Positions 1 through 64,000 of a stretch of 64,000 bases of DNA are shown in pieces. The notes below the pieces were generated by a model. It had not been told where the DNA came from and ran no database searches. It worked only from the letters and a program-made list of their open reading frames with translations. Positions within the stretch are counted from its first letter, which is position 1. The number at the start of each line of letters is the position of its first letter. The position numbers and the translations under genes were made by a program. The stretch spans positions 372,001-436,000 of the forward strand of contig NZ_SMLH01000002.1 in the NCBI RefSeq assembly GCF_004349315.1, given 5' to 3'. The stretch is from Flavobacterium ranwuense (GTDB taxonomy: Bacteria; Bacteroidota; Bacteroidia; Flavobacteriales; Flavobacteriaceae).

Positions 1-109
1 TATTCTCCGCATTTAACTCTGCCTTTATATCAGAACGATGTTGTGCATATTGTTTTATTGAAAGCAATAAAACAAGAGTGTAAAGCGTAATTTTAAAGAA
101 TGAGTTCAA
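1..109 (-). CDS. N-terminus of an exported protein (partial)
   Basis: Only the first 36 codons lie in the window; the gene continues off the left edge. Reading the minus strand from a TTG at 109-107 gives a short polar start, a hydrophobic run (FKITLYTLVLLLSI) and then KQYAQHRSDIKAEL, which looks like a Sec signal peptide with cleavage after YAQ. An in-frame TAA lies four codons upstream and there is no ATG in this stretch, so TTG is the only sensible start. The product cannot be identified from so few residues. A secreted peptidase or binding protein is possible, but that is a guess. Confidence 0.5.
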   Translation of the reverse strand, partial: MNSFFKITLYTLVLLLSIKQYAQHRSDIKAELNAEN

Positions 110-190
110 GTTCTGATCTTAATTTTATTAAAAAAATAAATATACTTTTTTTTTAGATTAAAACACTATAAAAACTGCCTAATTAACATA

Positions 191-219
191 AAAAAAGCTG
201 TCAATTAGACAGCTTTTTT
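191..219. terminator. Bidirectional hairpin terminator
   Basis: A perfect inverted repeat AAAAAAGCTGTC / GACAGCTTTTTT with a 5-base loop carries A and T tracts on both sides, so it can end transcription from either direction. It lies immediately after the stop codon of the LOG-family gene. Confidence 0.85.
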
Positions 220-220
220 G

Positions 221-949
221 TTAAAAATTTGGAGTTAAATCGTATTTTTTATAGAATTTATCCAACACATCAACCACTTCATCTTCGGTGTCAACTATTT
301 TAAATAAATTCAAATCTTCAGGGCTTACCGTATGTTCTTTTTCTATTAAAACCGTTTTTATCCATTCGATTAATCCGGCCCAAAAGCTGGTACCCACCAA
401 TATTATCGGGAATCGTGCAATTTTTTTAGTTTGAATCAACGTCATTGCTTCAAACAATTCATCCATCGTTCCAAAACCACCCGGCATCACCACAAAACCT
501 TGGGAATATTTGACAAACATTACTTTTCGAACAAAGAAATAATCAAAATTCAGGTTTTTATCGCTGTCAATATACGGGTTGAAATGTTGCTCAAAAGGCA
601 ATTCAATATTCAATCCCACTGAAGTTCCTCCGCCAAGATGTGCGCCTTTATTTCCCGCTTCCATAATTCCTGGACCACCGCCTGTAATCACGCCATAACC
701 GGCTTTACTGATTTTATAGGCAATTTTTTCTGCCAATAAATAATAAGCATCTTCGGGTTTTGTTCTTGCCGATCCAAAGATGGTAACACACGGACCTATG
801 CGTCCCATGCTTTCATAACCGTTTACAAACTCGGCCATAATTTTAAAAATTGCCCAACTATCATTGGTTCTAATCTCGTTCCAAGTCTTTCTCTTCAGTC
901 GGTCTTGGATTACTTTATCCTCGTCATTGTCAAAATCTTCTAATCTCAT
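221..949 (-). CDS. LOG-family (TIGR00730) Rossmann-fold protein
   Basis: The 242-residue protein carries the hallmark PGGFGTMDELFEAMT motif (PGGxGTxxE) near residue 155 and GGGPGIMEAGNKGA near residue 90. Both belong to the LOG/lysine-decarboxylase-like nucleotide-binding family. Characterised members are cytokinin-activating phosphoribohydrolases that remove ribose 5-phosphate from nucleoside 5'-monophosphates, and bacterial members often act as nucleotide hydrolases. The substrate here is not known. There is no signal peptide, so it should be cytoplasmic. It starts at an ATG and stands alone, with a hairpin terminator right behind it and a repeat dyad upstream. The family call is firm; the exact reaction is inferred. 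Confidence 0.9.
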   Translation of the reverse strand: MRLEDFDNDEDKVIQDRLKRKTWNEIRTNDSWAIFKIMAEFVNGYESMGRIGPCVTIFGSARTKPEDAYYLLAEKIAYKISKAGYGVITGGGPGIMEAGNKGAHLGGGTSVGLNIELPFEQHFNPYIDSDKNLNFDYFFVRKVMFVKYSQGFVVMPGGFGTMDELFEAMTLIQTKKIARFPIILVGTSFWAGLIEWIKTVLIEKEHTVSPEDLNLFKIVDTEDEVVDVLDKFYKKYDLTPNF

Positions 950-969
950 ATTATTTTATTTTTTATTTT

Positions 970-1002
970 AACCCTGTTTGGGTTCAAAACCCTAACAGGG
1001 TT
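970..1002. repeat. Intergenic inverted repeat (REP-like)
   Basis: AACCCTGTT at 970-978 is matched by AACAGGGTT at 994-1002, with the half-motifs GGGTT and AACCC nested in the loop. It fills the short gap between uvrA and the LOG gene. The style resembles the short palindromic intergenic repeats common in Flavobacterium. It may also act as a uvrA terminator, although the T-run is weak. Confidence 0.55.
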
Positions 1003-1017
1003 AAAATTCAACTTTTA

Positions 1018-3849
1018 CTAAAGTAATTCTTTTTTCAAGAATTGCGCCGTATAGCTTTTCTTATTTTTTATAATTTCTTCCGGCGTTCCTTTCGCAATAA
1101 GCTGTCCGCCGCCTTTTCCGCCTTCGGGGCCAATGTCGATAATGTAATCGGCTAGTTTAATTACGTCCATATTGTGCTCAATAATCAATATCGTATTTCC
1201 TTTATCAACCAGTTTATTAATCACTTCCATCAATACTCTAATATCTTCAAAATGCAAGCCCGTAGTGGGTTCGTCCAGAATATAAAAGGTATTTCCGGTA
1301 TCTTTTTTGGATAATTCCCCAGCCAGTTTGATGCGTTGTGCTTCGCCACCGGAAAGCGTCGTGCTTTGTTGTCCAAGTGTAATATATCCTAAACCAACAT
1401 CCTGAATGGTTTTTACTTTTCTGTAAATCTTCGGAATCATTTCAAAAAACGGAACCGCTTCATCTACCGTCATATTCAACACATCAGAAATGGATTTTCC
1501 TTTGTATCGAATCTCCAATGTTTCTCTGTTAAAACGCTTCCCTTGGCAGGTTTCACATTCTACATACACATCAGGCAGGAAGTTCATTTCTATGGTTCGT
1601 ACCCCTGAACCTTCACAGGTTTCGCAGCGTCCGCCTTTGACATTAAAACTGAATCGTCCCGCTTTATATCCCCGAATCATACTCTCGGAAGTCATCGTAA
1701 ACAGATTTCTGATTTCAGTAAAAACTTCGGTATAAGTTGCCGGATTACTTCTTGGAGTTCTCCCAATCGGACTTTGGTCAATATCAATCACTTTATCGAT
1801 ATGTTCCAATCCTTCAATTTTTTTATACGGTTGTGGTTTTTTGACACCATTAAAATAATAGGCATTCAAAATAGGGTAGAGCGTTTCGTTAATTAAAGTC
1901 GATTTTCCACTTCCCGAAACTCCGGTCACACAAATCATTTTGCCCAAAGGCAATTCTATCGAAACATTTTTTAAGTTATTTCCTGTTGCTCCGGTTAGTT
2001 TTAGAAATTTTCCATTTCCTTCCCTACGTTTTGCCGGAACTTCAATTTTCATCTCGCCATTCATGTACATCGCCGTAATGGTATGATGTTTCAGGATTTC
2101 GGCAGGCGTTCCTTTACTGATAATTTCTCCACCGTATTTCCCTGCTTTTGGACCAATATCAATCACATAATCCGCACGTTCGATCATGTCTTTATCGTGT
2201 TCCACCACAATTACCGAGTTTCCAATATCGCGTAATTGTTCGAGGGAATGGATCAGTTTATCATTGTCTCTTTGGTGTAAACCAATACTAGGTTCATCCA
2301 AAATATACAAAACTCCCACCAACTGCGAACCAATTTGTGTTGCTAATCGAATGCGTTGCGCTTCGCCACCGGAAAGTGATTTTGAGCTTCGGCTTAAAGC
2401 CAAATAATCCAAACCGACATTCATCAGGAAGTTCAATCGATCCTTAATTTCTTTGATTACTTCAGTAGCGATACGCTTTTGTTTATCAGATAAATGATTT
2501 TCCAAATCTAAAAACCAAGCTGTCAAATCCGAAATATCCATATCACATAATTCGGTAATATTTTTTTCATTGATTTTAAAGAACATTGCTTCCTTTTTCA
2601 AACGGGAACCTTCACAAACAGGACATTTTATTTCGTCCATGAACTCCTTCGCCCAACGTTTTATAGTTGTTGAACCACTTTCGTCATGTTGATTTTTGAT
2701 AAAATGGGATATCCCTTCAAAATCAATTTTATATTCTCGGGCAACGCCTAAATCTTTGGAGTTGATGGTGAATTTCTCTTTTCCGCCATTCAAAATCATT
2801 TCCATTGCTTCCTCAGGAATGGTTTCTATCGCATCAGTCAATTTGAAACCGTATTTTTCTCCTATGATTTCCAGTTGCTTAAAAATCCAAGAGCTTTTAT
2901 ATTCGCCTAAAGGAGCAAAACCACCCGCTTTAATGGATAATTTTGGGTTTGGAATAATCTTCTTTGGGTTAATTTCATTTACTGTTCCTAATCCGTTGCA
3001 ATGATCACAGGCTCCTTTTGGGGAATTGAAAGAGAATAAATTAGGTTCGGGATTCTGGTATGAAATTCCCGTGGTTGGACACATCAGATTTCTACTGAAA
3101 AAACGAACTTCATTAGAGTCTTGATCTAAAACCATCAAAACATTCTCTCCGTGATGCATCGCGGTATTGATGCTTTCAGTCAAACGTTTTTCGTTATCTG
3201 GCGTATCTTCAATCACCATTCGATCCACAACAATTTCGATATCGTGTGTTTTGTAACGGTCTAATTTCATTCCCAAAGTAATATCCAGCACATCGCCGTT
3301 TATTCGAACTTTTAGGAAACCTTGCTTGGCAATTTGTTGAAAAAGTTCTGCATAATGTCCTTTTCGAGCCCGAATAACAGGCGCTAGAATATTGATGCGT
3401 TTCCCTGTAAAATCTTGAATAATCAAATCTTTGATTTGCTCATCAGAATAGGAAACCATTTTTTCGCCGGTATTGTAGCTGTACGCATCAGAACCACGCG
3501 CGTATAATAAACGCAGGAAATCATAAATCTCAGTGATAGTTCCCACGGTTGAACGAGGACTTTTGCTGGTCGTTTTTTGTTCAATAGCAATTACAGGTGA
3601 AAGTCCGTCGATTTTATCGACATCGGGACGTTCCAAGCCACCCAGAAATTGACGTGCATAAGCAGAAAAAGTTTCTACATAACGGCGTTGCCCTTCGGCA
3701 TAAATGGTATCGAAAGCTAAGGAGGATTTTCCGGAACCAGAAAGACCGGTAATTACGACCAGTTTTTCACGAGGAATGGAAATATCTATGTTTTTTAGGT
3801 TGTGAACGCGAGCGCCTTGAACTTCAATGGTATTGTCTTTGTCTAACAT
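1018..3849 (-). CDS. uvrA: UvrABC excinuclease subunit A
   Basis: UvrA is the DNA damage sensor of nucleotide excision repair; as an ABC-type ATPase dimer it loads UvrB onto lesions. The 943-residue length is normal for the family. The first Walker A (GLSGSGKSS, residues 35-43) and the second (GVSGSGKST, around 640) are intact, as are two ABC signatures ([12 protein letters not shown] and [12 protein letters not shown]). The cysteine pairs of the zinc modules are present (CDHCNG, CPVCEG, CETCEG, CETCQG). It starts at an ATG, and a -7 box (TAACTTTGC on the minus strand) lies just upstream. It appears monocistronic, and nothing is missing. Confidence 0.98.
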
Positions 3850-3865
3850 AATTTTTGCAAAAAAG

Positions 3866-3900
3866 CAAAGTTACAATTTTGAGTTGTTCTTTTCACCCAA
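3866..3900 (-). promoter_or_regulatory. Candidate uvrA promoter
   Basis: On the minus strand a TTG (3900-3898) is followed after 24 bases by TAACTTTG (3873-3866), which matches the Bacteroidota -7 consensus TAnnTTTG. The -7 box is strong; the spacer is at the long end of the usual range. It lies 17 bases before the uvrA ATG. Confidence 0.5.
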
Positions 3901-3971
3901 CGGTTTGGAAGATTTTGTTAAAGATTCTTCTGAAATTAGATTTGCGCAAATAAAAAGTTCAACATATAAAA

Positions 3972-3999
3972 AAAGCGCCAACATAATTGTTAACGCTTT
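3972..3999 (-). terminator. Hairpin terminator of the Asp-box protein gene
   Basis: AAAGCGccAACA pairs with TGTTaaCGCTTT around a 4-base loop, and the minus-strand transcript continues into a run of T. It lies just after the stop codon of the downstream-reading gene at 4022-7102. Confidence 0.7.
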
Positions 4000-4021
4000 C
4001 TTTGAGAAATTTTGATAAATA

Positions 4022-7000
4022 TTATTCGGTTATAAATTCATTAAAAGGCTTAAGCACGAAAGGAATATTACTTTCTTTTGCTTTCTTTTGATAAGATGCT
4101 TCGTGTTTTGACTTTAACGTTTTAAACTCGTTTATTGAATTGTCAAATCGTTGTTTTATCGCTTCCATATTCTCCAGTTGTGAAGGGGATGGTGCCGTAA
4201 AACTGCTGGCGATATTAGAATATAATTCTCCCAATTTTTCTCTTAATTGTGGCTCTGCTGCACCTACGTAGTTATCACCAGTTGTCACCACCAATTTTGC
4301 TTTTAAATTATCAAAAGCCGTTTTTATTTTGGTAGCTTCTTTGGTATATGCTTTGTCTTTTGCCATAAGTTCGGTCAGCAAACTATTAGTCTGATCAATT
4401 TCATATACCGTGTAGGCCAATTCCTCGTTCATGTTGAATAATACACGTGTAATTTTTCTTTCTTTTTGACGGTCTGTTGCAGAAATACTACTTTTAGGGT
4501 CGTTTACTACTTTTAGCATGTACGCGTAGGTTTCTTTTCCTTTTGTAAGGACCGCTTTGTAGTTCCCTTCGGCTACTCTTGGTGCTGTAAATCCATAATA
4601 GGAGAGCGTTTTTCCTGCTGCAATTTTAGGATTTTTCATGTTGTAATTCCAATTTACAACATTGATTCCTTTTTGTTTACCAGGTGTAAGAGTAGTTATT
4701 TTGTTGCCATTTTCATCTTGAATCTCAAGATCCATTTTCCCTAAAGTATGACGTTTTTTTAGGTAATAAATAATCTGGGCACTCGAAGATGGATTATTTC
4801 CAACAAATTCCAATTCGGTTGCCGTTGTTCCAAAACTGGACTGTTCTTCTATTACCGCTGGTTTTAAATCAAAGAAATGCAAGTCTTTATTTAATACTAC
4901 CTGGTTAATTTGACGTAGCGGACTAATGTCGTCCAGAATAATTATTCCTCTTCCGTGGGTTGCCATAACCAAATCGTTGGTTTTCTTGTTTAGCTCCATG
5001 TAATGAATCGCTACTGATGGCATTTTGTTTGTAAAATGCGACCAATTGCTTCCACCATCAATAGTTATATATAATCCTTTTTCGGTTCCTAAAAATAATA
5101 AATTTTCATTTATATAGTCTTCCTGAATGTTGCGTACAAATCCGTCCACATCAGCCGTGATTATAGATTTCCAGGTTTTACCAAAATCTGTTGTTTTATA
5201 GGTGTATGGCGCATAATCGTTTTTGGTATGTCCTTCGAAAACGGCATAAGCTGTTCCTTCTCCAAAAACACTGGCTTCAATATGATAGCACCAAGTGTTT
5301 TTAGGCAATCCTGTGATGTTAGCCACAACATTTGTCCATGTTTTTCCGCCATCTTTTGTCACCTGTATGTTACCATCGTCACTTCCTGCCCAAATGATAT
5401 TCTCGTTTAGCGGTGATTCTGCAATGGTGAAAAGCGTACAATGATTTTCGGCTCCTGAGTTATCTTTGGATAAACCACCTGAATTTTCCTGATTCATTTT
5501 TTTAGGATCATTTGTAGTTAAATCTGGTGATATTTTTGTCCAGGTGCGCCCCATATCTTCCGATTTATGAACAAATTGACTACCGACATAAAGGCGGTCA
5601 GTTTGTTTCTTGCTGACATCCATAGGAGTATTCCAGTTGAAACGTAGTTTAGGATCTCCTTTTACGGCAAGTGGCTGTATAGTAATAAGTTCTTGACTGT
5701 CAATATTGAAGCGCCAAACATTTTCGGCACCTTGCATTTCGCTATAAATAATGTTTTTGGATGGATGTTTCACTACTCTGAAGCCATCTCCATAACCTAC
5801 GCGAGTCCAATCTCTTGCTTCAATGCCACCCGGACTTTTTGAAGGCCCATACCAAGAACCATTATCTTGCAATCCACCATATACATTATAAGGTTCATTA
5901 TCGTCTATACTTACATGATAAAATTGGGAAACGGGTAAACTACTCACCATTTCCATGGTTGAGCCACCATCCCAGCTTCTATATACACCGCCATCGGTTC
6001 CAGAATACATGCGATTGCTGTCATTAATATCAAAAGTAACATCGTGAATGTCGCCATGCATGTTTCCTAAACTCTTAAAAGTCTTTCCGCCATCTCGGCT
6101 AATAGAACCCATTAATCCTGCTTTAACAACGATGTCAGCGTTTTTTGGATCTACCACAATTCTTGAAAAATAAAAAGGACGCACCACCAAACCAAAATCA
6201 CTGTTTAAATGTTTCCATGTTGCGCCTGCATCATCGGAACGGTATAAGCCATTCTTATCACTTTTTTCAGTTTCAAGTACGGAATATAAAATATTTGAAT
6301 TTGTAGGCGCAACGGCAATTGCGATTCTTCCTAATTTACCTTGAGGAAAACCATTGTGGATTTTGTTCCATGTTTTGCCACCATCAACTGATTTGTATAA
6401 TGCAGATTGTGTTCCTCCAGAACTAAATGACCATCCCGTTCTACGGAATTCCCAAAAACTGGCATACATGATGTTAGTATTTTTTGGATCTATAATTAAA
6501 TCGGAGCAACCAGTTTTTGCATCAACGTAAAATTCTTTTTTCCAAGTGGTTCCGCCGTCTGTCGTTTTATAAATACCTCTTTCTTCGCTATCTCCCCATA
6601 AGGCTCCTAATACACCCACCCATACCACATCACTGTTTTTTGGATCGATTACAATAGAACTGATACGATCAGATTTTGGCAATCCCATATTTTTCCAGTT
6701 CTGTCCTCCATCTGTAGATTTATAGATTCCGTCTCCTACGGATACGCTGTTTCGTGTCCAGGTTTCACCAGTTCCTACCCAAATATTCTGATCGGGTTTT
6801 GATGGGTCAATGGCTACACAACCGATAGACTGAATGTGCCCATCGAAAATTGGAGCGAATGAGGCTCCGCCATCATAACTTTTCCAGACACCACCACCAG
6901 CGGTAGCCGTATAGACTATTTTGTTATTAGTTGGGTGCATTTCCAAGTCGGTTATACGACCGCTCATCAACGCCGGACCAAGATGTCTTGCGGAAATGTC

Positions 7001-7102
7001 ACCAAATAATTCTTTTCCTTTAAGGATTACTTTTTCTTGTGCATTAACTGCTGATGACGCAAAAAGAAGTAAAGTTGCTATTAATAGATTGGTTTTTTTC
7101 AT
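4022..7102 (-). CDS. Exported VPS10/sortilin-like Asp-box repeat protein
   Basis: This is a 1026-residue protein with a clear Sec signal peptide (residues 1-21, ending VNAQ). About eleven Asp-box motifs (S/T-x-D-x-G-x-T-W) are spread over the first 700 residues, for example KSTDGGQNW, KTTDGGTTW, KSVDGGKTW and KTTDFGKTW. They indicate one or two beta-propellers of the WD40/YVTN/BNR (VPS10-like) type. The last 300 residues hold a beta-rich segment followed by a helical tail. Such proteins are often labelled glycosyl hydrolase, but the sialidase Y/F-R-I-P arginine motif is absent, so no enzymatic role is claimed. Periplasmic or surface location is expected. It is a single gene with its own terminator. 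Confidence 0.8.
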   Translation of the reverse strand: MKKTNLLIATLLLFASSAVNAQEKVILKGKELFGDISARHLGPALMSGRITDLEMHPTNNKIVYTATAGGGVWKSYDGGASFAPIFDGHIQSIGCVAIDPSKPDQNIWVGTGETWTRNSVSVGDGIYKSTDGGQNWKNMGLPKSDRISSIVIDPKNSDVVWVGVLGALWGDSEERGIYKTTDGGTTWKKEFYVDAKTGCSDLIIDPKNTNIMYASFWEFRRTGWSFSSGGTQSALYKSVDGGKTWNKIHNGFPQGKLGRIAIAVAPTNSNILYSVLETEKSDKNGLYRSDDAGATWKHLNSDFGLVVRPFYFSRIVVDPKNADIVVKAGLMGSISRDGGKTFKSLGNMHGDIHDVTFDINDSNRMYSGTDGGVYRSWDGGSTMEMVSSLPVSQFYHVSIDDNEPYNVYGGLQDNGSWYGPSKSPGGIEARDWTRVGYGDGFRVVKHPSKNIIYSEMQGAENVWRFNIDSQELITIQPLAVKGDPKLRFNWNTPMDVSKKQTDRLYVGSQFVHKSEDMGRTWTKISPDLTTNDPKKMNQENSGGLSKDNSGAENHCTLFTIAESPLNENIIWAGSDDGNIQVTKDGGKTWTNVVANITGLPKNTWCYHIEASVFGEGTAYAVFEGHTKNDYAPYTYKTTDFGKTWKSIITADVDGFVRNIQEDYINENLLFLGTEKGLYITIDGGSNWSHFTNKMPSVAIHYMELNKKTNDLVMATHGRGIIILDDISPLRQINQVVLNKDLHFFDLKPAVIEEQSSFGTTATELEFVGNNPSSSAQIIYYLKKRHTLGKMDLEIQDENGNKITTLTPGKQKGINVVNWNYNMKNPKIAAGKTLSYYGFTAPRVAEGNYKAVLTKGKETYAYMLKVVNDPKSSISATDRQKERKITRVLFNMNEELAYTVYEIDQTNSLLTELMAKDKAYTKEATKIKTAFDNLKAKLVVTTGDNYVGAAEPQLREKLGELYSNIASSFTAPSPSQLENMEAIKQRFDNSINEFKTLKSKHEASYQKKAKESNIPFVLKPFNEFITE

Positions 7103-7254
7103 ATGTAGATAATATTTTTTTTATAGGAATATGTATGCACCATGAGGAAATATCTTTATACACAATTTGTGTTTTAAGAAACATGGCTATTTCATAAAAA
7201 GAGTTTAAAAAAAATCCCCAACGCAGGTTCAGGATTGATAGTTATAGCTTGATA

Positions 7255-7992
7255 TTATTGCGCTGGAAAAGCAAAAGCGCTGTCAGCAACTGTAGGGTTT
7301 AAAGTTACTTTTTTAATTTTCATATCTTGTCCTCCCATATTCATTGAAAATGGAAAAAACACACCGTCAACTTCTTGATAATCACTCATTGTTGAAACCG
7401 ATTTTTGACCTTTCATTGGGCCTTGTTTAATCTCTGTTTCTGTTGCTATTGCTAAGTAGTTTTCTGTGTCAAAATAGTAATAGGATATATCATCCATTTT
7501 TACACCATCAACAGTGACTGGTTTCTTTGTGAATTTTATCTTGAAGCATTCCGTACCTTCTTTAGTTTCTTTTCCTATAAATTCTGCGGCGTATCCTTTA
7601 GCTTTATAGTCTAACAATGCATCCGGAAAGTCGTTGTTGCTTAGAATAGCATTTGCCGTTGTCTCAGCATCACTTTTTTCCGCTTTCATCGTCATGAAAT
7701 TAGTATTCCAAATGGTTTTACCGTCCGATGCCATTTGTGTGATTTCTTTTCCTTGTAAAGAAATTTTAACATACATCTTACCTCCAGCTAATTGTACCAT
7801 TTCAACTGGAATTTCCATACCCTGAGCATTAATGCTCATTTCCATTTTAACACCTTTAAGGGGTTTTAATTTTTCTACACCTCCAATAGTTGTAAAGTAT
7901 TTAGAGATAACTTCATCTGCACTTTGTGCAAAAACAGAAGTACTGACAATAGAAAATAAAAATGCAACGATTGATAATTTTAATGTTTTCAT
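7255..7992 (-). CDS. Exported LolA-fold (lipoprotein-sorting-like) protein
   Basis: The 245-residue protein has a signal peptide (residues 1-22, ending VFAQ). The mature chain begins SADEVISKYFTTIGG and then shows alternating beta strands typical of the LolA/LolB or 'outer membrane lipoprotein-sorting protein' superfamily, a half-barrel that binds lipid or peptide tails. The pattern KMEMSINAQGMEIP followed by VQLAGGKMYVKIS fits. It is probably periplasmic. It stands alone between the Asp-box gene and the ClC gene, so its partner is unknown. It could be a general lipid-binding protein rather than true LolA, which is normally a separate housekeeping gene. Confidence 0.6.
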   Translation of the reverse strand: MKTLKLSIVAFLFSIVSTSVFAQSADEVISKYFTTIGGVEKLKPLKGVKMEMSINAQGMEIPVEMVQLAGGKMYVKISLQGKEITQMASDGKTIWNTNFMTMKAEKSDAETTANAILSNNDFPDALLDYKAKGYAAEFIGKETKEGTECFKIKFTKKPVTVDGVKMDDISYYYFDTENYLAIATETEIKQGPMKGQKSVSTMSDYQEVDGVFFPFSMNMGGQDMKIKKVTLNPTVADSAFAFPAQ

Positions 7993-8252
7993 AATTTTTT
8001 GTTTGGTTTACTGTGTTAGTATAAATTTATTTTAAAAAGTTACAAGATGAAATGATATTCTTGTTAATTAATTTAGAGGTTATAATTATGTTTAAAGATA
8101 TTAATTAATAAAGTATGAAATAAAAAAATATAATTATAACAGTATGTGATTGTTATGGATTCAGTCACATTTGATGTTTCTTCTAAAAAACACATTTTGA
8201 TTTATTTTTTCGATAGAACAGTTTAGGAGTTTATGTTAAATTTAGGATACAA
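7993..8252. other. Gene-free A/T-rich spacer
   Basis: About 260 bases lie between the LolA-fold gene start and the ClC terminator. The stretch is very A/T-rich and I see no open frame, convincing promoter or repeat in it. Confidence 0.6.
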
Positions 8253-8279
8253 AAAAACGCCAACCTAAGTTAGCGTTTT
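8253..8279 (-). terminator. Hairpin terminator of the ClC gene
   Basis: AAAACGCcAAC pairs with GTTaGCGTTTT around CTAA, with A and T tracts at both ends. It lies 44 bases after the stop codon of the ClC gene in the transcription direction. Confidence 0.8.
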
Positions 8280-8322
8280 CTATTATGGATGTGGATCAAT
8301 AATATCATTTTTATATTAAAAT

Positions 8323-10107
8323 CTATTCAATCGTCATCGATTTTAGTTTAGCTCTATAGGCCTCAAGTGCAAGAGATTTAGAAATAAAACCATAATATTT
8401 GCCCTCTTTTATTACCGGTAGAAAAACAACTTTCGCCTTTTCAAATTTATTCATAACAGTTTCCATACTATCCTCGGGGGATATTATTTCAACAGGCGGA
8501 ATCATAACTTCCTTTATCAAAGTATATTTTACGCGATACGGATTGAAAATAATTTCTCTGATCGTATTAAAATGTACTATACCCACCATTTTTAGGTCTT
8601 TATCAACAACAGCAAAAATAACTTGATTGGAATGTGAAATTAAATCAACTAATTTTTCTAGATTTTCATCAGGCGAAACGGTTAAATAATCTGTTTGAAT
8701 AATAGAATTAGTATCTAAAGTGGATAGTACGTTTGTATCTTTATTACTGGTAAAAGCATGTCCTTTTTTGGCTAAATTCTTTACATCCATAGAATGTTTT
8801 TCAAATCGTTTTGAAATCGCAAAACTAATGGAAGCCACAATCATCAAAGGAATCATCAAATTATACCCTCCGGTAATTTCAGCAATTAAGAATATCGCAG
8901 TCAAGGGAGCATGAAACAAACCACTTAAAATTCCTGCCATTCCAACTAATGTGAAATTACTTACTGGTAATTTAGTAAGTCCTGTCAGATTTAAAAATTT
9001 AGAGAAAAAGAAACCAACATATGAACCCAGAAATAGGGAAGGAGCAAAGTTTCCTCCGTTTCCACCACTTCCCAGAGTAATTCCAGTTGCAAAAACTTTC
9101 AGCATCATAGTCAAACCCACAAATACCAATAAAGCCCAACTATTGTCTCGAAAACCGCTAAATAATGTGTTTTCCAATAATTTCCCAGGATCATTTTCGG
9201 ATAATGTTTTAATACTTTCGTATCCTTCGCCAAAAAGCGTTGGGAAAATAAAAATAAGAATGGCCAAAATCGAAGAACCAAACAATGCTTTTTTATAAGG
9301 TGATAATTTAAGTCTTGCGAAAAAATGTTCTACTTTTTGGAAATTACGGGAATAATAAACCGAAATAAATCCAGTAAACAAACCTAAAAGGATATAGAAA
9401 GCAATGTTATGATAATCAAAACTTTGTTGTTGTTTGAACGAAAGCAAAATTTCTTCATCTAATGCAATTACCGAAACTAAAGCACCTGTTGCAGCGGCAA
9501 TCATAATGGGTGTAAATGCAGCAATACTCACATCAACAAGCAAAACTTCAATAGCAAATAAAACTCCGGCAATTGGCGCATTAAAGGCAGCGGCAATTCC
9601 TGCAGCAACACCACAACCTATAAGTAGCGTTCGGTCTTTATAACTTAACTTATATTTTTGGGCATAATTCGAACCAAAAGCAGCCCCGGTAATCACAATC
9701 GGACTTTCTAAACCAGCTGAACCTCCTAATCCAACAGTTAGCGAACTGGTTACAATTTGGGCATACATTTGTTTTTTTGGAATAATACTCGCTTTTTTGG
9801 CAACAGCATATAAAATTTGTGAAGTCCCTTTTTGAATTGTTCCTCCTAAAACTCTTTTGACAACAAAAACAGTAAGCAGAATACCAATTATAGGCAAAAT
9901 ACTATTGATGAAACCCAATTTTAAAATTCCACTGACATAAGTAGCAAAGGAAAATACCCAGTGCGCAAAAGTTTTCAAAACGATAACCGCAAAAGCGGCA
10001 GAGATACCAACTAAAACCGCAGATAAAAATATAAACTGCTTTGGAGTTAACATGGATTGCGCAAAAGCTATTATGGTTTCTAATTTCGAAATATATTTTT
10101 TGAACAT
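8323..10107 (-). CDS. ClC-family chloride channel/transporter with CBS pair
   Basis: The 594-residue membrane protein matches the ClC family of chloride channels and Cl-/H+ antiporters. The GREGP-type motif appears as GGSAGLESPIV, keeping the gating glutamate but not the usual flanking residues. The GxFAP motif is present as GGNFAPSLFLGS, and there are about ten hydrophobic helices over residues 20-430. Two CBS domains fill roughly residues 465-590 and would bind adenine nucleotides in the cytoplasm. It is an inner-membrane protein. A textbook promoter sits directly upstream and overlaps the end of the repair gene. Whether it is a channel or an exchanger cannot be decided from sequence alone. 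Confidence 0.92.
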   Translation of the reverse strand: MFKKYISKLETIIAFAQSMLTPKQFIFLSAVLVGISAAFAVIVLKTFAHWVFSFATYVSGILKLGFINSILPIIGILLTVFVVKRVLGGTIQKGTSQILYAVAKKASIIPKKQMYAQIVTSSLTVGLGGSAGLESPIVITGAAFGSNYAQKYKLSYKDRTLLIGCGVAAGIAAAFNAPIAGVLFAIEVLLVDVSIAAFTPIMIAAATGALVSVIALDEEILLSFKQQQSFDYHNIAFYILLGLFTGFISVYYSRNFQKVEHFFARLKLSPYKKALFGSSILAILIFIFPTLFGEGYESIKTLSENDPGKLLENTLFSGFRDNSWALLVFVGLTMMLKVFATGITLGSGGNGGNFAPSLFLGSYVGFFFSKFLNLTGLTKLPVSNFTLVGMAGILSGLFHAPLTAIFLIAEITGGYNLMIPLMIVASISFAISKRFEKHSMDVKNLAKKGHAFTSNKDTNVLSTLDTNSIIQTDYLTVSPDENLEKLVDLISHSNQVIFAVVDKDLKMVGIVHFNTIREIIFNPYRVKYTLIKEVMIPPVEIISPEDSMETVMNKFEKAKVVFLPVIKEGKYYGFISKSLALEAYRAKLKSMTIE

Positions 10108-10127
10108 GATACTTTTTAAAGGGAGTG

Positions 10128-10156
10128 CAAAATTACTATTATTTTAAGGGCAACAA
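10128..10156 (-). promoter_or_regulatory. Bacteroidota-type promoter of the ClC gene
   Basis: On the minus strand TTG (10156-10154), an 18-base spacer and TAATTTTG (10135-10128) match the TTG-N17-23-TAnnTTTG consensus. The -33 element lies inside the last codons of the AlkD-like gene. The leader to the ATG at 10107 is short. Confidence 0.75.
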
Positions 10157-10818
10157 ATATTTTTCAATGCTTCTTTTCTACTTAATGGTTTTAAATTACT
10201 GTTTTCTACAAACTGTCTCACAATTTTAGGATTTGACTTTGCATATTCCCGTAACGACCAGCCAATTGCTTTTTGAATAAAAAATTCCTTAGAATGAGCC
10301 TGTTTTAAACATTGTGAAAATAAAAAATCAGCATTCGTTTTTTGTTTATAACCCAATTGAAATAAAATAGCACTTCGGTTCAACCACATATTCCCTGAAT
10401 TAGAAAATCGTTTTATTACATTTTGGGCTTCCAATGGAAATTCCAATAGATATTCACCCAAAATGTATTTTGCAATCGTATCGACGCTGTCCCACCAAGA
10501 ATTGTTGCCTATCAATTTTTCAATCAGTTGAATGTCTTCTTTTTTATAATTCCCCTTGAGTTCTTTTATCAAAATTTCAATCGCGCAATAATGAAATTCC
10601 CGTTCTTTTTTTGAATATAAAGCTACTGCAACTGTTCTAGCGTTTTCAGAAATCTCGTTTTTGTTTTCTTTCCAAATTTCTTTGAAAATGCGTCTTCGTT
10701 CCTCCGTTTTTATTCCAAAAAAAGGAAAGTTATTCTTCATGTATTTTGCCATAGCAAAAGCATTTTCCGGATTCTTATTTTGTTTAAAAGCTTTTTCTAA
10801 GACAAGTATAAAGTTCAT
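10144..10818 (-). CDS. DNA alkylation repair protein (AlkD-like HEAT repeats)
   Basis: The 224-residue soluble protein is built of helical pairs. It contains NSWWDSVDTIAKYILG near residue 117, which corresponds to the conserved WWDSVD segment of AlkD-type DNA glycosylases, where the aspartate takes part in excising alkylated bases such as 3-methyladenine or 7-methylguanine. A second conserved region, FIQKAIGWSLREYAK, lies near residue 180 and ends the HEAT array. The length fits the family. It starts at an ATG and is followed in the same direction by the ClC gene, which has its own promoter, so the pair is probably not an operon. Family membership is secure; the substrate range is inferred. 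Confidence 0.9.
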   Translation of the reverse strand: MNFILVLEKAFKQNKNPENAFAMAKYMKNNFPFFGIKTEERRRIFKEIWKENKNEISENARTVAVALYSKKEREFHYCAIEILIKELKGNYKKEDIQLIEKLIGNNSWWDSVDTIAKYILGEYLLEFPLEAQNVIKRFSNSGNMWLNRSAILFQLGYKQKTNADFLFSQCLKQAHSKEFFIQKAIGWSLREYAKSNPKIVRQFVENSNLKPLSRKEALKNICCP

Positions 10819-10900
10819 AAATAGTAAATTTCAATGGCAAAATTCAATAACAATATCGATTTAAAATGCTTAACATGGTCAATAACCAGTAACTCATAAC

Positions 10901-12586
10901 CTAAAATCCAACCGCTTTATCGTCTCCTCTAAAATCAGCGCCACCTTCGAGTTTTTTATTTGGTAAAACCAAAATGGCATCTACTTTTCCTATTACGGGT
11001 GTTGTTTTTTCATTAATGATGTATCCTTTTGATTTCAAGGTTTCAAAGGTTTTAGTATCGAATGTATTGGGTTCAAAAGTGATTAAATCCGGTAACCATT
11101 GGTGGTGAAAACGAGGTGCATTTACCGCTTCCTGCATACTCAAATGATACTCGTAAACATTTAATATCGTTTGCAATACCGATGTAATAATCGTAGAACC
11201 ACCGGGAGAACCCACAACCATAAATAATTTTCCGTTTTTTTCTACAATAGTTGGAGTCATAGAACTCAACATTCGTTTTTGTGGCGCAATACTGTTGGCT
11301 TCATTTCCTACTAACCCAAACATATTGGGTTCACCTGGTTTGGCACTGAAATCATCCATTTCGTTGTTAAGGAAAAAGCCCAATTCATCACAATAATATT
11401 TGGAACCATAACCGTCGTTTAGTGTTGTAGTTGATGAAACCGCATTACCAAACTGATCCACAATTGAATAATGGGTAGTCTCTGTACTTTCATTATAATT
11501 TACTTTTCCTTCTTTTATATCTGAGGATAAAGTGGCTTTTTCAAAACTAAAATTCGACATTCTTTGTTTCAAATAATCATCAGCCATTAATGCTTTCAGG
11601 GGAATTTTTACAAAATCAGGATCGCCCAGATAATAACTTCTGTCTGCATAGGCCCTTCTTTCGGCTTCTACAATAACTTGAATGGCTTCCGTTGAATTCT
11701 GCCCCATTTTAGCCAGGTCGAAAGGTGCTATCATTTTGAATATTTCGGCCAGACATATTCCGCCACTGCTGGGTGGAGGCATAGAAATTACCTTTAAATC
11801 CTTGTAATCAAAAGTGAGTGGTGTTCTCCATTTGGCTTCGTATTTAGCCAAATCTTCCAAGCTGATTAGGGCTCCTTTTTCCTGAAGATATTTGACTAAT
11901 ATTTTAGCTGTTTCCCCTTTGTAAAATTCATCTCTGCCATTTTTTGAAATCCTTTTCAATGTAGCTGCCAGTGCAGGATATTTGATCACATCGTTTTCTT
12001 TGAAAGCAGTTGCAAATAGCGTTTTGTCACCATTTACTTTTATGATTTTCGCTCGATATGCAGCCAATCTATCTTCTTGTTTTTTGGTAACAATGACACC
12101 TCTTTCTGCTAATTCAATTACAGGCTTCAGAATTTCTTCGATAGGTAAAGAACCCAGCTTTTCATGAACAGCAAAAACGCCGGCTATCGTTCCAGGAACT
12201 CCAATAGCAAGAGGAGATTCAGTACTTTCTCCTTTTATAACATTTCCTTTTTCGTCAAGAAACATATCTTTTGTAGCTGCTAATGGCGCTTTTTCACGGT
12301 AATCCAAAGAACCAATTTCACCGTTTGCTTTTCGATAGACCATAAAACCACCACCGCCAAGATTTCCTGCAAACGGATAGGCTACTGCCAAAGCCAATTC
12401 GGTTGCAACCATCGCATCAAAAGCATTACCACCTTTTCTCATGATTTCAACTCCGATTTTGGAAGCTTCTTCTCGTGCTGAAACTACCATTGCTTTATCA
12501 GCAACTAGTCCAGTGGGTTGAACCATTACATTTTGGGTTTTACAACCAATAGAAAAAATACTCAATAGAATAATAATTTTTTTCAT
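10901..12586 (-). CDS. ggt: Gamma-glutamyltranspeptidase, lipoprotein, copy 1
   Basis: GGT cleaves the gamma-glutamyl bond of glutathione and transfers the glutamyl group to water or amino acids, in the periplasm or at the cell surface. The 561-residue precursor begins with a lipoprotein signal (lipobox SIGC at residues 12-15). The autoprocessing site and nucleophile threonine is in ETTHYSIVD around residue 370. The small subunit keeps SSMTPTIVEK, GSPGGSTIITSVLQ and NAPRFHHQWLPD. It follows the second ggt copy by 15 bases and is likely co-transcribed with it and the acpH-like gene. It is close to copy 2 along its full length, indicating tandem duplication. Confidence 0.93.
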   Translation of the reverse strand: MKKIIILLSIFSIGCKTQNVMVQPTGLVADKAMVVSAREEASKIGVEIMRKGGNAFDAMVATELALAVAYPFAGNLGGGGFMVYRKANGEIGSLDYREKAPLAATKDMFLDEKGNVIKGESTESPLAIGVPGTIAGVFAVHEKLGSLPIEEILKPVIELAERGVIVTKKQEDRLAAYRAKIIKVNGDKTLFATAFKENDVIKYPALAATLKRISKNGRDEFYKGETAKILVKYLQEKGALISLEDLAKYEAKWRTPLTFDYKDLKVISMPPPSSGGICLAEIFKMIAPFDLAKMGQNSTEAIQVIVEAERRAYADRSYYLGDPDFVKIPLKALMADDYLKQRMSNFSFEKATLSSDIKEGKVNYNESTETTHYSIVDQFGNAVSSTTTLNDGYGSKYYCDELGFFLNNEMDDFSAKPGEPNMFGLVGNEANSIAPQKRMLSSMTPTIVEKNGKLFMVVGSPGGSTIITSVLQTILNVYEYHLSMQEAVNAPRFHHQWLPDLITFEPNTFDTKTFETLKSKGYIINEKTTPVIGKVDAILVLPNKKLEGGADFRGDDKAVGF

Positions 12587-12601
12587 TCGAATACTATAAA
12601 T

Positions 12602-14287
12602 TTAAAATCCAACGGCTTTATTATCACCTCTTTTATCTGCACCACCTTCCAATTTTCCATTTGGAAGAATCAAAACAGCATCGACTTCGCCGATAATTTC
12701 TTTGTTTTTTTCATTGATGATGTATCCTTTTTGCTTCAATTGTTCTAATACCTCTTTAGAGAAAGAATTCGGTTCAAAAGTAATTTCATCCGGTAACCAT
12801 TGATGGTGAAAACGAGGTGCGTTTACAGCTTCTTGCATGCTCATGTCAAATTCATACACGTTTAGTATCGTTTGTAAAACCGAAGTGATAATGGTGGAGC
12901 CTCCCGGCGTACCCACAACCATAAAAAGTTTATCGTCTTTCTCGACAATCGTTGGCGTCATGGAACTCAACATTCGTTTTTCTGGAGCAATGTTGTTGGC
13001 TTCACTTCCAGTTAATCCATATAAGTTTGGAACTCCCGGTTTGGCACTGAAATCGTCCATTTGATTATTCAAAAAGAAACCCAATTCATCGCAATATATT
13101 TTAGAACCATAATTATCATTTAAAGTGGTCGTTGCCGAAACTGCATTTCCTGCTGCATCCACAATAGAATAATGAGTGGTTTGGTTGCTTTCATATCCTT
13201 TAATTGCTCCATGGGCAATATCCGAAGATTTAGAAGCTTTATCGAATGAAAAATCACTCATTCTTTTTTCTAAATAGGATGGGCTTACTAATTCTTTTAT
13301 CGGAAGTTTTACAAAATCAGGATCACCCAAAAAATAATTCCTGTCGGCATAGGCTCTTCGTTCTGCTTCTGTAATTACTTGAATCGTTTTTACGCTGTTG
13401 TGTCCCATTTGTGAAAGGTTGAAAGGCTCAATCATTTTCATGATTTGATTCAGACAAATTCCGCCACTGCTGGGTGGAGACATCGAGGTGATTTTTAAAT
13501 TTTTATATTGAAAGGTAATTGGAGTTCTCCATTTGGCATTATAACGGTTTAAATCTTCTAATGTAGCATTTCCGCCTTTTTTAGCAAGAAAAGAGATTAA
13601 TTTTTGAGCAGTTTCTCCTTTGTAAAATTCATCCCGACCGTTTTTAGCAATTCTTTTTAATGTTGCTGCTAATGCGGTATATTTTATGGTATCATTTTCT
13701 TTATATGCTTTGGAAAACAAACTATTCTTACCATTGCTTTTTATAAAGGAAGCTCTATAATAAGCCAAACTTTCGACTTGAAATTTAGTGACAACAACAC
13801 CTCTTTCTGCTAAGGCAATTACAGGTTTCAGAATTTCGCTTATGGGTAAAGAACCGTATTTTTCATGCACTTCAAATATTCCTGCAATGGTACCCGGAAT
13901 TGCGGATGCCAAAGCGGTTGCTGTACTTTTTCCTTCTATTACATTTCCTTTTTCGTCCAGAAACATATCTTTTGACGCTGCCAAAGGCGCTTTTTCTCTG
14001 TAATCGATAGCACCCGTTTCGCCATTGGCTTTTCTGAAAACCATGAAACCGCCGCCACCAATATTTCCGGCCTGAGGATGTGAAACTGCCAAAGCCAGTT
14101 CAGTGGCAACCATGGCATCAAAAGCATTCCCGCCTTTTTTCATGATTTCAACTCCAATTTGCGAAGCTTCTTCACGAGCTGAAACTACCATGGCTTTTGA
14201 AGTTACTAAACCAGTTGGTTCAACAGTTTTTTCATTCGATTTGCAACCTAAAACGGCAAAGGCAAGTAGAAAAAGTATTTTTTTCAT
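12602..14287 (-). CDS. ggt: Gamma-glutamyltranspeptidase, lipoprotein, copy 2
   Basis: This is the upstream paralogue of the neighbouring ggt and has the same 561-residue length. The lipoprotein signal has the lipobox VLGC at residues 12-15. The catalytic region QTTHYSIVDAAGNAVSATTTLND supplies the threonine nucleophile, and the GTPGGSTIITSVLQ and NAPRFHHQWLPDE segments are intact. Both copies therefore look able to self-process. Its ATG overlaps the acpH-like stop codon (ATGA), suggesting translational coupling. The two copies differ mainly in the N-terminal tail and in surface loops such as residues 190-260, so substrate preference may have diverged. Confidence 0.93.
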   Translation of the reverse strand: MKKILFLLAFAVLGCKSNEKTVEPTGLVTSKAMVVSAREEASQIGVEIMKKGGNAFDAMVATELALAVSHPQAGNIGGGGFMVFRKANGETGAIDYREKAPLAASKDMFLDEKGNVIEGKSTATALASAIPGTIAGIFEVHEKYGSLPISEILKPVIALAERGVVVTKFQVESLAYYRASFIKSNGKNSLFSKAYKENDTIKYTALAATLKRIAKNGRDEFYKGETAQKLISFLAKKGGNATLEDLNRYNAKWRTPITFQYKNLKITSMSPPSSGGICLNQIMKMIEPFNLSQMGHNSVKTIQVITEAERRAYADRNYFLGDPDFVKLPIKELVSPSYLEKRMSDFSFDKASKSSDIAHGAIKGYESNQTTHYSIVDAAGNAVSATTTLNDNYGSKIYCDELGFFLNNQMDDFSAKPGVPNLYGLTGSEANNIAPEKRMLSSMTPTIVEKDDKLFMVVGTPGGSTIITSVLQTILNVYEFDMSMQEAVNAPRFHHQWLPDEITFEPNSFSKEVLEQLKQKGYIINEKNKEIIGEVDAVLILPNGKLEGGADKRGDNKAVGF

Positions 14288-14868
14288 AAGGTGGTTATTT
14301 TAGTATTCGAAAATAGTATTAATTCTTGAAAGAAATCGGTGAACTCCTTTTCAAATTCCGGATAAAATTCTGAAAGTTCATGGGTAGCAAACCGCATTTT
14401 AGATTCGTTTTTGGTGCGTTGATCCATTTGCGTCAAAATTCGATTAATTCCTTCCACAGTTTGATAGCTCACCAGCCAATTTTGGTTAATCATGTATGGC
14501 ATCATTCCCTTGGTCCTTTCTGAAAGATTGATATGGTTGTCCTGTAAAGATTGATAAAAGCGTGCTACAAAATCGTCTAGGTTTTCATCAGAATAAGTGT
14601 TCCAGTTTTTAGCTAAAAAATGATCGTAAAAAACATCTACAATTACACCGGCATAATGATGGTATTTCTCATGCAGTTTTTTGGTGCTTTTCCTAAAAAT
14701 GGGATGCGCATCGGTAAAAGTATCAATGGCACGATGGAGAATGATTCCTTTTTGAATTTCTAAAGGATAACTTTCAAAATGTTTTCCACGAATCCCATCG
14801 GCCATGAAATTGCCAATTTTGATTAAATCGTTATCACCGGAAAGATAGATGTGTGCTAGAAAATTCAT
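14284..14868 (-). CDS. Acyl carrier protein phosphodiesterase-like (AcpH/YajB family)
   Basis: AcpH removes the 4'-phosphopantetheine group from holo acyl carrier protein. The 194-residue cytoplasmic protein opens with MNFLAHIYLSGDN and carries NFMADGIRGK, GIILHRAIDTFTDAHP and VDVFYDHFLAKNW, which are conserved HD-like metal-binding segments of this family. Length and motif order are normal. It leads a three-gene minus-strand unit: its stop overlaps the start of ggt copy 2 by four bases. The metabolic link to GGT is not obvious. Confidence 0.85.
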   Translation of the reverse strand: MNFLAHIYLSGDNDLIKIGNFMADGIRGKHFESYPLEIQKGIILHRAIDTFTDAHPIFRKSTKKLHEKYHHYAGVIVDVFYDHFLAKNWNTYSDENLDDFVARFYQSLQDNHINLSERTKGMMPYMINQNWLVSYQTVEGINRILTQMDQRTKNESKMRFATHELSEFYPEFEKEFTDFFQELILFSNTKITTL

Positions 14869-14935
14869 TCGCCTAATTTAGGAATTTAAATGATGAATTT
14901 TGAATTCTAAATGACTTTTATAAACCGTCAATTAT

Positions 14936-14943
14936 TATATTTG
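14936..14943 (+). promoter_or_regulatory. Candidate -7 box of glmM
   Basis: TATATTTG, followed by CGG, fits TAnnTTTG and lies 44 bases before the glmM ATG. I see no good TTG at the expected -33 distance, so only the -7 element is claimed. Confidence 0.45.
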
Positions 14944-14987
14944 CGGACAATTTAAAATTTATAATTCAAAAATTAAAATAATAATCA

Positions 14988-16376
14988 ATGACTTTAATAA
15001 AATCAATATCAGGAATTCGTGGAACAATAGGAGGTAAAGTAGGTGATAACCTGACACCTGTTGATGCAGTTAAATTTGCTTCGGCGTATGGAACTTGGTT
15101 AAAAAAATATATTGGAAAAGAAAAAATCACTGTTGTTGTAGGTCGTGACGCTCGTATTTCGGGACCAATGATTCACAATTTGGTGGTAAACACTTTAATT
15201 GGTTTAGGAATTGATGTGATAGATTTGGGTTTATCAACTACGCCAACTGTTGAAGTGGCTGTTCCGTTAGAAAAAGCCGAAGGAGGAATTATCCTTACGG
15301 CTTCTCATAATCCAAAACAATGGAATGCCTTAAAATTATTGAATGAAAAAGGAGAATTCCTGAATGGTGCAGAAGGACTAAAAATTCTGGAAATTGCCGA
15401 AGCGGAAGCTTTTAATTTTTCGGATGTAGATGATTTAGGAACTATCATGATTAACGATGCGTACATGGATATTCATATTGATGAAGTCTTGAATTTACCT
15501 TTGGTAGATGTAGATGCAGTTAAAGCGGCTAAATTCAAAGTAGTGGTTGATGGTGTAAATTCATCAGGCGGAATTATTATTCCAAGATTATTGGAATTAA
15601 TGGGCGTTGAAGTAGTCGAATTATACTGTGAACCAAACGGGCATTTTCCTCATAATCCAGAACCGTTAAAAGAACATTTGACTGATATTTCGGAATTGGT
15701 TGTCAAAGAGAAAGCTGATTTAGGAATCGTGGTTGATCCTGATGTAGATCGTTTGGCTTTCATTTGCGAAGACGGAGAAATGTTTGGAGAAGAATATACT
15801 TTGGTGGCTTGCGCCGATTATGTATTGAGTAAAACGCCAGGAAACACCGTTTCGAATATGTCGTCTTCCCGTGCTTTGCGTGATGTGACAAATATGCATA
15901 AAGGAAGCTATGAAGCCAGTGCAGTAGGTGAGGTGAATGTAGTGGAATTGATGAAAAAGAATAATGCTGTAATTGGGGGAGAAGGAAACGGAGGAATCAT
16001 TTATCCCGAACTGCATTACGGACGTGATAGTTTGGTAGGAGTAGCCTTGTTTTTAACGCATTTGGCCAACAAAAAAATGACCGTTTCTGCTTTGCGTGCT
16101 TCGTATCCTGAATATTATATGAGCAAAAATAAAATCGAATTAACGCCACAAATTGATGTTGATGCGATTCTTGTTGCCATGACTGAGAAATACAAAAATG
16201 AAGATATTACCACTATTGACGGTGTGAAAATAGATTTTGCTGAAAATTGGGTTCACCTGAGAAAATCAAATACAGAACCGATTATTCGTATTTATACCGA
16301 AGCGGCTTCACAAGAAAAAGCAGACAGTCTGGCACTTAGAATTATTGATGAAATTAAAGCAGTAGCTGGATTATAA
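14988..16376 (+). CDS. glmM: Phosphoglucosamine mutase
   Basis: The 462-residue alpha-phosphohexomutase interconverts glucosamine-6-P and glucosamine-1-P on the way to UDP-GlcNAc. The phosphoserine loop is TASHNP (residues 104-109, Ser106), the magnesium loop is DPDVDR (residues 250-255), the sugar loop is GGEGNGGII (about 330), and the phosphate-binding loop is RKSNTEPIIRIY near the C-terminus. The sugar loop (EGNGG) is like that of archaeal and Bacteroidota enzymes rather than the proteobacterial GlmM type, so some phosphomannomutase or phosphoglucomutase activity cannot be excluded. It is a single gene with a terminator close behind. Confidence 0.88.
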   Translation: MTLIKSISGIRGTIGGKVGDNLTPVDAVKFASAYGTWLKKYIGKEKITVVVGRDARISGPMIHNLVVNTLIGLGIDVIDLGLSTTPTVEVAVPLEKAEGGIILTASHNPKQWNALKLLNEKGEFLNGAEGLKILEIAEAEAFNFSDVDDLGTIMINDAYMDIHIDEVLNLPLVDVDAVKAAKFKVVVDGVNSSGGIIIPRLLELMGVEVVELYCEPNGHFPHNPEPLKEHLTDISELVVKEKADLGIVVDPDVDRLAFICEDGEMFGEEYTLVACADYVLSKTPGNTVSNMSSSRALRDVTNMHKGSYEASAVGEVNVVELMKKNNAVIGGEGNGGIIYPELHYGRDSLVGVALFLTHLANKKMTVSALRASYPEYYMSKNKIELTPQIDVDAILVAMTEKYKNEDITTIDGVKIDFAENWVHLRKSNTEPIIRIYTEAASQEKADSLALRIIDEIKAVAGL

Positions 16377-16401
16377 GAGAAGTCTAAAAGATTACATATT
16401 G

Positions 16402-16440
16402 CAAGCCTGTTCGATTAATTGAATAGGCTTGTTTTTTTCT
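16402..16440 (+). terminator. Hairpin terminator of glmM
   Basis: CAAGCCTgTTC pairs with GAAtAGGCTTG around an 8-base loop and is followed by TTTTTTT. It lies 26 bases after the glmM stop codon. Confidence 0.85.
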
Positions 16441-16486
16441 AATGTACTGAAAAACAGAGAATATTTTTATAAGAATTACAGATTCG

Positions 16487-17053
16487 TTATTTTCGTTTCA
16501 TTCTCTTTGGTCCATACCAGAGCCAGAACCCTGTGATGGAAAATATCAAAAGTGCCAGTCCCATGACGGTTGTGTAAACCAATTTAATGAGTCCATTGCC
16601 AGTCTTGAAATAATCGTCAAGAATTGATCCATCGTGTACCTTTTCAATAAAGTCAGACCGTCTTCTTTCAATATGTAATAATTGCCCTGTTGCCCCATCA
16701 AGTTGAATTCCCCAAAAGTTTTCGGCAAAAATAAATTTCACCATTCCTTTATCTTTTTTAATCTCAATTCGTTCTAGTTCCAGCGTTGATTCTTTTGAAA
16801 CAGAGTCTAGTAAAATTTTGCAAGCGTTTTTGTGTAAACTGTCAATAGGAAGCCAGTCTTTTAAATGTATTGAAGTTCCTTGAAATGATTTTGATTGCAG
16901 CAACCCGCCACTATTTTTTTTCCAACCTAATAGAATTCCTGTCACGGAAACAAAAAAGAAAAAAATAAATAAAAAAGCTCCAGTTGTTCGGTGAATTTTC
17001 CTGAATACCCTGAGCAATTTGGCTTGTTGTTTCCTTTGATTATTTTCGGTCAT
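16487..17053 (-). CDS. PepSY-associated transmembrane protein
   Basis: The 188-residue protein has two strong membrane helices, at about residues 23-45 (TGAFLFIFFFFVSVTGILLGW) and 157-180 (LVYTTVMGLALLIFSITGFWLWYG). A PepSY-like periplasmic segment lies between them (IQLDGATGQLLHIERRR). The histidines in KIHRTTG before helix 1 and KVHDGSIL before helix 2 are typical of PepSY_TM proteins, which are usually tied to iron or flavin-linked reduction near siderophore and heme receptors. It lies 233 bases downstream of the TonB receptor on the same strand, consistent with an iron-related role for that locus. The role is inferred. Confidence 0.7.
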   Translation of the reverse strand: MTENNQRKQQAKLLRVFRKIHRTTGAFLFIFFFFVSVTGILLGWKKNSGGLLQSKSFQGTSIHLKDWLPIDSLHKNACKILLDSVSKESTLELERIEIKKDKGMVKFIFAENFWGIQLDGATGQLLHIERRRSDFIEKVHDGSILDDYFKTGNGLIKLVYTTVMGLALLIFSITGFWLWYGPKRMKRK

Positions 17054-17286
17054 TTTAATTTCTGTGTTTTGATTTCAGTATGGGCTAAGCTCTCCTTTAC
17101 TTATGTATAGTTGCTTGTGTAAATCGAGGGCTATACCTTTTATAAAAAGTAAGAATTTGCGAATATACAAAGCGATCTCTATAATTTATCATAAAATTTA
17201 TTGGAATAAATTTGAAATCAATTCTTGCCAATTTTGAGCTTGACAAAGGGTAAAATTATAAATTAGCTTAAAGGTTAAGGCAAATA

Positions 17287-19824
17287 TTAAAAATTAACCC
17301 TAAAACTTATATTTGGCGTTAAGCCAAGCGATTTATTATCTACTTGAATAGCATCATTCGAGTCATTTGGATTGACTTTATAATAGCGATTGATAAGATT
17401 ATCCTGATTAGTAGCGTTAATGACACCGGCAGTAAACGAAGCTTTAATAGATTGTGACAGGTTGAAATTGTAATTTAAAGAAGCGTCTAAACGCATGAAA
17501 TCATCTAAGTTTTCATGGTTTGGACAATCATAATTTACCATGGTATTATTTCCGTTTTGTACGGTTTCATTTCCCTCAATTGGTTTTGTATACGGCTGCC
17601 CATTTCTCCAAACACCGCCAACAGCTATTTTTAGATTTTTAAGAATATCGTAATAAAAACCAAGCGATACGGAATGCCTTATATCTACATTATTAGGAAA
17701 GGTTGAAGGTGTAAAAGTATCAAATTCATAGTCATTTGTACTGAAAGTATAGCTTACCCAAACGCTATATTGACGCGCTGTTTTATTGGCTAAAAATTCA
17801 AAACCTTTAGCAGTGTAACTTCCATTCGCGTTAGTAAACTGAAAGCTGTTATAGAAACCCTGATTGGAAGCTGTAATGCCGTCAACAATTTTATAAAAAC
17901 CTGTAGCTTCTACATTTAGTTTGTTTTGATTGAATTCCACACCAAAAGAACCTTGTTTACTCGTTGCAATGGGAATGTCTTTATCGTTTACTAAAACCCA
18001 ACGCCTTTTTTCGACACCTAAAAAATCATCCTCAAAATCCACTATTTGAGTAGTAGATTGGTTTTTGAATTCCCCTTCTAATTTTAAAGCAAATTGATCT
18101 GATAGTTTTTGTCGAATGTTTATTCTTGGCTCGACCAAAAACTTTTCGAATTTTTGAAAATAATTCAAACGCAATCCAACTCTCAAATACGTGTTGTTTT
18201 TATTGTATTCGATTTCAGAAAATAAGGCGTGATTCAATAAAACATCTTTTTTAGTGCTGGAGTAAAACGGAGCACTAACGGTGGTTTGGTTTAACATCCC
18301 CGTTTCGTTGAATTGGTAGCCAAACAAGAAATTTAAGTTGTCATTAGTTTTGTAATACGTATTGAGTTTAGCTCCAGTTTCCATCACTTCATTGGCTTCA
18401 GTTAAGCGCTGATCCGTTTCTACTCTGTAATCGGTAGCATCAATATTGTATCTGGAAAAGTAAGTGATGAAGTTTGAGCTTAATTTTGGATTCCATTGTG
18501 CTTTCCAACTTCCTCCGTAACCCATGTTTTTCTGGGATAAATTACTGGTTTTAGGTTGGGTTTCATTTGAATTTGTAATGCGGCTTTCTGAATAATCCAA
18601 TGCATTATTAATACCAATAATATTCGCTCTAAATTGATGTTTTTCATTTAAATCGAAAAGTAATTTAGCGGTATAATCATAAAAGTAAAAATCAGAAGAC
18701 GTATTATTCTGGTCACTATCCGCATTGATTTCAGTGTCTTGAAAACTACGATCAAAGTATTTAGTGTACGTAGGAGATTTAAACAAATCAGTAATAGAAC
18801 GACGTCCTGAAATATGAAGCTCTATTTTTTTAGTTATTGGAATTTCTAAAAAGGCATCGGCACTAATAGAGTTAATTCCTGCGCCACCAGAAAAGGCATT
18901 GGTGACCAGATCTTTCGTATACATATTGATACTACTGGAAACGCCATCGCTGTATTCAGCACTTGTTCCGTTTTTACTGACGATAACTTTATTGGTAAGA
19001 TTAGGATTGTAAGCGGATATTAACCCGAAGAAATGACCGGAATGATACATTTTGATATTATCCCAAAGCACTAAATTCTGATCGTTAGTCCCACCACGTA
19101 CGTTGATATTAGCAATGCTTTCATTGGTACTTTCCACACCGGGAAGCGCTTGAACAGATTGCAAAATGTCGGGTTCTATTAATCCGGGAAGAATCCCGAA
19201 TTTTTTAGTATTTAAAACAGTGCTTCCATCTAGGTATTTCTGTAATCCGGGCGTTAAATAGACATTTATCAGAACCTGATTCAATTCTTCATTTTTTGTT
19301 GAAAGAACAATTTCCTTGCAATTATTTTGTGCAGAAAACAATTCGTTAGCAGAAAACTGTCTGGATTCAAAACCCAAATAAGAAACGGTCAACGTTGCAG
19401 TTATTGGAATATTTTGCAGGTTAAATGTGCCGTTTTTATCGGTTATTGTACTTCTTCCGATGTTATTTACAAGTACTGAAGCGCCAACCAAACGAGATTT
19501 TTTTTCATCAGAAAAAACAATGCCACAAACGGATATTGTTTTGTTTAGCACTGAAACAGTAACATATCGATTGTCTAGAGCTTTGAAATTTAAAAGCGTT
19601 TTCGAGTTTAGATAATCAATTGTTTCTTGTAATGTAAAAGAAGTATTTGGTTGCTCAATTGCAGTATTTGCAACATCTTCAACGGCATACGAAAACTTGA
19701 TGTTGAATTGTTTTTCGAGGGAAATAATAACCTCACTTAAAGGTGTTTTTTTAGTTGTATTTTGTCCGTAACAAATACTGCCAATACAAAGTAACAGAGA
19801 AATCAGCCATTTATTTAACACCAT
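17287..19824 (-). CDS. TonB-dependent outer-membrane receptor with signalling (STN) domain
   Basis: From the ATG at 19824 the protein has 845 residues. It has a signal peptide (ending CYGQ), an STN domain (about residues 25-90, LSEVIISLEKQFNIKFSY), a carboxypeptidase-regulatory-like domain (about 100-180), a TonB plug (about 205-320, with GGTNDQNLVLWDN) and a beta-barrel ending in RVNF. An in-frame ATG ten codons earlier exists, but the later start gives a cleaner signal peptide. It overlaps the fecR end by 14 bases. The STN domain and the order sigma-fecR-receptor mark it as a FecA-type transducer that both imports a ligand and signals to FecR. The ligand is unknown; the PepSY neighbour hints at iron. 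Confidence 0.88.
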   Translation of the reverse strand: MVLNKWLISLLLCIGSICYGQNTTKKTPLSEVIISLEKQFNIKFSYAVEDVANTAIEQPNTSFTLQETIDYLNSKTLLNFKALDNRYVTVSVLNKTISVCGIVFSDEKKSRLVGASVLVNNIGRSTITDKNGTFNLQNIPITATLTVSYLGFESRQFSANELFSAQNNCKEIVLSTKNEELNQVLINVYLTPGLQKYLDGSTVLNTKKFGILPGLIEPDILQSVQALPGVESTNESIANINVRGGTNDQNLVLWDNIKMYHSGHFFGLISAYNPNLTNKVIVSKNGTSAEYSDGVSSSINMYTKDLVTNAFSGGAGINSISADAFLEIPITKKIELHISGRRSITDLFKSPTYTKYFDRSFQDTEINADSDQNNTSSDFYFYDYTAKLLFDLNEKHQFRANIIGINNALDYSESRITNSNETQPKTSNLSQKNMGYGGSWKAQWNPKLSSNFITYFSRYNIDATDYRVETDQRLTEANEVMETGAKLNTYYKTNDNLNFLFGYQFNETGMLNQTTVSAPFYSSTKKDVLLNHALFSEIEYNKNNTYLRVGLRLNYFQKFEKFLVEPRINIRQKLSDQFALKLEGEFKNQSTTQIVDFEDDFLGVEKRRWVLVNDKDIPIATSKQGSFGVEFNQNKLNVEATGFYKIVDGITASNQGFYNSFQFTNANGSYTAKGFEFLANKTARQYSVWVSYTFSTNDYEFDTFTPSTFPNNVDIRHSVSLGFYYDILKNLKIAVGGVWRNGQPYTKPIEGNETVQNGNNTMVNYDCPNHENLDDFMRLDASLNYNFNLSQSIKASFTAGVINATNQDNLINRYYKVNPNDSNDAIQVDNKSLGLTPNISFRVNF

Positions 19825-20725
19825 AGTTGTAAAATATAATGTTTTTGCCTTCAATCCTGTAACTTAATTTAAGCGGAATTGTAACCGCTTGAAGCGCTAT
19901 TCCTTTATCAGTATGTGTAAAAGTTCCGGTAAAGAGTTTTGAAGTGTCAACGCCTTCAACTTTAATTTTCATATCGTATTGACGCTCTAATTCTGCAATA
20001 ACCTGATCTAAAGGAATTTTATTAAAGCTTGATTCTTGTTGAATCCACGAAGGGTTTTCGGCATTAAAATCTTCAACATTTTCGATAATGCCATTTATAA
20101 CTCGGAATGTTTTTCCGGGAGGCAATTTAATGGTTTCGTTATTATACGTTACACTCACCAAACCTTCGTAACAATGAACCTCAAAATAGTTTTTGCGTTC
20201 TTTTACGTTAAATTGTGTCCCTAAAACGGTAACGACTCCCGCAGTTGTGTTTACACTAAAAGTTTGGCCTTTCTGAACTTTGAAAAAAGCTTCTCCTTCT
20301 AAAGTTAAAGCTCTTTTATCAGCCCATTTTTTTTCGTTAAAACTTAATTTTGAAGCGGAGTTTAATATTACTTCAGAATTATCAGGAAGCGTAACTGCTT
20401 TTGTTTGCGCTATTTGAGTTTCAAAAGATGTAATGTTGTTAAAAAATAAGAAATAAGTTGAGGTTAACATAACAACTAGAACAGCAGCAACTCTATAGAA
20501 TGCGTTAACGTTTAAAGTTCTTACTTTTGTTTTCTTTTTAGAATGGTTTCTGGCTTTAAAAGCTTCTAAAGCAGCGTGGGCATCTACTTTTGGGGTTTCC
20601 AGTTGTGATGCATAATGAGTAATTTTTTCAAGTGTTTGCAAATCTTCAGATTGTTTTAAATCCTCAATTTCTTTGCTTGAAAGCTCATTATTTAACCATT
20701 TTAATATCTCTTTTTCGTTTTTCAT
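19811..20725 (-). CDS. FecR-family anti-sigma regulator
   Basis: The 304-residue inner-membrane protein passes the receptor signal to an ECF sigma factor. A cytoplasmic N-terminal helical segment (1-75) is followed by one membrane helix (about 78-96, FYRVAAVLVVMLTSTYFLFF). A FecR domain follows (about 105-200, with AVTLPDNSEVILNSASKLSF and GEAFFKVQ). The C-terminal domain (about 230-300, LDQVIAELERQYDMKI) resembles the STN/DUF4974 fold. It lies 61 bases after the sigma gene, and the bipartite element at 20744-20771 sits in that gap, so it has its own promoter. Its end overlaps the receptor start. Confidence 0.92.
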   Translation of the reverse strand: MKNEKEILKWLNNELSSKEIEDLKQSEDLQTLEKITHYASQLETPKVDAHAALEAFKARNHSKKKTKVRTLNVNAFYRVAAVLVVMLTSTYFLFFNNITSFETQIAQTKAVTLPDNSEVILNSASKLSFNEKKWADKRALTLEGEAFFKVQKGQTFSVNTTAGVVTVLGTQFNVKERKNYFEVHCYEGLVSVTYNNETIKLPPGKTFRVINGIIENVEDFNAENPSWIQQESSFNKIPLDQVIAELERQYDMKIKVEGVDTSKLFTGTFTHTDKGIALQAVTIPLKLSYRIEGKNIIFYNYGVK

Positions 20726-20743
20726 TTTATATCTCTATGTTTA

Positions 20744-20771
20744 TAAGACAACTAACTTTTAAATTACCCTA
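20744..20771 (-). promoter_or_regulatory. Bipartite ECF-type promoter in front of fecR
   Basis: On the minus strand the sequence is TAGGGTAA, nine bases, then TAGTTGTCTTA, ending 18 bases before the fecR ATG. The same two blocks with the same spacing occur at 21472-21499 on the plus strand. It does not resemble the housekeeping TTG/TAnnTTTG promoter. I infer that the adjacent ECF sigma factor reads it. Confidence 0.7.
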
Positions 20772-20786
20772 CAGCTAAATGACTAA

Positions 20787-21302
20787 TTAAATATTTTCTA
20801 TTTGGGCTCTTAACAGTTGCAACGCTCCAGACATTCTTTTTTCTACGGTTTTTTGAGAAATATTGAGTAACTCAGCGATTTCCCTGTATTTTTTTCCATC
20901 TATTCGATTCAATAAAAATACTTCTCGCTGTGCTTCACTTAATGATGCGATTGCTTTGGTGAGTTTTTGTTTGAATTCTTCTTCTTCGAATAAATATTCG
21001 GGACTTTGATTATTTGTATCTAAGTTAGGCGCATCTTTGGCGTACCTCAATACTACTTTTTGATGTTTTATGTTATTTAGAAATAAATTATTAATGCTGG
21101 TAAACAAGTACGTTTTGACCTTACTAAAGTCAATTTTGGAACAATTCTCCCAAATTTTTGTAAACGCATCTTGTACCAAATCTAATGCAGCTTCATCATC
21201 ACCACATTTGTAATACGCAAAATTATTTGCTGATTGCACGTGCTTTAAGTAAAAGTCTCTAAAGTGATTTTCGTCGCAAAGTGTACTGTTTTCGTCGCTC
21301 AT
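20787..21302 (-). CDS. ECF RNA polymerase sigma factor (FecI-like)
   Basis: The 171-residue protein has sigma region 2 at about residues 10-75 (FAYYKCGDDEAALDLVQDAFTKIW) and region 4 at about 110-165 (LSEAQREVFLLNRIDGKKYREIAELLNISQKTVEKR), with the linker expected for an ECF factor. It is the first gene of the sigma-fecR-receptor set. The shared bipartite element lies after it, before fecR, and not in front of the sigma gene itself. The sigma factor is therefore probably made from a separate promoter and drives the other two genes. Confidence 0.93.
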   Translation of the reverse strand: MSDENSTLCDENHFRDFYLKHVQSANNFAYYKCGDDEAALDLVQDAFTKIWENCSKIDFSKVKTYLFTSINNLFLNNIKHQKVVLRYAKDAPNLDTNNQSPEYLFEEEEFKQKLTKAIASLSEAQREVFLLNRIDGKKYREIAELLNISQKTVEKRMSGALQLLRAQIENI

Positions 21303-21471
21303 TGAGTATTAATTCATTTTTTGTAGGTTGTAAATGTAAAATATTTTTTCAAAAAGCAGTTGAGTAAATTATAATTGCTTTTTTATGAAAAATAGTTTAA
21401 AATTTAATTTGTTGATTTGTAGTGTTTTATGAATTTATTTGTGAAATTTTATATTTTTTTTAAAATTTTGA

Positions 21472-21499
21472 TAGGGTAAAAATAAACGTAGTTGTCTTA
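21472..21499 (+). promoter_or_regulatory. Bipartite ECF-type promoter in front of the repeat lipoprotein
   Basis: TAGGGTAA, nine bases and TAGTTGTCTTA are identical in both blocks and in spacing to the element before fecR, but on the opposite strand. It ends 61 bases before the ATG at 21561. This places the lipoprotein gene in the same predicted sigma regulon. Confidence 0.7.
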
Positions 21500-21560
21500 C
21501 TAATAGAAAGGCGCTAAAAACATCGCTTGTAAATATAAAAAAAACATTAAATTTGAAATT

Positions 21561-22604
21561 ATGAAAAAGTTAAAAATTGTTACAGGAATTGCATTGATGG
21601 CTATCTTAAGTTTTACCTCATGCCAAAGTGAAGTAGATGAGGTAGAAGGAGAAAATCCAAATACCAATTCGGCTAATTCAACTACAACAAATAATCTAAA
21701 ACGTACTTCGATGCACGATGGATCATTTGATGATTTCTTGGATGGAGCATCATGTTCATCAATCATATTACCAATTACCGCTAAAGTAAATGGAGTTCAG
21801 GTTTCCATTGTTAGTCAATTGGATTACCAACAAGTTATTAGCATTTTGGGACAGTCTAATAATGACCAAGATTCAGTAATATTACAATTTCCTTTAAAAA
21901 TTAAATCAAGTAATTATACAGAGGTTGCCGTTGCTAATCAAACGGAGTATAATGCTATTCTTAATGCGTGTACAGCAGCGGAAGCTTCGGGTCAAGATGC
22001 TATTTCTTCTGTAAATATCAGCTTCCCAATTACAATTTTTACGTATAATTTAAGTTTTCAACAAACAGGAAGTGTTGTCATCACATCCGAACAACAATTA
22101 TATACGTATATGTCTAATGTAAGCAGCACAGAATTATTTTCGGTAAACTATCCGATTTCAGTGAAAATTGCGGATGGAACAAAAACAACTGTTTCAAGTG
22201 ATGCTGAATTGCAAGCAGCTATTACTGCATCTTTAAAAACTGAAGCAACGATGGCAGAAGCAGTTCAAAATGGAAAAAAATTAGAAACGATTTTGGTGAA
22301 CGGTAAGTTTAAAGTAGATTCTTATGTAAATGCAGGAGTTAATTCAGCAAACAACTATTCTGGGTATGCAATAGATTTCGCAAATAATTTATCGGTAACA
22401 GCCATGAATCAATTGAATACAACAGTAAATGGTACCTATGCGGTAAGCTCGGAATTAAATGTTTTTCTAAAACTAAATTTTTCAGGTAATGCTTCGTTTA
22501 CTTTATTGAATAATACTTGGAAAGTAACAAGTTTTACTGCTTCGACAATCACATTGCAAAGTAAGACTGATGCTGCAGTAATATTAGTATTGAAACAAAT
22601 ATAG
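21561..22604 (+). CDS. Repeat-containing lipoprotein, unknown function
   Basis: I do not recognise a named family for this 347-residue protein. It has a lipoprotein signal (FTSC, Cys21) and a polar Asn/Thr linker to residue 48. Four degenerate repeats follow at about 66-99, 104-138, 148-185 and 190-225. Each repeat runs beta strand 'I.FPI.I', a loop, then 'V.S..EL...I'. The last 110 residues (about 240-347) form a beta-rich domain reminiscent of Bacteroidota lipocalin-like domains (GTYAVSSELNVFLKLNF, NTWKVTSF). It is divergent from the sigma gene and carries the same promoter element as fecR. A surface or periplasmic ligand-binding role is a reasonable inference. Confidence 0.7.
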   Translation: MKKLKIVTGIALMAILSFTSCQSEVDEVEGENPNTNSANSTTTNNLKRTSMHDGSFDDFLDGASCSSIILPITAKVNGVQVSIVSQLDYQQVISILGQSNNDQDSVILQFPLKIKSSNYTEVAVANQTEYNAILNACTAAEASGQDAISSVNISFPITIFTYNLSFQQTGSVVITSEQQLYTYMSNVSSTELFSVNYPISVKIADGTKTTVSSDAELQAAITASLKTEATMAEAVQNGKKLETILVNGKFKVDSYVNAGVNSANNYSGYAIDFANNLSVTAMNQLNTTVNGTYAVSSELNVFLKLNFSGNASFTLLNNTWKVTSFTASTITLQSKTDAAVILVLKQI

Positions 22605-22631
22605 TTAGGATTTTGATTGGTTAGTTTTTTC

Positions 22632-22667
22632 AAAGAACAGCTACTAAACATATTGTAGCTGTTCTTT
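22632..22667 (+). terminator. Hairpin between the lipoprotein and metalloprotease genes
   Basis: A perfect 13-base stem AAAGAACAGCTAC / GTAGCTGTTCTTT surrounds a 10-base loop and is followed by TTTAATATAA. It should end or attenuate the lipoprotein transcript before the next gene. Confidence 0.75.
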
Positions 22668-22694
22668 AATATAAACATATAATATAAAATAATA

Positions 22695-23471
22695 ATGAAA
22701 AAAGTAATTACTCTACTCACTATAGGTTTGTTCCTATTAGTGATTTCTTGTTCAAAAGAAGATGATCCATTAGATAACTCAATTGCAGTAAATCCTAATA
22801 CAAATAAACAGCAAACTGGAAGTTCTTCTAACGATTTATTATCAGATAAAAAGTTCAAGAGTATGGTTATTGAAGTGGTGTACGTGGCCGGTTTTGAGCC
22901 AAGCAGTACAACAATTAATAATTTTGTAAGCTTTCTTACTGCAAGAACATATAAGCCAAACGGTATTAGTGTTATAAAACGTTCTATACCATCACCAGGG
23001 AATTCACCTTACACAGATGCAGAGATTGTAACTATTGAAGATGCTAACAGAACAAAATATAACACTTCTGATGTAATAGCGGTTTGGGCATTTTTTGCAG
23101 ATGGGAAATCTTCAAAAGATACTGATACAGGGGTTATCCTAGGAACGGCTTACAGAAATACTTCTTTTGTTATTTTCGAACAAACTATTCAAGGTTTGAG
23201 CGATAGTCCAGTTGAACCCAGTAGAAGTTTGTTAGAAACAACAGTAATTACACATGAATTTGGACATATATTAGGATTGACTAACCTTGGTACAGCCTTG
23301 CAAAGCAATCACGAAGATGCAGCGCATCCAAAACATTGTATTGAAAAAACCTGTTTAATGTATTGGTCATCCGAAACCGGAAGCGGTATTGGAAATATGG
23401 TTTCGGGTGGTTCAGCACCACAATTAGATGCGCAATGTATAGCAGATCTTCGTGCCAATGGAGGGAAATAA
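22695..23471 (+). CDS. Zinc metalloprotease-like lipoprotein
   Basis: The 258-residue protein has a lipoprotein signal (VISC, Cys19). A zinc-binding HEFGHILGL motif starts at residue 187, with candidate third ligands in NHEDAAHPKHC (206-215) and a methionine turn in CLMYW (220-224). This HExxHxxG plus Met-turn layout is metzincin-like, and the cysteines at 215 and 220 could form a disulfide. It should act outside the inner membrane. It lies 90 bases after the repeat lipoprotein, beyond a hairpin, and 26 bases before the PorT-like gene. The substrate is unknown; processing of a neighbour's surface protein is one possibility. Confidence 0.78.
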   Translation: MKKVITLLTIGLFLLVISCSKEDDPLDNSIAVNPNTNKQQTGSSSNDLLSDKKFKSMVIEVVYVAGFEPSSTTINNFVSFLTARTYKPNGISVIKRSIPSPGNSPYTDAEIVTIEDANRTKYNTSDVIAVWAFFADGKSSKDTDTGVILGTAYRNTSFVIFEQTIQGLSDSPVEPSRSLLETTVITHEFGHILGLTNLGTALQSNHEDAAHPKHCIEKTCLMYWSSETGSGIGNMVSGGSAPQLDAQCIADLRANGGK

Positions 23472-23497
23472 AATTTAATTTAAATAACTATAATAAT

Positions 23498-24088
23498 ATG
23501 AAACAAATGAAATCAAAATTTTTAGCAATAGCTTTATTTATTGGAATAGGCTCAACAATGAATGCTCAGGACAGTGCTATTCCCAAATCGAATGGAGGAA
23601 TAAAAGGAGGTTATAATTTAGCTGCAGTAAGTTTTGACGGAGATGGAGAAACAGAACAACGACACGGTTTTCATATAGGAGTTTATGGCGAGTCATTTAT
23701 TAGCGAAAGCTTTTCTATACAACCTGAATTGATGTATTCTCAACAAGGATACGAAATAACAAATAGCAGTGGGACTTTTACGCAAAAATTAGATTACATA
23801 AACTTACCAATAATGCTTAAAGCATATCCTTCTCAAAATTTCTTTTTGGAAGCGGGTCCACAAATTGGATTAGCAGTTTCTCATAAAGAAGAATATGATG
23901 GACTTTTTAGTGGTTCACAAGAGTATGAGCCTAATAATTTTGATTGGGGAATAAACTTTGGAGGAGGGTTTAAAACCGATTCTGGTATTAGTTTAGGAGT
24001 GCGTTATCATTTAGGTTTAGGAGATTTATATGATGACGGCAAAGCACAAAACAGAGTGCTACAATTTTCATTAGGGTTTGATTTATAA
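23498..24088 (+). CDS. PorT-like outer-membrane beta-barrel protein
   Basis: From the ATG at 23498 the product is 196 residues with a signal peptide (ending MNAQ). The alternating hydrophobic strands start GGIKGGYNLAAVSF and end NRVLQFSLGFDL, as in the PorT/outer-membrane beta-barrel domain family. An open frame extends further upstream inside the metalloprotease gene, but that extension has no signal peptide and is not credible. It is probably co-transcribed with the metalloprotease 26 bases upstream. The function is structural or unknown. Confidence 0.78.
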   Translation: MKQMKSKFLAIALFIGIGSTMNAQDSAIPKSNGGIKGGYNLAAVSFDGDGETEQRHGFHIGVYGESFISESFSIQPELMYSQQGYEITNSSGTFTQKLDYINLPIMLKAYPSQNFFLEAGPQIGLAVSHKEEYDGLFSGSQEYEPNNFDWGINFGGGFKTDSGISLGVRYHLGLGDLYDDGKAQNRVLQFSLGFDL

Positions 24089-24108
24089 TCATAAATAGTT
24101 TTAAAAAT

Positions 24109-24139
24109 AGAATGCCCAAGAAAATTTCTTGGGCATTCT
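24109..24139. terminator. Bidirectional hairpin terminator
   Basis: A 15-base stem AGAATGCCCAAGAAA / TTTCTTGGGCATTCT lies between two converging genes and can serve both the PorT-like gene (+) and the barrel gene ending at 24178 (-). Confidence 0.85.
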
Positions 24140-24177
24140 TTTATGTATTTTCGAAAGTAAAAAATCTGATTTGTCTT

Positions 24178-25074
24178 TTAAAAAGACACTTTGTAAATTA
24201 TTCCTGCGGTGAATTTCCGAGTTAATCCGTCAGGGCGAACTTCTCGAACTACAAATGGTGTGGCTAAAGATAATTCGATGCTGTTTTGAGTATTAATAGC
24301 ATAGGCGCCAATTATATTTCCGTTTATTGTCAATCCATCAGAGTCTTTTATCGTTTCTCTTTTTCCAAAAGCATTTTCAAAACTATCTTCTCCTAAATGA
24401 TAAATAAATAATACATTGGGTTTGAAAGTGAATTTTTTATTAGAAGTTTGAAACGTATATGTAGTTCGAAACAATGCATCTGGTTTTCTTTCGAATAAAT
24501 TAGTGGAAGGAAAATCATCCGTATTGGAGAACTCCTTGAAGTACGAATTTTTATTGTTATTGAAGACGGGAATTTGGACAGCCGTATTAAAATCCCATTT
24601 TTTATAATTAAGATTCAATCCTGCAATCAAATCAAAAGTTCCTAAACTGGATTGATAATCTAAAGGAAGTGAAAACTCATTTATTTTAAGATTTGAACTC
24701 GTAAAAGGTATTTTAAAACCCAAAAGTGAACTCCATTGCGTATTCGTTTTTGGTTTCCAATTGTAATTCCCTATCAAATATGCATCACCAAAAGCGCCTC
24801 GTTTACCAAAACTTCCACTTGCAACGGAATATGTGATTTTAGAACTTAGCGCAAATCGTTCGTTAATAGTTCTGGTATAGCTGATATAAGGTGAAAAATA
24901 AATGACATCAGCTTCGCCTGCACCAAAAATACTTCCTACTTCAATTCCGTTTTTTAATTCTTTATCTGTAATTTGAAAACCGGTTCCAATGGAACAAATT
25001 CCGGCATCGCTACAACCTTGTGCAAAGGAGTTAGAGAACATTCCAATAGCGATGATTAGCAGTAGTTTTTTCAT
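24178..25074 (-). CDS. Exported outer-membrane beta-barrel protein with N-terminal Cys pair
   Basis: The 298-residue protein has a signal peptide (ending SFAQ). The mature end starts GCSDAGICSIG, giving a Cys-x5-Cys motif at the very N-terminus. The rest is a series of amphipathic strands (VIYFSPYISYTRTINERFAL, FDLIAGLNLNYKKW) ending KFTAGIIYKVSF, as expected for an outer-membrane barrel or transporter-like protein. It follows the DM13 lipoprotein by ten bases, so the two are an operon. The paired cysteines next to a presumed redox-related DM13 protein suggest a thiol or metal role, but this is inference. Confidence 0.65.
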   Translation of the reverse strand: MKKLLLIIAIGMFSNSFAQGCSDAGICSIGTGFQITDKELKNGIEVGSIFGAGEADVIYFSPYISYTRTINERFALSSKITYSVASGSFGKRGAFGDAYLIGNYNWKPKTNTQWSSLLGFKIPFTSSNLKINEFSLPLDYQSSLGTFDLIAGLNLNYKKWDFNTAVQIPVFNNNKNSYFKEFSNTDDFPSTNLFERKPDALFRTTYTFQTSNKKFTFKPNVLFIYHLGEDSFENAFGKRETIKDSDGLTINGNIIGAYAINTQNSIELSLATPFVVREVRPDGLTRKFTAGIIYKVSF

Positions 25075-25084
25075 AAATCAGGTT

Positions 25085-25504
25085 TTAATTTTGAGATAAT
25101 TGCGCCACTGCAAAAAGATGACTATACTGTTGGCAGTGAATCAGTATATATTTATAAGCTGAAACATTAACCTGATTTGGAATTGCATACACAGTGGAAG
25201 ATGTTAAATTACCTAGATTCACAAAATCTGTAGGGGTTGCATTTTTTGACAGGTATACTTTCAAATCGGGACCGCTGGAAACACTAAAACCGTCCAATCG
25301 CACTTCATTTTGATTTCCATTCAAATAAATTTTAGCAGAACCGGTAACTTTGATTCCTGAGGTTGGCATAAAATTACCGGTAGCTACAGGAGAATTGTTT
25401 TCAGGAATTGGTATGCTTAACTCAGCATCACGGGTCAAATCGCCTTCTACTTCACAAGAAAGTAAAAGCAAGCAAAGCGGTAGTGTAAAAACAATTTTTT
25501 TCAT
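25085..25504 (-). CDS. DM13-domain lipoprotein
   Basis: From the ATG at 25504 the product is 139 residues. It has a lipoprotein signal (LLSC, Cys17) and one DM13-like domain that includes GSAKIYLNGNQNEVRLDGFSV, PDLKVYLSK and the closing ILIHCQQYSHLFAVAQL. The cysteine six residues before the final LFAVAQL is the conserved DM13 cysteine. DM13 domains are thought to take part in electron transfer or redox chemistry outside the cell, although biochemical proof is thin. It leads a two-gene unit with the barrel protein, and a TATATTTG -7 box lies upstream on the minus strand. Confidence 0.75.
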   Translation of the reverse strand: MKKIVFTLPLCLLLLSCEVEGDLTRDAELSIPIPENNSPVATGNFMPTSGIKVTGSAKIYLNGNQNEVRLDGFSVSSGPDLKVYLSKNATPTDFVNLGNLTSSTVYAIPNQVNVSAYKYILIHCQQYSHLFAVAQLSQN

Positions 25505-25531
25505 AGTGAAAATGTTTTTTAATTCGTTAAT

Positions 25532-25539
25532 CAAATATA
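25532..25539 (-). promoter_or_regulatory. -7 box of the DM13 operon
   Basis: The minus strand reads TATATTTG, 28 bases before the DM13 ATG. There is no TTG at the ideal -33 distance. Confidence 0.45.
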
Positions 25540-25651
25540 AAACGAAACAAAATCAGAGTTTGTCAGCTACTTTACATTTGGACCATGTTTATAAATTTAT
25601 TTAAAAATCAGTATTAACTAAATTTGAAAAAGACTATTTAGTAAAAATCAA

Positions 25652-25659
25652 TATCTTTG
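25652..25659 (+). promoter_or_regulatory. -7 box of the PLP-enzyme gene
   Basis: TATCTTTG fits TAnnTTTG and lies 20 bases before the ATG at 25679. A TTG lies 25 bases further upstream, slightly beyond the usual spacing. Confidence 0.45.
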
Positions 25660-25678
25660 AACTCAAATTAAACATACA

Positions 25679-27166
25679 ATGATTACCAAAGAAGCGTCAA
25701 CACAATTAGAGCAATACTTTCAACAGTTTCGCGATAACATAATCGGAATAGATCAAGAGTTTGAATCTCCTTATGGGCGAAAACAAATTATTTATACGGA
25801 TTGGACGGCGAGTGGTCGTTTGTATCGTCCTATAGAAGAAAAATTAATGAATCAATTTGGTCCTTTTGTGGCCAATACGCATACAGAAACTACGGTTTCG
25901 GGAACTGCGATGACTAAAGCATACCATCAAGCGCGTCATATTATTAAACATCACGTGAATGCAAGTGCTGACGATGTTTTGATTACTGATGGAACAGGAA
26001 TGACAGGTGTTGTCAATAAATTCCAACGAATCTTGGGCTTAAAAGTACCCGAAAACTTAAAAAATTTCATCACTATTCCAGCCGAAAAGAAACCAATTGT
26101 TTTTATTTCGCACATGGAACATCATTCGAATCAAACGTCTTGGCTAGAAACCATTGCTGATGTTGAAGTTATTCCTTCTTCAGAAGATGGATTGTTCAGC
26201 ATAGAAAATCTTGAGCTTTTATTAGAAAAATATAAAGAGCGCCCTTTTAAAATAGCTTCGATCACATCGTGCTCGAATGTTACGGGAATCAGAACTCCGT
26301 ATCATGAAGTGGCAAAAATAATGCATCAAAATAACGGACTTTGTTTCGTGGATTTTGCTTGTTCAGGACCTTATGTAAAAATCGACATGCATCCTGAAGA
26401 GGCTGAAAGTTATTTGGACGCGATTTTCTTTTCACCTCATAAATTCCTTGGCGGACCTGGAACTTGTGGTGTTTTGGTTTTTAATAAAAAATTATATCAA
26501 AATTTAGTTCCTGATAATCCGGGTGGAGGAACGGTAAGTTGGACGAATCCTTGGGGAGAACACAAATACATCGATAATATCGAAGATAGGGAAGATGGTG
26601 GTACTCCGGGGTTTCTTCAGGTAATAAAAACCGCATTGGCTGTTCAGTTGAAAGAGCAAATGGGGATTGAAAATATCTTAAAAAGAGAGCACGAAATAGT
26701 AGATTATATTTTCTCAGAATTAGGAAATATTTCCAATATTAAAATCCTTGCAGGACAGCATCATGATAGGTTAGGGGTGATTTCTTTCTTTGTGGAAGAT
26801 TTGCATTTTAACTTGGGCGTGAAATTACTGAATGATAAATTCGGAATTCAAACTCGTGGCGGTTGCAGTTGTGCCGGAACGTATGGGCACTTTTTATTGC
26901 ACGTAGACCAGGAAACGTCCCATAAATTAATAGACGAAATTACTCTTGGAGATTTAATCAGAAAGCCGGGCTGGATTAGAATGTCTATTCATCCTACAAC
27001 TACAAATGCCGAAATTGAATTTGTTTGTAACGGAATAAAAGCATTGGCTGAAAATCATAAAACTTGGGCTTTGGATTATGATTATAATCCTGCTACCAAT
27101 GAGTTTATAAATAAGAATGCACAACCGTTAGAAGATGAATTGGTAAAAAACTGGTTTTCTTTGTAA
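25679..27166 (+). CDS. Class-V aminotransferase-fold PLP enzyme (cysteine desulfurase-like)
   Basis: The 495-residue enzyme keeps the class-V aminotransferase layout. It has a cofactor-binding TDGTGMTG (about 99-106), a histidine-rich ISHMEHHSN (about 143), FVDFACSGPY (about 223) and the PLP lysine in FFSPHKFLGGPGT (about residue 256). The loop RGGCSCAGTYGHFL (about 393-406) carries two cysteines, unlike the RxxHxCAQP loop of SufS, so a true Fe-S-cluster desulfurase role is uncertain. No suf or isc genes are nearby. It is cytoplasmic and monocistronic, with a long hairpin terminator. Confidence 0.82.
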   Translation: MITKEASTQLEQYFQQFRDNIIGIDQEFESPYGRKQIIYTDWTASGRLYRPIEEKLMNQFGPFVANTHTETTVSGTAMTKAYHQARHIIKHHVNASADDVLITDGTGMTGVVNKFQRILGLKVPENLKNFITIPAEKKPIVFISHMEHHSNQTSWLETIADVEVIPSSEDGLFSIENLELLLEKYKERPFKIASITSCSNVTGIRTPYHEVAKIMHQNNGLCFVDFACSGPYVKIDMHPEEAESYLDAIFFSPHKFLGGPGTCGVLVFNKKLYQNLVPDNPGGGTVSWTNPWGEHKYIDNIEDREDGGTPGFLQVIKTALAVQLKEQMGIENILKREHEIVDYIFSELGNISNIKILAGQHHDRLGVISFFVEDLHFNLGVKLLNDKFGIQTRGGCSCAGTYGHFLLHVDQETSHKLIDEITLGDLIRKPGWIRMSIHPTTTNAEIEFVCNGIKALAENHKTWALDYDYNPATNEFINKNAQPLEDELVKNWFSL

Positions 27167-27187
27167 GATTCAAAGGTTCAAAGATTG

Positions 27188-27237
27188 AAAAAATCACCTA
27201 TTCAAAAACTATACGGTTTTTGAATAGGTGATTTTTT
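27188..27237. terminator. Long bidirectional hairpin terminator
   Basis: AAAATCACCTATTCAAAAAC pairs with GTTTTTGAATAGGTGATTTT around a short loop, with A and T tracts on both sides. It separates the PLP gene (+) from the converging acyltransferase gene (-). Confidence 0.9.
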
Positions 27238-27292
27238 ATTTAACTGACCAGTGAGGCTGATTACTGCGACTGATTACTGAACACTCTAACCT

Positions 27293-28162
27293 CTAACGGC
27301 GGTGTTTCCATCTTTTATGCGTCCAGAAATAATATTCAGGAGCTTCCAGAATTTGTTTTTCTACTTCTCGTAAAAAGGTGTTGGTAATCTCAAAATCAGG
27401 AATCGATCTGGGATTATCTGTAATGGGTACAAAAGTAGCTTTGTAAAAACCTCTTTTTACTTTTTTTACTTTTACAAAAAGAACATTCAAATCGTATTTT
27501 TTGGCAAGCATTTCGGCACCGGTATGAACAGGAACTTCTACGCCCATAAATTTATCCCAATGAAAGGCTCTATTTAATTTTGGAGATTGATCACTGGCAA
27601 GCCCATACATGCTAAGAATCTCATTTTTTTGGTTTTCGGCCATCAATGGAATCGCTTTTTTAGTTTCCACTAGTTCAGCATTGTATTTGGATCGAATGTC
27701 TCGTATTAGTTTATCAAAGTATTTATTGGTAATTTTTTTATAAACGCCTATTCCTTTAAATTTTGTTTTCTCGTTGATAGACAATAACCACTCCCAACTC
27801 GCATAATGTGATGCCAATAAAACAGTGCTTTTTCCTTTGTTTTCGAATTCTTTTACCAATTCGATATTGGTGACTACGAATCTTCTGTTCATTTCAGCAG
27901 ATGAAATTGTCATGGTTTTTATCATTTCCAAAAACATATCACACAAGTGGTGGTACGATTTTTTTTCAATGACAAGACGCTCTTCTGCACTAAGATGCGG
28001 TAAAGCCAGTGCCAAATTATATTTAACCGTTTTTTTGCGGTAGCCAATAATATAATAAACAATTAAATAGATGAAATCAGAAAACCAATAGAAAACCCTA
28101 AATGGAAGAATGGAAATAATCCATAAAAGCGGAAAGGTTAAGATAAAAACAAGAAATTGCAT
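27293..28162 (-). CDS. LpxL/HtrB-family lipid A acyltransferase
   Basis: From the ATG at 28162 the protein has 289 residues. It opens with a membrane segment (MQFLVFILTFPLLWIISILP). It carries the acyltransferase H-x4-E motif as ASHYASWEW (about residue 122) and a second block with SDQSPKL (about 190). Members add a secondary acyl chain to lipid A precursors at the inner membrane. A longer frame starting at a TTG runs through the -7 box TATATTTG at 28179-28186, so the ATG is preferred. It appears monocistronic. Which acyl chain it transfers cannot be read from sequence. Confidence 0.88.
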   Translation of the reverse strand: MQFLVFILTFPLLWIISILPFRVFYWFSDFIYLIVYYIIGYRKKTVKYNLALALPHLSAEERLVIEKKSYHHLCDMFLEMIKTMTISSAEMNRRFVVTNIELVKEFENKGKSTVLLASHYASWEWLLSINEKTKFKGIGVYKKITNKYFDKLIRDIRSKYNAELVETKKAIPLMAENQKNEILSMYGLASDQSPKLNRAFHWDKFMGVEVPVHTGAEMLAKKYDLNVLFVKVKKVKRGFYKATFVPITDNPRSIPDFEITNTFLREVEKQILEAPEYYFWTHKRWKHRR

Positions 28163-28178
28163 GCCGTTATTTTTCTTG

Positions 28179-28186
28179 CAAATATA
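28179..28186 (-). promoter_or_regulatory. -7 box of the lipid A acyltransferase gene
   Basis: The minus strand reads TATATTTGCA, an extended TAnnTTTG box, 17 bases before the ATG at 28162. This position argues against the longer TTG start. No clear -33 TTG is visible. Confidence 0.5.
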
Positions 28187-28277
28187 AGTCAAAAATGTAG
28201 ATTGATATTAATTTTGACGGCTTACTGTATCGGTATTTTAGAATGACTATCTTTACAATTCACAATAAACACACTTT

Positions 28278-28916
28278 ATGAATACCGTTTTAATAGCAAT
28301 AATTGTAGTAAATGTTTTAATTAGTTACAAGGGGTTTAACGACCTTTCTTTTTTTAGAAAATATGAATTTCATGTTGGGAGTATTCGTACAGGAGAACAA
28401 ATTAGAATGTTATCGTCTGGTTTTCTTCATGCTGACATGACTCATTTGATTTTTAATATGTTGACGCTTTGGTTTTTTGCTCCGGTAGTCATTAGTTATT
28501 TAGGTGCTTTTTCTTTTGGATTGATTTATTTTGGAAGTTTAATTTTTGGAAGTTTACTCACGATGGTTTTCCATAAAAATGATTATGGTTATAGAGCTGT
28601 AGGTGCATCTGGAGCGGTAACCGGAGTTTTGTACTCAGCAATATTATTACAGCCGGATATGATGTTGGGAATCTTTTTTATTATCCCAATGCCTGCTTAT
28701 ATTTTTGGAATCCTTTATTTATTGTATTCTATTTACGGTATGAAGGCTAAGAATGATAATATAGGACATACGGCTCATTTTGGAGGCGCTGTAGGTGGTT
28801 ATTTGATTACATTGCTCAAAGAGCCTACTTTATTAGTAGATCATACTTTAATGGTGATATTATTGGCTATTCCAATAGTTATTCTTTTTGTGATGGAAAA
28901 AATGGGAAAACTATAA
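28278..28916 (+). CDS. Rhomboid-family intramembrane serine protease
   Basis: The 212-residue protein has six hydrophobic segments. It contains the rhomboid features MTHLIFNMLTLWFF (His and Asn of the oxyanion region), GASGAVTGVLYS with the catalytic serine (about residue 116) and HFGGAVGGYL with the catalytic histidine (about 169). It cleaves within membrane helices of other proteins; its targets are unknown. It is followed 50 bases later by a SIMPL-domain gene on the same strand, and the two may be co-transcribed. Confidence 0.93.
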   Translation: MNTVLIAIIVVNVLISYKGFNDLSFFRKYEFHVGSIRTGEQIRMLSSGFLHADMTHLIFNMLTLWFFAPVVISYLGAFSFGLIYFGSLIFGSLLTMVFHKNDYGYRAVGASGAVTGVLYSAILLQPDMMLGIFFIIPMPAYIFGILYLLYSIYGMKAKNDNIGHTAHFGGAVGGYLITLLKEPTLLVDHTLMVILLAIPIVILFVMEKMGKL

Positions 28917-28966
28917 TGGCACAACTTTTGAAAAGAAATTAGTACAAACAATTAAATTATATAAAA

Positions 28967-29656
28967 ATGAAAAAAGCACTATTAATTCTGTCGGTTCTAT
29001 TTATTTCGATGTCTTATGGACAAGAAGTTAAGCAAGTTCCTCAAATAAATGTAAGTGGAGAAGGAAAAGTAAAAGTTATCCCGGATCAAGCCACTGTAGC
29101 GGTAACTGTTGAAACAAAAGGGAATAATGCCAAAGAGGTAAAAAAGCAAAATGATGAAAAGATAGAGGCAGTTTTAAAGTTTATTAAAAAAATGAACTTG
29201 GCGCCGACAGATTATAAAACGCAACGTGTTTCATTGAATCCACAATACGATTATGAAAAAAAGAAACACAGTTATAATGCTACTCAAACAATAGAAATTC
29301 TATTGAGAGATTTATTAAAGTATGATGAATTGATGGAAGGTTTGGTAGACCAAGGAATTAATAGAATTGACAATGTTACTTTTCAATCTTCAAAGTTGGC
29401 ACAATATCAATCAGAAGCTAGAAAATTAGCAATGAAAGAGGCTAAATTGAAAGCAGAGGATTATGTTTCTGTTTTAGGACAAAAAGTTGGGCGTGCCATG
29501 ACAATATCTGATAATTCACAAACCTATTATCCGCAGCCAATGTATGCAGCAATGAAAACAATGGAAATGAGTGATGCTAGTGCGCCAAGAGAAACTCTGG
29601 CGGTAGGAGAAATCAATATTACAGCTAATGTAACAGTGAGTTTTATTTTAGAATAA
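28967..29656 (+). CDS. Exported SIMPL (DUF541) domain protein
   Basis: The 229-residue protein has a signal peptide (ending SYGQ). A SIMPL/DUF541 domain then begins PQINVSGEGKVKVIPDQATVAVTVE, followed by YKTQRVSLNPQYDYE and GINRIDNVTFQSS, which are diagnostic of the family (related to the E. coli YggE oxidative-stress protein and to BP26). It should be periplasmic. It closes with INITANVTVSFILE. It sits behind the rhomboid gene and ahead of a strong terminator. The molecular function of the family is not settled. Confidence 0.88.
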   Translation: MKKALLILSVLFISMSYGQEVKQVPQINVSGEGKVKVIPDQATVAVTVETKGNNAKEVKKQNDEKIEAVLKFIKKMNLAPTDYKTQRVSLNPQYDYEKKKHSYNATQTIEILLRDLLKYDELMEGLVDQGINRIDNVTFQSSKLAQYQSEARKLAMKEAKLKAEDYVSVLGQKVGRAMTISDNSQTYYPQPMYAAMKTMEMSDASAPRETLAVGEINITANVTVSFILE

Positions 29657-29680
29657 AGAAGCTAAAAATTATAGTTAAAT

Positions 29681-29712
29681 AATCCCATCTCAGATAAAAA
29701 TGAGATGGGATT
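29681..29712 (+). terminator. Hairpin terminator of the SIMPL gene
   Basis: A 12-base stem AATCCCATCTCA / TGAGATGGGATT surrounds an 8-base loop and is followed by ATTTTTTG. Confidence 0.88.
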
Positions 29713-29770
29713 ATTTTTTGAATCGACTACAATACTAAATGTGATGAAAGTATCAATTAGGATAAATAAA

Positions 29771-29798
29771 AAAACGCTACAATTGCTTGAAGCGTTTT
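29771..29798 (-). terminator. Hairpin terminator after tRNA-Tyr
   Basis: AAAACGCT / AGCGTTTT stem with a 12-base loop and flanking A and T tracts, directly downstream of the tRNA on the minus strand. Confidence 0.8.
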
Positions 29799-29800
29799 TG

Positions 29801-29882
<82 letters not shown>

Positions 29883-29922
29883 GAAGCCTTTGAGTACAAC
29901 ACTTATTTGTTGTAAGCGGTTG

Positions 29923-29952
29923 CAAATATAGAAACAGTTTTGGTTTCTGCAA
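29923..29952 (-). promoter_or_regulatory. Promoter of tRNA-Tyr
   Basis: On the minus strand TTG (29952-29950), a 19-base spacer and TATATTTG (29930-29923) exactly match the Bacteroidota sigma consensus. This is the cleanest promoter in the window. Confidence 0.88.
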
Positions 29953-30010
29953 ACTAATTTTGCGCTTAATTTTAGGATTATTTTTAATGTGTTGGTATTG
30001 AATAAAATAA

Positions 30011-30035
30011 AAAAATCTCCACTAGGGAGATTTTT
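30011..30035 (-). terminator. Hairpin terminator after the thioredoxin reading frame
   Basis: AAAAATCTCC / GGAGATTTTT around a 5-base loop, followed on the minus strand by A/T-rich sequence. It lies 22 bases beyond the final stop of the broken gene and so supports one original transcription unit. Confidence 0.75.
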
Positions 30036-30057
30036 TGTTTTATACCGATAAATGGGA

Positions 30058-31236
30058 TTATTTTGCTAAAAGTTCTAAAACTTTTGCTCTAAGTTCCGCA
30101 CCTCTTAAATCTTTTGCGACTACATTTCCAGATGCATCTAGAATGAAAGTAGCCGGTATCGATTCTACTTTATATTGCTTAGCTATAGGTTCATCCCAAA
30201 ATTTCAAGTTTGAAACATGATTCCATGTTAGTTTATCTTTTGCAATAGCATCTTTCCAGGCTTTGGCATCTTTATCTAAAGATACGCCAATTATGTTAAG
30301 ACCTTTACTGTGTAGCTCTTTGTAAATTGCTACAACATTTGGATTTTCTTGTCGACAAGGTCCACACCATGAAGCCCAAAAGTCAACGATTGTTACCTTT
30401 CCTAAATTTTCTTTTAGAGAAATTGTTTTCCCTTGAGGATTAGGACCTGAAAAATCTGTCCTTCATTTAGCTTCAACAGCAGCCGGTACCCCTACAGCAG
30501 GAGCAGCTCCTACAGCGGGCATTTTCATTTCAGCAAGTTTAGCTTTAATGGCGATACCTGGTTTTGTTTTTTTCAATGACTCTTCTAAGCTGTTGTATAA
30601 TTTTTCAGATTTTGCAACATCAGCAGTTGGATCATTTAACATCCCTTGAATAATCAAAGCAGAAATGAATGCTTTAGGATGTGTTTCAGCATAAGTTACG
30701 TATTTGGCTTTTGAAGCTGCACCAACTTCTTCTTGAATTTTAGAAAATTCTTGCATCAACTTATTGATAACTACTGTATCTTTAGTTTGTTGCGCTGTAT
30801 TCATTGCCTGCATGTTTTTGGTTTGAAAATCCATAAGTTTCTTTTGAACCTTAGTGATTTCTTCATTGAATGCTACGTATTCGTCATTATTATAAGTTCC
30901 TGAAACTTTAGATTTTTGGATACTGTCTTTGTTAATGGCGATAGTTACTTCTCCATTTTCTAATATGAAAGGTATTTTTGCTTGAGCTCCTTCTAATTGG
31001 ATAGTATAAAACGATGGTTCAGTAATTGACCCTTTCATTTCAAATTTACCGTTCTCAACTTTCACGGTGTCTTTAGCAATCAATCCCATGCCATTAGCAT
31101 CTTGAGTTTCCAAGATAATTGTTTTACCATTTTCAATTCCTGTTGCAGTTCCTGAAATGATGTATTCATCTTTGCCAACTTTGCTACAAGAAATTAAAAC
31201 AACAGCAGCAGAAAGTAATAAAATTATTTTTTTCAT
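30058..31236 (-). pseudogene. DUF4369-thioredoxin (TlpA-like) protein split by an in-frame TGA
   Basis: The 5' part (31236-30463) encodes 257 residues: a lipoprotein signal (LISC, Cys17), a DUF4369 domain (about 25-125), a helical linker and an Ala/Pro-rich end. The frame is then stopped by TGA at 30465-30463. In the same frame, 134 more codons run to TAA at 30060-30058 and encode a thioredoxin domain (DFWASWCGPCRQENPN, VESIPATFILD). Family members are single proteins of about 370 residues, so this is one gene with a nonsense codon. No ATG occurs in the second part. A point mutation or sequencing error is most likely. As it stands, the membrane-anchored thiol-redox function is lost. Confidence 0.82.
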
Positions 31237-31259
31237 TATTAATTAGTTAATTAAGTTAA

Positions 31260-31307
31260 GGTTGCAAAAGTATTTAAAAAATATAAAATACAAATTATTT
31301 TGCAACC
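31260..31307 (-). promoter_or_regulatory. Promoter flanked by a 10-base dyad, for the broken DUF4369-TlpA gene
   Basis: On the minus strand TTG (31293-31291), 18 bases and TACTTTTG (31272-31265) form a consensus promoter. It is framed by GGTTGCAAAA (31260-31269) and its perfect inverse TTTTGCAACC (31298-31307). The dyad could be an operator, although part of one arm is simply the extended -7 box. Confidence 0.7.
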
Positions 31308-31481
31308 TAAATTTTTGTTATAATTTTTCATTCTTAATTAGAAGGTATTGTGTATTTTATTTGTAGGTGTTTTGTAATATAAACAATCAATGTTTTTATT
31401 TTAAATTTCGATTTAAAATTAATTCTTTAAGATTGTAATTATATGTTTATGAAATAGTTATCGTAAAATTATAAAATAAAA

Positions 31482-31505
31482 AAAGCACCCTGATAAAGGA
31501 TGCTT
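31482..31505 (-). terminator. Hairpin terminator of the J-domain/KTSC gene
   Basis: On the minus strand AAGCATCC pairs with GGGTGCTT (one G-T pair) and is followed by TTTTTTATTTT, 26 bases after the stop codon of the gene at 31532. Confidence 0.7.
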
Positions 31506-31531
31506 AGCTATTTTTTTGATTTTCTAAAAAA

Positions 31532-31972
31532 CTAGTCTTGGTTGATTGTTTTTCTCCAAGTAAAAGAATTTAGGATATGTCTTTTTGCAAATCTTCCAGG
31601 AGAATCAGCATTTACCATTTTTACATAAGTTGCTTTTGGCACGCTGATGTATTCGTAAACACTACCATTTGAAAAATTAATAATCAATCTTCCTTCAACA
31701 AACTTATAGTCTGAAATTGTAGCAGTTGCTATAGTTTCAGTATATTCAGGTAAGTTTTGTTTAAGAGTTTCAGGATTGATACTTACCAAAAAATGATATG
31801 CTTCAATGATTTTTTTACTATTTTCTTCTGCAGCTTTCAATCCAGATTCATCACCCTGAAATTTGTCAGGATGCGCTTCTTTCATAGCGTTACGATAAAT
31901 CGTTTTTAATTCTTTAAGCTCTGCAGTTTTATCTACATTTAGCAGTTTGCGGTATTCAACTATTTTTTTCAT
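31532..31972 (-). CDS. J-domain protein with C-terminal KTSC domain
   Basis: The 146-residue protein has an N-terminal J-domain (about 5-65: YRKLLNVDKTAELKELKTIYRNAMKEAHPDKF) with the essential HPD triplet, which would stimulate a DnaK-type chaperone. It has a C-terminal KTSC domain (about 90-146: YKFVEGRLIINFSNGSVYEYISVPKATYVKMV, ending NSFTWRK), a small domain often linked to nucleic-acid or stress proteins. This fusion recurs in Flavobacteriia. It is monocistronic. A -7 box TACCTTTGC lies about 70 bases upstream at 32044-32051 on the minus strand. The client is unknown. Confidence 0.85.
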   Translation of the reverse strand: MKKIVEYRKLLNVDKTAELKELKTIYRNAMKEAHPDKFQGDESGLKAAEENSKKIIEAYHFLVSINPETLKQNLPEYTETIATATISDYKFVEGRLIINFSNGSVYEYISVPKATYVKMVNADSPGRFAKRHILNSFTWRKTINQD

Positions 31973-32043
31973 AAATAAAGGTAACTACTTGTCTTTTACT
32001 ATTAAATCAATGTAATTTGATTTCAAAATCGACAAATTTTTTG

Positions 32044-32051
32044 CAAAGGTA
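32044..32051 (-). promoter_or_regulatory. -7 box of the J-domain/KTSC gene
   Basis: The minus strand reads TACCTTTGCA, an extended Bacteroidota -7 element. The nearest upstream TTG is too far away (28 bases), so only the -7 box is proposed. Confidence 0.45.
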
Positions 32052-32147
32052 CACTTTTTTTTAAATTTTTAGTTTGTGACAAAAAAATATTCAAAAAAAA
32101 GAATTTGAATTCTATTTTTTTTTCTTAAAAAGTAAGAGGAAAATATA

Positions 32148-32393
32148 TTATTGTTGTGGTTTATTATTGGCTTTATCGAAGTTTTTCGATTTTTTTGGAT
32201 ATTTATTATAACTGATATCGCTTGGATTTTCAATTATAGATTTTATTGTAATCCAATCACCAACAGTATGTTTTTGGGCCATTTTATAGTCTAAAAGATA
32301 TGCACCACAAAAAAAGTTGTTGTTTTCATCTTTTTCCATAATTCCGGTGTAAACACCTTTTTGTAACATTCTTTCTTCAGAAGCTTTGGTCAT
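32148..32393 (-). CDS. Small protein of unknown function
   Basis: From the ATG at 32393 this is an 81-residue protein that I do not recognise. It has no signal peptide or membrane segment. The middle (YTGIMEKDENNNFFCGAYLLDYKMAQKHTVGDWITIKSII) looks like a small beta-rich fold, and the last 20 residues are Lys/Asn/Gln-rich and probably disordered. A -7 box TAACTTTGC (minus strand, 32424-32431) lies upstream, and the gene is divergent from the hypothetical gene at 32485. The composition is normal for the neighbourhood, so it is probably real. Confidence 0.55.
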   Translation of the reverse strand: MTKASEERMLQKGVYTGIMEKDENNNFFCGAYLLDYKMAQKHTVGDWITIKSIIENPSDISYNKYPKKSKNFDKANNKPQQ

Positions 32394-32423
32394 AATCAAT
32401 TTATTTTTACTAATTCTTGTTGG

Positions 32424-32480
32424 CAAAGTTAATCAAATATTACTTGTCTTACTATGTTTTAGACTTTCTGGTTACCTTTG
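32424..32480. promoter_or_regulatory. Divergent pair of -7 boxes
   Basis: TAACTTTG on the minus strand (32431-32424) serves the gene ending at 32148. TACCTTTG on the plus strand (32473-32480) ends only four bases before the ATG at 32485, which implies a very short or absent leader for that mRNA. Confidence 0.45.
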
Positions 32481-32484
32481 TTTA

Positions 32485-33030
32485 ATGGAAAAAATATTTC
32501 GTCCCAGCCCCAATTCCTTCAAAAATACTTTTTGTGTCTTTCATGAAGAGTCTTTGGACAGCATAAATGGATTAGAACTTCAGTACGACAGTAAATCGGG
32601 AAGTAAATATTATTATACTAAAGTAGGAATGTATCGTTTGTCTAATCACTGGGGGCGATTGGCTAACAATAAGTGGCGTTTAGAACCATTGGAACCAGAA
32701 ATAGATTCTAAAATAAAATTAGGTTTTGCACCTTGGACCAATTTTTATCCAGATAATACTTTGGAAGAATTATATTATTTAGAAGCAAATTATCTAAAAA
32801 AAACGGTTAATTATCAGCATAAAAAGAATCCAAATTATGATAATAAAGCCATACTTAGATCCAGTTTTGAAACTACAAAAAGAATCAAGCAAGTCCGAAA
32901 TTTATTTAATCTGACTTCTTGGGCTAAGTATTTTGATTATGATGATTTGGACGTTTTGAGAAAAAAAATTATCGATAAATTAATTTTGACCAATAAATCA
33001 TTGGAAGAAATAAAAAGAGAATTGAAATAA
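32485..33030 (+). CDS. Conserved-looking hypothetical protein
   Basis: The ATG at 32485 gives a 181-residue soluble protein. A longer frame to the left has no support and would run through the promoter. I do not recognise a family. The N-terminal half is rich in aromatic residues and looks beta-like (CVFHEESL, SKYYYTKVGMYRLSNHWGRLANNKW). The C-terminal 70 residues are charged and helical (KRIKQVRNLFNLTSW to SLEEIKRELK). It has no signal peptide. It has its own close-set -7 box and no co-directional partner. Confidence 0.65.
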   Translation: MEKIFRPSPNSFKNTFCVFHEESLDSINGLELQYDSKSGSKYYYTKVGMYRLSNHWGRLANNKWRLEPLEPEIDSKIKLGFAPWTNFYPDNTLEELYYLEANYLKKTVNYQHKKNPNYDNKAILRSSFETTKRIKQVRNLFNLTSWAKYFDYDDLDVLRKKIIDKLILTNKSLEEIKRELK

Positions 33031-33065
33031 TTCTAAGGGATAATTTATTCAAAAACGTTTAACTT

Positions 33066-33473
33066 TTAATTATCTGAAGCAATTAATACTAAATCACTGA
33101 TAGTGACTGGTTTAGATAAATAACCTAAAATATCTGAATATGTTTTTGATTTGTTTTTATCCTCAGCAGCAATAGAAGAACTTACAATATATACGATAAT
33201 TTGTTTGCTGAATTTAGATTTTATTAACCCCATTTTCTCCATGAATTCCCAACCATCCATAATTGGCATATTGATATCCAATAGGATTATGTCCGGAAGT
33301 ACTTCTGTATTATCCAGTTTATAAAGTATAGTATCATGTAATGCATCTATTGCTTCTTTCCCGTTTTTGAAAGTCGTAATGGTTGAAAACATTTCAGATC
33401 TTTGAATGATTTTATTAATGATGATTTGATAAATTGGGTCATCATCGATTACCCAGATTGTTTTTTTTGTCAT
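33066..33473 (-). CDS. Single-domain response regulator
   Basis: The 135-residue CheY-like receiver has the acidic pair IDDDP near residue 11. The phospho-acceptor aspartate is in ILLDINMPIMDGWEF (about residue 64), the switch serine is in YIVSSSI (about 100), and the lysine is in LSKPV (about 122). It has no output domain, so it must act by protein contact or relay. Its ATG overlaps the kinase stop codon (ATGA), a sign of coupled translation and a dedicated kinase-regulator pair. Confidence 0.93.
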   Translation of the reverse strand: MTKKTIWVIDDDPIYQIIINKIIQRSEMFSTITTFKNGKEAIDALHDTILYKLDNTEVLPDIILLDINMPIMDGWEFMEKMGLIKSKFSKQIIVYIVSSSIAAEDKNKSKTYSDILGYLSKPVTISDLVLIASDN

Positions 33474-36310
33474 TGGATATAGATTTTAAATGTTGTTCCT
33501 AAATTAGGTTCACTTTCCACAGTTATATTTCCGCCCATGGCATCAATTTGATTTTTTGTAATAAATAATCCAATTCCTTTTGAATCAGAATTATTAGAGA
33601 ATGTTTTATACATTCCAAAAATTTTATCAGCATTCTTAACAAGGTCAATCCCAATACCATTGTCTGAAATCTGAAGTACGTTCATATCATTCTCCATAAG
33701 CCATTTTATTTTTATAATTGGTTTGCGTTCCGGATGGCTATATCTAATGGAGTTAGAAATAATATTGTAAAGGATACTCTCTAGATAGGCTGGATTATAA
33801 TTCACCATAACATTATCTGGCATGATTGTAGAAATGGAAACATCTTTTGAGTTTATTTGCTCAGAAAGGACTCTTTGAACAGTTTCTAAATACTGCTGTA
33901 AATTTAATGATTCTGACACCAGACCAATATTGGTTCTTATGTTTATGACTTCGTTTAAGTGAATCATGGTTTCATTTAAGGAATTTGAAACAGATTTTAA
34001 TAATTGTATCATTTCATCTTTCTCCTCCTCAGATTCAGAAGATTCTATTATAGCCATAATAGATGCGATGTTACTGGTATGGGATCTTAAATTGTGTGAA
34101 ACAATATAGGAAAAGTTAAGCAGCCTTTTGTTTTGTTCAGTGACTAAATTGAAAGAGTCATTTAAATCTTTCTCGGCTTCTTTTGTTGTTGTGATATCAA
34201 TCATTATGCCTCTTAAACTAAAAGCTTGACCATTTTCGGAAATTACATTTACAATAGCTCTTAACCAAACTACAGCTCCGTTCTTAGCAACCATTCGATA
34301 CTCAAAATCATAATTTAAATTTTCTTTGGTTTTTAAAGTACAATAATCGAGCGTCCATTTTCTGTCTTCAGGATGAATATGGTCTGCCCAGAAAGTTTTA
34401 CTTGCCAACCATTCTTCTGCATTATATCCCAATATTTTTTCTGCTTTTTGACTTATGAAATTAAAAGAAAAGGTTTTAGCGTCACATTCCCAAACTATTC
34501 CATCAATAGTATTAATTAAGGATTCGATTCTTTGTTGTGATTTAAGAATTATGTTTTCGGATAGTTTTCGGTCCGTAATGTCTTCAGTGGAAACAATGAT
34601 TCTATCTAATGTTTTTTCATAACCCCGAATTACATTCCATCTTAAATTTACGTTACGATATTCCCCTTCTTTGTTTTTTATTTTGGTATCAATAATTAAT
34701 TGTTTTTTACCTTGAGTTATTGCAATTAGTTGTTTTGTAAAATCGGCAATGGAATCTTTATCGATGATTTGTGAAAGACCAGAGATTAATTCTTCTTTAG
34801 TTCTAACTTTATGAAGGTGTAAGCACATTGTATTTACATCAATAATTTTTACTAAAGCAATACATTCATGAACCACATCAGGGTGCATTTTTAAATAAAG
34901 AGAAACTGTCTCTGGAGTTTCATTGACAAGATTTAATTTTTGAAGATAATTTTTAACTTTAGAAAAATCTTCTTCCCACAAAGGAATTGGGGAATCTTCA
35001 AATAGACTTTTAAATCGGGTTTCACTTTTTTTGATTAATTTTTGAGCTTCTTTTTTTAATGAAATATCTTCAACAATAGAGATATGGGTTGTCACTTTTT
35101 TTCCTTTTTTAAAGAGTGGAGATACAGTAAGATTTATCCAAACAATAGCACCAGATTTTGTATAACATCGTTTTTCCATAGAATACGCTGCGATTTTTCC
35201 ATCTCTGAGCTTTTCTAAATTCATTAAATCTTCTTTTAAATCTCCTGGGTGTGTTATCGATTGAAAACTTCTCTCTTTCATTTCTTGTTGTGAATACCCT
35301 AATAATTTACAATATTGATTGTTAATCTCAATAAAATTGCCCGTAAATGAATCTATATGTGCTATTCCTACAGCTGCCTGATCAAAAATCGCCTCAAATT
35401 TTATTTCAGAATTAAAAAGTTTTGTTGCTTGAATATTTACTAGAGATTGAAGTTCTTCAGGAATTTTTAATAAAGTGTAAATAAGAATACCAAAAAGCGC
35501 GGCTAAAATTAGACCTATAATTCCTGGAATCAGAATTTGGGCGTAAAAATAATTCGGATGTTTAGATATTAAGTATAATTTCCAATCACCATCAGGAATA
35601 GTTGTAGAGATATGGTATTTTTTAGAAAAATCACTTTTATTGGGTAAGTAAAAAATTTCCTTTTTGGTAACTGGATTTTTCTTTGAAAACTGAAAATAGT
35701 ATTTTGAATCATCAACAGTATTTATTCCTGAAGATTTCAATAAAGTATTAAATTTAATAATAACAGCTGAAAATCCCCAAAACTTATTGTTTTGAAAAAC
35801 GGGAAATCTACCTACAATCCCCATTCCGCCTTGTTTTAGTTTTAAAGGACCGGCAAAATACATCTTTTGAGATGCAACGGACTTTAAAGCTTCCCCTTTA
35901 AGATGAGGAGCCGCTAAAATATTTAAATTTATTGCAGCTTCATTATTTTTCAAGGGATAGATATACTTTATCACCCCATTAGGAACTAATTGTACCGCAC
36001 TGATGTTATTGTTTGATTCTATCAGCTTTTTACCTACATAATCAAAATTTTCTGGAACTCCTTTATCATTAATAGTTAATGCTAATGTTAGTGTGGTTGT
36101 ATAACAGTTTTTAAGTGATTGTTCTAAATTTTGATTGACAATTTGAAGGATGCTATTCATTTCCCGCTGCTCATCCTCTTTTATAAGTTGATATTGCTGA
36201 TATACAAGAAAGCCTACAACATAGCTCAGGAATAAGAAAGTGATAAAACCCGTTGTTTTCGGTTTGTTTAAGAACCAACTAATAAATTCCGGGTATTTTT
36301 TATTGCTCAT
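33470..36310 (-). CDS. Membrane multi-PAS sensor histidine kinase
   Basis: From the ATG at 36310 the kinase has 946 residues. A membrane helix (about 17-36) is followed by a large periplasmic sensor (about 40-255) resembling CHASE domains (LVPNGVIKYIYPLKNNE, GRFPVF) and a second helix (about 262-287). Three or four PAS/PAC units follow over 305-715. The phospho-acceptor box is FSYIVSHNLRSH (about 730), and the ATPase domain has N (ILYNIISNS), G1 (DNGIGID) and G2 (KGIGLF) boxes intact. A longer frame adds 26 hydrophobic residues without a convincing start. It feeds the coupled response regulator. The ligand is unknown. Confidence 0.9.
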   Translation of the reverse strand: MSNKKYPEFISWFLNKPKTTGFITFLFLSYVVGFLVYQQYQLIKEDEQREMNSILQIVNQNLEQSLKNCYTTTLTLALTINDKGVPENFDYVGKKLIESNNNISAVQLVPNGVIKYIYPLKNNEAAINLNILAAPHLKGEALKSVASQKMYFAGPLKLKQGGMGIVGRFPVFQNNKFWGFSAVIIKFNTLLKSSGINTVDDSKYYFQFSKKNPVTKKEIFYLPNKSDFSKKYHISTTIPDGDWKLYLISKHPNYFYAQILIPGIIGLILAALFGILIYTLLKIPEELQSLVNIQATKLFNSEIKFEAIFDQAAVGIAHIDSFTGNFIEINNQYCKLLGYSQQEMKERSFQSITHPGDLKEDLMNLEKLRDGKIAAYSMEKRCYTKSGAIVWINLTVSPLFKKGKKVTTHISIVEDISLKKEAQKLIKKSETRFKSLFEDSPIPLWEEDFSKVKNYLQKLNLVNETPETVSLYLKMHPDVVHECIALVKIIDVNTMCLHLHKVRTKEELISGLSQIIDKDSIADFTKQLIAITQGKKQLIIDTKIKNKEGEYRNVNLRWNVIRGYEKTLDRIIVSTEDITDRKLSENIILKSQQRIESLINTIDGIVWECDAKTFSFNFISQKAEKILGYNAEEWLASKTFWADHIHPEDRKWTLDYCTLKTKENLNYDFEYRMVAKNGAVVWLRAIVNVISENGQAFSLRGIMIDITTTKEAEKDLNDSFNLVTEQNKRLLNFSYIVSHNLRSHTSNIASIMAIIESSESEEEKDEMIQLLKSVSNSLNETMIHLNEVINIRTNIGLVSESLNLQQYLETVQRVLSEQINSKDVSISTIMPDNVMVNYNPAYLESILYNIISNSIRYSHPERKPIIKIKWLMENDMNVLQISDNGIGIDLVKNADKIFGMYKTFSNNSDSKGIGLFITKNQIDAMGGNITVESEPNLGTTFKIYIQ

Positions 36311-36678
36311 TTGTACTAATTGGAAGGATTGAGAAAGCTCAATTTTTAAAAAATAAATATAGATAAAAATAATATAACACCATAACATTTTAATACTATA
36401 GTTAAATTCTTAATTTTTAACCTGTTGAAATGGTTTATGTGATTATTCATATTTTATTGTAGTGTCAAAAATTATATAAAAACCAATATTTCTGAAAAAA
36501 AGTATAATATCTTGTTATAAAAAACAGAAATAATCAGAATAAATACGAAAAGTGATTATATGGCTATTTTTAAAATGCTAAACTCTATGGTTAAAAACAA
36601 TTGAATTTCAATAAATAACCCGAACTTTGCAAGAGTTCTCAGATTAAATAGTCGATTTGATAATTATAAAAAAATGAC
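36311..36678. other. Intergenic region with one promoter
   Basis: About 370 bases lie between the kinase start and the small-ORF operon. The only structure I can support is TTG (36601-36603), an 18-base spacer and GAACTTTG (36622-36629), a one-mismatch housekeeping promoter reading rightward into the small genes. The rest is A/T-rich with no frame of note. Confidence 0.55.
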
Positions 36679-36831
36679 ATGGGCAGAAATAACGAAAGAA
36701 ATATAAAAAAGCACAACGACAAGTTGCATAAAGCTCAGGATAAAGTAAAACAAGCTGAAATTCTCCGTAAAGAAAAACTAAAACAAATTGCCAAACAGTT
36801 TAACGAGAGTAAGGATTTAGAAAATAATTAA
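36679..36831 (+). CDS. Tiny lysine-rich helical protein
   Basis: The ATG at 36679 opens a 50-codon frame with the start MGRNNERNIKKHNDKLHKAQ and the end FNESKDLENN. It is strongly basic (14 Lys or Arg, few hydrophobic residues) and predicted as one long helix. The stop codon is two bases before the ATG of the next small gene, and a promoter-like element lies 50 bases upstream, both of which favour a real gene. I do not recognise a family. Nucleic-acid or acidic-protein binding is possible, and the next gene encodes an acidic protein. Confidence 0.6.
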   Translation: MGRNNERNIKKHNDKLHKAQDKVKQAEILRKEKLKQIAKQFNESKDLENN

Positions 36832-36833
36832 AG

Positions 36834-37064
36834 ATGGAAAACAATAAATTTGCGGATCTAAAAAAAGGGGTTCAAGAAATAATTGATTTGATTGCCAGTA
36901 GAAATGGTAAAGAGGCTAATAATAAATTAGTTGAAGTGAGCGAAGATTTAGATGAGTTGCTTGACTTTGCAGAAGAAGACGAAGATCTAATCGAAATCAG
37001 TAAGTATCAAGTACTGTTGAATCAATTGCAACAAAAGATAGTTGCACTTGACGGACAATTATAA
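36834..37064 (+). CDS. Small acidic helical protein
   Basis: The 76-residue protein is not one I recognise. It is acidic in the middle (VSEDLDELLDFAEEDEDLIEIS) and almost wholly helical, with heptad-like hydrophobic spacing (LKKGVQEIIDLI, YQVLLNQLQQKIVAL) that suggests a helical hairpin or coiled coil. It follows the tiny basic gene by two bases and precedes the YchJ gene by 31 bases, so the three are probably one transcript. The opposite charge of the two small proteins suggests that they could bind each other. Confidence 0.65.
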   Translation: MENNKFADLKKGVQEIIDLIASRNGKEANNKLVEVSEDLDELLDFAEEDEDLIEISKYQVLLNQLQQKIVALDGQL

Positions 37065-37095
37065 TGTTATAGATTTCAATAGTTTTTTATATAAA

Positions 37096-37479
37096 ATGAC
37101 AAAAATAAAATGCCATTGTGGTTCTCAAAAAAATTTTGATCAGTGTTGCGAACCATTTATTAATGGAGCTGAAAAAGCATCAACAGCTTTAGAATTAATG
37201 CGTTCCCGTTATTCGGCTTACGCAACACATGCCGCCGAATACTTATTGGCCACAACCCATATTTCAGAAAGAAAACAGTATTCTAAATCTGAAATTCTAA
37301 ATTGGGCCATTTCAAATCAATGGCTTCAATTAGAAATTGTAAAAGCGACAGAAAATACTGTGGAGTTCAAAGCCTATTTTTTGGATAGCAAGCTTCAAAA
37401 ACAAATTCATCACGAACTTTCTACTTTTAAATTCGAAAACGAGAATTGGTTTTATGTAAATGGGAAGTTTTTTGATTAG
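37096..37479 (+). CDS. YchJ-family protein with N-terminal SEC-C-type zinc motif
   Basis: From the ATG at 37096 the product is 127 residues. It begins with a zinc-binding motif CHCGSQKNFDQCC (SEC-C type), followed by the YchJ/UPF0225 core with ALELMRSRYSAYATHAAEYLLATTH and a cystatin-like or NTF2-like beta segment. These proteins are cytoplasmic and of unknown function. The longer frame on the left overlaps the previous gene and lacks family support. It is probably the last gene of the small-protein operon. Confidence 0.85.
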   Translation: MTKIKCHCGSQKNFDQCCEPFINGAEKASTALELMRSRYSAYATHAAEYLLATTHISERKQYSKSEILNWAISNQWLQLEIVKATENTVEFKAYFLDSKLQKQIHHELSTFKFENENWFYVNGKFFD

Positions 37480-37586
37480 TTCCCTTTACTAATAAAATCT
37501 AGGATAATTTTGTCTCCAAGTTTTTAACTAAAAATTAATAAACGTTTGTCTAGACTACATTTTAAAATGATGTAATTTTAAAGTCT

Positions 37587-38705
37587 ATGAAAAATGATAA
37601 TAAAAAAGGATTTTATTTTAAGCAATACGAAGCCCCATTTCAGTCTCCGTTTGATAAGCTCTTTGGTATTTTTAAAGAATTAATTACACATACTTCGGGA
37701 GATTTTGATGAAGCAATCGACTGGTTGCGGGAATTAGACAAAGAATATAAACTCACCGATAAACAGTATACCATTGATGATTTTATCGAAGATTTGAAGA
37801 AAAAAGGTTACATCCGCGATGAACTCAAAGACGATGGAACTTCAGGAATTGGAATTACTGCCAAAACAGAACGCGCCATTCGACAACAAGCTTTAGATAA
37901 CATTTTTGGTAATTTAAAACGTTCCGGAAGTGGAAATCACAAAACAAAACATGCCGGAAACGGAGATGAACATACCGGTGAATTTCGGGAATTTCATTTT
38001 GGTGATGGACTGGAGCGTATTTCGTTGACCGAAAGTTTGCGTAACGCCCAAATCAATAATGGTGTAGCTGATTTTATGCTAACCGAAAATGATTTGGTGG
38101 TTGAAGAAACCCAATACAAGTCCCAAATGAGTACGGTTTTGATGATTGATATCAGTCACAGCATGATTTTGTATGGAGAAGACCGAATCACACCTGCTAA
38201 AAAAGTAGCGATGGCTCTTGCTGAATTGATTACAACACGTTATCCGAAAGATACTTTAGATATTTTAGTTTTTGGAAATGACGCTTGGACGATTGCAATT
38301 CGGGATTTACCCTATTTAAAAGTCGGGCCGTACCATACCAATACGGTAGCCGGTTTACAACTGGCTATGGATTTACTTCGCCGAAAACGAAACACCAACA
38401 AACAAATTTTCATGATTACCGATGGAAAGCCAAGTTGTGTTCGCGAAAAAGACGGTTCCTATTATATGAACAGCAATGGACTCGATGAATATATTGTCGA
38501 TAAATGCTACAATCAGGCGCAACAAGCCCGAAAATTGCACATTCCAATAACCACTTTTATGATTGCCAATGATCCGTATTTACAGCAATTTGTAAATCGG
38601 TTTACCGAAGCCAATCAAGGAAAAGCATTTTACACCGGATTGAAAGGACTTGGTGAAATGATTTTTGAAGATTATGAAACGAATCGTAAAAAAAGAATAA
38701 AATAA
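37587..38705 (+). CDS. VWA-domain protein paired with a MoxR-type ATPase
   Basis: The 372-residue cytoplasmic protein has a charged N-terminal region (1-180) and a von Willebrand factor A domain from about residue 184. The MIDAS metal site DISHSM (D-x-S-x-S-like) is followed by a conserved threonine region (HTNTVAGLQLAMDLL) and MITDGKPS. Such proteins work with an AAA+ ATPase, in the manner of magnesium-chelatase D/I or MoxR-VWA pairs, to remodel or insert cofactors into targets. The ATPase gene follows 13 bases later. There is no tetrapyrrole pathway nearby, so a chelatase role is not implied. Confidence 0.85.
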   Translation: MKNDNKKGFYFKQYEAPFQSPFDKLFGIFKELITHTSGDFDEAIDWLRELDKEYKLTDKQYTIDDFIEDLKKKGYIRDELKDDGTSGIGITAKTERAIRQQALDNIFGNLKRSGSGNHKTKHAGNGDEHTGEFREFHFGDGLERISLTESLRNAQINNGVADFMLTENDLVVEETQYKSQMSTVLMIDISHSMILYGEDRITPAKKVAMALAELITTRYPKDTLDILVFGNDAWTIAIRDLPYLKVGPYHTNTVAGLQLAMDLLRRKRNTNKQIFMITDGKPSCVREKDGSYYMNSNGLDEYIVDKCYNQAQQARKLHIPITTFMIANDPYLQQFVNRFTEANQGKAFYTGLKGLGEMIFEDYETNRKKRIK

Positions 38706-38718
38706 AGATTAGAAAAAG

Positions 38719-40206
38719 ATGCAAGAAAAGATAATTCACAATATGAAAATAGAAAATATAAAAACACTCGGAGAATTAAAACACTCGGGTTACGAAAGTA
38801 AAAGCATTAAAGATGAATTGCGTTCCAACCTTAGAGAAAAAATAAAATCTGGAAAGCCAACATTTGAAGGCGTTCACGGTTTTGAGAATACCGTTATTCC
38901 AGAATTAGAACGCGCTATTTTATCGCGTCACAACATCAATTTATTAGGGCTTCGCGGTCAAGCCAAAACCAGACTGGCTCGTAAAATGATTGAATTACTC
39001 GATGAATACATTCCGTTTGTGACTGGTTCCGAAATTAATGACGATCCTATGCAACCAATTTCGCGTTTTGCCAAAGATATAATTGAAATTAAAGGAGATG
39101 AAACTCCAATTTCTTGGTTACACAGAAACGACCGTTTCTTCGAAAAATTAGCTACGCCAGACGTTACCGTTGCTGATTTAATTGGTGATGTTGATCCTAT
39201 AAAAGCAGCCAATTTGAAACTATCGTATGCAGATGATCGTGTGATACACTTTGGGATGATTCCAAGAGCGAATCGCTGTATTTTCGTCATTAATGAACTG
39301 CCTGATTTACAGGCTCGAATTCAGGTAGCGCTGTTTAATATTTTACAGGAAGGTGATATCCAGATTAGGGGTTTTAAGTTGCGAATGCCACTGGATATGC
39401 AATTCGTTTTTACCGCAAATCCCGAAGATTATACGAATCGTGGAAGTATTGTGACGCCATTAAAAGACAGGATTGGTTCCCAAATTTTGACACATTATCC
39501 GGAAACCATTAAAATTGCCCGAAAGATTACAGAACAGGAAGCTAAACTAGATGCTTCACAAAGCGATATGGTTTACGTACCTTCATTAGCGCGGGATTTA
39601 TTGGAACAAATAAGTTTTGAAGCAAGGGAAAGTGAATATATTGATAACAAAAGTGGCGTGAGTGCCAGATTGAGTATCACGGCTTTAGAGAATTTATTAA
39701 GTACCGCAGAACGCCGAGCATTGAAATCAGGAGAAGATAAAACAAGCTTACGATTATCTGATTTTATGGGTATTATTCCTGCCATTACCGGAAAAGTCGA
39801 ATTGGTTTATGAAGGAGAGCAGGAGGGAGCAGCCGCTGTGGCGCAGCATTTATTAGGGGATGCGATTCATACTTTTTTCCCGGCTTATTTTCCAAAAATT
39901 GAAAAACTGGAAAAACAGGACGAGAAAACACCTTATACCGATATTATCGAATGGTTTTTTGCCGAAAGCGGTTTTGAATTATTGGATGATTGTTCGGATG
40001 AGGAATATCAAAGAATCTTGGGAAGTATTGTCCCGCTTGAGATTTTGATTAAGAAATACCAACCACAACTGGAAAAAGAAGACAAATTCTTTATGAAAGA
40101 ATTTATTCTTTGGGGTTTGGTAGAATATAAAAAACTGAGCAAAGACCGCTTCTCTGAGGGGTATCAGTTCAAGGATATTTATGGAAGTTTTATTAGTAAA
40201 TTATAA
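38719..40206 (+). CDS. MoxR/magnesium-chelatase-I-like AAA+ ATPase
   Basis: The 495-residue ATPase has Walker A LLGLRGQAKTR (about residue 77), a Walker B-like segment FVINELPDLQ (about 195) in which Asn-Glu replaces the usual Asp-Glu, and sensor-type ANPEDYTNRG (about 235) with PLKDRIGSQI. This pattern is typical of the Bacteroidota MoxR/ChlI-like branch. A second in-frame ATG at 38743 is also plausible as the start. It is coupled with the VWA gene upstream and followed by a terminator. It probably acts as a chaperone-like remodelling ATPase in the cytoplasm; the client is unknown. Confidence 0.85.
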   Translation: MQEKIIHNMKIENIKTLGELKHSGYESKSIKDELRSNLREKIKSGKPTFEGVHGFENTVIPELERAILSRHNINLLGLRGQAKTRLARKMIELLDEYIPFVTGSEINDDPMQPISRFAKDIIEIKGDETPISWLHRNDRFFEKLATPDVTVADLIGDVDPIKAANLKLSYADDRVIHFGMIPRANRCIFVINELPDLQARIQVALFNILQEGDIQIRGFKLRMPLDMQFVFTANPEDYTNRGSIVTPLKDRIGSQILTHYPETIKIARKITEQEAKLDASQSDMVYVPSLARDLLEQISFEARESEYIDNKSGVSARLSITALENLLSTAERRALKSGEDKTSLRLSDFMGIIPAITGKVELVYEGEQEGAAAVAQHLLGDAIHTFFPAYFPKIEKLEKQDEKTPYTDIIEWFFAESGFELLDDCSDEEYQRILGSIVPLEILIKKYQPQLEKEDKFFMKEFILWGLVEYKKLSKDRFSEGYQFKDIYGSFISKL

Positions 40207-40214
40207 ATAACAAC

Positions 40215-40242
40215 AAGGGTTTGGATTCATTTCTAAACCCTT
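40215..40242 (+). terminator. Hairpin terminator of the VWA-ATPase operon
   Basis: AAGGGTTT pairs with AAACCCTT and is followed by TTTTTTATT, nine bases after the ATPase stop. Confidence 0.8.
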
Positions 40243-40474
40243 TTTTATTAATATTCAGCAGCATTTTATTCCTTGAATATTTATAGATTGAACGATGAAA
40301 AGTATTTAGGAGTCTTAAGTTTAAAGTTTTTATAATGTACTTAAATGCCTTACATGGTTGAAATTGACATTATGTTTCTACCTTTTCTGTTTTTAAAGGT
40401 GGCGAGTTTACACTATAATTTTTATTTATTTCACAATGAGACGCTAACGGTTTTATTTAGTCTACCTTGCCCCG

Positions 40475-40494
40475 TTGACAGTCTAAACTGTCAA
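40475..40494. promoter_or_regulatory. 20-base perfect palindrome before the oxygenase start
   Basis: TTGACAGT-CTAA-ACTGTCAA is a perfect inverted repeat ending ten bases before the ATG at 40505. There is no T-run that would make it a terminator for an upstream gene, and the region behind it is gene-free. It may be an operator or a hairpin controlling translation of the oxygenase. Confidence 0.55.
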
Positions 40495-40504
40495 TAAAAA
40501 AGAC

Positions 40505-41098
40505 ATGGAAAATTGCTTTGAGGCTTTGATTGCTACTTATATTGAAAATAAGGTAGGCATATCCGAAAATTTTTTGAGTACCGATTTGGCCAATAACTTA
40601 AAGCAAAACTTGCTTACTTTAAATCAGAAAAGTTTGTTGATGGAAGCAGGAATTGGCAACTCAGAGAAAGTTTCTTATGATGGTGCGATACGAAGCGATT
40701 CTATTTATTGGCTTGACAAAAAACATAACAACGTATTCGAAAATGAATTTTTTGCTCAAATTGAAGCATTTATTATCTATTTGAACCAAAGTTGTTATGC
40801 CGGAATAACAGGTTATGAATTTCATTATTCATTGTATGAATCGGGTGATTTTTATTTAAAACACTTGGATCAATTCAAGAACAATCCCAGTCGAAAATAC
40901 TCTATGATTAGTTATTTAAACAGCGATTGGCAAGAAAGTGATGGAGGAGAATTGCTGATTCATCAATTAGACAACAATCAGAAAATTTCACCTACACAAG
41001 GCAAGACTGTTTTCTTTAAAAGTGACGAGCTAGTTCACGAAGTTTTGGTAACACAAAATACCAGAATGAGCATTACTGGATGGTTGAAGAGTGATTAA
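40505..41098 (+). CDS. 2OG-Fe(II) oxygenase (prolyl hydroxylase-like)
   Basis: The 197-residue protein has the double-stranded beta-helix fold of 2-oxoglutarate and iron(II) dioxygenases. The iron triad is His-x-Asp in YLKHLDQF (about residue 121) and a distal His in SDELVHEV (about 180), and the 2OG-binding Arg is in NTRMSITGW (about 190). It resembles bacterial P4H-like enzymes that hydroxylate protein or small substrates. A perfect palindrome lies just upstream. It converges with the 2H phosphoesterase gene, with only three bases between stops. The substrate is unknown. Confidence 0.85.
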   Translation: MENCFEALIATYIENKVGISENFLSTDLANNLKQNLLTLNQKSLLMEAGIGNSEKVSYDGAIRSDSIYWLDKKHNNVFENEFFAQIEAFIIYLNQSCYAGITGYEFHYSLYESGDFYLKHLDQFKNNPSRKYSMISYLNSDWQESDGGELLIHQLDNNQKISPTQGKTVFFKSDELVHEVLVTQNTRMSITGWLKSD

Positions 41099-41101
41099 TA
41101 A

Positions 41102-41662
41102 CTAAAAAAGCGTTCCTTGTATAAGTTTGGGTTGAGGATTACTGTTGAATTTAAAAGTATCAGTTACAAAAAACTGTTTTATATTCTCATCAAACTTTCG
41201 TAAAACAATACTGTCACACAAAAAAACGGTGTCAATTTCGGTAAACAAACGATTCGCTTTTTGAAGCTTTTCAGGAGTTAATCTTCGCGCAATAGACAAG
41301 TGCGGATCGTTGCTTTTTTGTAAATCAAATCTTCGAAGTGATTCATGAACTCGTTTCATTATGGGTTTCAAACTGTTTTTAGAATCTTCGTTGGGCGATA
41401 TAAAAAACGCACCATTGGGATAGGAACCAAATCCATTCAAACACACTTCAATCGGTTCCAAAGTATCACACAATCTGACTAATTGATTTTTAATAATTTC
41501 AATCGATTTATCGGTAGTTTTGAATTCACAAATGGTAATATGACCCACAGAATTTTTACTGTGAAACCAACCCGCTTCCTTTGCCAATTGATTTTTCATG
41601 GATTTAACTAAAGCAATAATATCATCCGAAGGGTATATCGCAACAGAATATTGTTTTTCCAT
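41102..41662 (-). CDS. 2H phosphoesterase (2'-5' RNA ligase/LigT-like)
   Basis: The 186-residue protein carries the two H-x-T/S-x motifs that define 2H phosphoesterases: VGHITICEF (about residue 45) and DPHLSIARR (about 121). The intervening strands are typical of LigT/ThpR proteins, which act on 2'-5' RNA bonds or cyclic phosphates. It is soluble and of normal length. A strong -7 box TACTTTTGC (minus strand, 41685-41692) lies 22 bases before the ATG. It is convergent with the oxygenase gene and has no operon partner. Confidence 0.85.
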   Translation of the reverse strand: MEKQYSVAIYPSDDIIALVKSMKNQLAKEAGWFHSKNSVGHITICEFKTTDKSIEIIKNQLVRLCDTLEPIEVCLNGFGSYPNGAFFISPNEDSKNSLKPIMKRVHESLRRFDLQKSNDPHLSIARRLTPEKLQKANRLFTEIDTVFLCDSIVLRKFDENIKQFFVTDTFKFNSNPQPKLIQGTLF

Positions 41663-41684
41663 AGGTTATGATTTACGCTTTATG

Positions 41685-41710
41685 CAAAAGTAAAGATTTA
41701 GTTATTGCAA
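41685..41710 (-). promoter_or_regulatory. Promoter of the 2H phosphoesterase gene
   Basis: On the minus strand TTG (41710-41708), 15 bases and TACTTTTGCA (41692-41683). The -7 box is strong; the spacer is slightly short. Confidence 0.5.
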
Positions 41711-41816
41711 TTTTCATTGGATTTTTTTTATTGCAATAGTTTTATTTTCTGATACAGAAAGTAACTGGATATGAAAAAAAAGACTTCCAACCCTTGATTC
41801 GCATAATTCGTTTAGA

Positions 41817-41858
41817 AAACAATAAAAGAGATGCCGTGAGACATCTCTTTTATTGTTT
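41817..41858 (-). terminator. Hairpin terminator of the DUF6249 gene
   Basis: A perfect 17-base stem AAACAATAAAAGAGATG / CATCTCTTTTATTGTTT surrounds an 8-base loop, 43 bases after the DUF6249 stop. Confidence 0.88.
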
Positions 41859-41901
41859 TAAATATTGAAAAGGAATATGCTTAATTTTTGAATGCAAATT
41901 T

Positions 41902-42249
41902 TTATTCTTTATCTAATCTTTCGGTCATTTTAAAACCAGTCAATAAACCAGTACCTGCCATTAGGAATATCACTCCAGGGTATAAGGCTTCATTTGTAAC
42001 GCCAAAAACGTGTTGTATACTCAAAGCTATTAATATGCCAGCTCCAATTCCCATTAGTAATAAGGCAAAATTTAAGATAAGCACTTTCGCTATTGGAGCA
42101 GTCTCTTGTCTTTTTGTCATGAAAATGCTGGCGTCTATACCTTTCTCAATAAGTGCTAAACGTTCCTTGTTTCGGGTTGAAAAAAATAAATAGAATACTC
42201 CGAAGATTGCTCCGAAAATGATAATTAGGATAAAAACTTCTGGTCCCAT
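41902..42249 (-). CDS. DUF6249-like small membrane protein
   Basis: The 115-residue protein has three hydrophobic helices (about 4-24, 56-80 and 90-108). A short basic loop after helix 1 reads NKERLALIEKGIDASIF, which is characteristic of the DUF6249 family found next to sigma factor genes in Bacteroidota. It is divergent from the ECF sigma gene at 42391, and the shared intergenic region contains repeated GGTTAC motifs. It is an inner-membrane protein, possibly part of the same regulatory group. No biochemical role is known to me. Confidence 0.75.
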   Translation of the reverse strand: MGPEVFILIIIFGAIFGVFYLFFSTRNKERLALIEKGIDASIFMTKRQETAPIAKVLILNFALLLMGIGAGILIALSIQHVFGVTNEALYPGVIFLMAGTGLLTGFKMTERLDKE

Positions 42250-42265
42250 AATAATTTGTTTTTAA

Positions 42266-42383
42266 TTGGTTACTTTTAATGTGTTCCTAGCTTAGGACGA
42301 TAGAAGCTCAACTTTGGTTACAACTTTTTTCAAAAACTTTTTTTAATTTAACTGTAACCAAAACCCATTTGTTGTAGTCTTAA
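42266..42383. promoter_or_regulatory. Repeated TTGGTTAC motifs and candidate ECF promoter
   Basis: TTGGTTAC occurs at 42266-42273 and, as TTGGTTACA, at 42314-42322. The inverse TGTAACCAA is at 42353-42361. The last copy places TGTAAC 18 bases ahead of GTCTTA (42377-42382), a plausible -35/-10 pair for ECF sigma factors, just before the sigma ATG at 42391. Autoregulation is inferred. Confidence 0.45.
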
Positions 42384-42390
42384 CTAATAT

Positions 42391-42987
42391 ATGACCCTAA
42401 TCGACGATCAATATTACATCACAAAAATAGTAGAAGGTGACACCAAAGTATTTGCCGTTTTGGTTGATCGTTATAAAGATTTGGTTTTTACCTTGGCTTT
42501 GCGAATGCTTAAAAACAAGGAAGAAGCAGAGGAAGTATCACAGGATACCTTTATTAAAGTGTTTAAGTCTTTAAATAAATTTAAAGGAGATTCAAAATTT
42601 TCAAGTTGGATTTATAGAATAACCTATAATAATTGTTTAGATGCCTTAAAGAAATACAAACAAGAATATCAGTGGGTCACTATAGATGAGTATACAGAGC
42701 GTCAAGTGGTAACACTAGACAATGCGTTTGATGCTTTAGTAGAAAAAGAACAGCAGCAAGCGATAGAAGATTGTTTGCAAAGACTGCCTAACGAAGATAG
42801 TTTTTTATTAACCCTGTATTATTTTGAAGAGCAATCATTAGATGAGATATCAAAAATAATGGGGTTGACAGCTAATAATGTCAAAGTGAAACTCTTTAGA
42901 AGCAGGAAAAAGTTAACTTCCATATTAAAAGAACGATTAGAGCCAGAAATAATTGAACATTATGAACGAAAACAAACAAATGGATAA
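42391..42987 (+). CDS. ECF RNA polymerase sigma factor (RpoE-like)
   Basis: The 198-residue protein has region 2 at about residues 15-85 (VDRYKDLVFTLALRMLKNKEEAEEVSQDTFIKVFKSL) and region 4 at about 125-180 (CLQRLPNEDSFLLTLYYFEEQSLDEISKIMGLTANNVKVKLFRSRKKL). It overlaps the start of a small two-helix membrane protein, the expected place for an anti-sigma factor. The upstream region contains a candidate self-recognised promoter. It is separate from the FecI-like factor at 20787 and probably belongs to an envelope-stress type circuit. Confidence 0.93.
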   Translation: MTLIDDQYYITKIVEGDTKVFAVLVDRYKDLVFTLALRMLKNKEEAEEVSQDTFIKVFKSLNKFKGDSKFSSWIYRITYNNCLDALKKYKQEYQWVTIDEYTERQVVTLDNAFDALVEKEQQQAIEDCLQRLPNEDSFLLTLYYFEEQSLDEISKIMGLTANNVKVKLFRSRKKLTSILKERLEPEIIEHYERKQTNG

Positions 42988-43369
42988 CTTATCAAGAAAA
43001 GTTATTAGAAAAGCCTCATTAGAGTCTCCTTCATTTGATTTTACTACTCAAATAATGGCACAGCTCACGGTTTTGAAGCAAAGCGAGACTACCATTTATA
43101 AACCTTTAATTTCAAAAAAAGGATGGTTTGTTATTTTTGGAGGTTTTGCAGCTTTGGTAGTTTATGCGATTATTGGAGAGCAACCACAAATACCAGAATG
43201 GTTTGATACAGTAGGTTTTAGTACTCTTTTAAATAATAAAATTTTAGGAATATTTTCTAGATTGACATTTTCTAAAACACTGCAATATGCTTTATTCTCT
43301 TTGTCTATAATGGTGCTCATTCAAGTTTATTTGTTTAAGCGTTATTTATATAAGAGATTTGAGGTTTAA
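42962..43369 (+). CDS. Putative membrane anti-sigma factor
   Basis: From the ATG at 42962 the protein has 135 residues and overlaps the sigma gene by 26 bases. The cytoplasmic N-terminus (1-45, NLSRKVIRKASLESPSFDF) is followed by a membrane helix (about 48-66, GWFVIFGGFAALVVYAIIG) and a second helix near the C-terminus (about 106-125). No zinc-binding motif is present, so it is not a classic ZAS anti-sigma. Overlap with an ECF gene and the topology suggest that it restrains the sigma factor. This is inference. Confidence 0.65.
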   Translation: MNENKQMDNLSRKVIRKASLESPSFDFTTQIMAQLTVLKQSETTIYKPLISKKGWFVIFGGFAALVVYAIIGEQPQIPEWFDTVGFSTLLNNKILGIFSRLTFSKTLQYALFSLSIMVLIQVYLFKRYLYKRFEV

Positions 43370-43576
43370 TAAAAAATTTCACTTCCACAAATTGTATTTA
43401 TGTTTTATATTATTGATTTTAAGCTTGGTAAGTCCAAATTTAGTTTGATTACGAAGGCTGTCCCGAATCTTGGGTTTTGAAAAGTATCACATTCAACATT
43501 AATAACATTAGTTCGATTATTAAACAGTTATCTACCATTTTAAAAGACAACATTGCAAACATTAAAGAACAGAAAT

Positions 43577-45223
43577 ATGATGAGACGGCTTGCTATTTTA
43601 ACCACAATTTTCCTGACAACATTCAACCTGTTTGGACAGACAATTGATTTTGTAAAAAGTGATATTATTACTTATCCAATTCATAAAGCAAACGTTGGTA
43701 AAATTGCTTTTATGGGTAAGACTGCTCCTATTGAAAATTTTAAACAATCTGACTTTCTAACATCATTTGAATTAAAAGAGAAAACCGACCTTAACATCAG
43801 AGTTTTTTTAGGAAATTCTCTGACAAATTCTCTTCATTTACTTTCGTCTCAATCAACCGCTGACGAACTAACTAAAAATGGAAATTATCAATTCACATTT
43901 TTCGTTGACAACCAAAAGATTTATGTTGAAAATCTCAATGTTGGGGCAGGAAGTGCTGACAGTAAAAATCAAAGAACAGTTTTTAGAATTCCGTTAATAA
44001 GTTCTACCAATGAAGATTCTTGGGGTAGATTTCTTTGGAATAGATTTTTAACGAATGGCGGACAAGAAGCATTTACAAATGGAGAACATCTTTTTAAAAT
44101 TGAAATCAGGCCTTACTTAAAACTGACCGAAGTGTTGACTGGCAATATTATTGCTGAAGGCCAAATTAAAATCAAAGTTCCAGAAATTAAAATCAATGAA
44201 AAATTGGTTAAAGTTCAGACCATAAAACCACTTAAAGACTGGCAAATTTCAACAGAGAAAATTGATACCGCTAAAATTGAAGAACTAAACCGAAAAATCG
44301 CAATACAATCCTATAAAGATATAACAAGTGTTGTTGTAATAAAAGACGGTAAACTTTTAATTGAAGAGTATTTTAACGGAGCAACTCGTGAGTCACTTCA
44401 CGACACACGGTCTGTTGGAAAATCATTTGCGTCAACTCTTTTAGGTATCGCAATTAAAGACGGTTACATAAAAAGCGAAACACAAACCTTAAAAGAATTT
44501 TACAACCTAAAATCCTTTCAAAACTATTCCTCATCAAAAGATAGTATTACTTTAAAAAGTTTGCTGACAATGAGTTCAACTTTTGACGGTTCCGATATAA
44601 ATTCTGAATCATTTGGTCACGAAGAAAATATGTATCCTACAAAAAATTGGGTTGACTTCACTTTAAATTTACCAATTGACAAAACAAAAGTAGCAGACAA
44701 GCAGTGGGATTACTTTACAGCTGGTGTTGTAGTTTTGGGCGACATCATTCATAAATCTGTTCCAAATGGTTTAGATAAGTATGCCGACAAAAACCTATTT
44801 CAACCTCTCGGAATTACAAAATATAAATGGCAGTTCACACCTCAAAAAGTAGCTAATACAGCAGGTGGTTTACAATTGCGTTCGTTGGACTTTGCGAAGT
44901 TTGGGCAGTTATACAAAAATCAGGGTACTTGGAATGGCAAACAAATTCTGTCACAAGACTGGATAGCAAAAAGTTTATCACACCAAATGACAATATCAGA
45001 AGACGAGTATTATGGTTATCTATTTTGGAATAAAAGGTACAAAGTAAATGGCGTGAATTATGAAGTTTACTATTCGAGCGGAAATGGTGGCAATAGAATT
45101 TTTATTTTCAAAGACCAGCCAATTGTAATTGTAATTACTTCGACAGCATATAATACTCCATACGGACAGAAACAAGTTGACAAGATTATGCAGGACTATT
45201 TAATACCAGCAATTACGAAATGA
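43577..45223 (+). CDS. Exported beta-lactamase-fold serine hydrolase
   Basis: From the ATG at 43577 the protein has 548 residues with a signal peptide (MMRRLAILTTIFLTTFNLFGQ). An N-terminal beta domain (about 25-210) is followed by a class C beta-lactamase/esterase fold. The S-x-x-K motif is in TRSVGKSFAST (Ser-Val-Gly-Lys, about residue 281), a WDYFTAG segment fits the Tyr motif, and SSGNGGNRIF lies near the C-terminus. Such proteins are esterases, D-amino-acid peptidases or lactamases; the substrate is unknown. It lies after the sigma/anti-sigma pair, but a 200-base gap separates them. Confidence 0.8.
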   Translation: MMRRLAILTTIFLTTFNLFGQTIDFVKSDIITYPIHKANVGKIAFMGKTAPIENFKQSDFLTSFELKEKTDLNIRVFLGNSLTNSLHLLSSQSTADELTKNGNYQFTFFVDNQKIYVENLNVGAGSADSKNQRTVFRIPLISSTNEDSWGRFLWNRFLTNGGQEAFTNGEHLFKIEIRPYLKLTEVLTGNIIAEGQIKIKVPEIKINEKLVKVQTIKPLKDWQISTEKIDTAKIEELNRKIAIQSYKDITSVVVIKDGKLLIEEYFNGATRESLHDTRSVGKSFASTLLGIAIKDGYIKSETQTLKEFYNLKSFQNYSSSKDSITLKSLLTMSSTFDGSDINSESFGHEENMYPTKNWVDFTLNLPIDKTKVADKQWDYFTAGVVVLGDIIHKSVPNGLDKYADKNLFQPLGITKYKWQFTPQKVANTAGGLQLRSLDFAKFGQLYKNQGTWNGKQILSQDWIAKSLSHQMTISEDEYYGYLFWNKRYKVNGVNYEVYYSSGNGGNRIFIFKDQPIVIVITSTAYNTPYGQKQVDKIMQDYLIPAITK

Positions 45224-45547
45224 CAAGAAAAAATATAACAGGCGTTTGGAAAAAAAGCGGGATCAGTGCTTAAATGAAGTTTTGTGCTTCGTATCAAATT
45301 CAGTGCAGGCAGACAGTTTTTTGATTCGATATTCGCTTCTTTGACAAGTGCCAAACCATTGATTTACAAAGAGGTTTGGGCTCCAGCAAGGTTTCCAAAA
45401 CCTTGTAGGTATTGTTCTTCTTGCATCCAAATACCTACAAGGTCGAAAAAAGACCTTACAGGAAAATACAAAATAATAAAATACTGATATTGAATTGATT
45501 AAAAAATAATTAATAATCGAACTCAGGTTAATACATTATTACCGTGT
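45224..45547. other. Gene-free spacer holding a repeat cluster
   Basis: The interval between the hydrolase and the saccharopine-dehydrogenase-like gene has no credible gene. Its main content is the nested palindromes at 45387-45456; a short open frame there is a by-product of the repeats. Confidence 0.65.
45387..45456. repeat. Nested REP-like palindrome cluster
   Basis: Three inverted repeats are chained: CAAGGTTTCCAAAACCTTG (45387-45405), ACCTTGTAGGTATT (45400-45413) with its perfect inverse AATACCTACAAGGT (45430-45443), and AGGTC (45440-45444) with GACCT (45452-45456). The core ACCTTGTAGGT resembles short intergenic palindromes scattered in Flavobacterium genomes. It may also end transcription from both sides. 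Confidence 0.75.
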
Positions 45548-46690
45548 TTATAATTTCCCATAAACATGTACAATATAATTCCCATTTAAAAATTGTACTG
45601 GATCAATTTGGCTTTGCAAAACAACTCCGCTATGAGGCGTTTCGAGTAATAATTGGGCTGCTTGCGCTAAGGGTGCTGCCGTAGTTGTTTGGATGGCTCT
45701 CAATTGATGTTTTCCTACTTTTTGAGGAAGTATACATTTAGCGATCTCTCGTCTGCGCAAAATTCCAGCTGCATCTTTGCCTTCTACAGCTGCATACAAA
45801 ACAATTTTGTCGTCTTCAATATGAGGGATTACAGCTTCCATTTTTTCTTGAAGAGTTTTAATTGCGTCCGATGTATTTCCTAAAGTAGTAAGTTGCTCTT
45901 GTACCCAAGCATAATGCCCTTGATGACGTAAGGTTTTGTAGTCAAGTGAACGCACCTTTCCTAACAATGCATCTGGTAAATCTGCTGCGCCACCAGAGGT
46001 GAGATCCTCTTCATAAGCAATGCCGTCAATAATAACAGTAGCTTTTTCCGACAATGAAGGTAGTATAGTTTTTTTAAAATCCCTTATGACTATGGTTTCT
46101 TTCAGATATTCGGTAGCAACACCCACCGGACTCCAAGTAAATCCATAATAATGCGGAGCAACAGCGTGATTGGTCAGAGCACCAACTTTCATTTCTAATT
46201 TATCCACTTTATCTACTCCAAAGTCTCTACAAAACTGTTGGAAAAGACCATTGGCGAGCAAGTCTATGTAGCCGGGAGCCAGACCAGTTTGAAGCACAAA
46301 ACCAGTTTTGGCATCTTTTGCCAAAGTCATTATTTCTTCGGTTTCTGAAACATATTCGGTGAGATTAGCATAATGAAGATTGAAATCTTTGGCAAATTGG
46401 GCTATCCTTGGTGCTTGGCTACCCGGTAGGCAGTCTAGAATGATATCTCCTTGACGCAAGATTGCTGCCATTTGCTCCGTCAGGCTTTTCTCAGCAAGGT
46501 GAAAGCCGGAAACGGAGCAAGGTTTCGTTGTGCCTTCTTCAATCCAAAGAGCCACTTTTTTTGCTTTTGAATGGGTTCTGTCACCAATAAAAAGAGTAGG
46601 AGGGACTTCGCTCCATTCCATCAATAACAAACCTGCAGCTTCGGCAATTCCACCAGCTCCGGCAATAATAATAGTGTGATGCTTTTTCAT
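45548..46690 (-). CDS. Saccharopine dehydrogenase-like NAD(P) oxidoreductase
   Basis: The 380-residue protein has an N-terminal Rossmann motif GAGGIAEAAGLLL (residues 11-23). The following strands include DIILDCLPGSQAPRIAQFA and LHYANLTEYVSE, matching saccharopine dehydrogenase and carboxynorspermidine synthase relatives. The C-terminal half contains the substrate-domain pattern FVLQTGLAPGYIDLLANGL. It is soluble. The reaction is not certain: lysine/saccharopine metabolism or polyamine synthesis are the known options in the family. It is a single gene with no pathway neighbours, so the context does not help. Confidence 0.8.
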   Translation of the reverse strand: MKKHHTIIIAGAGGIAEAAGLLLMEWSEVPPTLFIGDRTHSKAKKVALWIEEGTTKPCSVSGFHLAEKSLTEQMAAILRQGDIILDCLPGSQAPRIAQFAKDFNLHYANLTEYVSETEEIMTLAKDAKTGFVLQTGLAPGYIDLLANGLFQQFCRDFGVDKVDKLEMKVGALTNHAVAPHYYGFTWSPVGVATEYLKETIVIRDFKKTILPSLSEKATVIIDGIAYEEDLTSGGAADLPDALLGKVRSLDYKTLRHQGHYAWVQEQLTTLGNTSDAIKTLQEKMEAVIPHIEDDKIVLYAAVEGKDAAGILRRREIAKCILPQKVGKHQLRAIQTTTAAPLAQAAQLLLETPHSGVVLQSQIDPVQFLNGNYIVHVYGKL

Positions 46691-46861
46691 ATACTAAAGT
46701 TACTATTTTTTCTTGATTTAGTATTTGGTGGTATGCGTTAATTTATTGACTTTTAAATAATTGTGTTTACGTTAACTGCGTCACAGTTGGATTTTTTGTA
46801 TTGTACGCTGGTTGAATGACAATAATTAATTCTCATAGTATAAAAATATTTCAGCATATGA

Positions 46862-47485
46862 TTAATTCATACTTGGAGATTGGGGTATTTTGATCTTATT
46901 TTTCTTCGCCATTAACAAATATAAAGACACCGCACCTAAAATAACCAGTAAAGCAATCTGAAGTTGACCAAACGTGTTATTACCGTAATGCAAGGCATTT
47001 GAGTTTGACAATTTTGATCTGCCTTCCTTAATTTGAATTTGTGATAGCTGTTCCAATGTTTGTAAAGCCTGATTAGTGGAGTAAACTACTTGATGCCAAT
47101 TTCTATTTTTGGTTTGTTCATTAATCGCAGAGGAAGAAGCCAGAAATGATGCAAAGGATATTTTTTCTTTGGGGGTTAATACCGTTTTTAAATATAATTT
47201 ATCTATGTTTTGAATGTTTTTTAATGCGGTTGTAATCTCCTCCTTTTTTTGGGTGTCATTTAGTTTTATTTGTATTGCGCTTGCTTTTATAAAATGAAGT
47301 TCATTTGCATACTGAAAGATATATCGGGCCACGACCAATCTGTCATTGTAGACTGCATTGATATTCTCATTTGCCTTTTTGGAGTTTTGTAGCGTATTGA
47401 AATTGCTTACTATAATAATAAGCATAACAATAAGTATAACAAAAGCCGCTTTTGTTTTATTACTATATTTTTTTAGATCTTTCAT
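46862..47485 (-). CDS. Membrane four-helix-bundle sensor-like protein without output domain
   Basis: The 207-residue protein has two membrane helices (about 13-30 and 177-195). Between them lies a helical periplasmic domain resembling the 4HB ligand-binding domain of chemoreceptors (NSKKANENINAVYNDRLVVARYIFQYANELHFIKASA, then LKNIQNIDKLY). A chemoreceptor would continue into HAMP and signalling domains, but here the chain ends after the second helix with a short basic tail (KKNKIKIPQSP). It may be a stand-alone sensor or accessory protein. No chemotaxis genes are nearby. Confidence 0.65.
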   Translation of the reverse strand: MKDLKKYSNKTKAAFVILIVMLIIIVSNFNTLQNSKKANENINAVYNDRLVVARYIFQYANELHFIKASAIQIKLNDTQKKEEITTALKNIQNIDKLYLKTVLTPKEKISFASFLASSSAINEQTKNRNWHQVVYSTNQALQTLEQLSQIQIKEGRSKLSNSNALHYGNNTFGQLQIALLVILGAVSLYLLMAKKNKIKIPQSPSMN

Positions 47486-47656
47486 GGAGATGGATTTTTA
47501 TGGCTACTGCAATATAAGGCATTGTTTTGGATTTGTTTCAGCAACAGAAAAGATTACAAAAAAGCACCAAAGGTTATTTTTTAAAATTACCTTCTTTACT
47601 GTACTATCATCCTAATATTCTGCATAACAGATCCAATAATTTTCTATTCTGGATGA

Positions 47657-48652
47657 TTAATTTCCTTTTAATCGTTTGAAAATCTTCTGAAGTAATCGTT
47701 TACCATCTCGTTTTTCTTTGGTTACTTCAACAGCTTTTAATTCTGAATCGGTTTGGATAAATTTATAACTGAAAGCAAACTGTGGCTGTTTTGGATTATC
47801 ATTTAGCAAACCAAAACGTAAATCATTGAAGTATAAGGTCTCGTTTTGTTTAGAAACGATATACCAGCCCTCACTTACTTTTTTTAACTTTTCAAAGTCA
47901 GAATTCCCTATTAACTGGCGGTCCAAATCTGTATTCTTAGCATAGGAGGTAAACGAAATTGGCTGACTGTCAAAAAGGGAATAATCCCCTAATAAGTATT
48001 TATCAGAAGTTGCTATGTTCGCATTCCATAAAATTAGGTTGAATGCTGTTGGTTTTACTATAATTTCAGAATATTGGATTTCTTGCTTCGTTAATGCTTT
48101 TTCAAATTGGTTCAAAGCATATAGTTTTATAAAACAGGACAAGAATAAATAAGCACTGCTGATGTATAAGCCTCTCCTAATATATTTTTTACGAAGCAAT
48201 ACTTTGTTTGTTTTCCAAACTATTATCAATGAAAGAAGTAATGGAATAGTGTATAATGGGTCAATTACAAATATTGTTTTTAATGCAAATCGATGGTTAA
48301 GCGGCCATAAAATCTGTGTGCCCCAGGAAGTAAACATATCGAGTAATACATGGGTGAATAAGCACCAAAACACCATCGATGTTGCTCCAAGAAAGTTAAT
48401 TTTGTTCTTTTCTATTTTTGAAATAATCCAACCCAAAAAAGGAGATAGAAACAGAAATAATATAAGAGAATGACTTATGCCGCGATGAATCATAATCCCA
48501 TCAATCGGATTCAAAAATAAACCGATTACTACATCTAAATCAGGAATTGTTCCTAAAATCGCACCATATAAAAAGGTTCTGTTTTTAAGTTTTTTGCCTA
48601 CACATACCTCGGCAACGGCAATTCCTAAAACAATTTGTGTTAATGAATCCAT
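47657..48652 (-). CDS. YdjM-family membrane metal-dependent hydrolase
   Basis: The 331-residue protein matches the YdjM/COG1988 family. It has an N-terminal MDSLTQIVLGIAVAEVCVG, then GTIPDLDVVIGLF and HRGISHSLI, which carry the conserved Asp and His residues presumed to bind metal, and LLDMFTSWGTQILWPL. About four membrane helices cover the first 190 residues; the last 140 form a soluble domain. The family is linked to SOS or membrane functions in other bacteria without a proven reaction. It is monocistronic, and a possible -7 box (TAACTTTG, minus strand, 48772-48779) lies 120 bases upstream. Confidence 0.8.
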   Translation of the reverse strand: MDSLTQIVLGIAVAEVCVGKKLKNRTFLYGAILGTIPDLDVVIGLFLNPIDGIMIHRGISHSLILFLFLSPFLGWIISKIEKNKINFLGATSMVFWCLFTHVLLDMFTSWGTQILWPLNHRFALKTIFVIDPLYTIPLLLSLIIVWKTNKVLLRKKYIRRGLYISSAYLFLSCFIKLYALNQFEKALTKQEIQYSEIIVKPTAFNLILWNANIATSDKYLLGDYSLFDSQPISFTSYAKNTDLDRQLIGNSDFEKLKKVSEGWYIVSKQNETLYFNDLRFGLLNDNPKQPQFAFSYKFIQTDSELKAVEVTKEKRDGKRLLQKIFKRLKGN

Positions 48653-48829
48653 TTATAGTTTTACTTCCCAATGCAGGAATTAGCAACCCCGTGTTTGCAT
48701 GCCATTATTTATTGATGACGTCTTTAGAGTCTCAGAAGTATCTAAAAGGGCACATAATTCAGCGGTTGGTACAAAGTTATAAAATATTAGTATAAGAGTT
48801 TTGAAGTTTAGGAACAAAGTAAAGCACCA

Positions 48830-49942
48830 TTATTTGGCATCAGCCACACACCTGAAACCGGTATGCTCTAGACCGGTATCGGGAGATGATTTCATACGTG
48901 CTGTAACCCGATATCCTTTGCAATAGGAAGCATTGCAAAGAAAAGAACCGCCACGAACCACTCTTTTGGGAACGGTAGGCTCCATGGGATCGTAGCTTCT
49001 TGCCGGACCTTTCGGGTTAATCAAAAGACCGTTGCCCAACTCCTTATAATAGTCAGGTGTATACCAGTCGCTGCACCATTCCCAAACATTACCCGCCATA
49101 TCATACAATCCGAATTTATTAGGGGCAAAAGATTTTACAGGAGCGGCTCGTTTAAATTTATCTGCAACCGTATTTAAGTAGGGAAATTTTCCTTGCCAGA
49201 TGTTTGCTTTTGGCTTCCCTTTTTCGGGATCTTCATCGCCCCAAAAATATTTCTTGTCAACTAATCTGCCTCGAGCGGCAAATTCCCATTCGGCTTCCGT
49301 AGGCAATCTTTTACCAGCCCATTTTGCATACGCATTAGCATCATCCCATGAAATATGCACCACGGGATAATTATCTTTTCCTTTGATACTGCTGGCGGGT
49401 CCTTGCGGATGCTTCCAATTCGCATCTTGGGTCCAACTCCACCATTGCGAGGCATCATTTAACTCCACCGCCGAAGAAGTTGGTGTAAAGACTAAGGAAG
49501 CTGTAACTAGTAAACTCTCGTCTGGTTTTGGTGTGTCTGGAGGCAACTGTTTTTTCATTTCTTCCCAATCCGGTTTTATTTCAGCAGTGGTGACATAGCC
49601 CGTTGCATCGACAAATTTTTTAAATTGGGCATTGGTAACTTCAGTAGCATCCATCCAAAAACTATTCATTTTTACTGGGTGTTGCGGGTATTCATCAGAC
49701 CTTCCTTCATTATCTGAAGCGCCCATCATAAATTCACCCGCAGGTATCTGCACCATTCCTTCATAAGAAACCGTCCCTGATTTATTGATGGCAATGGTGT
49801 CTTTTGTTGCCGAAAAACGGGATGGAAGCCTCGATTCACAACTCATCGCATCATTAGTAGCCTTAGAAGTTTTGTCAGGCTTCTTATTACAAGCTCCCAG
49901 TGAAAATAATAGTAATCCCAGAATAACTGCCTTATACTTCAT
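48830..49942 (-). CDS. Formylglycine-generating enzyme (sulfatase activator), lipoprotein
   Basis: The 370-residue protein has a lipoprotein signal (LGAC, Cys18) and an FGE-sulfatase/SUMF1 domain from about residue 65. The active-site cysteine pair is in GGSFLCNASYCKGYR (about residues 336 and 341), equivalent to the copper-binding pair of the aerobic enzyme, and EFMMGASDNEGRSDEYP, GNVWEWCSDWY and HTGFRC are conserved. It uses oxygen to convert the cysteine of sulfatase C-x-P-S-R motifs to formylglycine. It lies 45 bases after two cysteine-type sulfatases and is almost certainly their activator. The lipoprotein anchor would place maturation in the periplasm. Confidence 0.92.
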   Translation of the reverse strand: MKYKAVILGLLLFSLGACNKKPDKTSKATNDAMSCESRLPSRFSATKDTIAINKSGTVSYEGMVQIPAGEFMMGASDNEGRSDEYPQHPVKMNSFWMDATEVTNAQFKKFVDATGYVTTAEIKPDWEEMKKQLPPDTPKPDESLLVTASLVFTPTSSAVELNDASQWWSWTQDANWKHPQGPASSIKGKDNYPVVHISWDDANAYAKWAGKRLPTEAEWEFAARGRLVDKKYFWGDEDPEKGKPKANIWQGKFPYLNTVADKFKRAAPVKSFAPNKFGLYDMAGNVWEWCSDWYTPDYYKELGNGLLINPKGPARSYDPMEPTVPKRVVRGGSFLCNASYCKGYRVTARMKSSPDTGLEHTGFRCVADAK

Positions 49943-49987
49943 TTATATTTTTATTAAATCTAATTGCCAAATTTAAAAGTAAATAAT

Positions 49988-51502
49988 TTAATCGCTCTGC
50001 TTTTTATCTTTTGCTTTTTGCAATAAGGCCGCTAACTCATTTACCCTCATCGGATGTTTATCCGCAAGATTATTTTTTTCTCCAATATCAACACTTAAAT
50101 CATACAACTGTGGTTGTTGGTTATTCCCTAATTCTATATTGGTAGCCGTATTCATCGCCGGTCCGTTATTTGGCTCGATGTATTTCCAATTGCCCTGAAC
50201 GATGGCCAATGATCCTAATCCCTGTTCAACCAAAACAGTCCGGCCTTTTATAGATTTTCCCAACATAACGGCTAACATATCTTCACTATCTATGGCATCA
50301 TTTTCCTTCAATTTAATATTCAACATCTTGGAAAAAGAGCTAAATAAATCAACCTGACAAAGCAAAGCATCAGAAACACCCTGTTTTGTTTTCCCTTGCC
50401 AACTCACAATAAATGGAATTCTTGTGCCGGCTTCAAATAAACTATATTTTCCGCCACGTAAAACGCCTGCAGGTGTATGCCCATTTAGTTTTGAGACCGC
50501 TTCATCCTGATAACCATCATCGAGCACAGGGCCGTTATCGCTGCTAAAAATGATGATGGTATTTTTTGAAATGCCAAGATATTCCAATTGCTTCATAATT
50601 TCCCCTACCGTCCAGTCTAATTGCAAAATCGCATCGCCACGATAACCCAACTCGCTTTTTCCTTTAAACATCGTGGAAGGCATGCGGGGCACATGTGGTT
50701 CAGTCAACGTATAATAAAGAAAAAACGGTTTGTGTTTATTTGTTTCGATAAATTCTTTTGCTTTTGATAAAAAAGTCAACGGCATTTCTTCATCGGTCCA
50801 TCGGGCTTTATTGCCGCCGCTCATATAACCAATGCGCCCAATCCCATTTACAATCGTATTGTTATGTCCCTGCGCCGGAGAAGATTGCATTTTTAATAAT
50901 TCAGGATGTTCTTTTCCTGTTGGATCATTCCCAACTATTTTTTTATAATCAACCTGAATGGGATCGGCGAGATCCAATGCAACTACCCGATGATTTTCGA
51001 CAAACACTGTTGGCACACGATCTGCAGTAGCTGGGAATATAAACGAATAATCGAAGCCCACTTCGTTAGGTCCTGGTTTTAATTCGCCATTCCATTCTTT
51101 TTCTAAACTATTGCCCAATCCCAAATGCCATTTACCAACTATACCAGTTTGGTATCCTGCTTTCTGAAACAAGGAAGGTAAAGTTGTTTTATCCGTTGGA
51201 ACAACTAAAGCGGCATCACCGGGTAGAATTCCCGTGCCTTTTTTTCGCCAAGGATATTGCCCCGTCATTATTGCATAACGAGAAGGTGTACAGGTTGCTG
51301 AAGTGGAATGCGCATTGGTAAACCGAATGCCTTGCTTTGCCAGCTTATCAATATTGGGCGTATTGATTTTTGTCGCACCATAACAACTTAGATCACCATA
51401 ACCCAAATCATCTGTTAAAATGATTATCACATTTGGTTTTTGCTGAGCAAACAGTACAGTCGTTAGCAAACATACAATTAGCATTGTCCCAATTTTATTC
51501 AT
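49988..51502 (-). CDS. Arylsulfatase, cysteine type (family S1), copy A
   Basis: The 504-residue exported enzyme has a signal peptide ending VLFAQ. Calcium-binding DDLGYGD (residues 31-37) and the activation motif CTPSRYAIMTG (Cys71 becomes formylglycine) are followed by GKWHLGL (about 134), TEPHVPR and SSDNGP, all normal for S1 sulfatases. It removes sulfate esters from sugars, in the periplasm or outside the cell. With sialidases, NagA and an FGE around it, sulfated host-type glycan is the likely substrate, but the sulfate position cannot be told from sequence by eye. It lies between sulfatase B and the FGE gene with short gaps, as one transcript. Confidence 0.92.
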   Translation of the reverse strand: MNKIGTMLIVCLLTTVLFAQQKPNVIIILTDDLGYGDLSCYGATKINTPNIDKLAKQGIRFTNAHSTSATCTPSRYAIMTGQYPWRKKGTGILPGDAALVVPTDKTTLPSLFQKAGYQTGIVGKWHLGLGNSLEKEWNGELKPGPNEVGFDYSFIFPATADRVPTVFVENHRVVALDLADPIQVDYKKIVGNDPTGKEHPELLKMQSSPAQGHNNTIVNGIGRIGYMSGGNKARWTDEEMPLTFLSKAKEFIETNKHKPFFLYYTLTEPHVPRMPSTMFKGKSELGYRGDAILQLDWTVGEIMKQLEYLGISKNTIIIFSSDNGPVLDDGYQDEAVSKLNGHTPAGVLRGGKYSLFEAGTRIPFIVSWQGKTKQGVSDALLCQVDLFSSFSKMLNIKLKENDAIDSEDMLAVMLGKSIKGRTVLVEQGLGSLAIVQGNWKYIEPNNGPAMNTATNIELGNNQQPQLYDLSVDIGEKNNLADKHPMRVNELAALLQKAKDKKQSD

Positions 51503-51571
51503 ACTTAAAGCTTATTAATTATTTATTATTGTATTGGAAGTTCCTTAGAACCGCCCGTTAAATCTCTTTTT

Positions 51572-53047
51572 TTATTTTTCAGAAAACTTCGGATTTATAA
51601 ATTCCCAATCTTTTATATGCGATGACTGATGTTCTTTTTTCAGAATCTCTTCAAACTTTTTTGCAAGCTCCGGATGCAGAACAGCAAGATCAGTCGTTTC
51701 TTTTTCATCCGTAAGAAGATTGTAGATTTCCCAAGGGGCATTCTTATTTTTCTTCATATTACTCTTAACCCCTTTCCAGTCTCCCATTCGAACTGCTACC
51801 TGACCGCCTTTTTCGGGAAATTCAAAATAAAGATAGTCGTGTTTCTTTTGCTTATTATCATTCCCCATTAAAGTTGGAAAAAGCGAAATTCCATCATTAT
51901 CCCATGCTTTCACTCCTGTAATTTCAGACAAAGTTGCCATCATATCAAATTGTGCAGAAATGTGATTGGTTACTTTACCCGCAGGAATTTTACCCGGCCA
52001 ACGCGCAATAAAAGGCTCACGAATACCTCCTTCGTATAAGTCCTGTTTTTTACCTCTTAAACCACCAAAACTATTGAAAAATTCCGTGTCAGCTCCGCCC
52101 GCTTTAAAAGTAGCACCATTATCGCTAGAGAACATCACTATCGTATTTTTATCTAATCCAAGCTCTTTCAACAACTTCATAATTCGGCCAACTTGTTCAT
52201 CCATATAGGTAATCATGGCCGCGTAAGTAGCTCTAGGATACAGCGCAGAAGCATATCCATTTTCTCCACGGTAAGGCTTTTCGTCAAATTGGCCCAAGTA
52301 TTCTTTCACCGCTTCATCCGGTGCCTGAAGTGAAACGTGTGGTCCTGTGTAAGGCAAGTATAAAAAGAATGGTTTCTTTCTATTTTCTTTGATAAAGTCC
52401 AAAGTCTTCTCCGCCATTTTTGTTACCGAATACTCTTTTCCTTTGAAATAATCAAAAGCAGTATCTGGAGCATCTTTAGCCAGTGGTTTGTGCACTTGTA
52501 TGTACGGATTCTTCAATGTATCCCATTTTCCATTCTCCCAAAGATGGGTCGGATAAAAATTATGCGCTTGTTTCTGGCAGAGGTAACCGTAGAAATAATC
52601 AAAGCCCTGTTTGTTTGGGTCACCGGTTGTTGTGTTCATGCCTAATCCCCATTTACCGATGGCTCCCGTGGTATAACCCGCCTGTTGCATCAACTTTGCA
52701 ATCGTGAAAGTGCCTTCCGGCAATGGCATTTGTCCGCCCTCGTTCTCATCTTCAAATCCGCCTAATTCATAATTCCCCCGAATATAGGAATGCCCGCTAT
52801 TCTTTCCGGTCATCAACATACAGCGCGAAGGTGCACAAACGGGTGCACTAGCATAATGTTGGGTGAATTTGATTCCTTCCTTGGCAATTTTATCTAAGTT
52901 GGGCGTTTTTATTTTTTCTTGGCCATAAGCCCCTAATTCTCCATACCCCATATCATCGGCATAAATGTAAATGATATTTGGTTTTTGCTGGGCAAATACA
53001 GCACAGGTTACCAAACACGTGATGATTAATGTCCATATTTTGTTCAT
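51572..53047 (-). CDS. Arylsulfatase, cysteine type (family S1), copy B
   Basis: The 491-residue exported enzyme has a signal peptide ending AVFAQ, DDMGYGELG (31-39), the activation motif CAPSRCMLMTG (Cys71), AIGKWGLGM (about 134), YTGPHVSLQ (about 230) and SSDNGATF. It is clearly a paralogue of its neighbour in the N-terminal third but differs beyond it, so the two probably remove different sulfates. It is the first gene of the sulfatase-sulfatase-FGE unit. The terminator at 53239-53276 lies upstream of it and insulates it from nagA, so it should have its own promoter in the 190 bases before its start, which I cannot pinpoint. Confidence 0.92.
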   Translation of the reverse strand: MNKIWTLIITCLVTCAVFAQQKPNIIYIYADDMGYGELGAYGQEKIKTPNLDKIAKEGIKFTQHYASAPVCAPSRCMLMTGKNSGHSYIRGNYELGGFEDENEGGQMPLPEGTFTIAKLMQQAGYTTGAIGKWGLGMNTTTGDPNKQGFDYFYGYLCQKQAHNFYPTHLWENGKWDTLKNPYIQVHKPLAKDAPDTAFDYFKGKEYSVTKMAEKTLDFIKENRKKPFFLYLPYTGPHVSLQAPDEAVKEYLGQFDEKPYRGENGYASALYPRATYAAMITYMDEQVGRIMKLLKELGLDKNTIVMFSSDNGATFKAGGADTEFFNSFGGLRGKKQDLYEGGIREPFIARWPGKIPAGKVTNHISAQFDMMATLSEITGVKAWDNDGISLFPTLMGNDNKQKKHDYLYFEFPEKGGQVAVRMGDWKGVKSNMKKNKNAPWEIYNLLTDEKETTDLAVLHPELAKKFEEILKKEHQSSHIKDWEFINPKFSEK

Positions 53048-53238
53048 ATTTCCGAATTTTATTCTTTTATTAAATCCAATAAACCTTAAAACTTCTTCCT
53101 AGGGATATCTCTTGAGAAGTAATTTTTTCCAAAATACTGCATTATTAGCGACGAAAACAAAAAACACCTACCAGAAAAAATGGAAGTTATTGATTCCAAC
53201 ATAAAATCATCAAAAAAACTTAAAACTTCTTATTAATT
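53048..53238. other. Spacer before the sulfatase unit
   Basis: This stretch should hold the sulfatase promoter, but no TAnnTTTG box is present in the right orientation. A specialised sigma factor or a diverged promoter is possible; I see nothing else. Confidence 0.4.
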
Positions 53239-53276
53239 AAAAAAGAGGTGCTTTAGAATAAAAGCACCTCTTTTTT
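53239..53276 (-). terminator. Strong hairpin terminator after nagA
   Basis: A 16-base perfect stem AAAAAAGAGGTGCTTT / AAAGCACCTCTTTTTT surrounds a 6-base loop with A and T tracts. It divides the sialic-acid genes from the sulfatase genes. Confidence 0.9.
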
Positions 53277-53339
53277 AAAACCAAATTCAAAACAAAAAAT
53301 CAACCAATTTTTAAAATTTTCACTTTTGGCGAAAGATTT

Positions 53340-54470
53340 TTAGGGTGTTAATGGATTGAAATTTAAGGTTTCGATTACCGATAAATCATCGTTAAATGTA
53401 ACAAAACTAGCGGGGAATCCAGGTTTTATTTTTCCAATTTTATTTCCCATATTTATAGCACTTGCCACACGACAAGTAGCCATTTTAATTGCTTCATCCG
53501 CAGATACATTGAGATGGTTAAAGGCATTTTGTACGGCTTCTTGCATCGAAATACTGGCACCGGCTAAATTGCCCTCGTCGTTTCTGTAAAAACCATTGTC
53601 GAGATGCGCATCAAAATTCTCCCATTTAAAACTGGCAACTTTTCGCCCTAAAAAGGCGGCGTCACTAATTAAAAAGAATTTATCTTTCTTTAATTTATAC
53701 GCCAGTCTCGCTGCGGCATAATCGCAATGGGCACCGTCTAAAATAACAGGGGCATAAACGCTTTCATTTTCGAAAGTTGCACCAACCAAGCCGGGTTCAC
53801 GATGACCAAACTGTGTCATAGCATTGAATAAGTGTGTCACGAGTTTAATTCCTTTAGAAAAATAATATTGTGCTTGATCGTAAGTCATTGTTGAATGTCC
53901 TGCTGAGATAACAATACCACTTTCTAAGAGCATATCAAGTTGCTCATCAGAAAAGTATTCTGGAGCAATAGTGATTACTTTTATCACATCTTTTCCATAG
54001 CGAATGATTTCCTCTAATTCGGAATTTGTAGGTTTGCGAACCTGATTAATACTATGCGCACCGCGTTTTAGAGGATTTAGAAACGGACCTTCTAAGTGCA
54101 TTCCCATAACTCCGTTATTGTATTTTGCTTTATAATTACGAATGGCTTCAATTCCTTGATGAATAGTTTCATTGGATGAAGACACTAAGCAGGGCAGGGT
54201 ATGGGTAGTGCCGTATTTTAAACTCGAATCATAAATATCCTGAATGGTTTCTTCAGTGGGAAACTGACTGAAATAATGCTTTTCTCCACCATTTATTTGG
54301 ATGTCTATAAATCCTGAAGAGATATGTTTTCCTTTTAAATCAATTTGTTTAACATCATTTGGTATTTCTTTTTGAACCGAAAGGATTTTTCCGTTTTCTA
54401 TAATAATAACACCGTTATCAATTATTTCATCTCCAGTATGAACGTTGGCATTAATAATAGCCTGTTTCAT
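53340..54470 (-). CDS. nagA: N-acetylglucosamine-6-phosphate deacetylase
   Basis: The 376-residue amidohydrolase converts GlcNAc-6-P to GlcN-6-P and acetate in the cytoplasm. It has the metal-site HLEGPFLNPLKRGAH (about 124-138) and GHSTMTYDQA (about 193). LVTHLFNAMTQFGHREPGLVGA (about 213-234), ILDGAHCDY (about 247) and the catalytic Asp in FLISDAAFLG (about 272) follow. It is the last gene of the sialic-acid unit before the terminator, taking GlcNAc-6-P made from sialic acid toward central metabolism. The nagB gene that would act next is not in the window. Confidence 0.93.
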   Translation of the reverse strand: MKQAIINANVHTGDEIIDNGVIIIENGKILSVQKEIPNDVKQIDLKGKHISSGFIDIQINGGEKHYFSQFPTEETIQDIYDSSLKYGTTHTLPCLVSSSNETIHQGIEAIRNYKAKYNNGVMGMHLEGPFLNPLKRGAHSINQVRKPTNSELEEIIRYGKDVIKVITIAPEYFSDEQLDMLLESGIVISAGHSTMTYDQAQYYFSKGIKLVTHLFNAMTQFGHREPGLVGATFENESVYAPVILDGAHCDYAAARLAYKLKKDKFFLISDAAFLGRKVASFKWENFDAHLDNGFYRNDEGNLAGASISMQEAVQNAFNHLNVSADEAIKMATCRVASAINMGNKIGKIKPGFPASFVTFNDDLSVIETLNFNPLTP

Positions 54471-54501
54471 TTTTTAAGTTTTTATTTAGTATATAAATTA
54501 A

Positions 54502-54534
54502 AGCCCTCTATGAATTCTGAATTCATAGAGGGCT
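54502..54534 (-). terminator. Intercistronic hairpin between the sialidase and nagA
   Basis: AGCCCTCTATGAATTC pairs perfectly with GAATTCATAGAGGGCT. The minus-strand transcript continues into a weak T-run (TTTAATTT), so it may attenuate transcription or stabilise the upstream mRNA 3' end. Confidence 0.7.
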
Positions 54535-54546
54535 ACTAATTGTTAT

Positions 54547-55692
54547 TTATTTCTTTGTTGATTTTCTTTTTTTGGAAGGCTTTTTGAATTTATCCTTTCC
54601 ATCAGTAAGCCATTTTAAAGAAAAGCTAACAAACGTATTTTGAGTGTAGTCATCTTTCTCAAAAAACACACCGATATCTCCATTTTTTAGTACAGTAAGG
54701 GAAGAATATGCTGAGCCACCGCCATATATTGTTTTTCCTTCTGTCCATATTTTTCCTTCGTCATAACTAATACGAACGGTCAAATTCATACGTCCTTTTT
54801 CCATTTTAGCATTAGAAAAAAGGATTCTATTTTTGTTATATCCATCTGCTTTAGCAGTGTATCGAACGATACCTGCATTACAACCTGGGTCTATTAACTT
54901 TGGTTCGGGTTTACTGCTCCATGTTTTTCCTTCATCAGTTGAAATATGTACATAGCGCATGCCGCCCTTATTTACTCTTGCATTGACCATCCAACTTCCG
55001 TCAGCCAATTCGATGATTTTTGATTCATCTGCCGGTTTTATTGGAGTATCAATAAAATACCATGATTTCCCATGATCATCGCTGCCAAAAATATACAAGC
55101 CACTATTTAAATTTACCAAAGTATGCAATAACTTCCCATTTTTTGTTTGAATTCCACGCCCCGATGTGATGAATTTAAAGTCTTTATGCCATTCCGGCTT
55201 CGCGATTTGACTGGTAATATCTTGTGGTTTACTCCAAGTTTTACCATTATCAGCACTCTTTACAACGTGTAAATAATAAACATCTTTTTCTTTATCTAAA
55301 TCCATATAATTATAGAACATAAAGATTTCATTGGTTTGTTGATCTACAATCATCGAAGGATCTGATGCGGATTGCCCAAAAGGAAAATTAATCACTGTTT
55401 CAATCTCAGACCAGGTTTTACCATTATCGGCACTTCTGCGTAGAACGATGTTGATGTCTTTACTCCATTTTAAATCGCCGCACGAAGGTACACGTTCATC
55501 TATAGCAGCAACAAGATCGCCATTTGGGGCTGTAACTATAGCTGGGATTCGAAAGCAGGAAACACCTTCAACCATAGATGTATTAAATAAATCCTGATGT
55601 GTGATTACTCCATCTGCTATTTTATAGGTTTGATTCTGAGCTGAAAGCCCCGTTGCAGTGATTAATAATAGTGATATGAAAATTTTTTTCAT
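54547..55692 (-). CDS. Exo-alpha-sialidase (GH33)
   Basis: The 381-residue exported enzyme has a signal peptide ending LSAQ. The sialidase FRIP motif (residues 47-50) gives the first catalytic arginine, and Asp boxes occur as SADNGKTW (twice), STDEGKTW and SYDEGKIW. RYTAKADGYNKNRILFSN supplies the later arginine region, and YGGGSAYSSLTVL the tyrosine nucleophile area. It cleaves terminal sialic acid from glycans outside the inner membrane. The C-terminus is very basic (KKPSKKRKSTKK). It lacks the T9SS tail of the larger sialidase upstream, so it is probably periplasmic and works on imported oligosaccharides. Confidence 0.9.
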   Translation of the reverse strand: MKKIFISLLLITATGLSAQNQTYKIADGVITHQDLFNTSMVEGVSCFRIPAIVTAPNGDLVAAIDERVPSCGDLKWSKDINIVLRRSADNGKTWSEIETVINFPFGQSASDPSMIVDQQTNEIFMFYNYMDLDKEKDVYYLHVVKSADNGKTWSKPQDITSQIAKPEWHKDFKFITSGRGIQTKNGKLLHTLVNLNSGLYIFGSDDHGKSWYFIDTPIKPADESKIIELADGSWMVNARVNKGGMRYVHISTDEGKTWSSKPEPKLIDPGCNAGIVRYTAKADGYNKNRILFSNAKMEKGRMNLTVRISYDEGKIWTEGKTIYGGGSAYSSLTVLKNGDIGVFFEKDDYTQNTFVSFSLKWLTDGKDKFKKPSKKRKSTKK

Positions 55693-55780
55693 GATAAAAA
55701 TAGATTTAAGATTATTTTGTATTTCGGGGCTATTGAAAAAATTAATATTAAAAACGGTTCTAGGTACATTTTGTTATATT

Positions 55781-55879
55781 TCAATTTACAGAAAAATTGA
55801 TTTGTATTGCATTTGTTTGTGTAATTGCCGAGTGGGAATAAACAAAAAATGCACCAATAAAGAGAAGTAACTTTTTCAT
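55781..55879 (-). pseudogene. Orphan signal-peptide remnant
   Basis: The minus strand from an ATG at 55879 reads MKKLLLFIGAFFVYSHSA followed by ITQTNAIQINFSVN and a TGA at 55783-55781. This is a perfect Sec signal peptide followed by only about 14 mature residues. It lies between two sialidase genes in the same direction. It is best read as the 5' end of a deleted exported-protein gene, though a tiny real peptide cannot be excluded. Confidence 0.5.
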
Positions 55880-55974
55880 ATTTATGGATTTTGGATTAGA
55901 ATTATTAATTTAAAAATGAGGAATTCAAAAAATAGAATCGTCCTCTGACAATGCGTTGAGAATTATTACAATAT

Positions 55975-58900
55975 TTATTTCTTAATCACTTTACGACTAA
56001 TAGTTGTATTTGTATCGCTTACTTGTAAAATATAAATACCGTTGGTTCGATTTCCTAATGAGAATGCCTTGTTAGTTTCTAAATCATTTAGAGTCACTTT
56101 TTGAAGCATTTTCCCTGAGAGGTCTAATATTTTGACAGTTACACGGCCTTTTGCATTACTGACTTTGACGTTAAACAAATCATCTGTTGGATTGGGATCT
56201 ACCTGTACGTTGAATTTAAGGTCTGTATTGTCTTTTATATTCAGTTCTGTTTTTAATGTTGAATCGGTTTTAAGAAGTGGGCCATTAGGGACGAAAGTAT
56301 CTGTTCCGTTGCTTAACCAATTTAAGCTGAATCTGGCAAAATACATTTGGTAAGTTGAGCTTTCTCCATTTTCATAATAGATTCCCAGTGTTCCGTCAGG
56401 CAATACCGTTAAACTAGAATAAGCAGATGCTCCAGGAAAAATTGTTTTTCTGATTGGCCAGGTCGCTCCTTCATCGGTACTCATTAATACCGATACATTG
56501 GTTCTGTTTCCTGCAAAAGGAATGGTATGCAACAAACGGTCTTTATCGTATCCGTCCAGAGTTGAGGTATAACGTATAAAGTCGCCGTCACAATTTGGGT
56601 CGGTTATATTAGCCTGATTGTATGCTGTACCCCAAGAAACACCTTTGTTTGTTGATATATTAAATCTGCGGGTTCCGGAATTACGGATACTCATCATCAG
56701 ATTTCCATTATTCAATTCGACAATTTTTGCTTCATCGCCTCCTGCTTCGGCAATACCTGTTGATGGTGTCCAAGTGATACCGCCATCAGTACTTGAAATC
56801 ATGTAATTATTTATTCCTCCTCCTGACTCTCTGACACAAATGGCAGCAACGATACGACCATCTCTTAATTGATGCGCTCTACCAGAAGCCACAAATACAC
56901 CTAACCAATTTTGGGTAATTGGATTACTACAACCAGCACCGTAAATTTGATTGGTGATATCTATTGGCGCACCCCATGTAACTCCATTATCAGTACTTCT
57001 GCAATATTTTATTTTAATTGGATTTGTTGGTGTTGATGCAAAAAATCCTAAATCGGCAGCAAGTAAACAGATTAAATCGCCACTTGCGCTATCCATGACC
57101 AATGCAGCATCTCCGACTCCTGTTGGCGCACCAAAATTGGCAATGGTCACAGGCTCTGACCATGTTTTTCCATTATCTGTACTTCGACGCACCACAGGAT
57201 CAATTTTTGCAGCCAAATCTCCGGCGTGATTCCATCTTTTGTCAGTTACGGTTACTAATGAACCATCGGCTGCTGTAATGATAGCTGGAATACGATAGTT
57301 TAATGACCCGGCATCCCCAGGTGTAAATAAAAGGGTATTGGCCAATAAAATTACTCGGTTACCGGAAACGGTATTCGCAACAGTATTGTAGGTTATGGAG
57401 TTGGCAACGATTGATTCACAAGTTGCATCCAATAGATTTCCTTCGGTTACTCCGGAAGCTACATCATAAGTAATCCAAAAGTAATTATCTCCAGAGGTTA
57501 ATATTTTAGAACCATTAACGACTAAGTTACCGGCAGCAGGAGTGACATTTCCAAATAGGGTAGCTGTTGTAGCATTAAAAATAGCATTGGTCCCACTGGA
57601 ATAGACTTTAATATTGGTGACATTAACAATATTAGTAGTACCATTCATGGTGAAGTTTAATGCGCTCACGGTAAGTGGATTGATGGTTCCGTTTGCAGCA
57701 ACTTTTACAGCTACAACACGTTGGTCTGTATCTCCCATACCCGTTGGAAGTTCCGTTTGAACCAATGAAACGCTGTTGATTTGCATCGTATTCGTTTGAG
57801 CAATTACCGTGGCTCCGCCATTTAGCGTACCGGGATGGCTGTGACCAGAAATATCTGGGACAGTAACTCCATTTATATTTTCAAAGTCCCATGCGGCTAA
57901 TAAATTAGCTTCTGAACCTGTTATGACGGCTGTTTTATCAGCAAGTACTTCTGTAGCTGTCATTGCTTTGCTCCAGAAACGGATGTCATCTATTTGGGCA
58001 TTCATATAAGAAGCAAAATTGCTGAGTGTACCAACGAATAAATTACCAGTATTAGAAACGGTATTTGCACCTCCGATATTTGTTGTAGTTTTGGTTTGTT
58101 GTAAAGCACCGTCCACATAAATTTTGCAACTCGTAGTCGCAACATCAATAACCATAACGAGATGATGCCAAACATTATTAGAAATATTTGATGTGCCATA
58201 AGGAGGTCCAGCAGCGCCAGCACTTGTTGTTAGATTAACTCCAAATTGCCCACCACCAGCAGGTGAATTATTGATAAACTCATAACCAATACCCGCACCG
58301 TTTGGTCGCTTACTCAGGATTCGTTTAGAGAAATCAGCTGTTTTAATTCTACAACTAACCGTTAAACTTTGTCCCGCAGCCAGATTAAAATCGGAATGAT
58401 TAACAACAGACATGTAATCATTTATACCATCCAAAGATAAAATCATCGGGAAAGCATTTGGGAAAGAGGGAGTTCCAAAAAGAGTTCCTGCATGATTGTA
58501 ACCTGAAACATCAGAAACGGTAGTGCCACTCACATTTTCAAAATCCCAGGCAGCCAGGAGGTTGGTTACAGGGCCATTTACTACAGCAGTCATGTCTGCC
58601 AGTAGTTCTGTTGGAGTCATTGCTTTATTCCAAACCCGGATGTCATCAATTTGACCAGCCCATTTGTAACTGTTATTTGTGTCAGAAGTAGCTCCGACAA
58701 CAAAGTTTAATGCAGTTGAAAAATCAGAGGTAACGGATGTGAAAGTTTTCCCCGTATTGGCTAAAACACCGTCCACATAACCGTAAACTGTTCTGTTACT
58801 GGAAGCATCCAATACCAATGCGATGTGATGCCAAGTGCCATCTGCAATAGAATTTGCAGAATAACCCGCTGTACTAATGCTGTTAGGCGTTCCTGTACCT

Positions 58901-59199
58901 TGCATATTCATGGCAAATTTACCGGCATTTGATCCATTGCCAGTCCAAAATTCATATCCGTTGCCTGATGAGCCATTTCTTTTGGCAAATATGCGAGGAG
59001 TTCCAGTTGTAGTGGTTGTTTTTATCCAACAACTAATTGTTTTGTTTTGGCTTATGCCAAAGTCTAAATCGGCATGGTCAGCTACCGTCATATAAGTACT
59101 GGTTCCGTTAAGATTTAGCACTTTACCGCTTTGTGCTTTTAGGCTTATAACATAGATACACATAAAAAATGTACAAAAAGAAAGTAATAATTTTTTCAT
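55975..59199 (-). CDS. Large secreted sialidase with LamG domains and T9SS tail
   Basis: From the ATG at 59199 this is a 1074-residue protein. It has a signal peptide, then two LamG/concanavalin-like domains (about 25-220 and 230-440), each ending in a near-identical DDIRVWNKAMTPTELL or DDIRFWSKAMTATEVL block. A sialidase-associated Ig-like domain (about 450-620) and a GH33 propeller (about 625-985) follow; the propeller has YRIP and Asp boxes STDNGKTW, STDNGVTW, STDGGITW and STDEGATW. A type IX C-terminal domain (DPNPTDDLFNVKV to TISRKVIKK) ends the chain. It should be exported to the cell surface or medium to bind and desialylate glycoproteins. The longer frame to the right starts at TTG and lacks a signal peptide. 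Confidence 0.92.
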   Translation of the reverse strand: MKKLLLSFCTFFMCIYVISLKAQSGKVLNLNGTSTYMTVADHADLDFGISQNKTISCWIKTTTTTGTPRIFAKRNGSSGNGYEFWTGNGSNAGKFAMNMQGTGTPNSISTAGYSANSIADGTWHHIALVLDASSNRTVYGYVDGVLANTGKTFTSVTSDFSTALNFVVGATSDTNNSYKWAGQIDDIRVWNKAMTPTELLADMTAVVNGPVTNLLAAWDFENVSGTTVSDVSGYNHAGTLFGTPSFPNAFPMILSLDGINDYMSVVNHSDFNLAAGQSLTVSCRIKTADFSKRILSKRPNGAGIGYEFINNSPAGGGQFGVNLTTSAGAAGPPYGTSNISNNVWHHLVMVIDVATTSCKIYVDGALQQTKTTTNIGGANTVSNTGNLFVGTLSNFASYMNAQIDDIRFWSKAMTATEVLADKTAVITGSEANLLAAWDFENINGVTVPDISGHSHPGTLNGGATVIAQTNTMQINSVSLVQTELPTGMGDTDQRVVAVKVAANGTINPLTVSALNFTMNGTTNIVNVTNIKVYSSGTNAIFNATTATLFGNVTPAAGNLVVNGSKILTSGDNYFWITYDVASGVTEGNLLDATCESIVANSITYNTVANTVSGNRVILLANTLLFTPGDAGSLNYRIPAIITAADGSLVTVTDKRWNHAGDLAAKIDPVVRRSTDNGKTWSEPVTIANFGAPTGVGDAALVMDSASGDLICLLAADLGFFASTPTNPIKIKYCRSTDNGVTWGAPIDITNQIYGAGCSNPITQNWLGVFVASGRAHQLRDGRIVAAICVRESGGGINNYMISSTDGGITWTPSTGIAEAGGDEAKIVELNNGNLMMSIRNSGTRRFNISTNKGVSWGTAYNQANITDPNCDGDFIRYTSTLDGYDKDRLLHTIPFAGNRTNVSVLMSTDEGATWPIRKTIFPGASAYSSLTVLPDGTLGIYYENGESSTYQMYFARFSLNWLSNGTDTFVPNGPLLKTDSTLKTELNIKDNTDLKFNVQVDPNPTDDLFNVKVSNAKGRVTVKILDLSGKMLQKVTLNDLETNKAFSLGNRTNGIYILQVSDTNTTISRKVIKK

Positions 59200-59296
59200 A
59201 ATTTCTAATAGTTGGTTAAAATTGGTTTTATAGTTAAAAAATTTGGTATTCAATTTCAATAAAAAAACAATTGTTATAAGCCATTGCTAGTGGTAA

Positions 59297-60487
59297 TTAT
59301 AAGTCGCTATTCAAATATTCATTAAGAATCTGTAAACAGTACCATTCTTGTCGTGGCAAATGAAAAGGACCTTTGAACATATTTCCTTTGGCAGTTTGAG
59401 CAATAGTCCCATCTTTATGCAAATACCCAAACCATTCTCCATTTTCCTTATCGTGAAATTTGGCGTAAGCATAGTCATGAATCATTTTGTGCCATGTTGC
59501 ATATTTTTCATCACCAGTCATGGTGTAGGCTAAAAGAGTTGCGATGATTACTTCGTTCTGTGGCCACCAGAATTTCATATCCTGCCAGTATTCCTGCACC
59601 GGTTTATCATATACATCACAGAAATATAAAATACCGCCATGTTCTTTATCCCATCCGCGTTCCCACATATAATCAAGCATTTTACAGCCTAATGCAATTA
59701 AATAAGGATCGTTATTTCTGTATTTTGCTTCGTGTAAAATAAACCAAGCGCCTTCAATGGCATGTCCTGGATTCAAGGTGCGGCCATCAATATGATCGAC
59801 TATGGAACCATCTGGTGCCACTTGTTCCATTACACATTTAATATCGTCTTTTACAAAATCGCGCTCAATTTCGGCTATCCATTTGCTAATCCATTCATCA
59901 CAACGGGGATCTCCAATATTTTCACGTAACTGTTGCGCCGTATTTATCATAATCATAGGCGTACCAATTCCTTTTGATGGTCTGTTAGTGGTGAATTTAG
60001 GTTCTAATAAATCGGGGGTAGTGGAGTATTCGATACATTTTCCGAATAAAAAACGGGCTTTTTCGGCAGCAGCCTCATCTCCGCTTGCTTTTGCATAAGC
60101 TGACATAGCAATAACTGCAAAGGTTTCCGAAAAATAATAACGGCGTTTGCGTATGGGCTGTCCGTCACGGGTTACATGAAAGAACATTTGTCCATCAGTA
60201 TCGAAGCAATGTTTGTTTAAAAAATCGATACCTGCTTTAGACCCCTCTAACCATTCTTGTTTTGGTTCAACGGTATTGTAAAGTGTTGCCAATAACCAAG
60301 CGGCACGGCCTTGTATCCAAACGGCTTTGTCATCGTCAATCAAACTTCCGTCCTGATCCCGCATTAATAAATAACCACCAAACTCGGTATCAATAGAACG
60401 TGGAAACCAAAATGGAACGGTGTCATTTAATAATTGATTCTGATAAAACTCTTTCAGGTTTTGGAGATCTGTTTTTGAATAGCTCAT
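59297..60487 (-). CDS. AGE-family N-acylglucosamine 2-epimerase
   Basis: The 396-residue cytoplasmic (alpha/alpha)6-barrel enzyme interconverts ManNAc and GlcNAc. It shows WIQGRAAWLLATLYN (about 47), RPSKGIGTPMIMINTAQ (about 170), the catalytic-region histidine in PGHAIEGAWFILHEAKY (about 244) and GPFHLPRQEWYCLQIL near the C-terminus. In Bacteroides and Tannerella sialic-acid operons this enzyme family provides the ManNAc-to-GlcNAc step (NanE), and a RokA-type kinase then makes GlcNAc-6-P. It sits between the esterase and the large sialidase, 97-109 bases from each. The name nanE is withheld because the classic E. coli nanE is a different family. Confidence 0.9.
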   Translation of the reverse strand: MSYSKTDLQNLKEFYQNQLLNDTVPFWFPRSIDTEFGGYLLMRDQDGSLIDDDKAVWIQGRAAWLLATLYNTVEPKQEWLEGSKAGIDFLNKHCFDTDGQMFFHVTRDGQPIRKRRYYFSETFAVIAMSAYAKASGDEAAAEKARFLFGKCIEYSTTPDLLEPKFTTNRPSKGIGTPMIMINTAQQLRENIGDPRCDEWISKWIAEIERDFVKDDIKCVMEQVAPDGSIVDHIDGRTLNPGHAIEGAWFILHEAKYRNNDPYLIALGCKMLDYMWERGWDKEHGGILYFCDVYDKPVQEYWQDMKFWWPQNEVIIATLLAYTMTGDEKYATWHKMIHDYAYAKFHDKENGEWFGYLHKDGTIAQTAKGNMFKGPFHLPRQEWYCLQILNEYLNSDL

Positions 60488-60596
60488 TTTTTAAAAATAT
60501 TTTATAGATTGGTTTTTAGAACACCTATCTGCTTATTTTAATTATTTATAGTGTCGAAACATCCTCACGAATGTTTATTTATTTATTTATCTTATT

Positions 60597-62690
60597 TTAA
60601 TTCAGTTCTAACTTAAAAGTAGAACATGGCAAGCCCGCTTCGTTCACCAAATTGGCGGCAGTAAAAGGTTTCCAGGCATATAAAACTGTCGTTATTTTTT
60701 CTCCTTTAGGGATAGTAATAATGACTTGGTTTTTAATTATGGTTGCTTTGCTTTGAATATGGTTTCCTTTATCGGTTACTAATTCAAAACCAATTAATTC
60801 TTTTTTATCTGCTGTTGCCAGTTGTTTTGCAAATGCAAATGAAACAACGACAGTATTTTCTTTTTGTACTGCTTTCAAAGGGGATGGACCATTGGCGGTA
60901 ACTGATTTTCCATAGGTATAGCGCAATGCCAAGAGCGACAAACGATCAGCGACTTCCTTTTTCTTAATTGGGTGTACATTGCTAACATCACCATAATCCA
61001 TGCTAACTGCCATGCCACTATTTGGTATCTGTTTTTGCATTCTGTTTTGTGCGTCTCTAAAAGCCGGCCAAGTTGGACGGTCTATGCTGGACAATTGTAC
61101 GTAATAGAATGGGAGGTTGGTTCCCCAGGCTTTACGCCAACTTTGAACCATTACTGGCATTAGATGTTCATACAATTCAATATTGTGCGCATTACTTTCC
61201 CCTTGGTACCAAATCACTCCTTTGATGGGAAAATTTGTAAAATTTGAAACTCCAGCTTCAAAATTATAAGAAGGATCATACGGATGGCGTTGTTTCGTAT
61301 TGGTAGCGTTTTTCAAATTTACATCGGCACGTTCCCGAACCCAAGGCATAATAAAGTTAGATTTACGCCAGTTGGTCAATACATCAACTACTTTATCATC
61401 GTGTTCCAATGTGTATCTGTCAATCCAAGATTCTATCGGAGAACCTCCAACAGCAACTTGTATCAAACCAACGGGAACGTTTTCTTCATGGGCGATATTT
61501 TTTCCAAAATAATAGGCAATTGCCGAAAAATCTTTGGCACTTGTTGAATCACAAACTGACCAACTTCCCGAAAAGAATTTCAGTTGATTGGTTTTAACCA
61601 AAGTGATCGAATCCCAAGCTGTATCATCTGTATCACGAATCGCTTTGGCATTGAATAAACGTATCGTAGTATTGGCGATAGCTTTTTTTACTTCAGCTGC
61701 TCCGTTTTCTGAGTTTTGAAGTTGGAATGCCATATTCGATTGTCCCGAACAGAACCAAACATCACCAACTAGAATATTTTTTAAAACAATATTTTTTTCA
61801 TTGCTTTGAATGCTTATTTCGTACGGACCACCGTGTGGCATGGTTGGAAAAGTAATTTTCCATTTTCCATATTGATCGGTTGTTGCACTCTTTTTTTGTT
61901 GTTTAAAAGTAACTTCGACTTGATCTCCGCCATTGGCAGTTCCATAAATTTGAATGGGTTGATTGCGCTGTAAAACCATATTATCTGTAAAAACAGCAGC
62001 TAGTTTCAATCCACCAAAATCTTTTGTAATATTCCCATAAACGGTTTGGGCTAAAATTGCCGCCCCTTCTTTTATAGGATGTAAGGTATCCGGAAAAAGA
62101 TCTGGACGAGGATATAATTTTTCGTGTAAATCGATTAGGCCTACTTGATTTGCTTTTGCTATATTCTCGATATGGGATTGAATTTGCCAAAACCAATCTC
62201 TGGTTCCCGATTTAAAGCGGTAATGCTCATTGAAGATAGGCGTCATTCTGCAGATGTATATTTTTACAGCTGGATTTTGTTTTTTTAAAGTATCTATTAA
62301 CCAAGAGTAGTCTGCATCAAATTCTTCTTTGTAATTAGGCCAATTTCTTGGGTCGGTATCATTTAAACCCAAATGAATAATGGCAATATCTGGGCTATAT
62401 GCAATAGCATCAGTATATTCTTTTGTTTTATAATATGGTTTGTGACCTTTTTTTAAAAGGGTTGCACCACTATGGCCGAAGTTTTTTACCTCATATTTTT
62501 CTCCCATCATAATTTGAAGTTGTGATGGATAAGAATCGGTAGCCGGATTAGCTAAAAGATAACCCGCCGTTACAGAATCTCCAATGCAGGCCACTTTGAT
62601 AGCTGTTTTTTGTGCAGCTAGTTCAAAATGACTGAATATAGAAATTAAAAACACGAATAAGGGAAGATTCCTTTTCAAATGATTCATCAT
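60597..62690 (-). CDS. nanS: Two-domain sialate O-acetylesterase (SGNH + SASA)
   Basis: From the ATG at 62690 the protein has 697 residues with a signal peptide (ending ELAAQ). An SGNH hydrolase domain (about 35-220) contains ACIGDSVTAGY, HLGLNDTDPRNW and DTLHPIKEGA. A SASA/sialate O-acetylesterase domain (about 225-690) contains GDVWFCSGQSNM and GVIWYQGESN. Both catalytic serines and the Asp-x2-His element are present. It removes acetyl groups from O-acetylated sialic acids so that sialidase and lyase can act, as in the two-domain NanS described from Tannerella forsythia. A TTG-started extension is rejected because it puts polar residues ahead of the signal. It is part of the nan operon. Confidence 0.9.
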   Translation of the reverse strand: MMNHLKRNLPLFVFLISIFSHFELAAQKTAIKVACIGDSVTAGYLLANPATDSYPSQLQIMMGEKYEVKNFGHSGATLLKKGHKPYYKTKEYTDAIAYSPDIAIIHLGLNDTDPRNWPNYKEEFDADYSWLIDTLKKQNPAVKIYICRMTPIFNEHYRFKSGTRDWFWQIQSHIENIAKANQVGLIDLHEKLYPRPDLFPDTLHPIKEGAAILAQTVYGNITKDFGGLKLAAVFTDNMVLQRNQPIQIYGTANGGDQVEVTFKQQKKSATTDQYGKWKITFPTMPHGGPYEISIQSNEKNIVLKNILVGDVWFCSGQSNMAFQLQNSENGAAEVKKAIANTTIRLFNAKAIRDTDDTAWDSITLVKTNQLKFFSGSWSVCDSTSAKDFSAIAYYFGKNIAHEENVPVGLIQVAVGGSPIESWIDRYTLEHDDKVVDVLTNWRKSNFIMPWVRERADVNLKNATNTKQRHPYDPSYNFEAGVSNFTNFPIKGVIWYQGESNAHNIELYEHLMPVMVQSWRKAWGTNLPFYYVQLSSIDRPTWPAFRDAQNRMQKQIPNSGMAVSMDYGDVSNVHPIKKKEVADRLSLLALRYTYGKSVTANGPSPLKAVQKENTVVVSFAFAKQLATADKKELIGFELVTDKGNHIQSKATIIKNQVIITIPKGEKITTVLYAWKPFTAANLVNEAGLPCSTFKLELN

Positions 62691-62731
62691 GTTAGATAGA
62701 TTTTTCAAAGAGTTTGACAATTTATCAGCCA

Positions 62732-62755
62732 AGGCGAAACACAGAGATTTCGCCT
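62732..62755 (-). promoter_or_regulatory. GC-richer hairpin between nanT-like and nanS genes
   Basis: AGGCGAAA (62732-62739) pairs with TTTCGCCT (62748-62755) around 8 bases. It has no T-run and lies 42 bases before the nanS ATG. It could be an operator or an mRNA stem. Confidence 0.35.
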
Positions 62756-62823
62756 CAACGGATAAAAACTAACCAAAAACCAAACAATTTATAAAAACAT
62801 AGTAAAGCTATGTTTTGAGAATT

Positions 62824-64000
62824 TTATGCGTCAACAAAGTCATTTACTTTTGGACGTAAAAAACTGATTTGAACAACCAAAGCAATTAAGACTACACCTG
62901 CCATAAGCGCAAAACCATATCCTAAAGTACCGCTATCAGAGGATTTTCCTAGCAATGAGGTTACTAAAGCACCACATCCCACTCCGGTCATATTTAAAAC
63001 ACCATAAGCAGTTGCCCTGTATTTTGAAGAAACAAATTGACAAAGGATTGGCATATTATTGGCATCAAACATTCCGTATCCAATACCAAAGAAAAGCCCT
63101 GCTCCAACGACATGAAATAATGAATCCCCAAAACCAATTAGCAATAAAGCAGGAATGGTTAAACTCAAACCAATGGCACTGGTATAAACCCTGCCTTTAA
63201 CATTTTTCTGTACCCATCTATCCGATAAAATTCCGCCAAAAATCACTCCTAATAATGAAGAAAAGGAAATGGTGATAGTCGCTAGTGGACCAGCTTGTTC
63301 CATCGGGATTCCTAAGTTGTCAGAAAATAGGGTAGGGAGCCAGTTTTTAGTAGCCCAACCCGGTAAACTTATTATAGCAAAATAGAATAAGATAATCCAA
63401 AAAGAAATATTAGTAAATAATAATGCCAAGCCTTGAAGAACAGAAGGTTTTTTATTAGGCACAATGTCACTTATGTTAATGGTTTTTTCTTCAACAGTTT
63501 TTTTCTCTCTTAATAAGAAAACCAAAATAACTGCATAAACTACACCTGCCATTCCAAAATAATGGAAAGTAGAATGCCAAGAATAGGTAGCGGCAATTGT
63601 TGCTCCAAAACCCCCTAAGGCCGATCCCACATAAAGTCCGGTCATATGAATACCAATGGCAAGCGATCTTGTTTTTTGCTGGTGATAATCAGCTATAAGG
63701 GATAAACCTGCTGGAATATAAAGAGCTTCACTCACTCCCATAAGGGCTCTTAACCAATATACTTGATTATAAGTTGTAGCATAACCCATGGCATAAGTCA
63801 CTGCTGACCACACAAATAAACTGCCTACAATTAACCATTTTCTGTTTAATTTATCAGCTATAATTCCAGATATAGGACTCATTAAAGCATAAATCCAAAG
63901 AAATATAGCCATTAAGCGTCCAAAATTTTCACCGGATACTAATTCAGGAATGTCCGCTTCCATTGAAGGACGCATAGTGGCTAACATTTGTCTGTCCATA
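62824..64000 (-). CDS. MFS sialic-acid transporter candidate (partial, N-terminus outside window)
   Basis: The window holds 391 codons of a major-facilitator protein whose first membrane helix lies beyond base 64000. The visible start (MDRQMLATMRPSMEADI) is the loop after helix 1. Eleven hydrophobic helices follow, with the MFS motif-A-like GIIADKLNRKWLIVGS after helix 2 and GGILSDRWVQKNVKGR after helix 8. The sequence resembles the organic-anion/hexuronate-type branch, used as NanT in Bacteroides fragilis and Tannerella forsythia. As the first visible gene of the sialic-acid cluster it is the likely inner-membrane importer. The substrate is inferred from context. Confidence 0.82.
   Translation of the reverse strand, partial: MDRQMLATMRPSMEADIPELVSGENFGRLMAIFLWIYALMSPISGIIADKLNRKWLIVGSLFVWSAVTYAMGYATTYNQVYWLRALMGVSEALYIPAGLSLIADYHQQKTRSLAIGIHMTGLYVGSALGGFGATIAATYSWHSTFHYFGMAGVVYAVILVFLLREKKTVEEKTINISDIVPNKKPSVLQGLALLFTNISFWIILFYFAIISLPGWATKNWLPTLFSDNLGIPMEQAGPLATITISFSSLLGVIFGGILSDRWVQKNVKGRVYTSAIGLSLTIPALLLIGFGDSLFHVVGAGLFFGIGYGMFDANNMPILCQFVSSKYRATAYGVLNMTGVGCGALVTSLLGKSSDSGTLGYGFALMAGVVLIALVVQISFLRPKVNDFVDA

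Follow-up and report, generated by a model that had tools for sequence, protein, structure and literature searches.

Duplicated promoter-like elements on both sides of an ECF sigma factor gene predict a surface-signalling regulon in Flavobacterium ranwuense

Two identical bipartite elements lie on either side of an ECF sigma factor gene in the 64-kb stretch of the Flavobacterium ranwuense genome analyzed here (the window, 64,000 nucleotides; Table 1). Comparative sequence data indicate that both are very probably promoters read by that sigma factor, which would drive fecR together with a TonB-dependent receptor gene, a divergent lipoprotein gene and an unlinked gene for a His-rich protein, but not the sigma gene itself. 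The main inference of the original prediction is well supported by these data; two things appear to have escaped it, namely the unlinked third target and a probable housekeeping-like promoter of the lipoprotein gene in some relatives.

Table 1. Features of the module, with positions in the window unless another contig is named
Feature	Position	Strand	Evidence or remark
TonB-dependent outer-membrane receptor	17287..19854	-	Pfam CarbopepD_reg_2 and Plug above cut-off
FecR-type anti-sigma regulator	19811..20725	-	Pfam FecR 64.7 bits (cut-off 24); FecR_C 37.6 (cut-off 24.4)
Predicted ECF promoter element, copy 1 (TAGGGTAA ... TGTCTTA)	20744..20771	-	exact; 18 nt 5' of fecR start codon
ECF sigma factor gene, 171 aa	20787..21302	-	TIGR02985 133.8 bits (cut-off 126.4); Pfam Sigma70_r2 and r4_2 above cut-off
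TACATTTA box, weak candidate sigma promoter	21331..21338	-	one mismatch to housekeeping -7 element TAnnTTTG
Predicted ECF promoter element, copy 2	21472..21499	+	exact; 61 nt 5' of lipoprotein start codon
Housekeeping-like promoter TTG-N18-TAAATTTG	21527..21555	+	exact TAnnTTTG, TTG 18 bases upstream; possible second lipoprotein promoter
Divergent lipoprotein	21561..22604	+	successive alpha/beta segments, C-terminal lipocalin-like barrel (AlphaFold2 pLDDT 87.9, 40 aligned sequences)
Hairpin, 13-bp stem, attenuator or terminator	22632..22667	+	between lipoprotein and metalloprotease genes
Metzincin-type metalloprotease lipoprotein, possible cargo	22695..23471	+	HExxH in 45/45 relatives read
Outer-membrane beta-barrel protein, possible cargo	23498..24088	+	Pfam OMP_b-brl_2 87.1 bits (cut-off 27)
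His-/Cys-rich secreted protein, 155 aa	L003:985-1452, own genome contig C21	-	behind third element copy

The motif TAGGGTAA-N9-TAGTTGTCTTA, which had been noticed as an identical pair on opposite strands, was confirmed as exact in both places and has exactly these two matches in the window; no further match was found there at up to three mismatches, and none occurred in 100 dinucleotide shuffles of the window. Across the whole genome (3,735,422 bases), GGGTAA-N12-TTGTCTTA gave three exact matches and 34 with two mismatches but none with one, and the two-mismatch matches look like chance because the reversed control gave 76 matches in all at up to two mismatches. The conserved form of the element, TAGGGTAA-N13-TGTCTTA, returned the same three exact sites from the 3.7-Mb genome, none at one mismatch and three at two. 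Many random copies in a genome scan had been named as grounds for giving up the promoter prediction; the scan found three copies only, the third lying upstream of a secreted-protein gene.

In the comparative alignment the T and A preceding GGG are 96-100% conserved, and the two boxes carry 1.73-1.91 bits per position (79 unique fecR-side and 77 unique lipoprotein-side sites), with 0.75 bits (fecR side) and 0.68 bits (lipoprotein side) in the spacer and 0.70-0.91 in the flanks. The TAG that stands before TTGTCTTA in the motif as first described is partly conserved (T 58-75%, A 57-87%, G 73-80%), and the bases preceding GTC vary in other genera (TTGTCTTA, GTGTCTTA, GGGTCTTA), so that the core is better written as TAGGGTAA-N14-GTCTTA. 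The GTC fits the ECF -10 element as described in the available text of two papers (PMC6411747; PMC6372665). An A at index 33, counted from the first G, is kept in 99% of the unique fecR-side and 97% of the unique lipoprotein-side sites, which suggests transcription starts at 20736 (- strand) and 21507 (+ strand); these would leave leaders of 11 nt for fecR and 54 nt for the lipoprotein.

The repeat can also be read as RNA, since UAGGGUAA pairs with UUGUCUUA with three G-U wobbles, all eight positions being pairable, and ViennaRNA folds the stretch between sigma and fecR into that stem. The element would then be a structure of the 5' leader and not a promoter. Transcription would in that case have to begin further upstream, but only 18 nt separate the fecR copy from the start codon. 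The 126 unique sites with C in the -10 core (C-type) offer a single two-sided compensatory case over the eight pairs and uncompensated breaks in up to 36 sites, and the 75 unique T-type sites of a paralogous family described below offer nine two-sided cases, in the two innermost pairs only, with up to 34 breaks. With covariation almost nil, we reject the hairpin reading, which we regard as extremely improbable, and continue to read the two copies as promoters.

The distribution of the element follows that of the sigma gene. Among 249 genomes of Flavobacterium, 28 carry a sigma orthologue (at least 70% identity; the next listed matches in the genus reach 58% at most and were left out of the count). 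The exact element occurs in 32 of the 249, comprising all 28 with the orthologue and 4 of the 221 without it (Fisher p = 4e-33, uncorrected for shared ancestry, related genomes being dependent), which supports the prediction that this sigma factor reads both copies. The four sigma-less genomes hold one copy each, a level close to chance given 22 matches of the reversed pattern across the 249. As targets these four matches were rejected: the ORFs within 400 nt downstream (300, 187 and 64 aa; none in the fourth) have by eye no likeness to the known targets. A wider search of the 28 sigma-bearing genomes at one mismatch returned, besides the known sites, those of paralogous sigma factors and scattered single matches.

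Within the orthologous loci of the genus (window counted), 25 of the 28 fecR-side sites are exact and all 28 lie within three mismatches (G147 having three), 17-20 nt before fecR, while the lipoprotein-side site is exact in 21 and within two mismatches in all of the 26 loci that hold the lipoprotein. The order sigma-fecR-receptor is kept in the 27 other genus loci read, and the lipoprotein is divergent in all of these but two, both cut by a contig end; it adjoins the module in every C-type locus read unless a contig end intervenes. For other genera, 349 genomes of the family were searched, and of the 32 sigma matches of at least 63% besides the window's own, the loci of the 29 best were taken (G256, G372 and G491 were left out); the element stands within two mismatches on both sides in 29/29. 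The 47 named loci with a lipoprotein relative cover many Flavobacterium species, F. glaciei, F. frigoris and F. omnivorum among them and several with cold-habitat names, as well as Snuella, Flavivirga, Flaviramulus, Wocania, Algibacter, Aestuariivivens and Wenyingzhuangia, and the lipoprotein-side element is within three mismatches in all 46 named loci holding the sigma gene, the Wenyingzhuangia site (L245) having three. Over all C-type loci the 14 motif bases are exact in 66/103 fecR-side and 74/101 lipoprotein-side sites and within two mismatches in 101/103 and 100/101, numbers that count some genomes twice (79 and 77 unique sites) and that, because of shared ancestry, are not independent events. 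The 171 sigma loci read in all likewise include repeat genomes, with 131 unique sigma proteins.

Conservation by itself cannot separate a promoter from an operator, and the element could belong to another activator or repressor that is co-inherited with the sigma locus. We consider this very unlikely, as the element tracks the sigma gene without exception among the 28 genomes, has two boxes at constant spacing and an ECF-like -10 GTC, and lies close to genes; moreover, the -10 master base and the specificity loop of the sigma factor differ together in the paralogue family, if in one event. The preferred reading remains that of promoters for the sigma factor encoded between them.

The sigma gene, as originally predicted, lacks the element and so would not amplify itself: the best match upstream of it in the window has five mismatches, and TAGGG-GTY is absent from the sense strand upstream of sigma in all 102 C-type loci. 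A two-mismatch match to GGGTAA-N12-TTGTYTTA does stand on that strand in five of the 102 (L238, L240, L255, L257 and L267), either by chance or as a weak extra site. For the sigma gene's own promoter we note a weak candidate box (Table 1), with no TTG 15-23 bases upstream of it, and a TAC-TTTAC stretch that is prominent in the alignment of sigma upstream regions. The same upstream region holds an imperfect inverted repeat in the window (21350-21385; AAAAAGCAATT / AACTGCTTTTT, - strand), maybe an operator or a hairpin, whose halves match better in some close relatives, L090 and L092 for example.

The proposed circuit would run as follows. Sigma would be made at a basal level from some other promoter and restrained by FecR; a ligand-bound receptor would then signal via FecR to give active sigma, which would start transcription about 8 bases downstream of GTCTTA at three targets, (1) fecR and the receptor, (2) the lipoprotein and perhaps the metalloprotease and barrel, and (3) the unlinked His-rich gene. 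Since fecR and the receptor would be under sigma and the sigma gene would not, activation would raise the sensor and the brake but not sigma, and the loop would be self-limiting and not autocatalytic. The receptor ORF as listed overlaps the end of fecR, so its real start is probably an internal ATG. Its residues 35-100 match FecR_C at 20.6 bits, below the cut-off of 24.4, and Pfam finds no STN domain in it at E 0.01. A PepSY gene at 16487 was discarded as a member of the module, adjoining the receptor in 2/27 genus loci only.

The placing of the divergent lipoprotein in the sigma factor's regulon, part of the original prediction, is supported by the comparative data above. Its Cys21 is invariant in 40 sequences, and its relatives beside paralogous sigma factors share 23-30% identity with it. 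Residues 231-347 of the model resemble lipocalin-like proteins, foremost 4zgf (Z 10.8; rmsd 2.9 over 104 aligned) and potempin E (8ehc; Z 10.6; rmsd 2.5 over 90 aligned), and the part before residue 231 is mostly barely covered by the structure comparison. The lipoprotein has no Pfam family at E 0.01, matches at E 0.07 and 0.55 being taken as noise, and a search of the PDB up to E 1 found nothing related to it in sequence.

Both elements are indeed unlike the housekeeping promoter, as had been claimed, but the lipoprotein gene also has a housekeeping-like promoter between its element and its start codon (Table 1), along with several further one-mismatch TAnnTTTG boxes upstream. Of the 47 named loci, which are related, 27 have a TAnnTTTG box no more than 45 nt from the lipoprotein start, as against 1.3% of shuffled sequences, and the lipoprotein may therefore have a basal, sigma-independent expression in part of the relatives. 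That the gene is mainly a housekeeping one, driven by TTG-N18-TAAATTTG with the ECF element adding conditional expression only, agrees with the exact -7 box, the TTG at 18 bases and the frequency of such boxes near the start. This reading is nevertheless rather unlikely in our estimation: the box is absent in 20/47 named loci, whereas the ECF element is found in 46/46, which makes the ECF element the more widely kept feature. We retain the ECF element as a promoter of the lipoprotein gene in our preferred reading.

The metalloprotease and the barrel had been suggested as further cargo of the circuit, and this is more weakly supported. The gene order is usually kept, with the beta-barrel gene in most, though not all, orthologous loci, but a strong stem (MFE -17 kcal/mol or lower) stands between the lipoprotein and metalloprotease genes in 21/26 loci, a raw count not set against shuffles, with stem sequences that differ. 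No element was found before the metalloprotease within the window. Because the hairpin separates them from the lipoprotein, we treat the two genes as uncertain members of the regulon. The genes at 24178 and 25085 were rejected as module members, their linkage not being constant across the genus loci. The AlphaFold2 model of the metalloprotease (pLDDT 75.2; residues 197-227 below 50) is nearest to the archaemetzincin 2x7m (Z 12.7, rmsd 3.5, 165 aligned), and Foldseek also lists fragilysins, ranked after archaemetzincin. The NCBIfam archaemetzincin model scores the protein at 18.3 bits, below its cut-off of 145, and from its modelled, metzincin-like fold the protein may work like archaemetzincin while lying outside that family. 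The neighbourhood of a lipocalin-like lipoprotein and a metzincin is reminiscent of the potempin-protease pairs in Tannerella.

The third exact copy of the element is unlinked to the module and stands 48 nt before the gene of a 155-residue secreted protein with a His/Cys cluster. This gene occurs in 19 of the 28 sigma-bearing genomes of the genus, being absent from the other nine, and in none of the 221 others. In all 19 the element lies 7-53 nt before the start codon as read, exact in 16 and, by comparison of positions, with one mismatch in G005, G074 and G179. The His-rich protein has no Pfam match above cut-off and is possibly a metal binder. A second, decayed match to it was seen in G147 (C15:36985-37368).

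Paralogous sigma factors of 43-58% identity often share the two-sided layout, and a divergently oriented relative of the lipoprotein (E up to 1e-3) was found in 31 of the 40 paralogous loci fetched. Their element, TAGGGTAA-N11-ATTGTTTTA (T-type), had matches at up to one mismatch in 20/20 genomes searched, eight of which were already known to carry it. It flanks sigma on both sides in 19 of the 20, and G183 has one site beside sigma and one about 3.6 kb away; a third match occurs in G006, G233 and G234. T-type near-copies about 3.5-4 kb from sigma (G233:C32:121451 and G183:C43:15346) are possible further targets. In 27/65 T-type loci (e.g., L171, L172 and L176) the TAG stop codon of sigma forms the first three bases of the TAGGG box. 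TAGGG-GTY stands on the sense strand upstream of sigma in four of the 65 (L145, L148, L151 and L175), and judging from this the sigma factor may amplify its own expression there. In three loci (L141:5548-6009, L143:4129-4596 and L148:3950-4414) the nearest divergent gene encodes a lipoprotein of about 155 aa that looks, by eye, like the C-terminal, lipocalin-like part without the rest.

The third base of the -10 core, in readable fecR-side sites, is C in 102/103 loci whose sigma factor has at least 60% identity and T in 64/64 below that value (four of the 171 sigma loci, L142, L153, L179 and L180, are without a fecR-side site). One position of the loop compared here, which we take from its position in the sequence to be the published L3 loop, is D/E/N in 102/102 C loci and P/S/T in 64/65 T loci. 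The exception, L274 (G378:C1), is an intermediate: its loop is of the C type, and its fecR-side site has T where the lipoprotein-side site has C. According to the available text of two papers, E. coli sigma-E and M. tuberculosis sigma-H and sigma-L take up the flipped -10 master base in a pocket formed by the L3 loop of sigma region 2, and swaps of the L3 loop are reported to swap specificity (PMC6372665; PMC6411747). On a tree of the 131 sigma proteins the base changed once, and because a single change is all that the tree needs, the association of base and loop has no statistical support; it is suggestive at the level of sequence. Both types occur in several genomes (G234, G162, G233 and G226), where cross-talk would therefore matter.

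Taken together, these observations would describe a family of modules in the Flavobacteriaceae with fixed wiring. Sigma would mostly not control itself, the anti-sigma and receptor genes would be served by an ECF promoter at the sigma stop codon or within about 20 nt after it, and a second copy of the promoter would serve a divergent lipoprotein gene, whose product typically has a lipocalin-like barrel; duplicated modules of one genome would be kept separate mainly by one -10 base, GTC or GTT, through differing L3 loops. This joint reading is a tentative one, to which we give slightly less than even weight. If it is true, the C and T modules are a natural case of orthogonal sigma-promoter pairs that evolved by loop change. 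The paired systems lend themselves to a natural test of the code that links loop to base in ECF sigma factors. The analysis has yielded from sequence alone a candidate ECF regulon, with its motif, predicted starts and three targets, and a wiring that predicts a self-limiting sensor. It also gives a genomic handle on the outputs of surface signalling, in this case a surface lipoprotein with a lipocalin-like barrel, a secreted protein rich in His and perhaps a metzincin.

Systems of this kind are known. As far as the literature searched shows, neither the regulon, nor a wiring that includes a divergent lipocalin-like lipoprotein, nor the C/T pair has been described; no description of the element was among the matches listed (open-licence PubMed Central; titles and abstract openings). 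The available part of a comparative study of Bacteroides calls the prediction of ECF-controlled promoters challenging and in need of mapped starts (PMC3878776), and the start-site map of Flavobacterium psychrophilum, in the text available, has SM6 as the one ECF class found and allows that other ECF-controlled starts may await discovery (PMC9723704). The SM6 promoters are likewise a Flavobacterium ECF promoter class, obtained from mapped starts, but as that text describes them they differ from the element here in a CGT -10 box, in serving type IX secretion genes and in having a sigma/anti-sigma pair among their targets (PMC9723704). Non-canonical, ECF-linked TGTT promoters are reported from Bacteroides thetaiotaomicron, in which TGTT at about -10 resembles the T-type sites of the paralogues; the available text of that study terms its SigW-1 motif non-significant and describes no GGGTAA box or two-sided layout (PMC12596196).

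With the ferric citrate system of Escherichia coli (FecI/FecR/FecA) the module shares the ECF sigma factor, the FecR regulator, whose gene is adjacent to that of sigma, and the TonB-dependent receptor. In E. coli, according to the part of the review available on that system, fecI and fecR are transcribed together from a sigma-70 promoter and the target of FecI is fecA, whereas here an element stands between sigma and fecR; the sigma gene is not autoregulated there, as is predicted here (PMC9249621). In the haem signalling system HasI/HasS/HasR of Serratia marcescens, hasS is induced by HasI, hasI does not regulate itself, and TTTACGGGTTT is common to the -35 regions of hasS and hasR (PMC9249621). 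As is predicted here, the sigma factor there transcribes the gene of its anti-sigma factor and not its own, and the sequence of the window has the corresponding arrangement, with an element between the sigma and anti-sigma genes and none before sigma. Unlike in HasI/HasS, the anti-sigma and receptor genes here lie behind one element, and a divergent lipoprotein and an unlinked His-rich protein are added as predicted targets; the GGGTTT within the Has sequence TTTACGGGTTT resembles the GGGTWW of the element described here.
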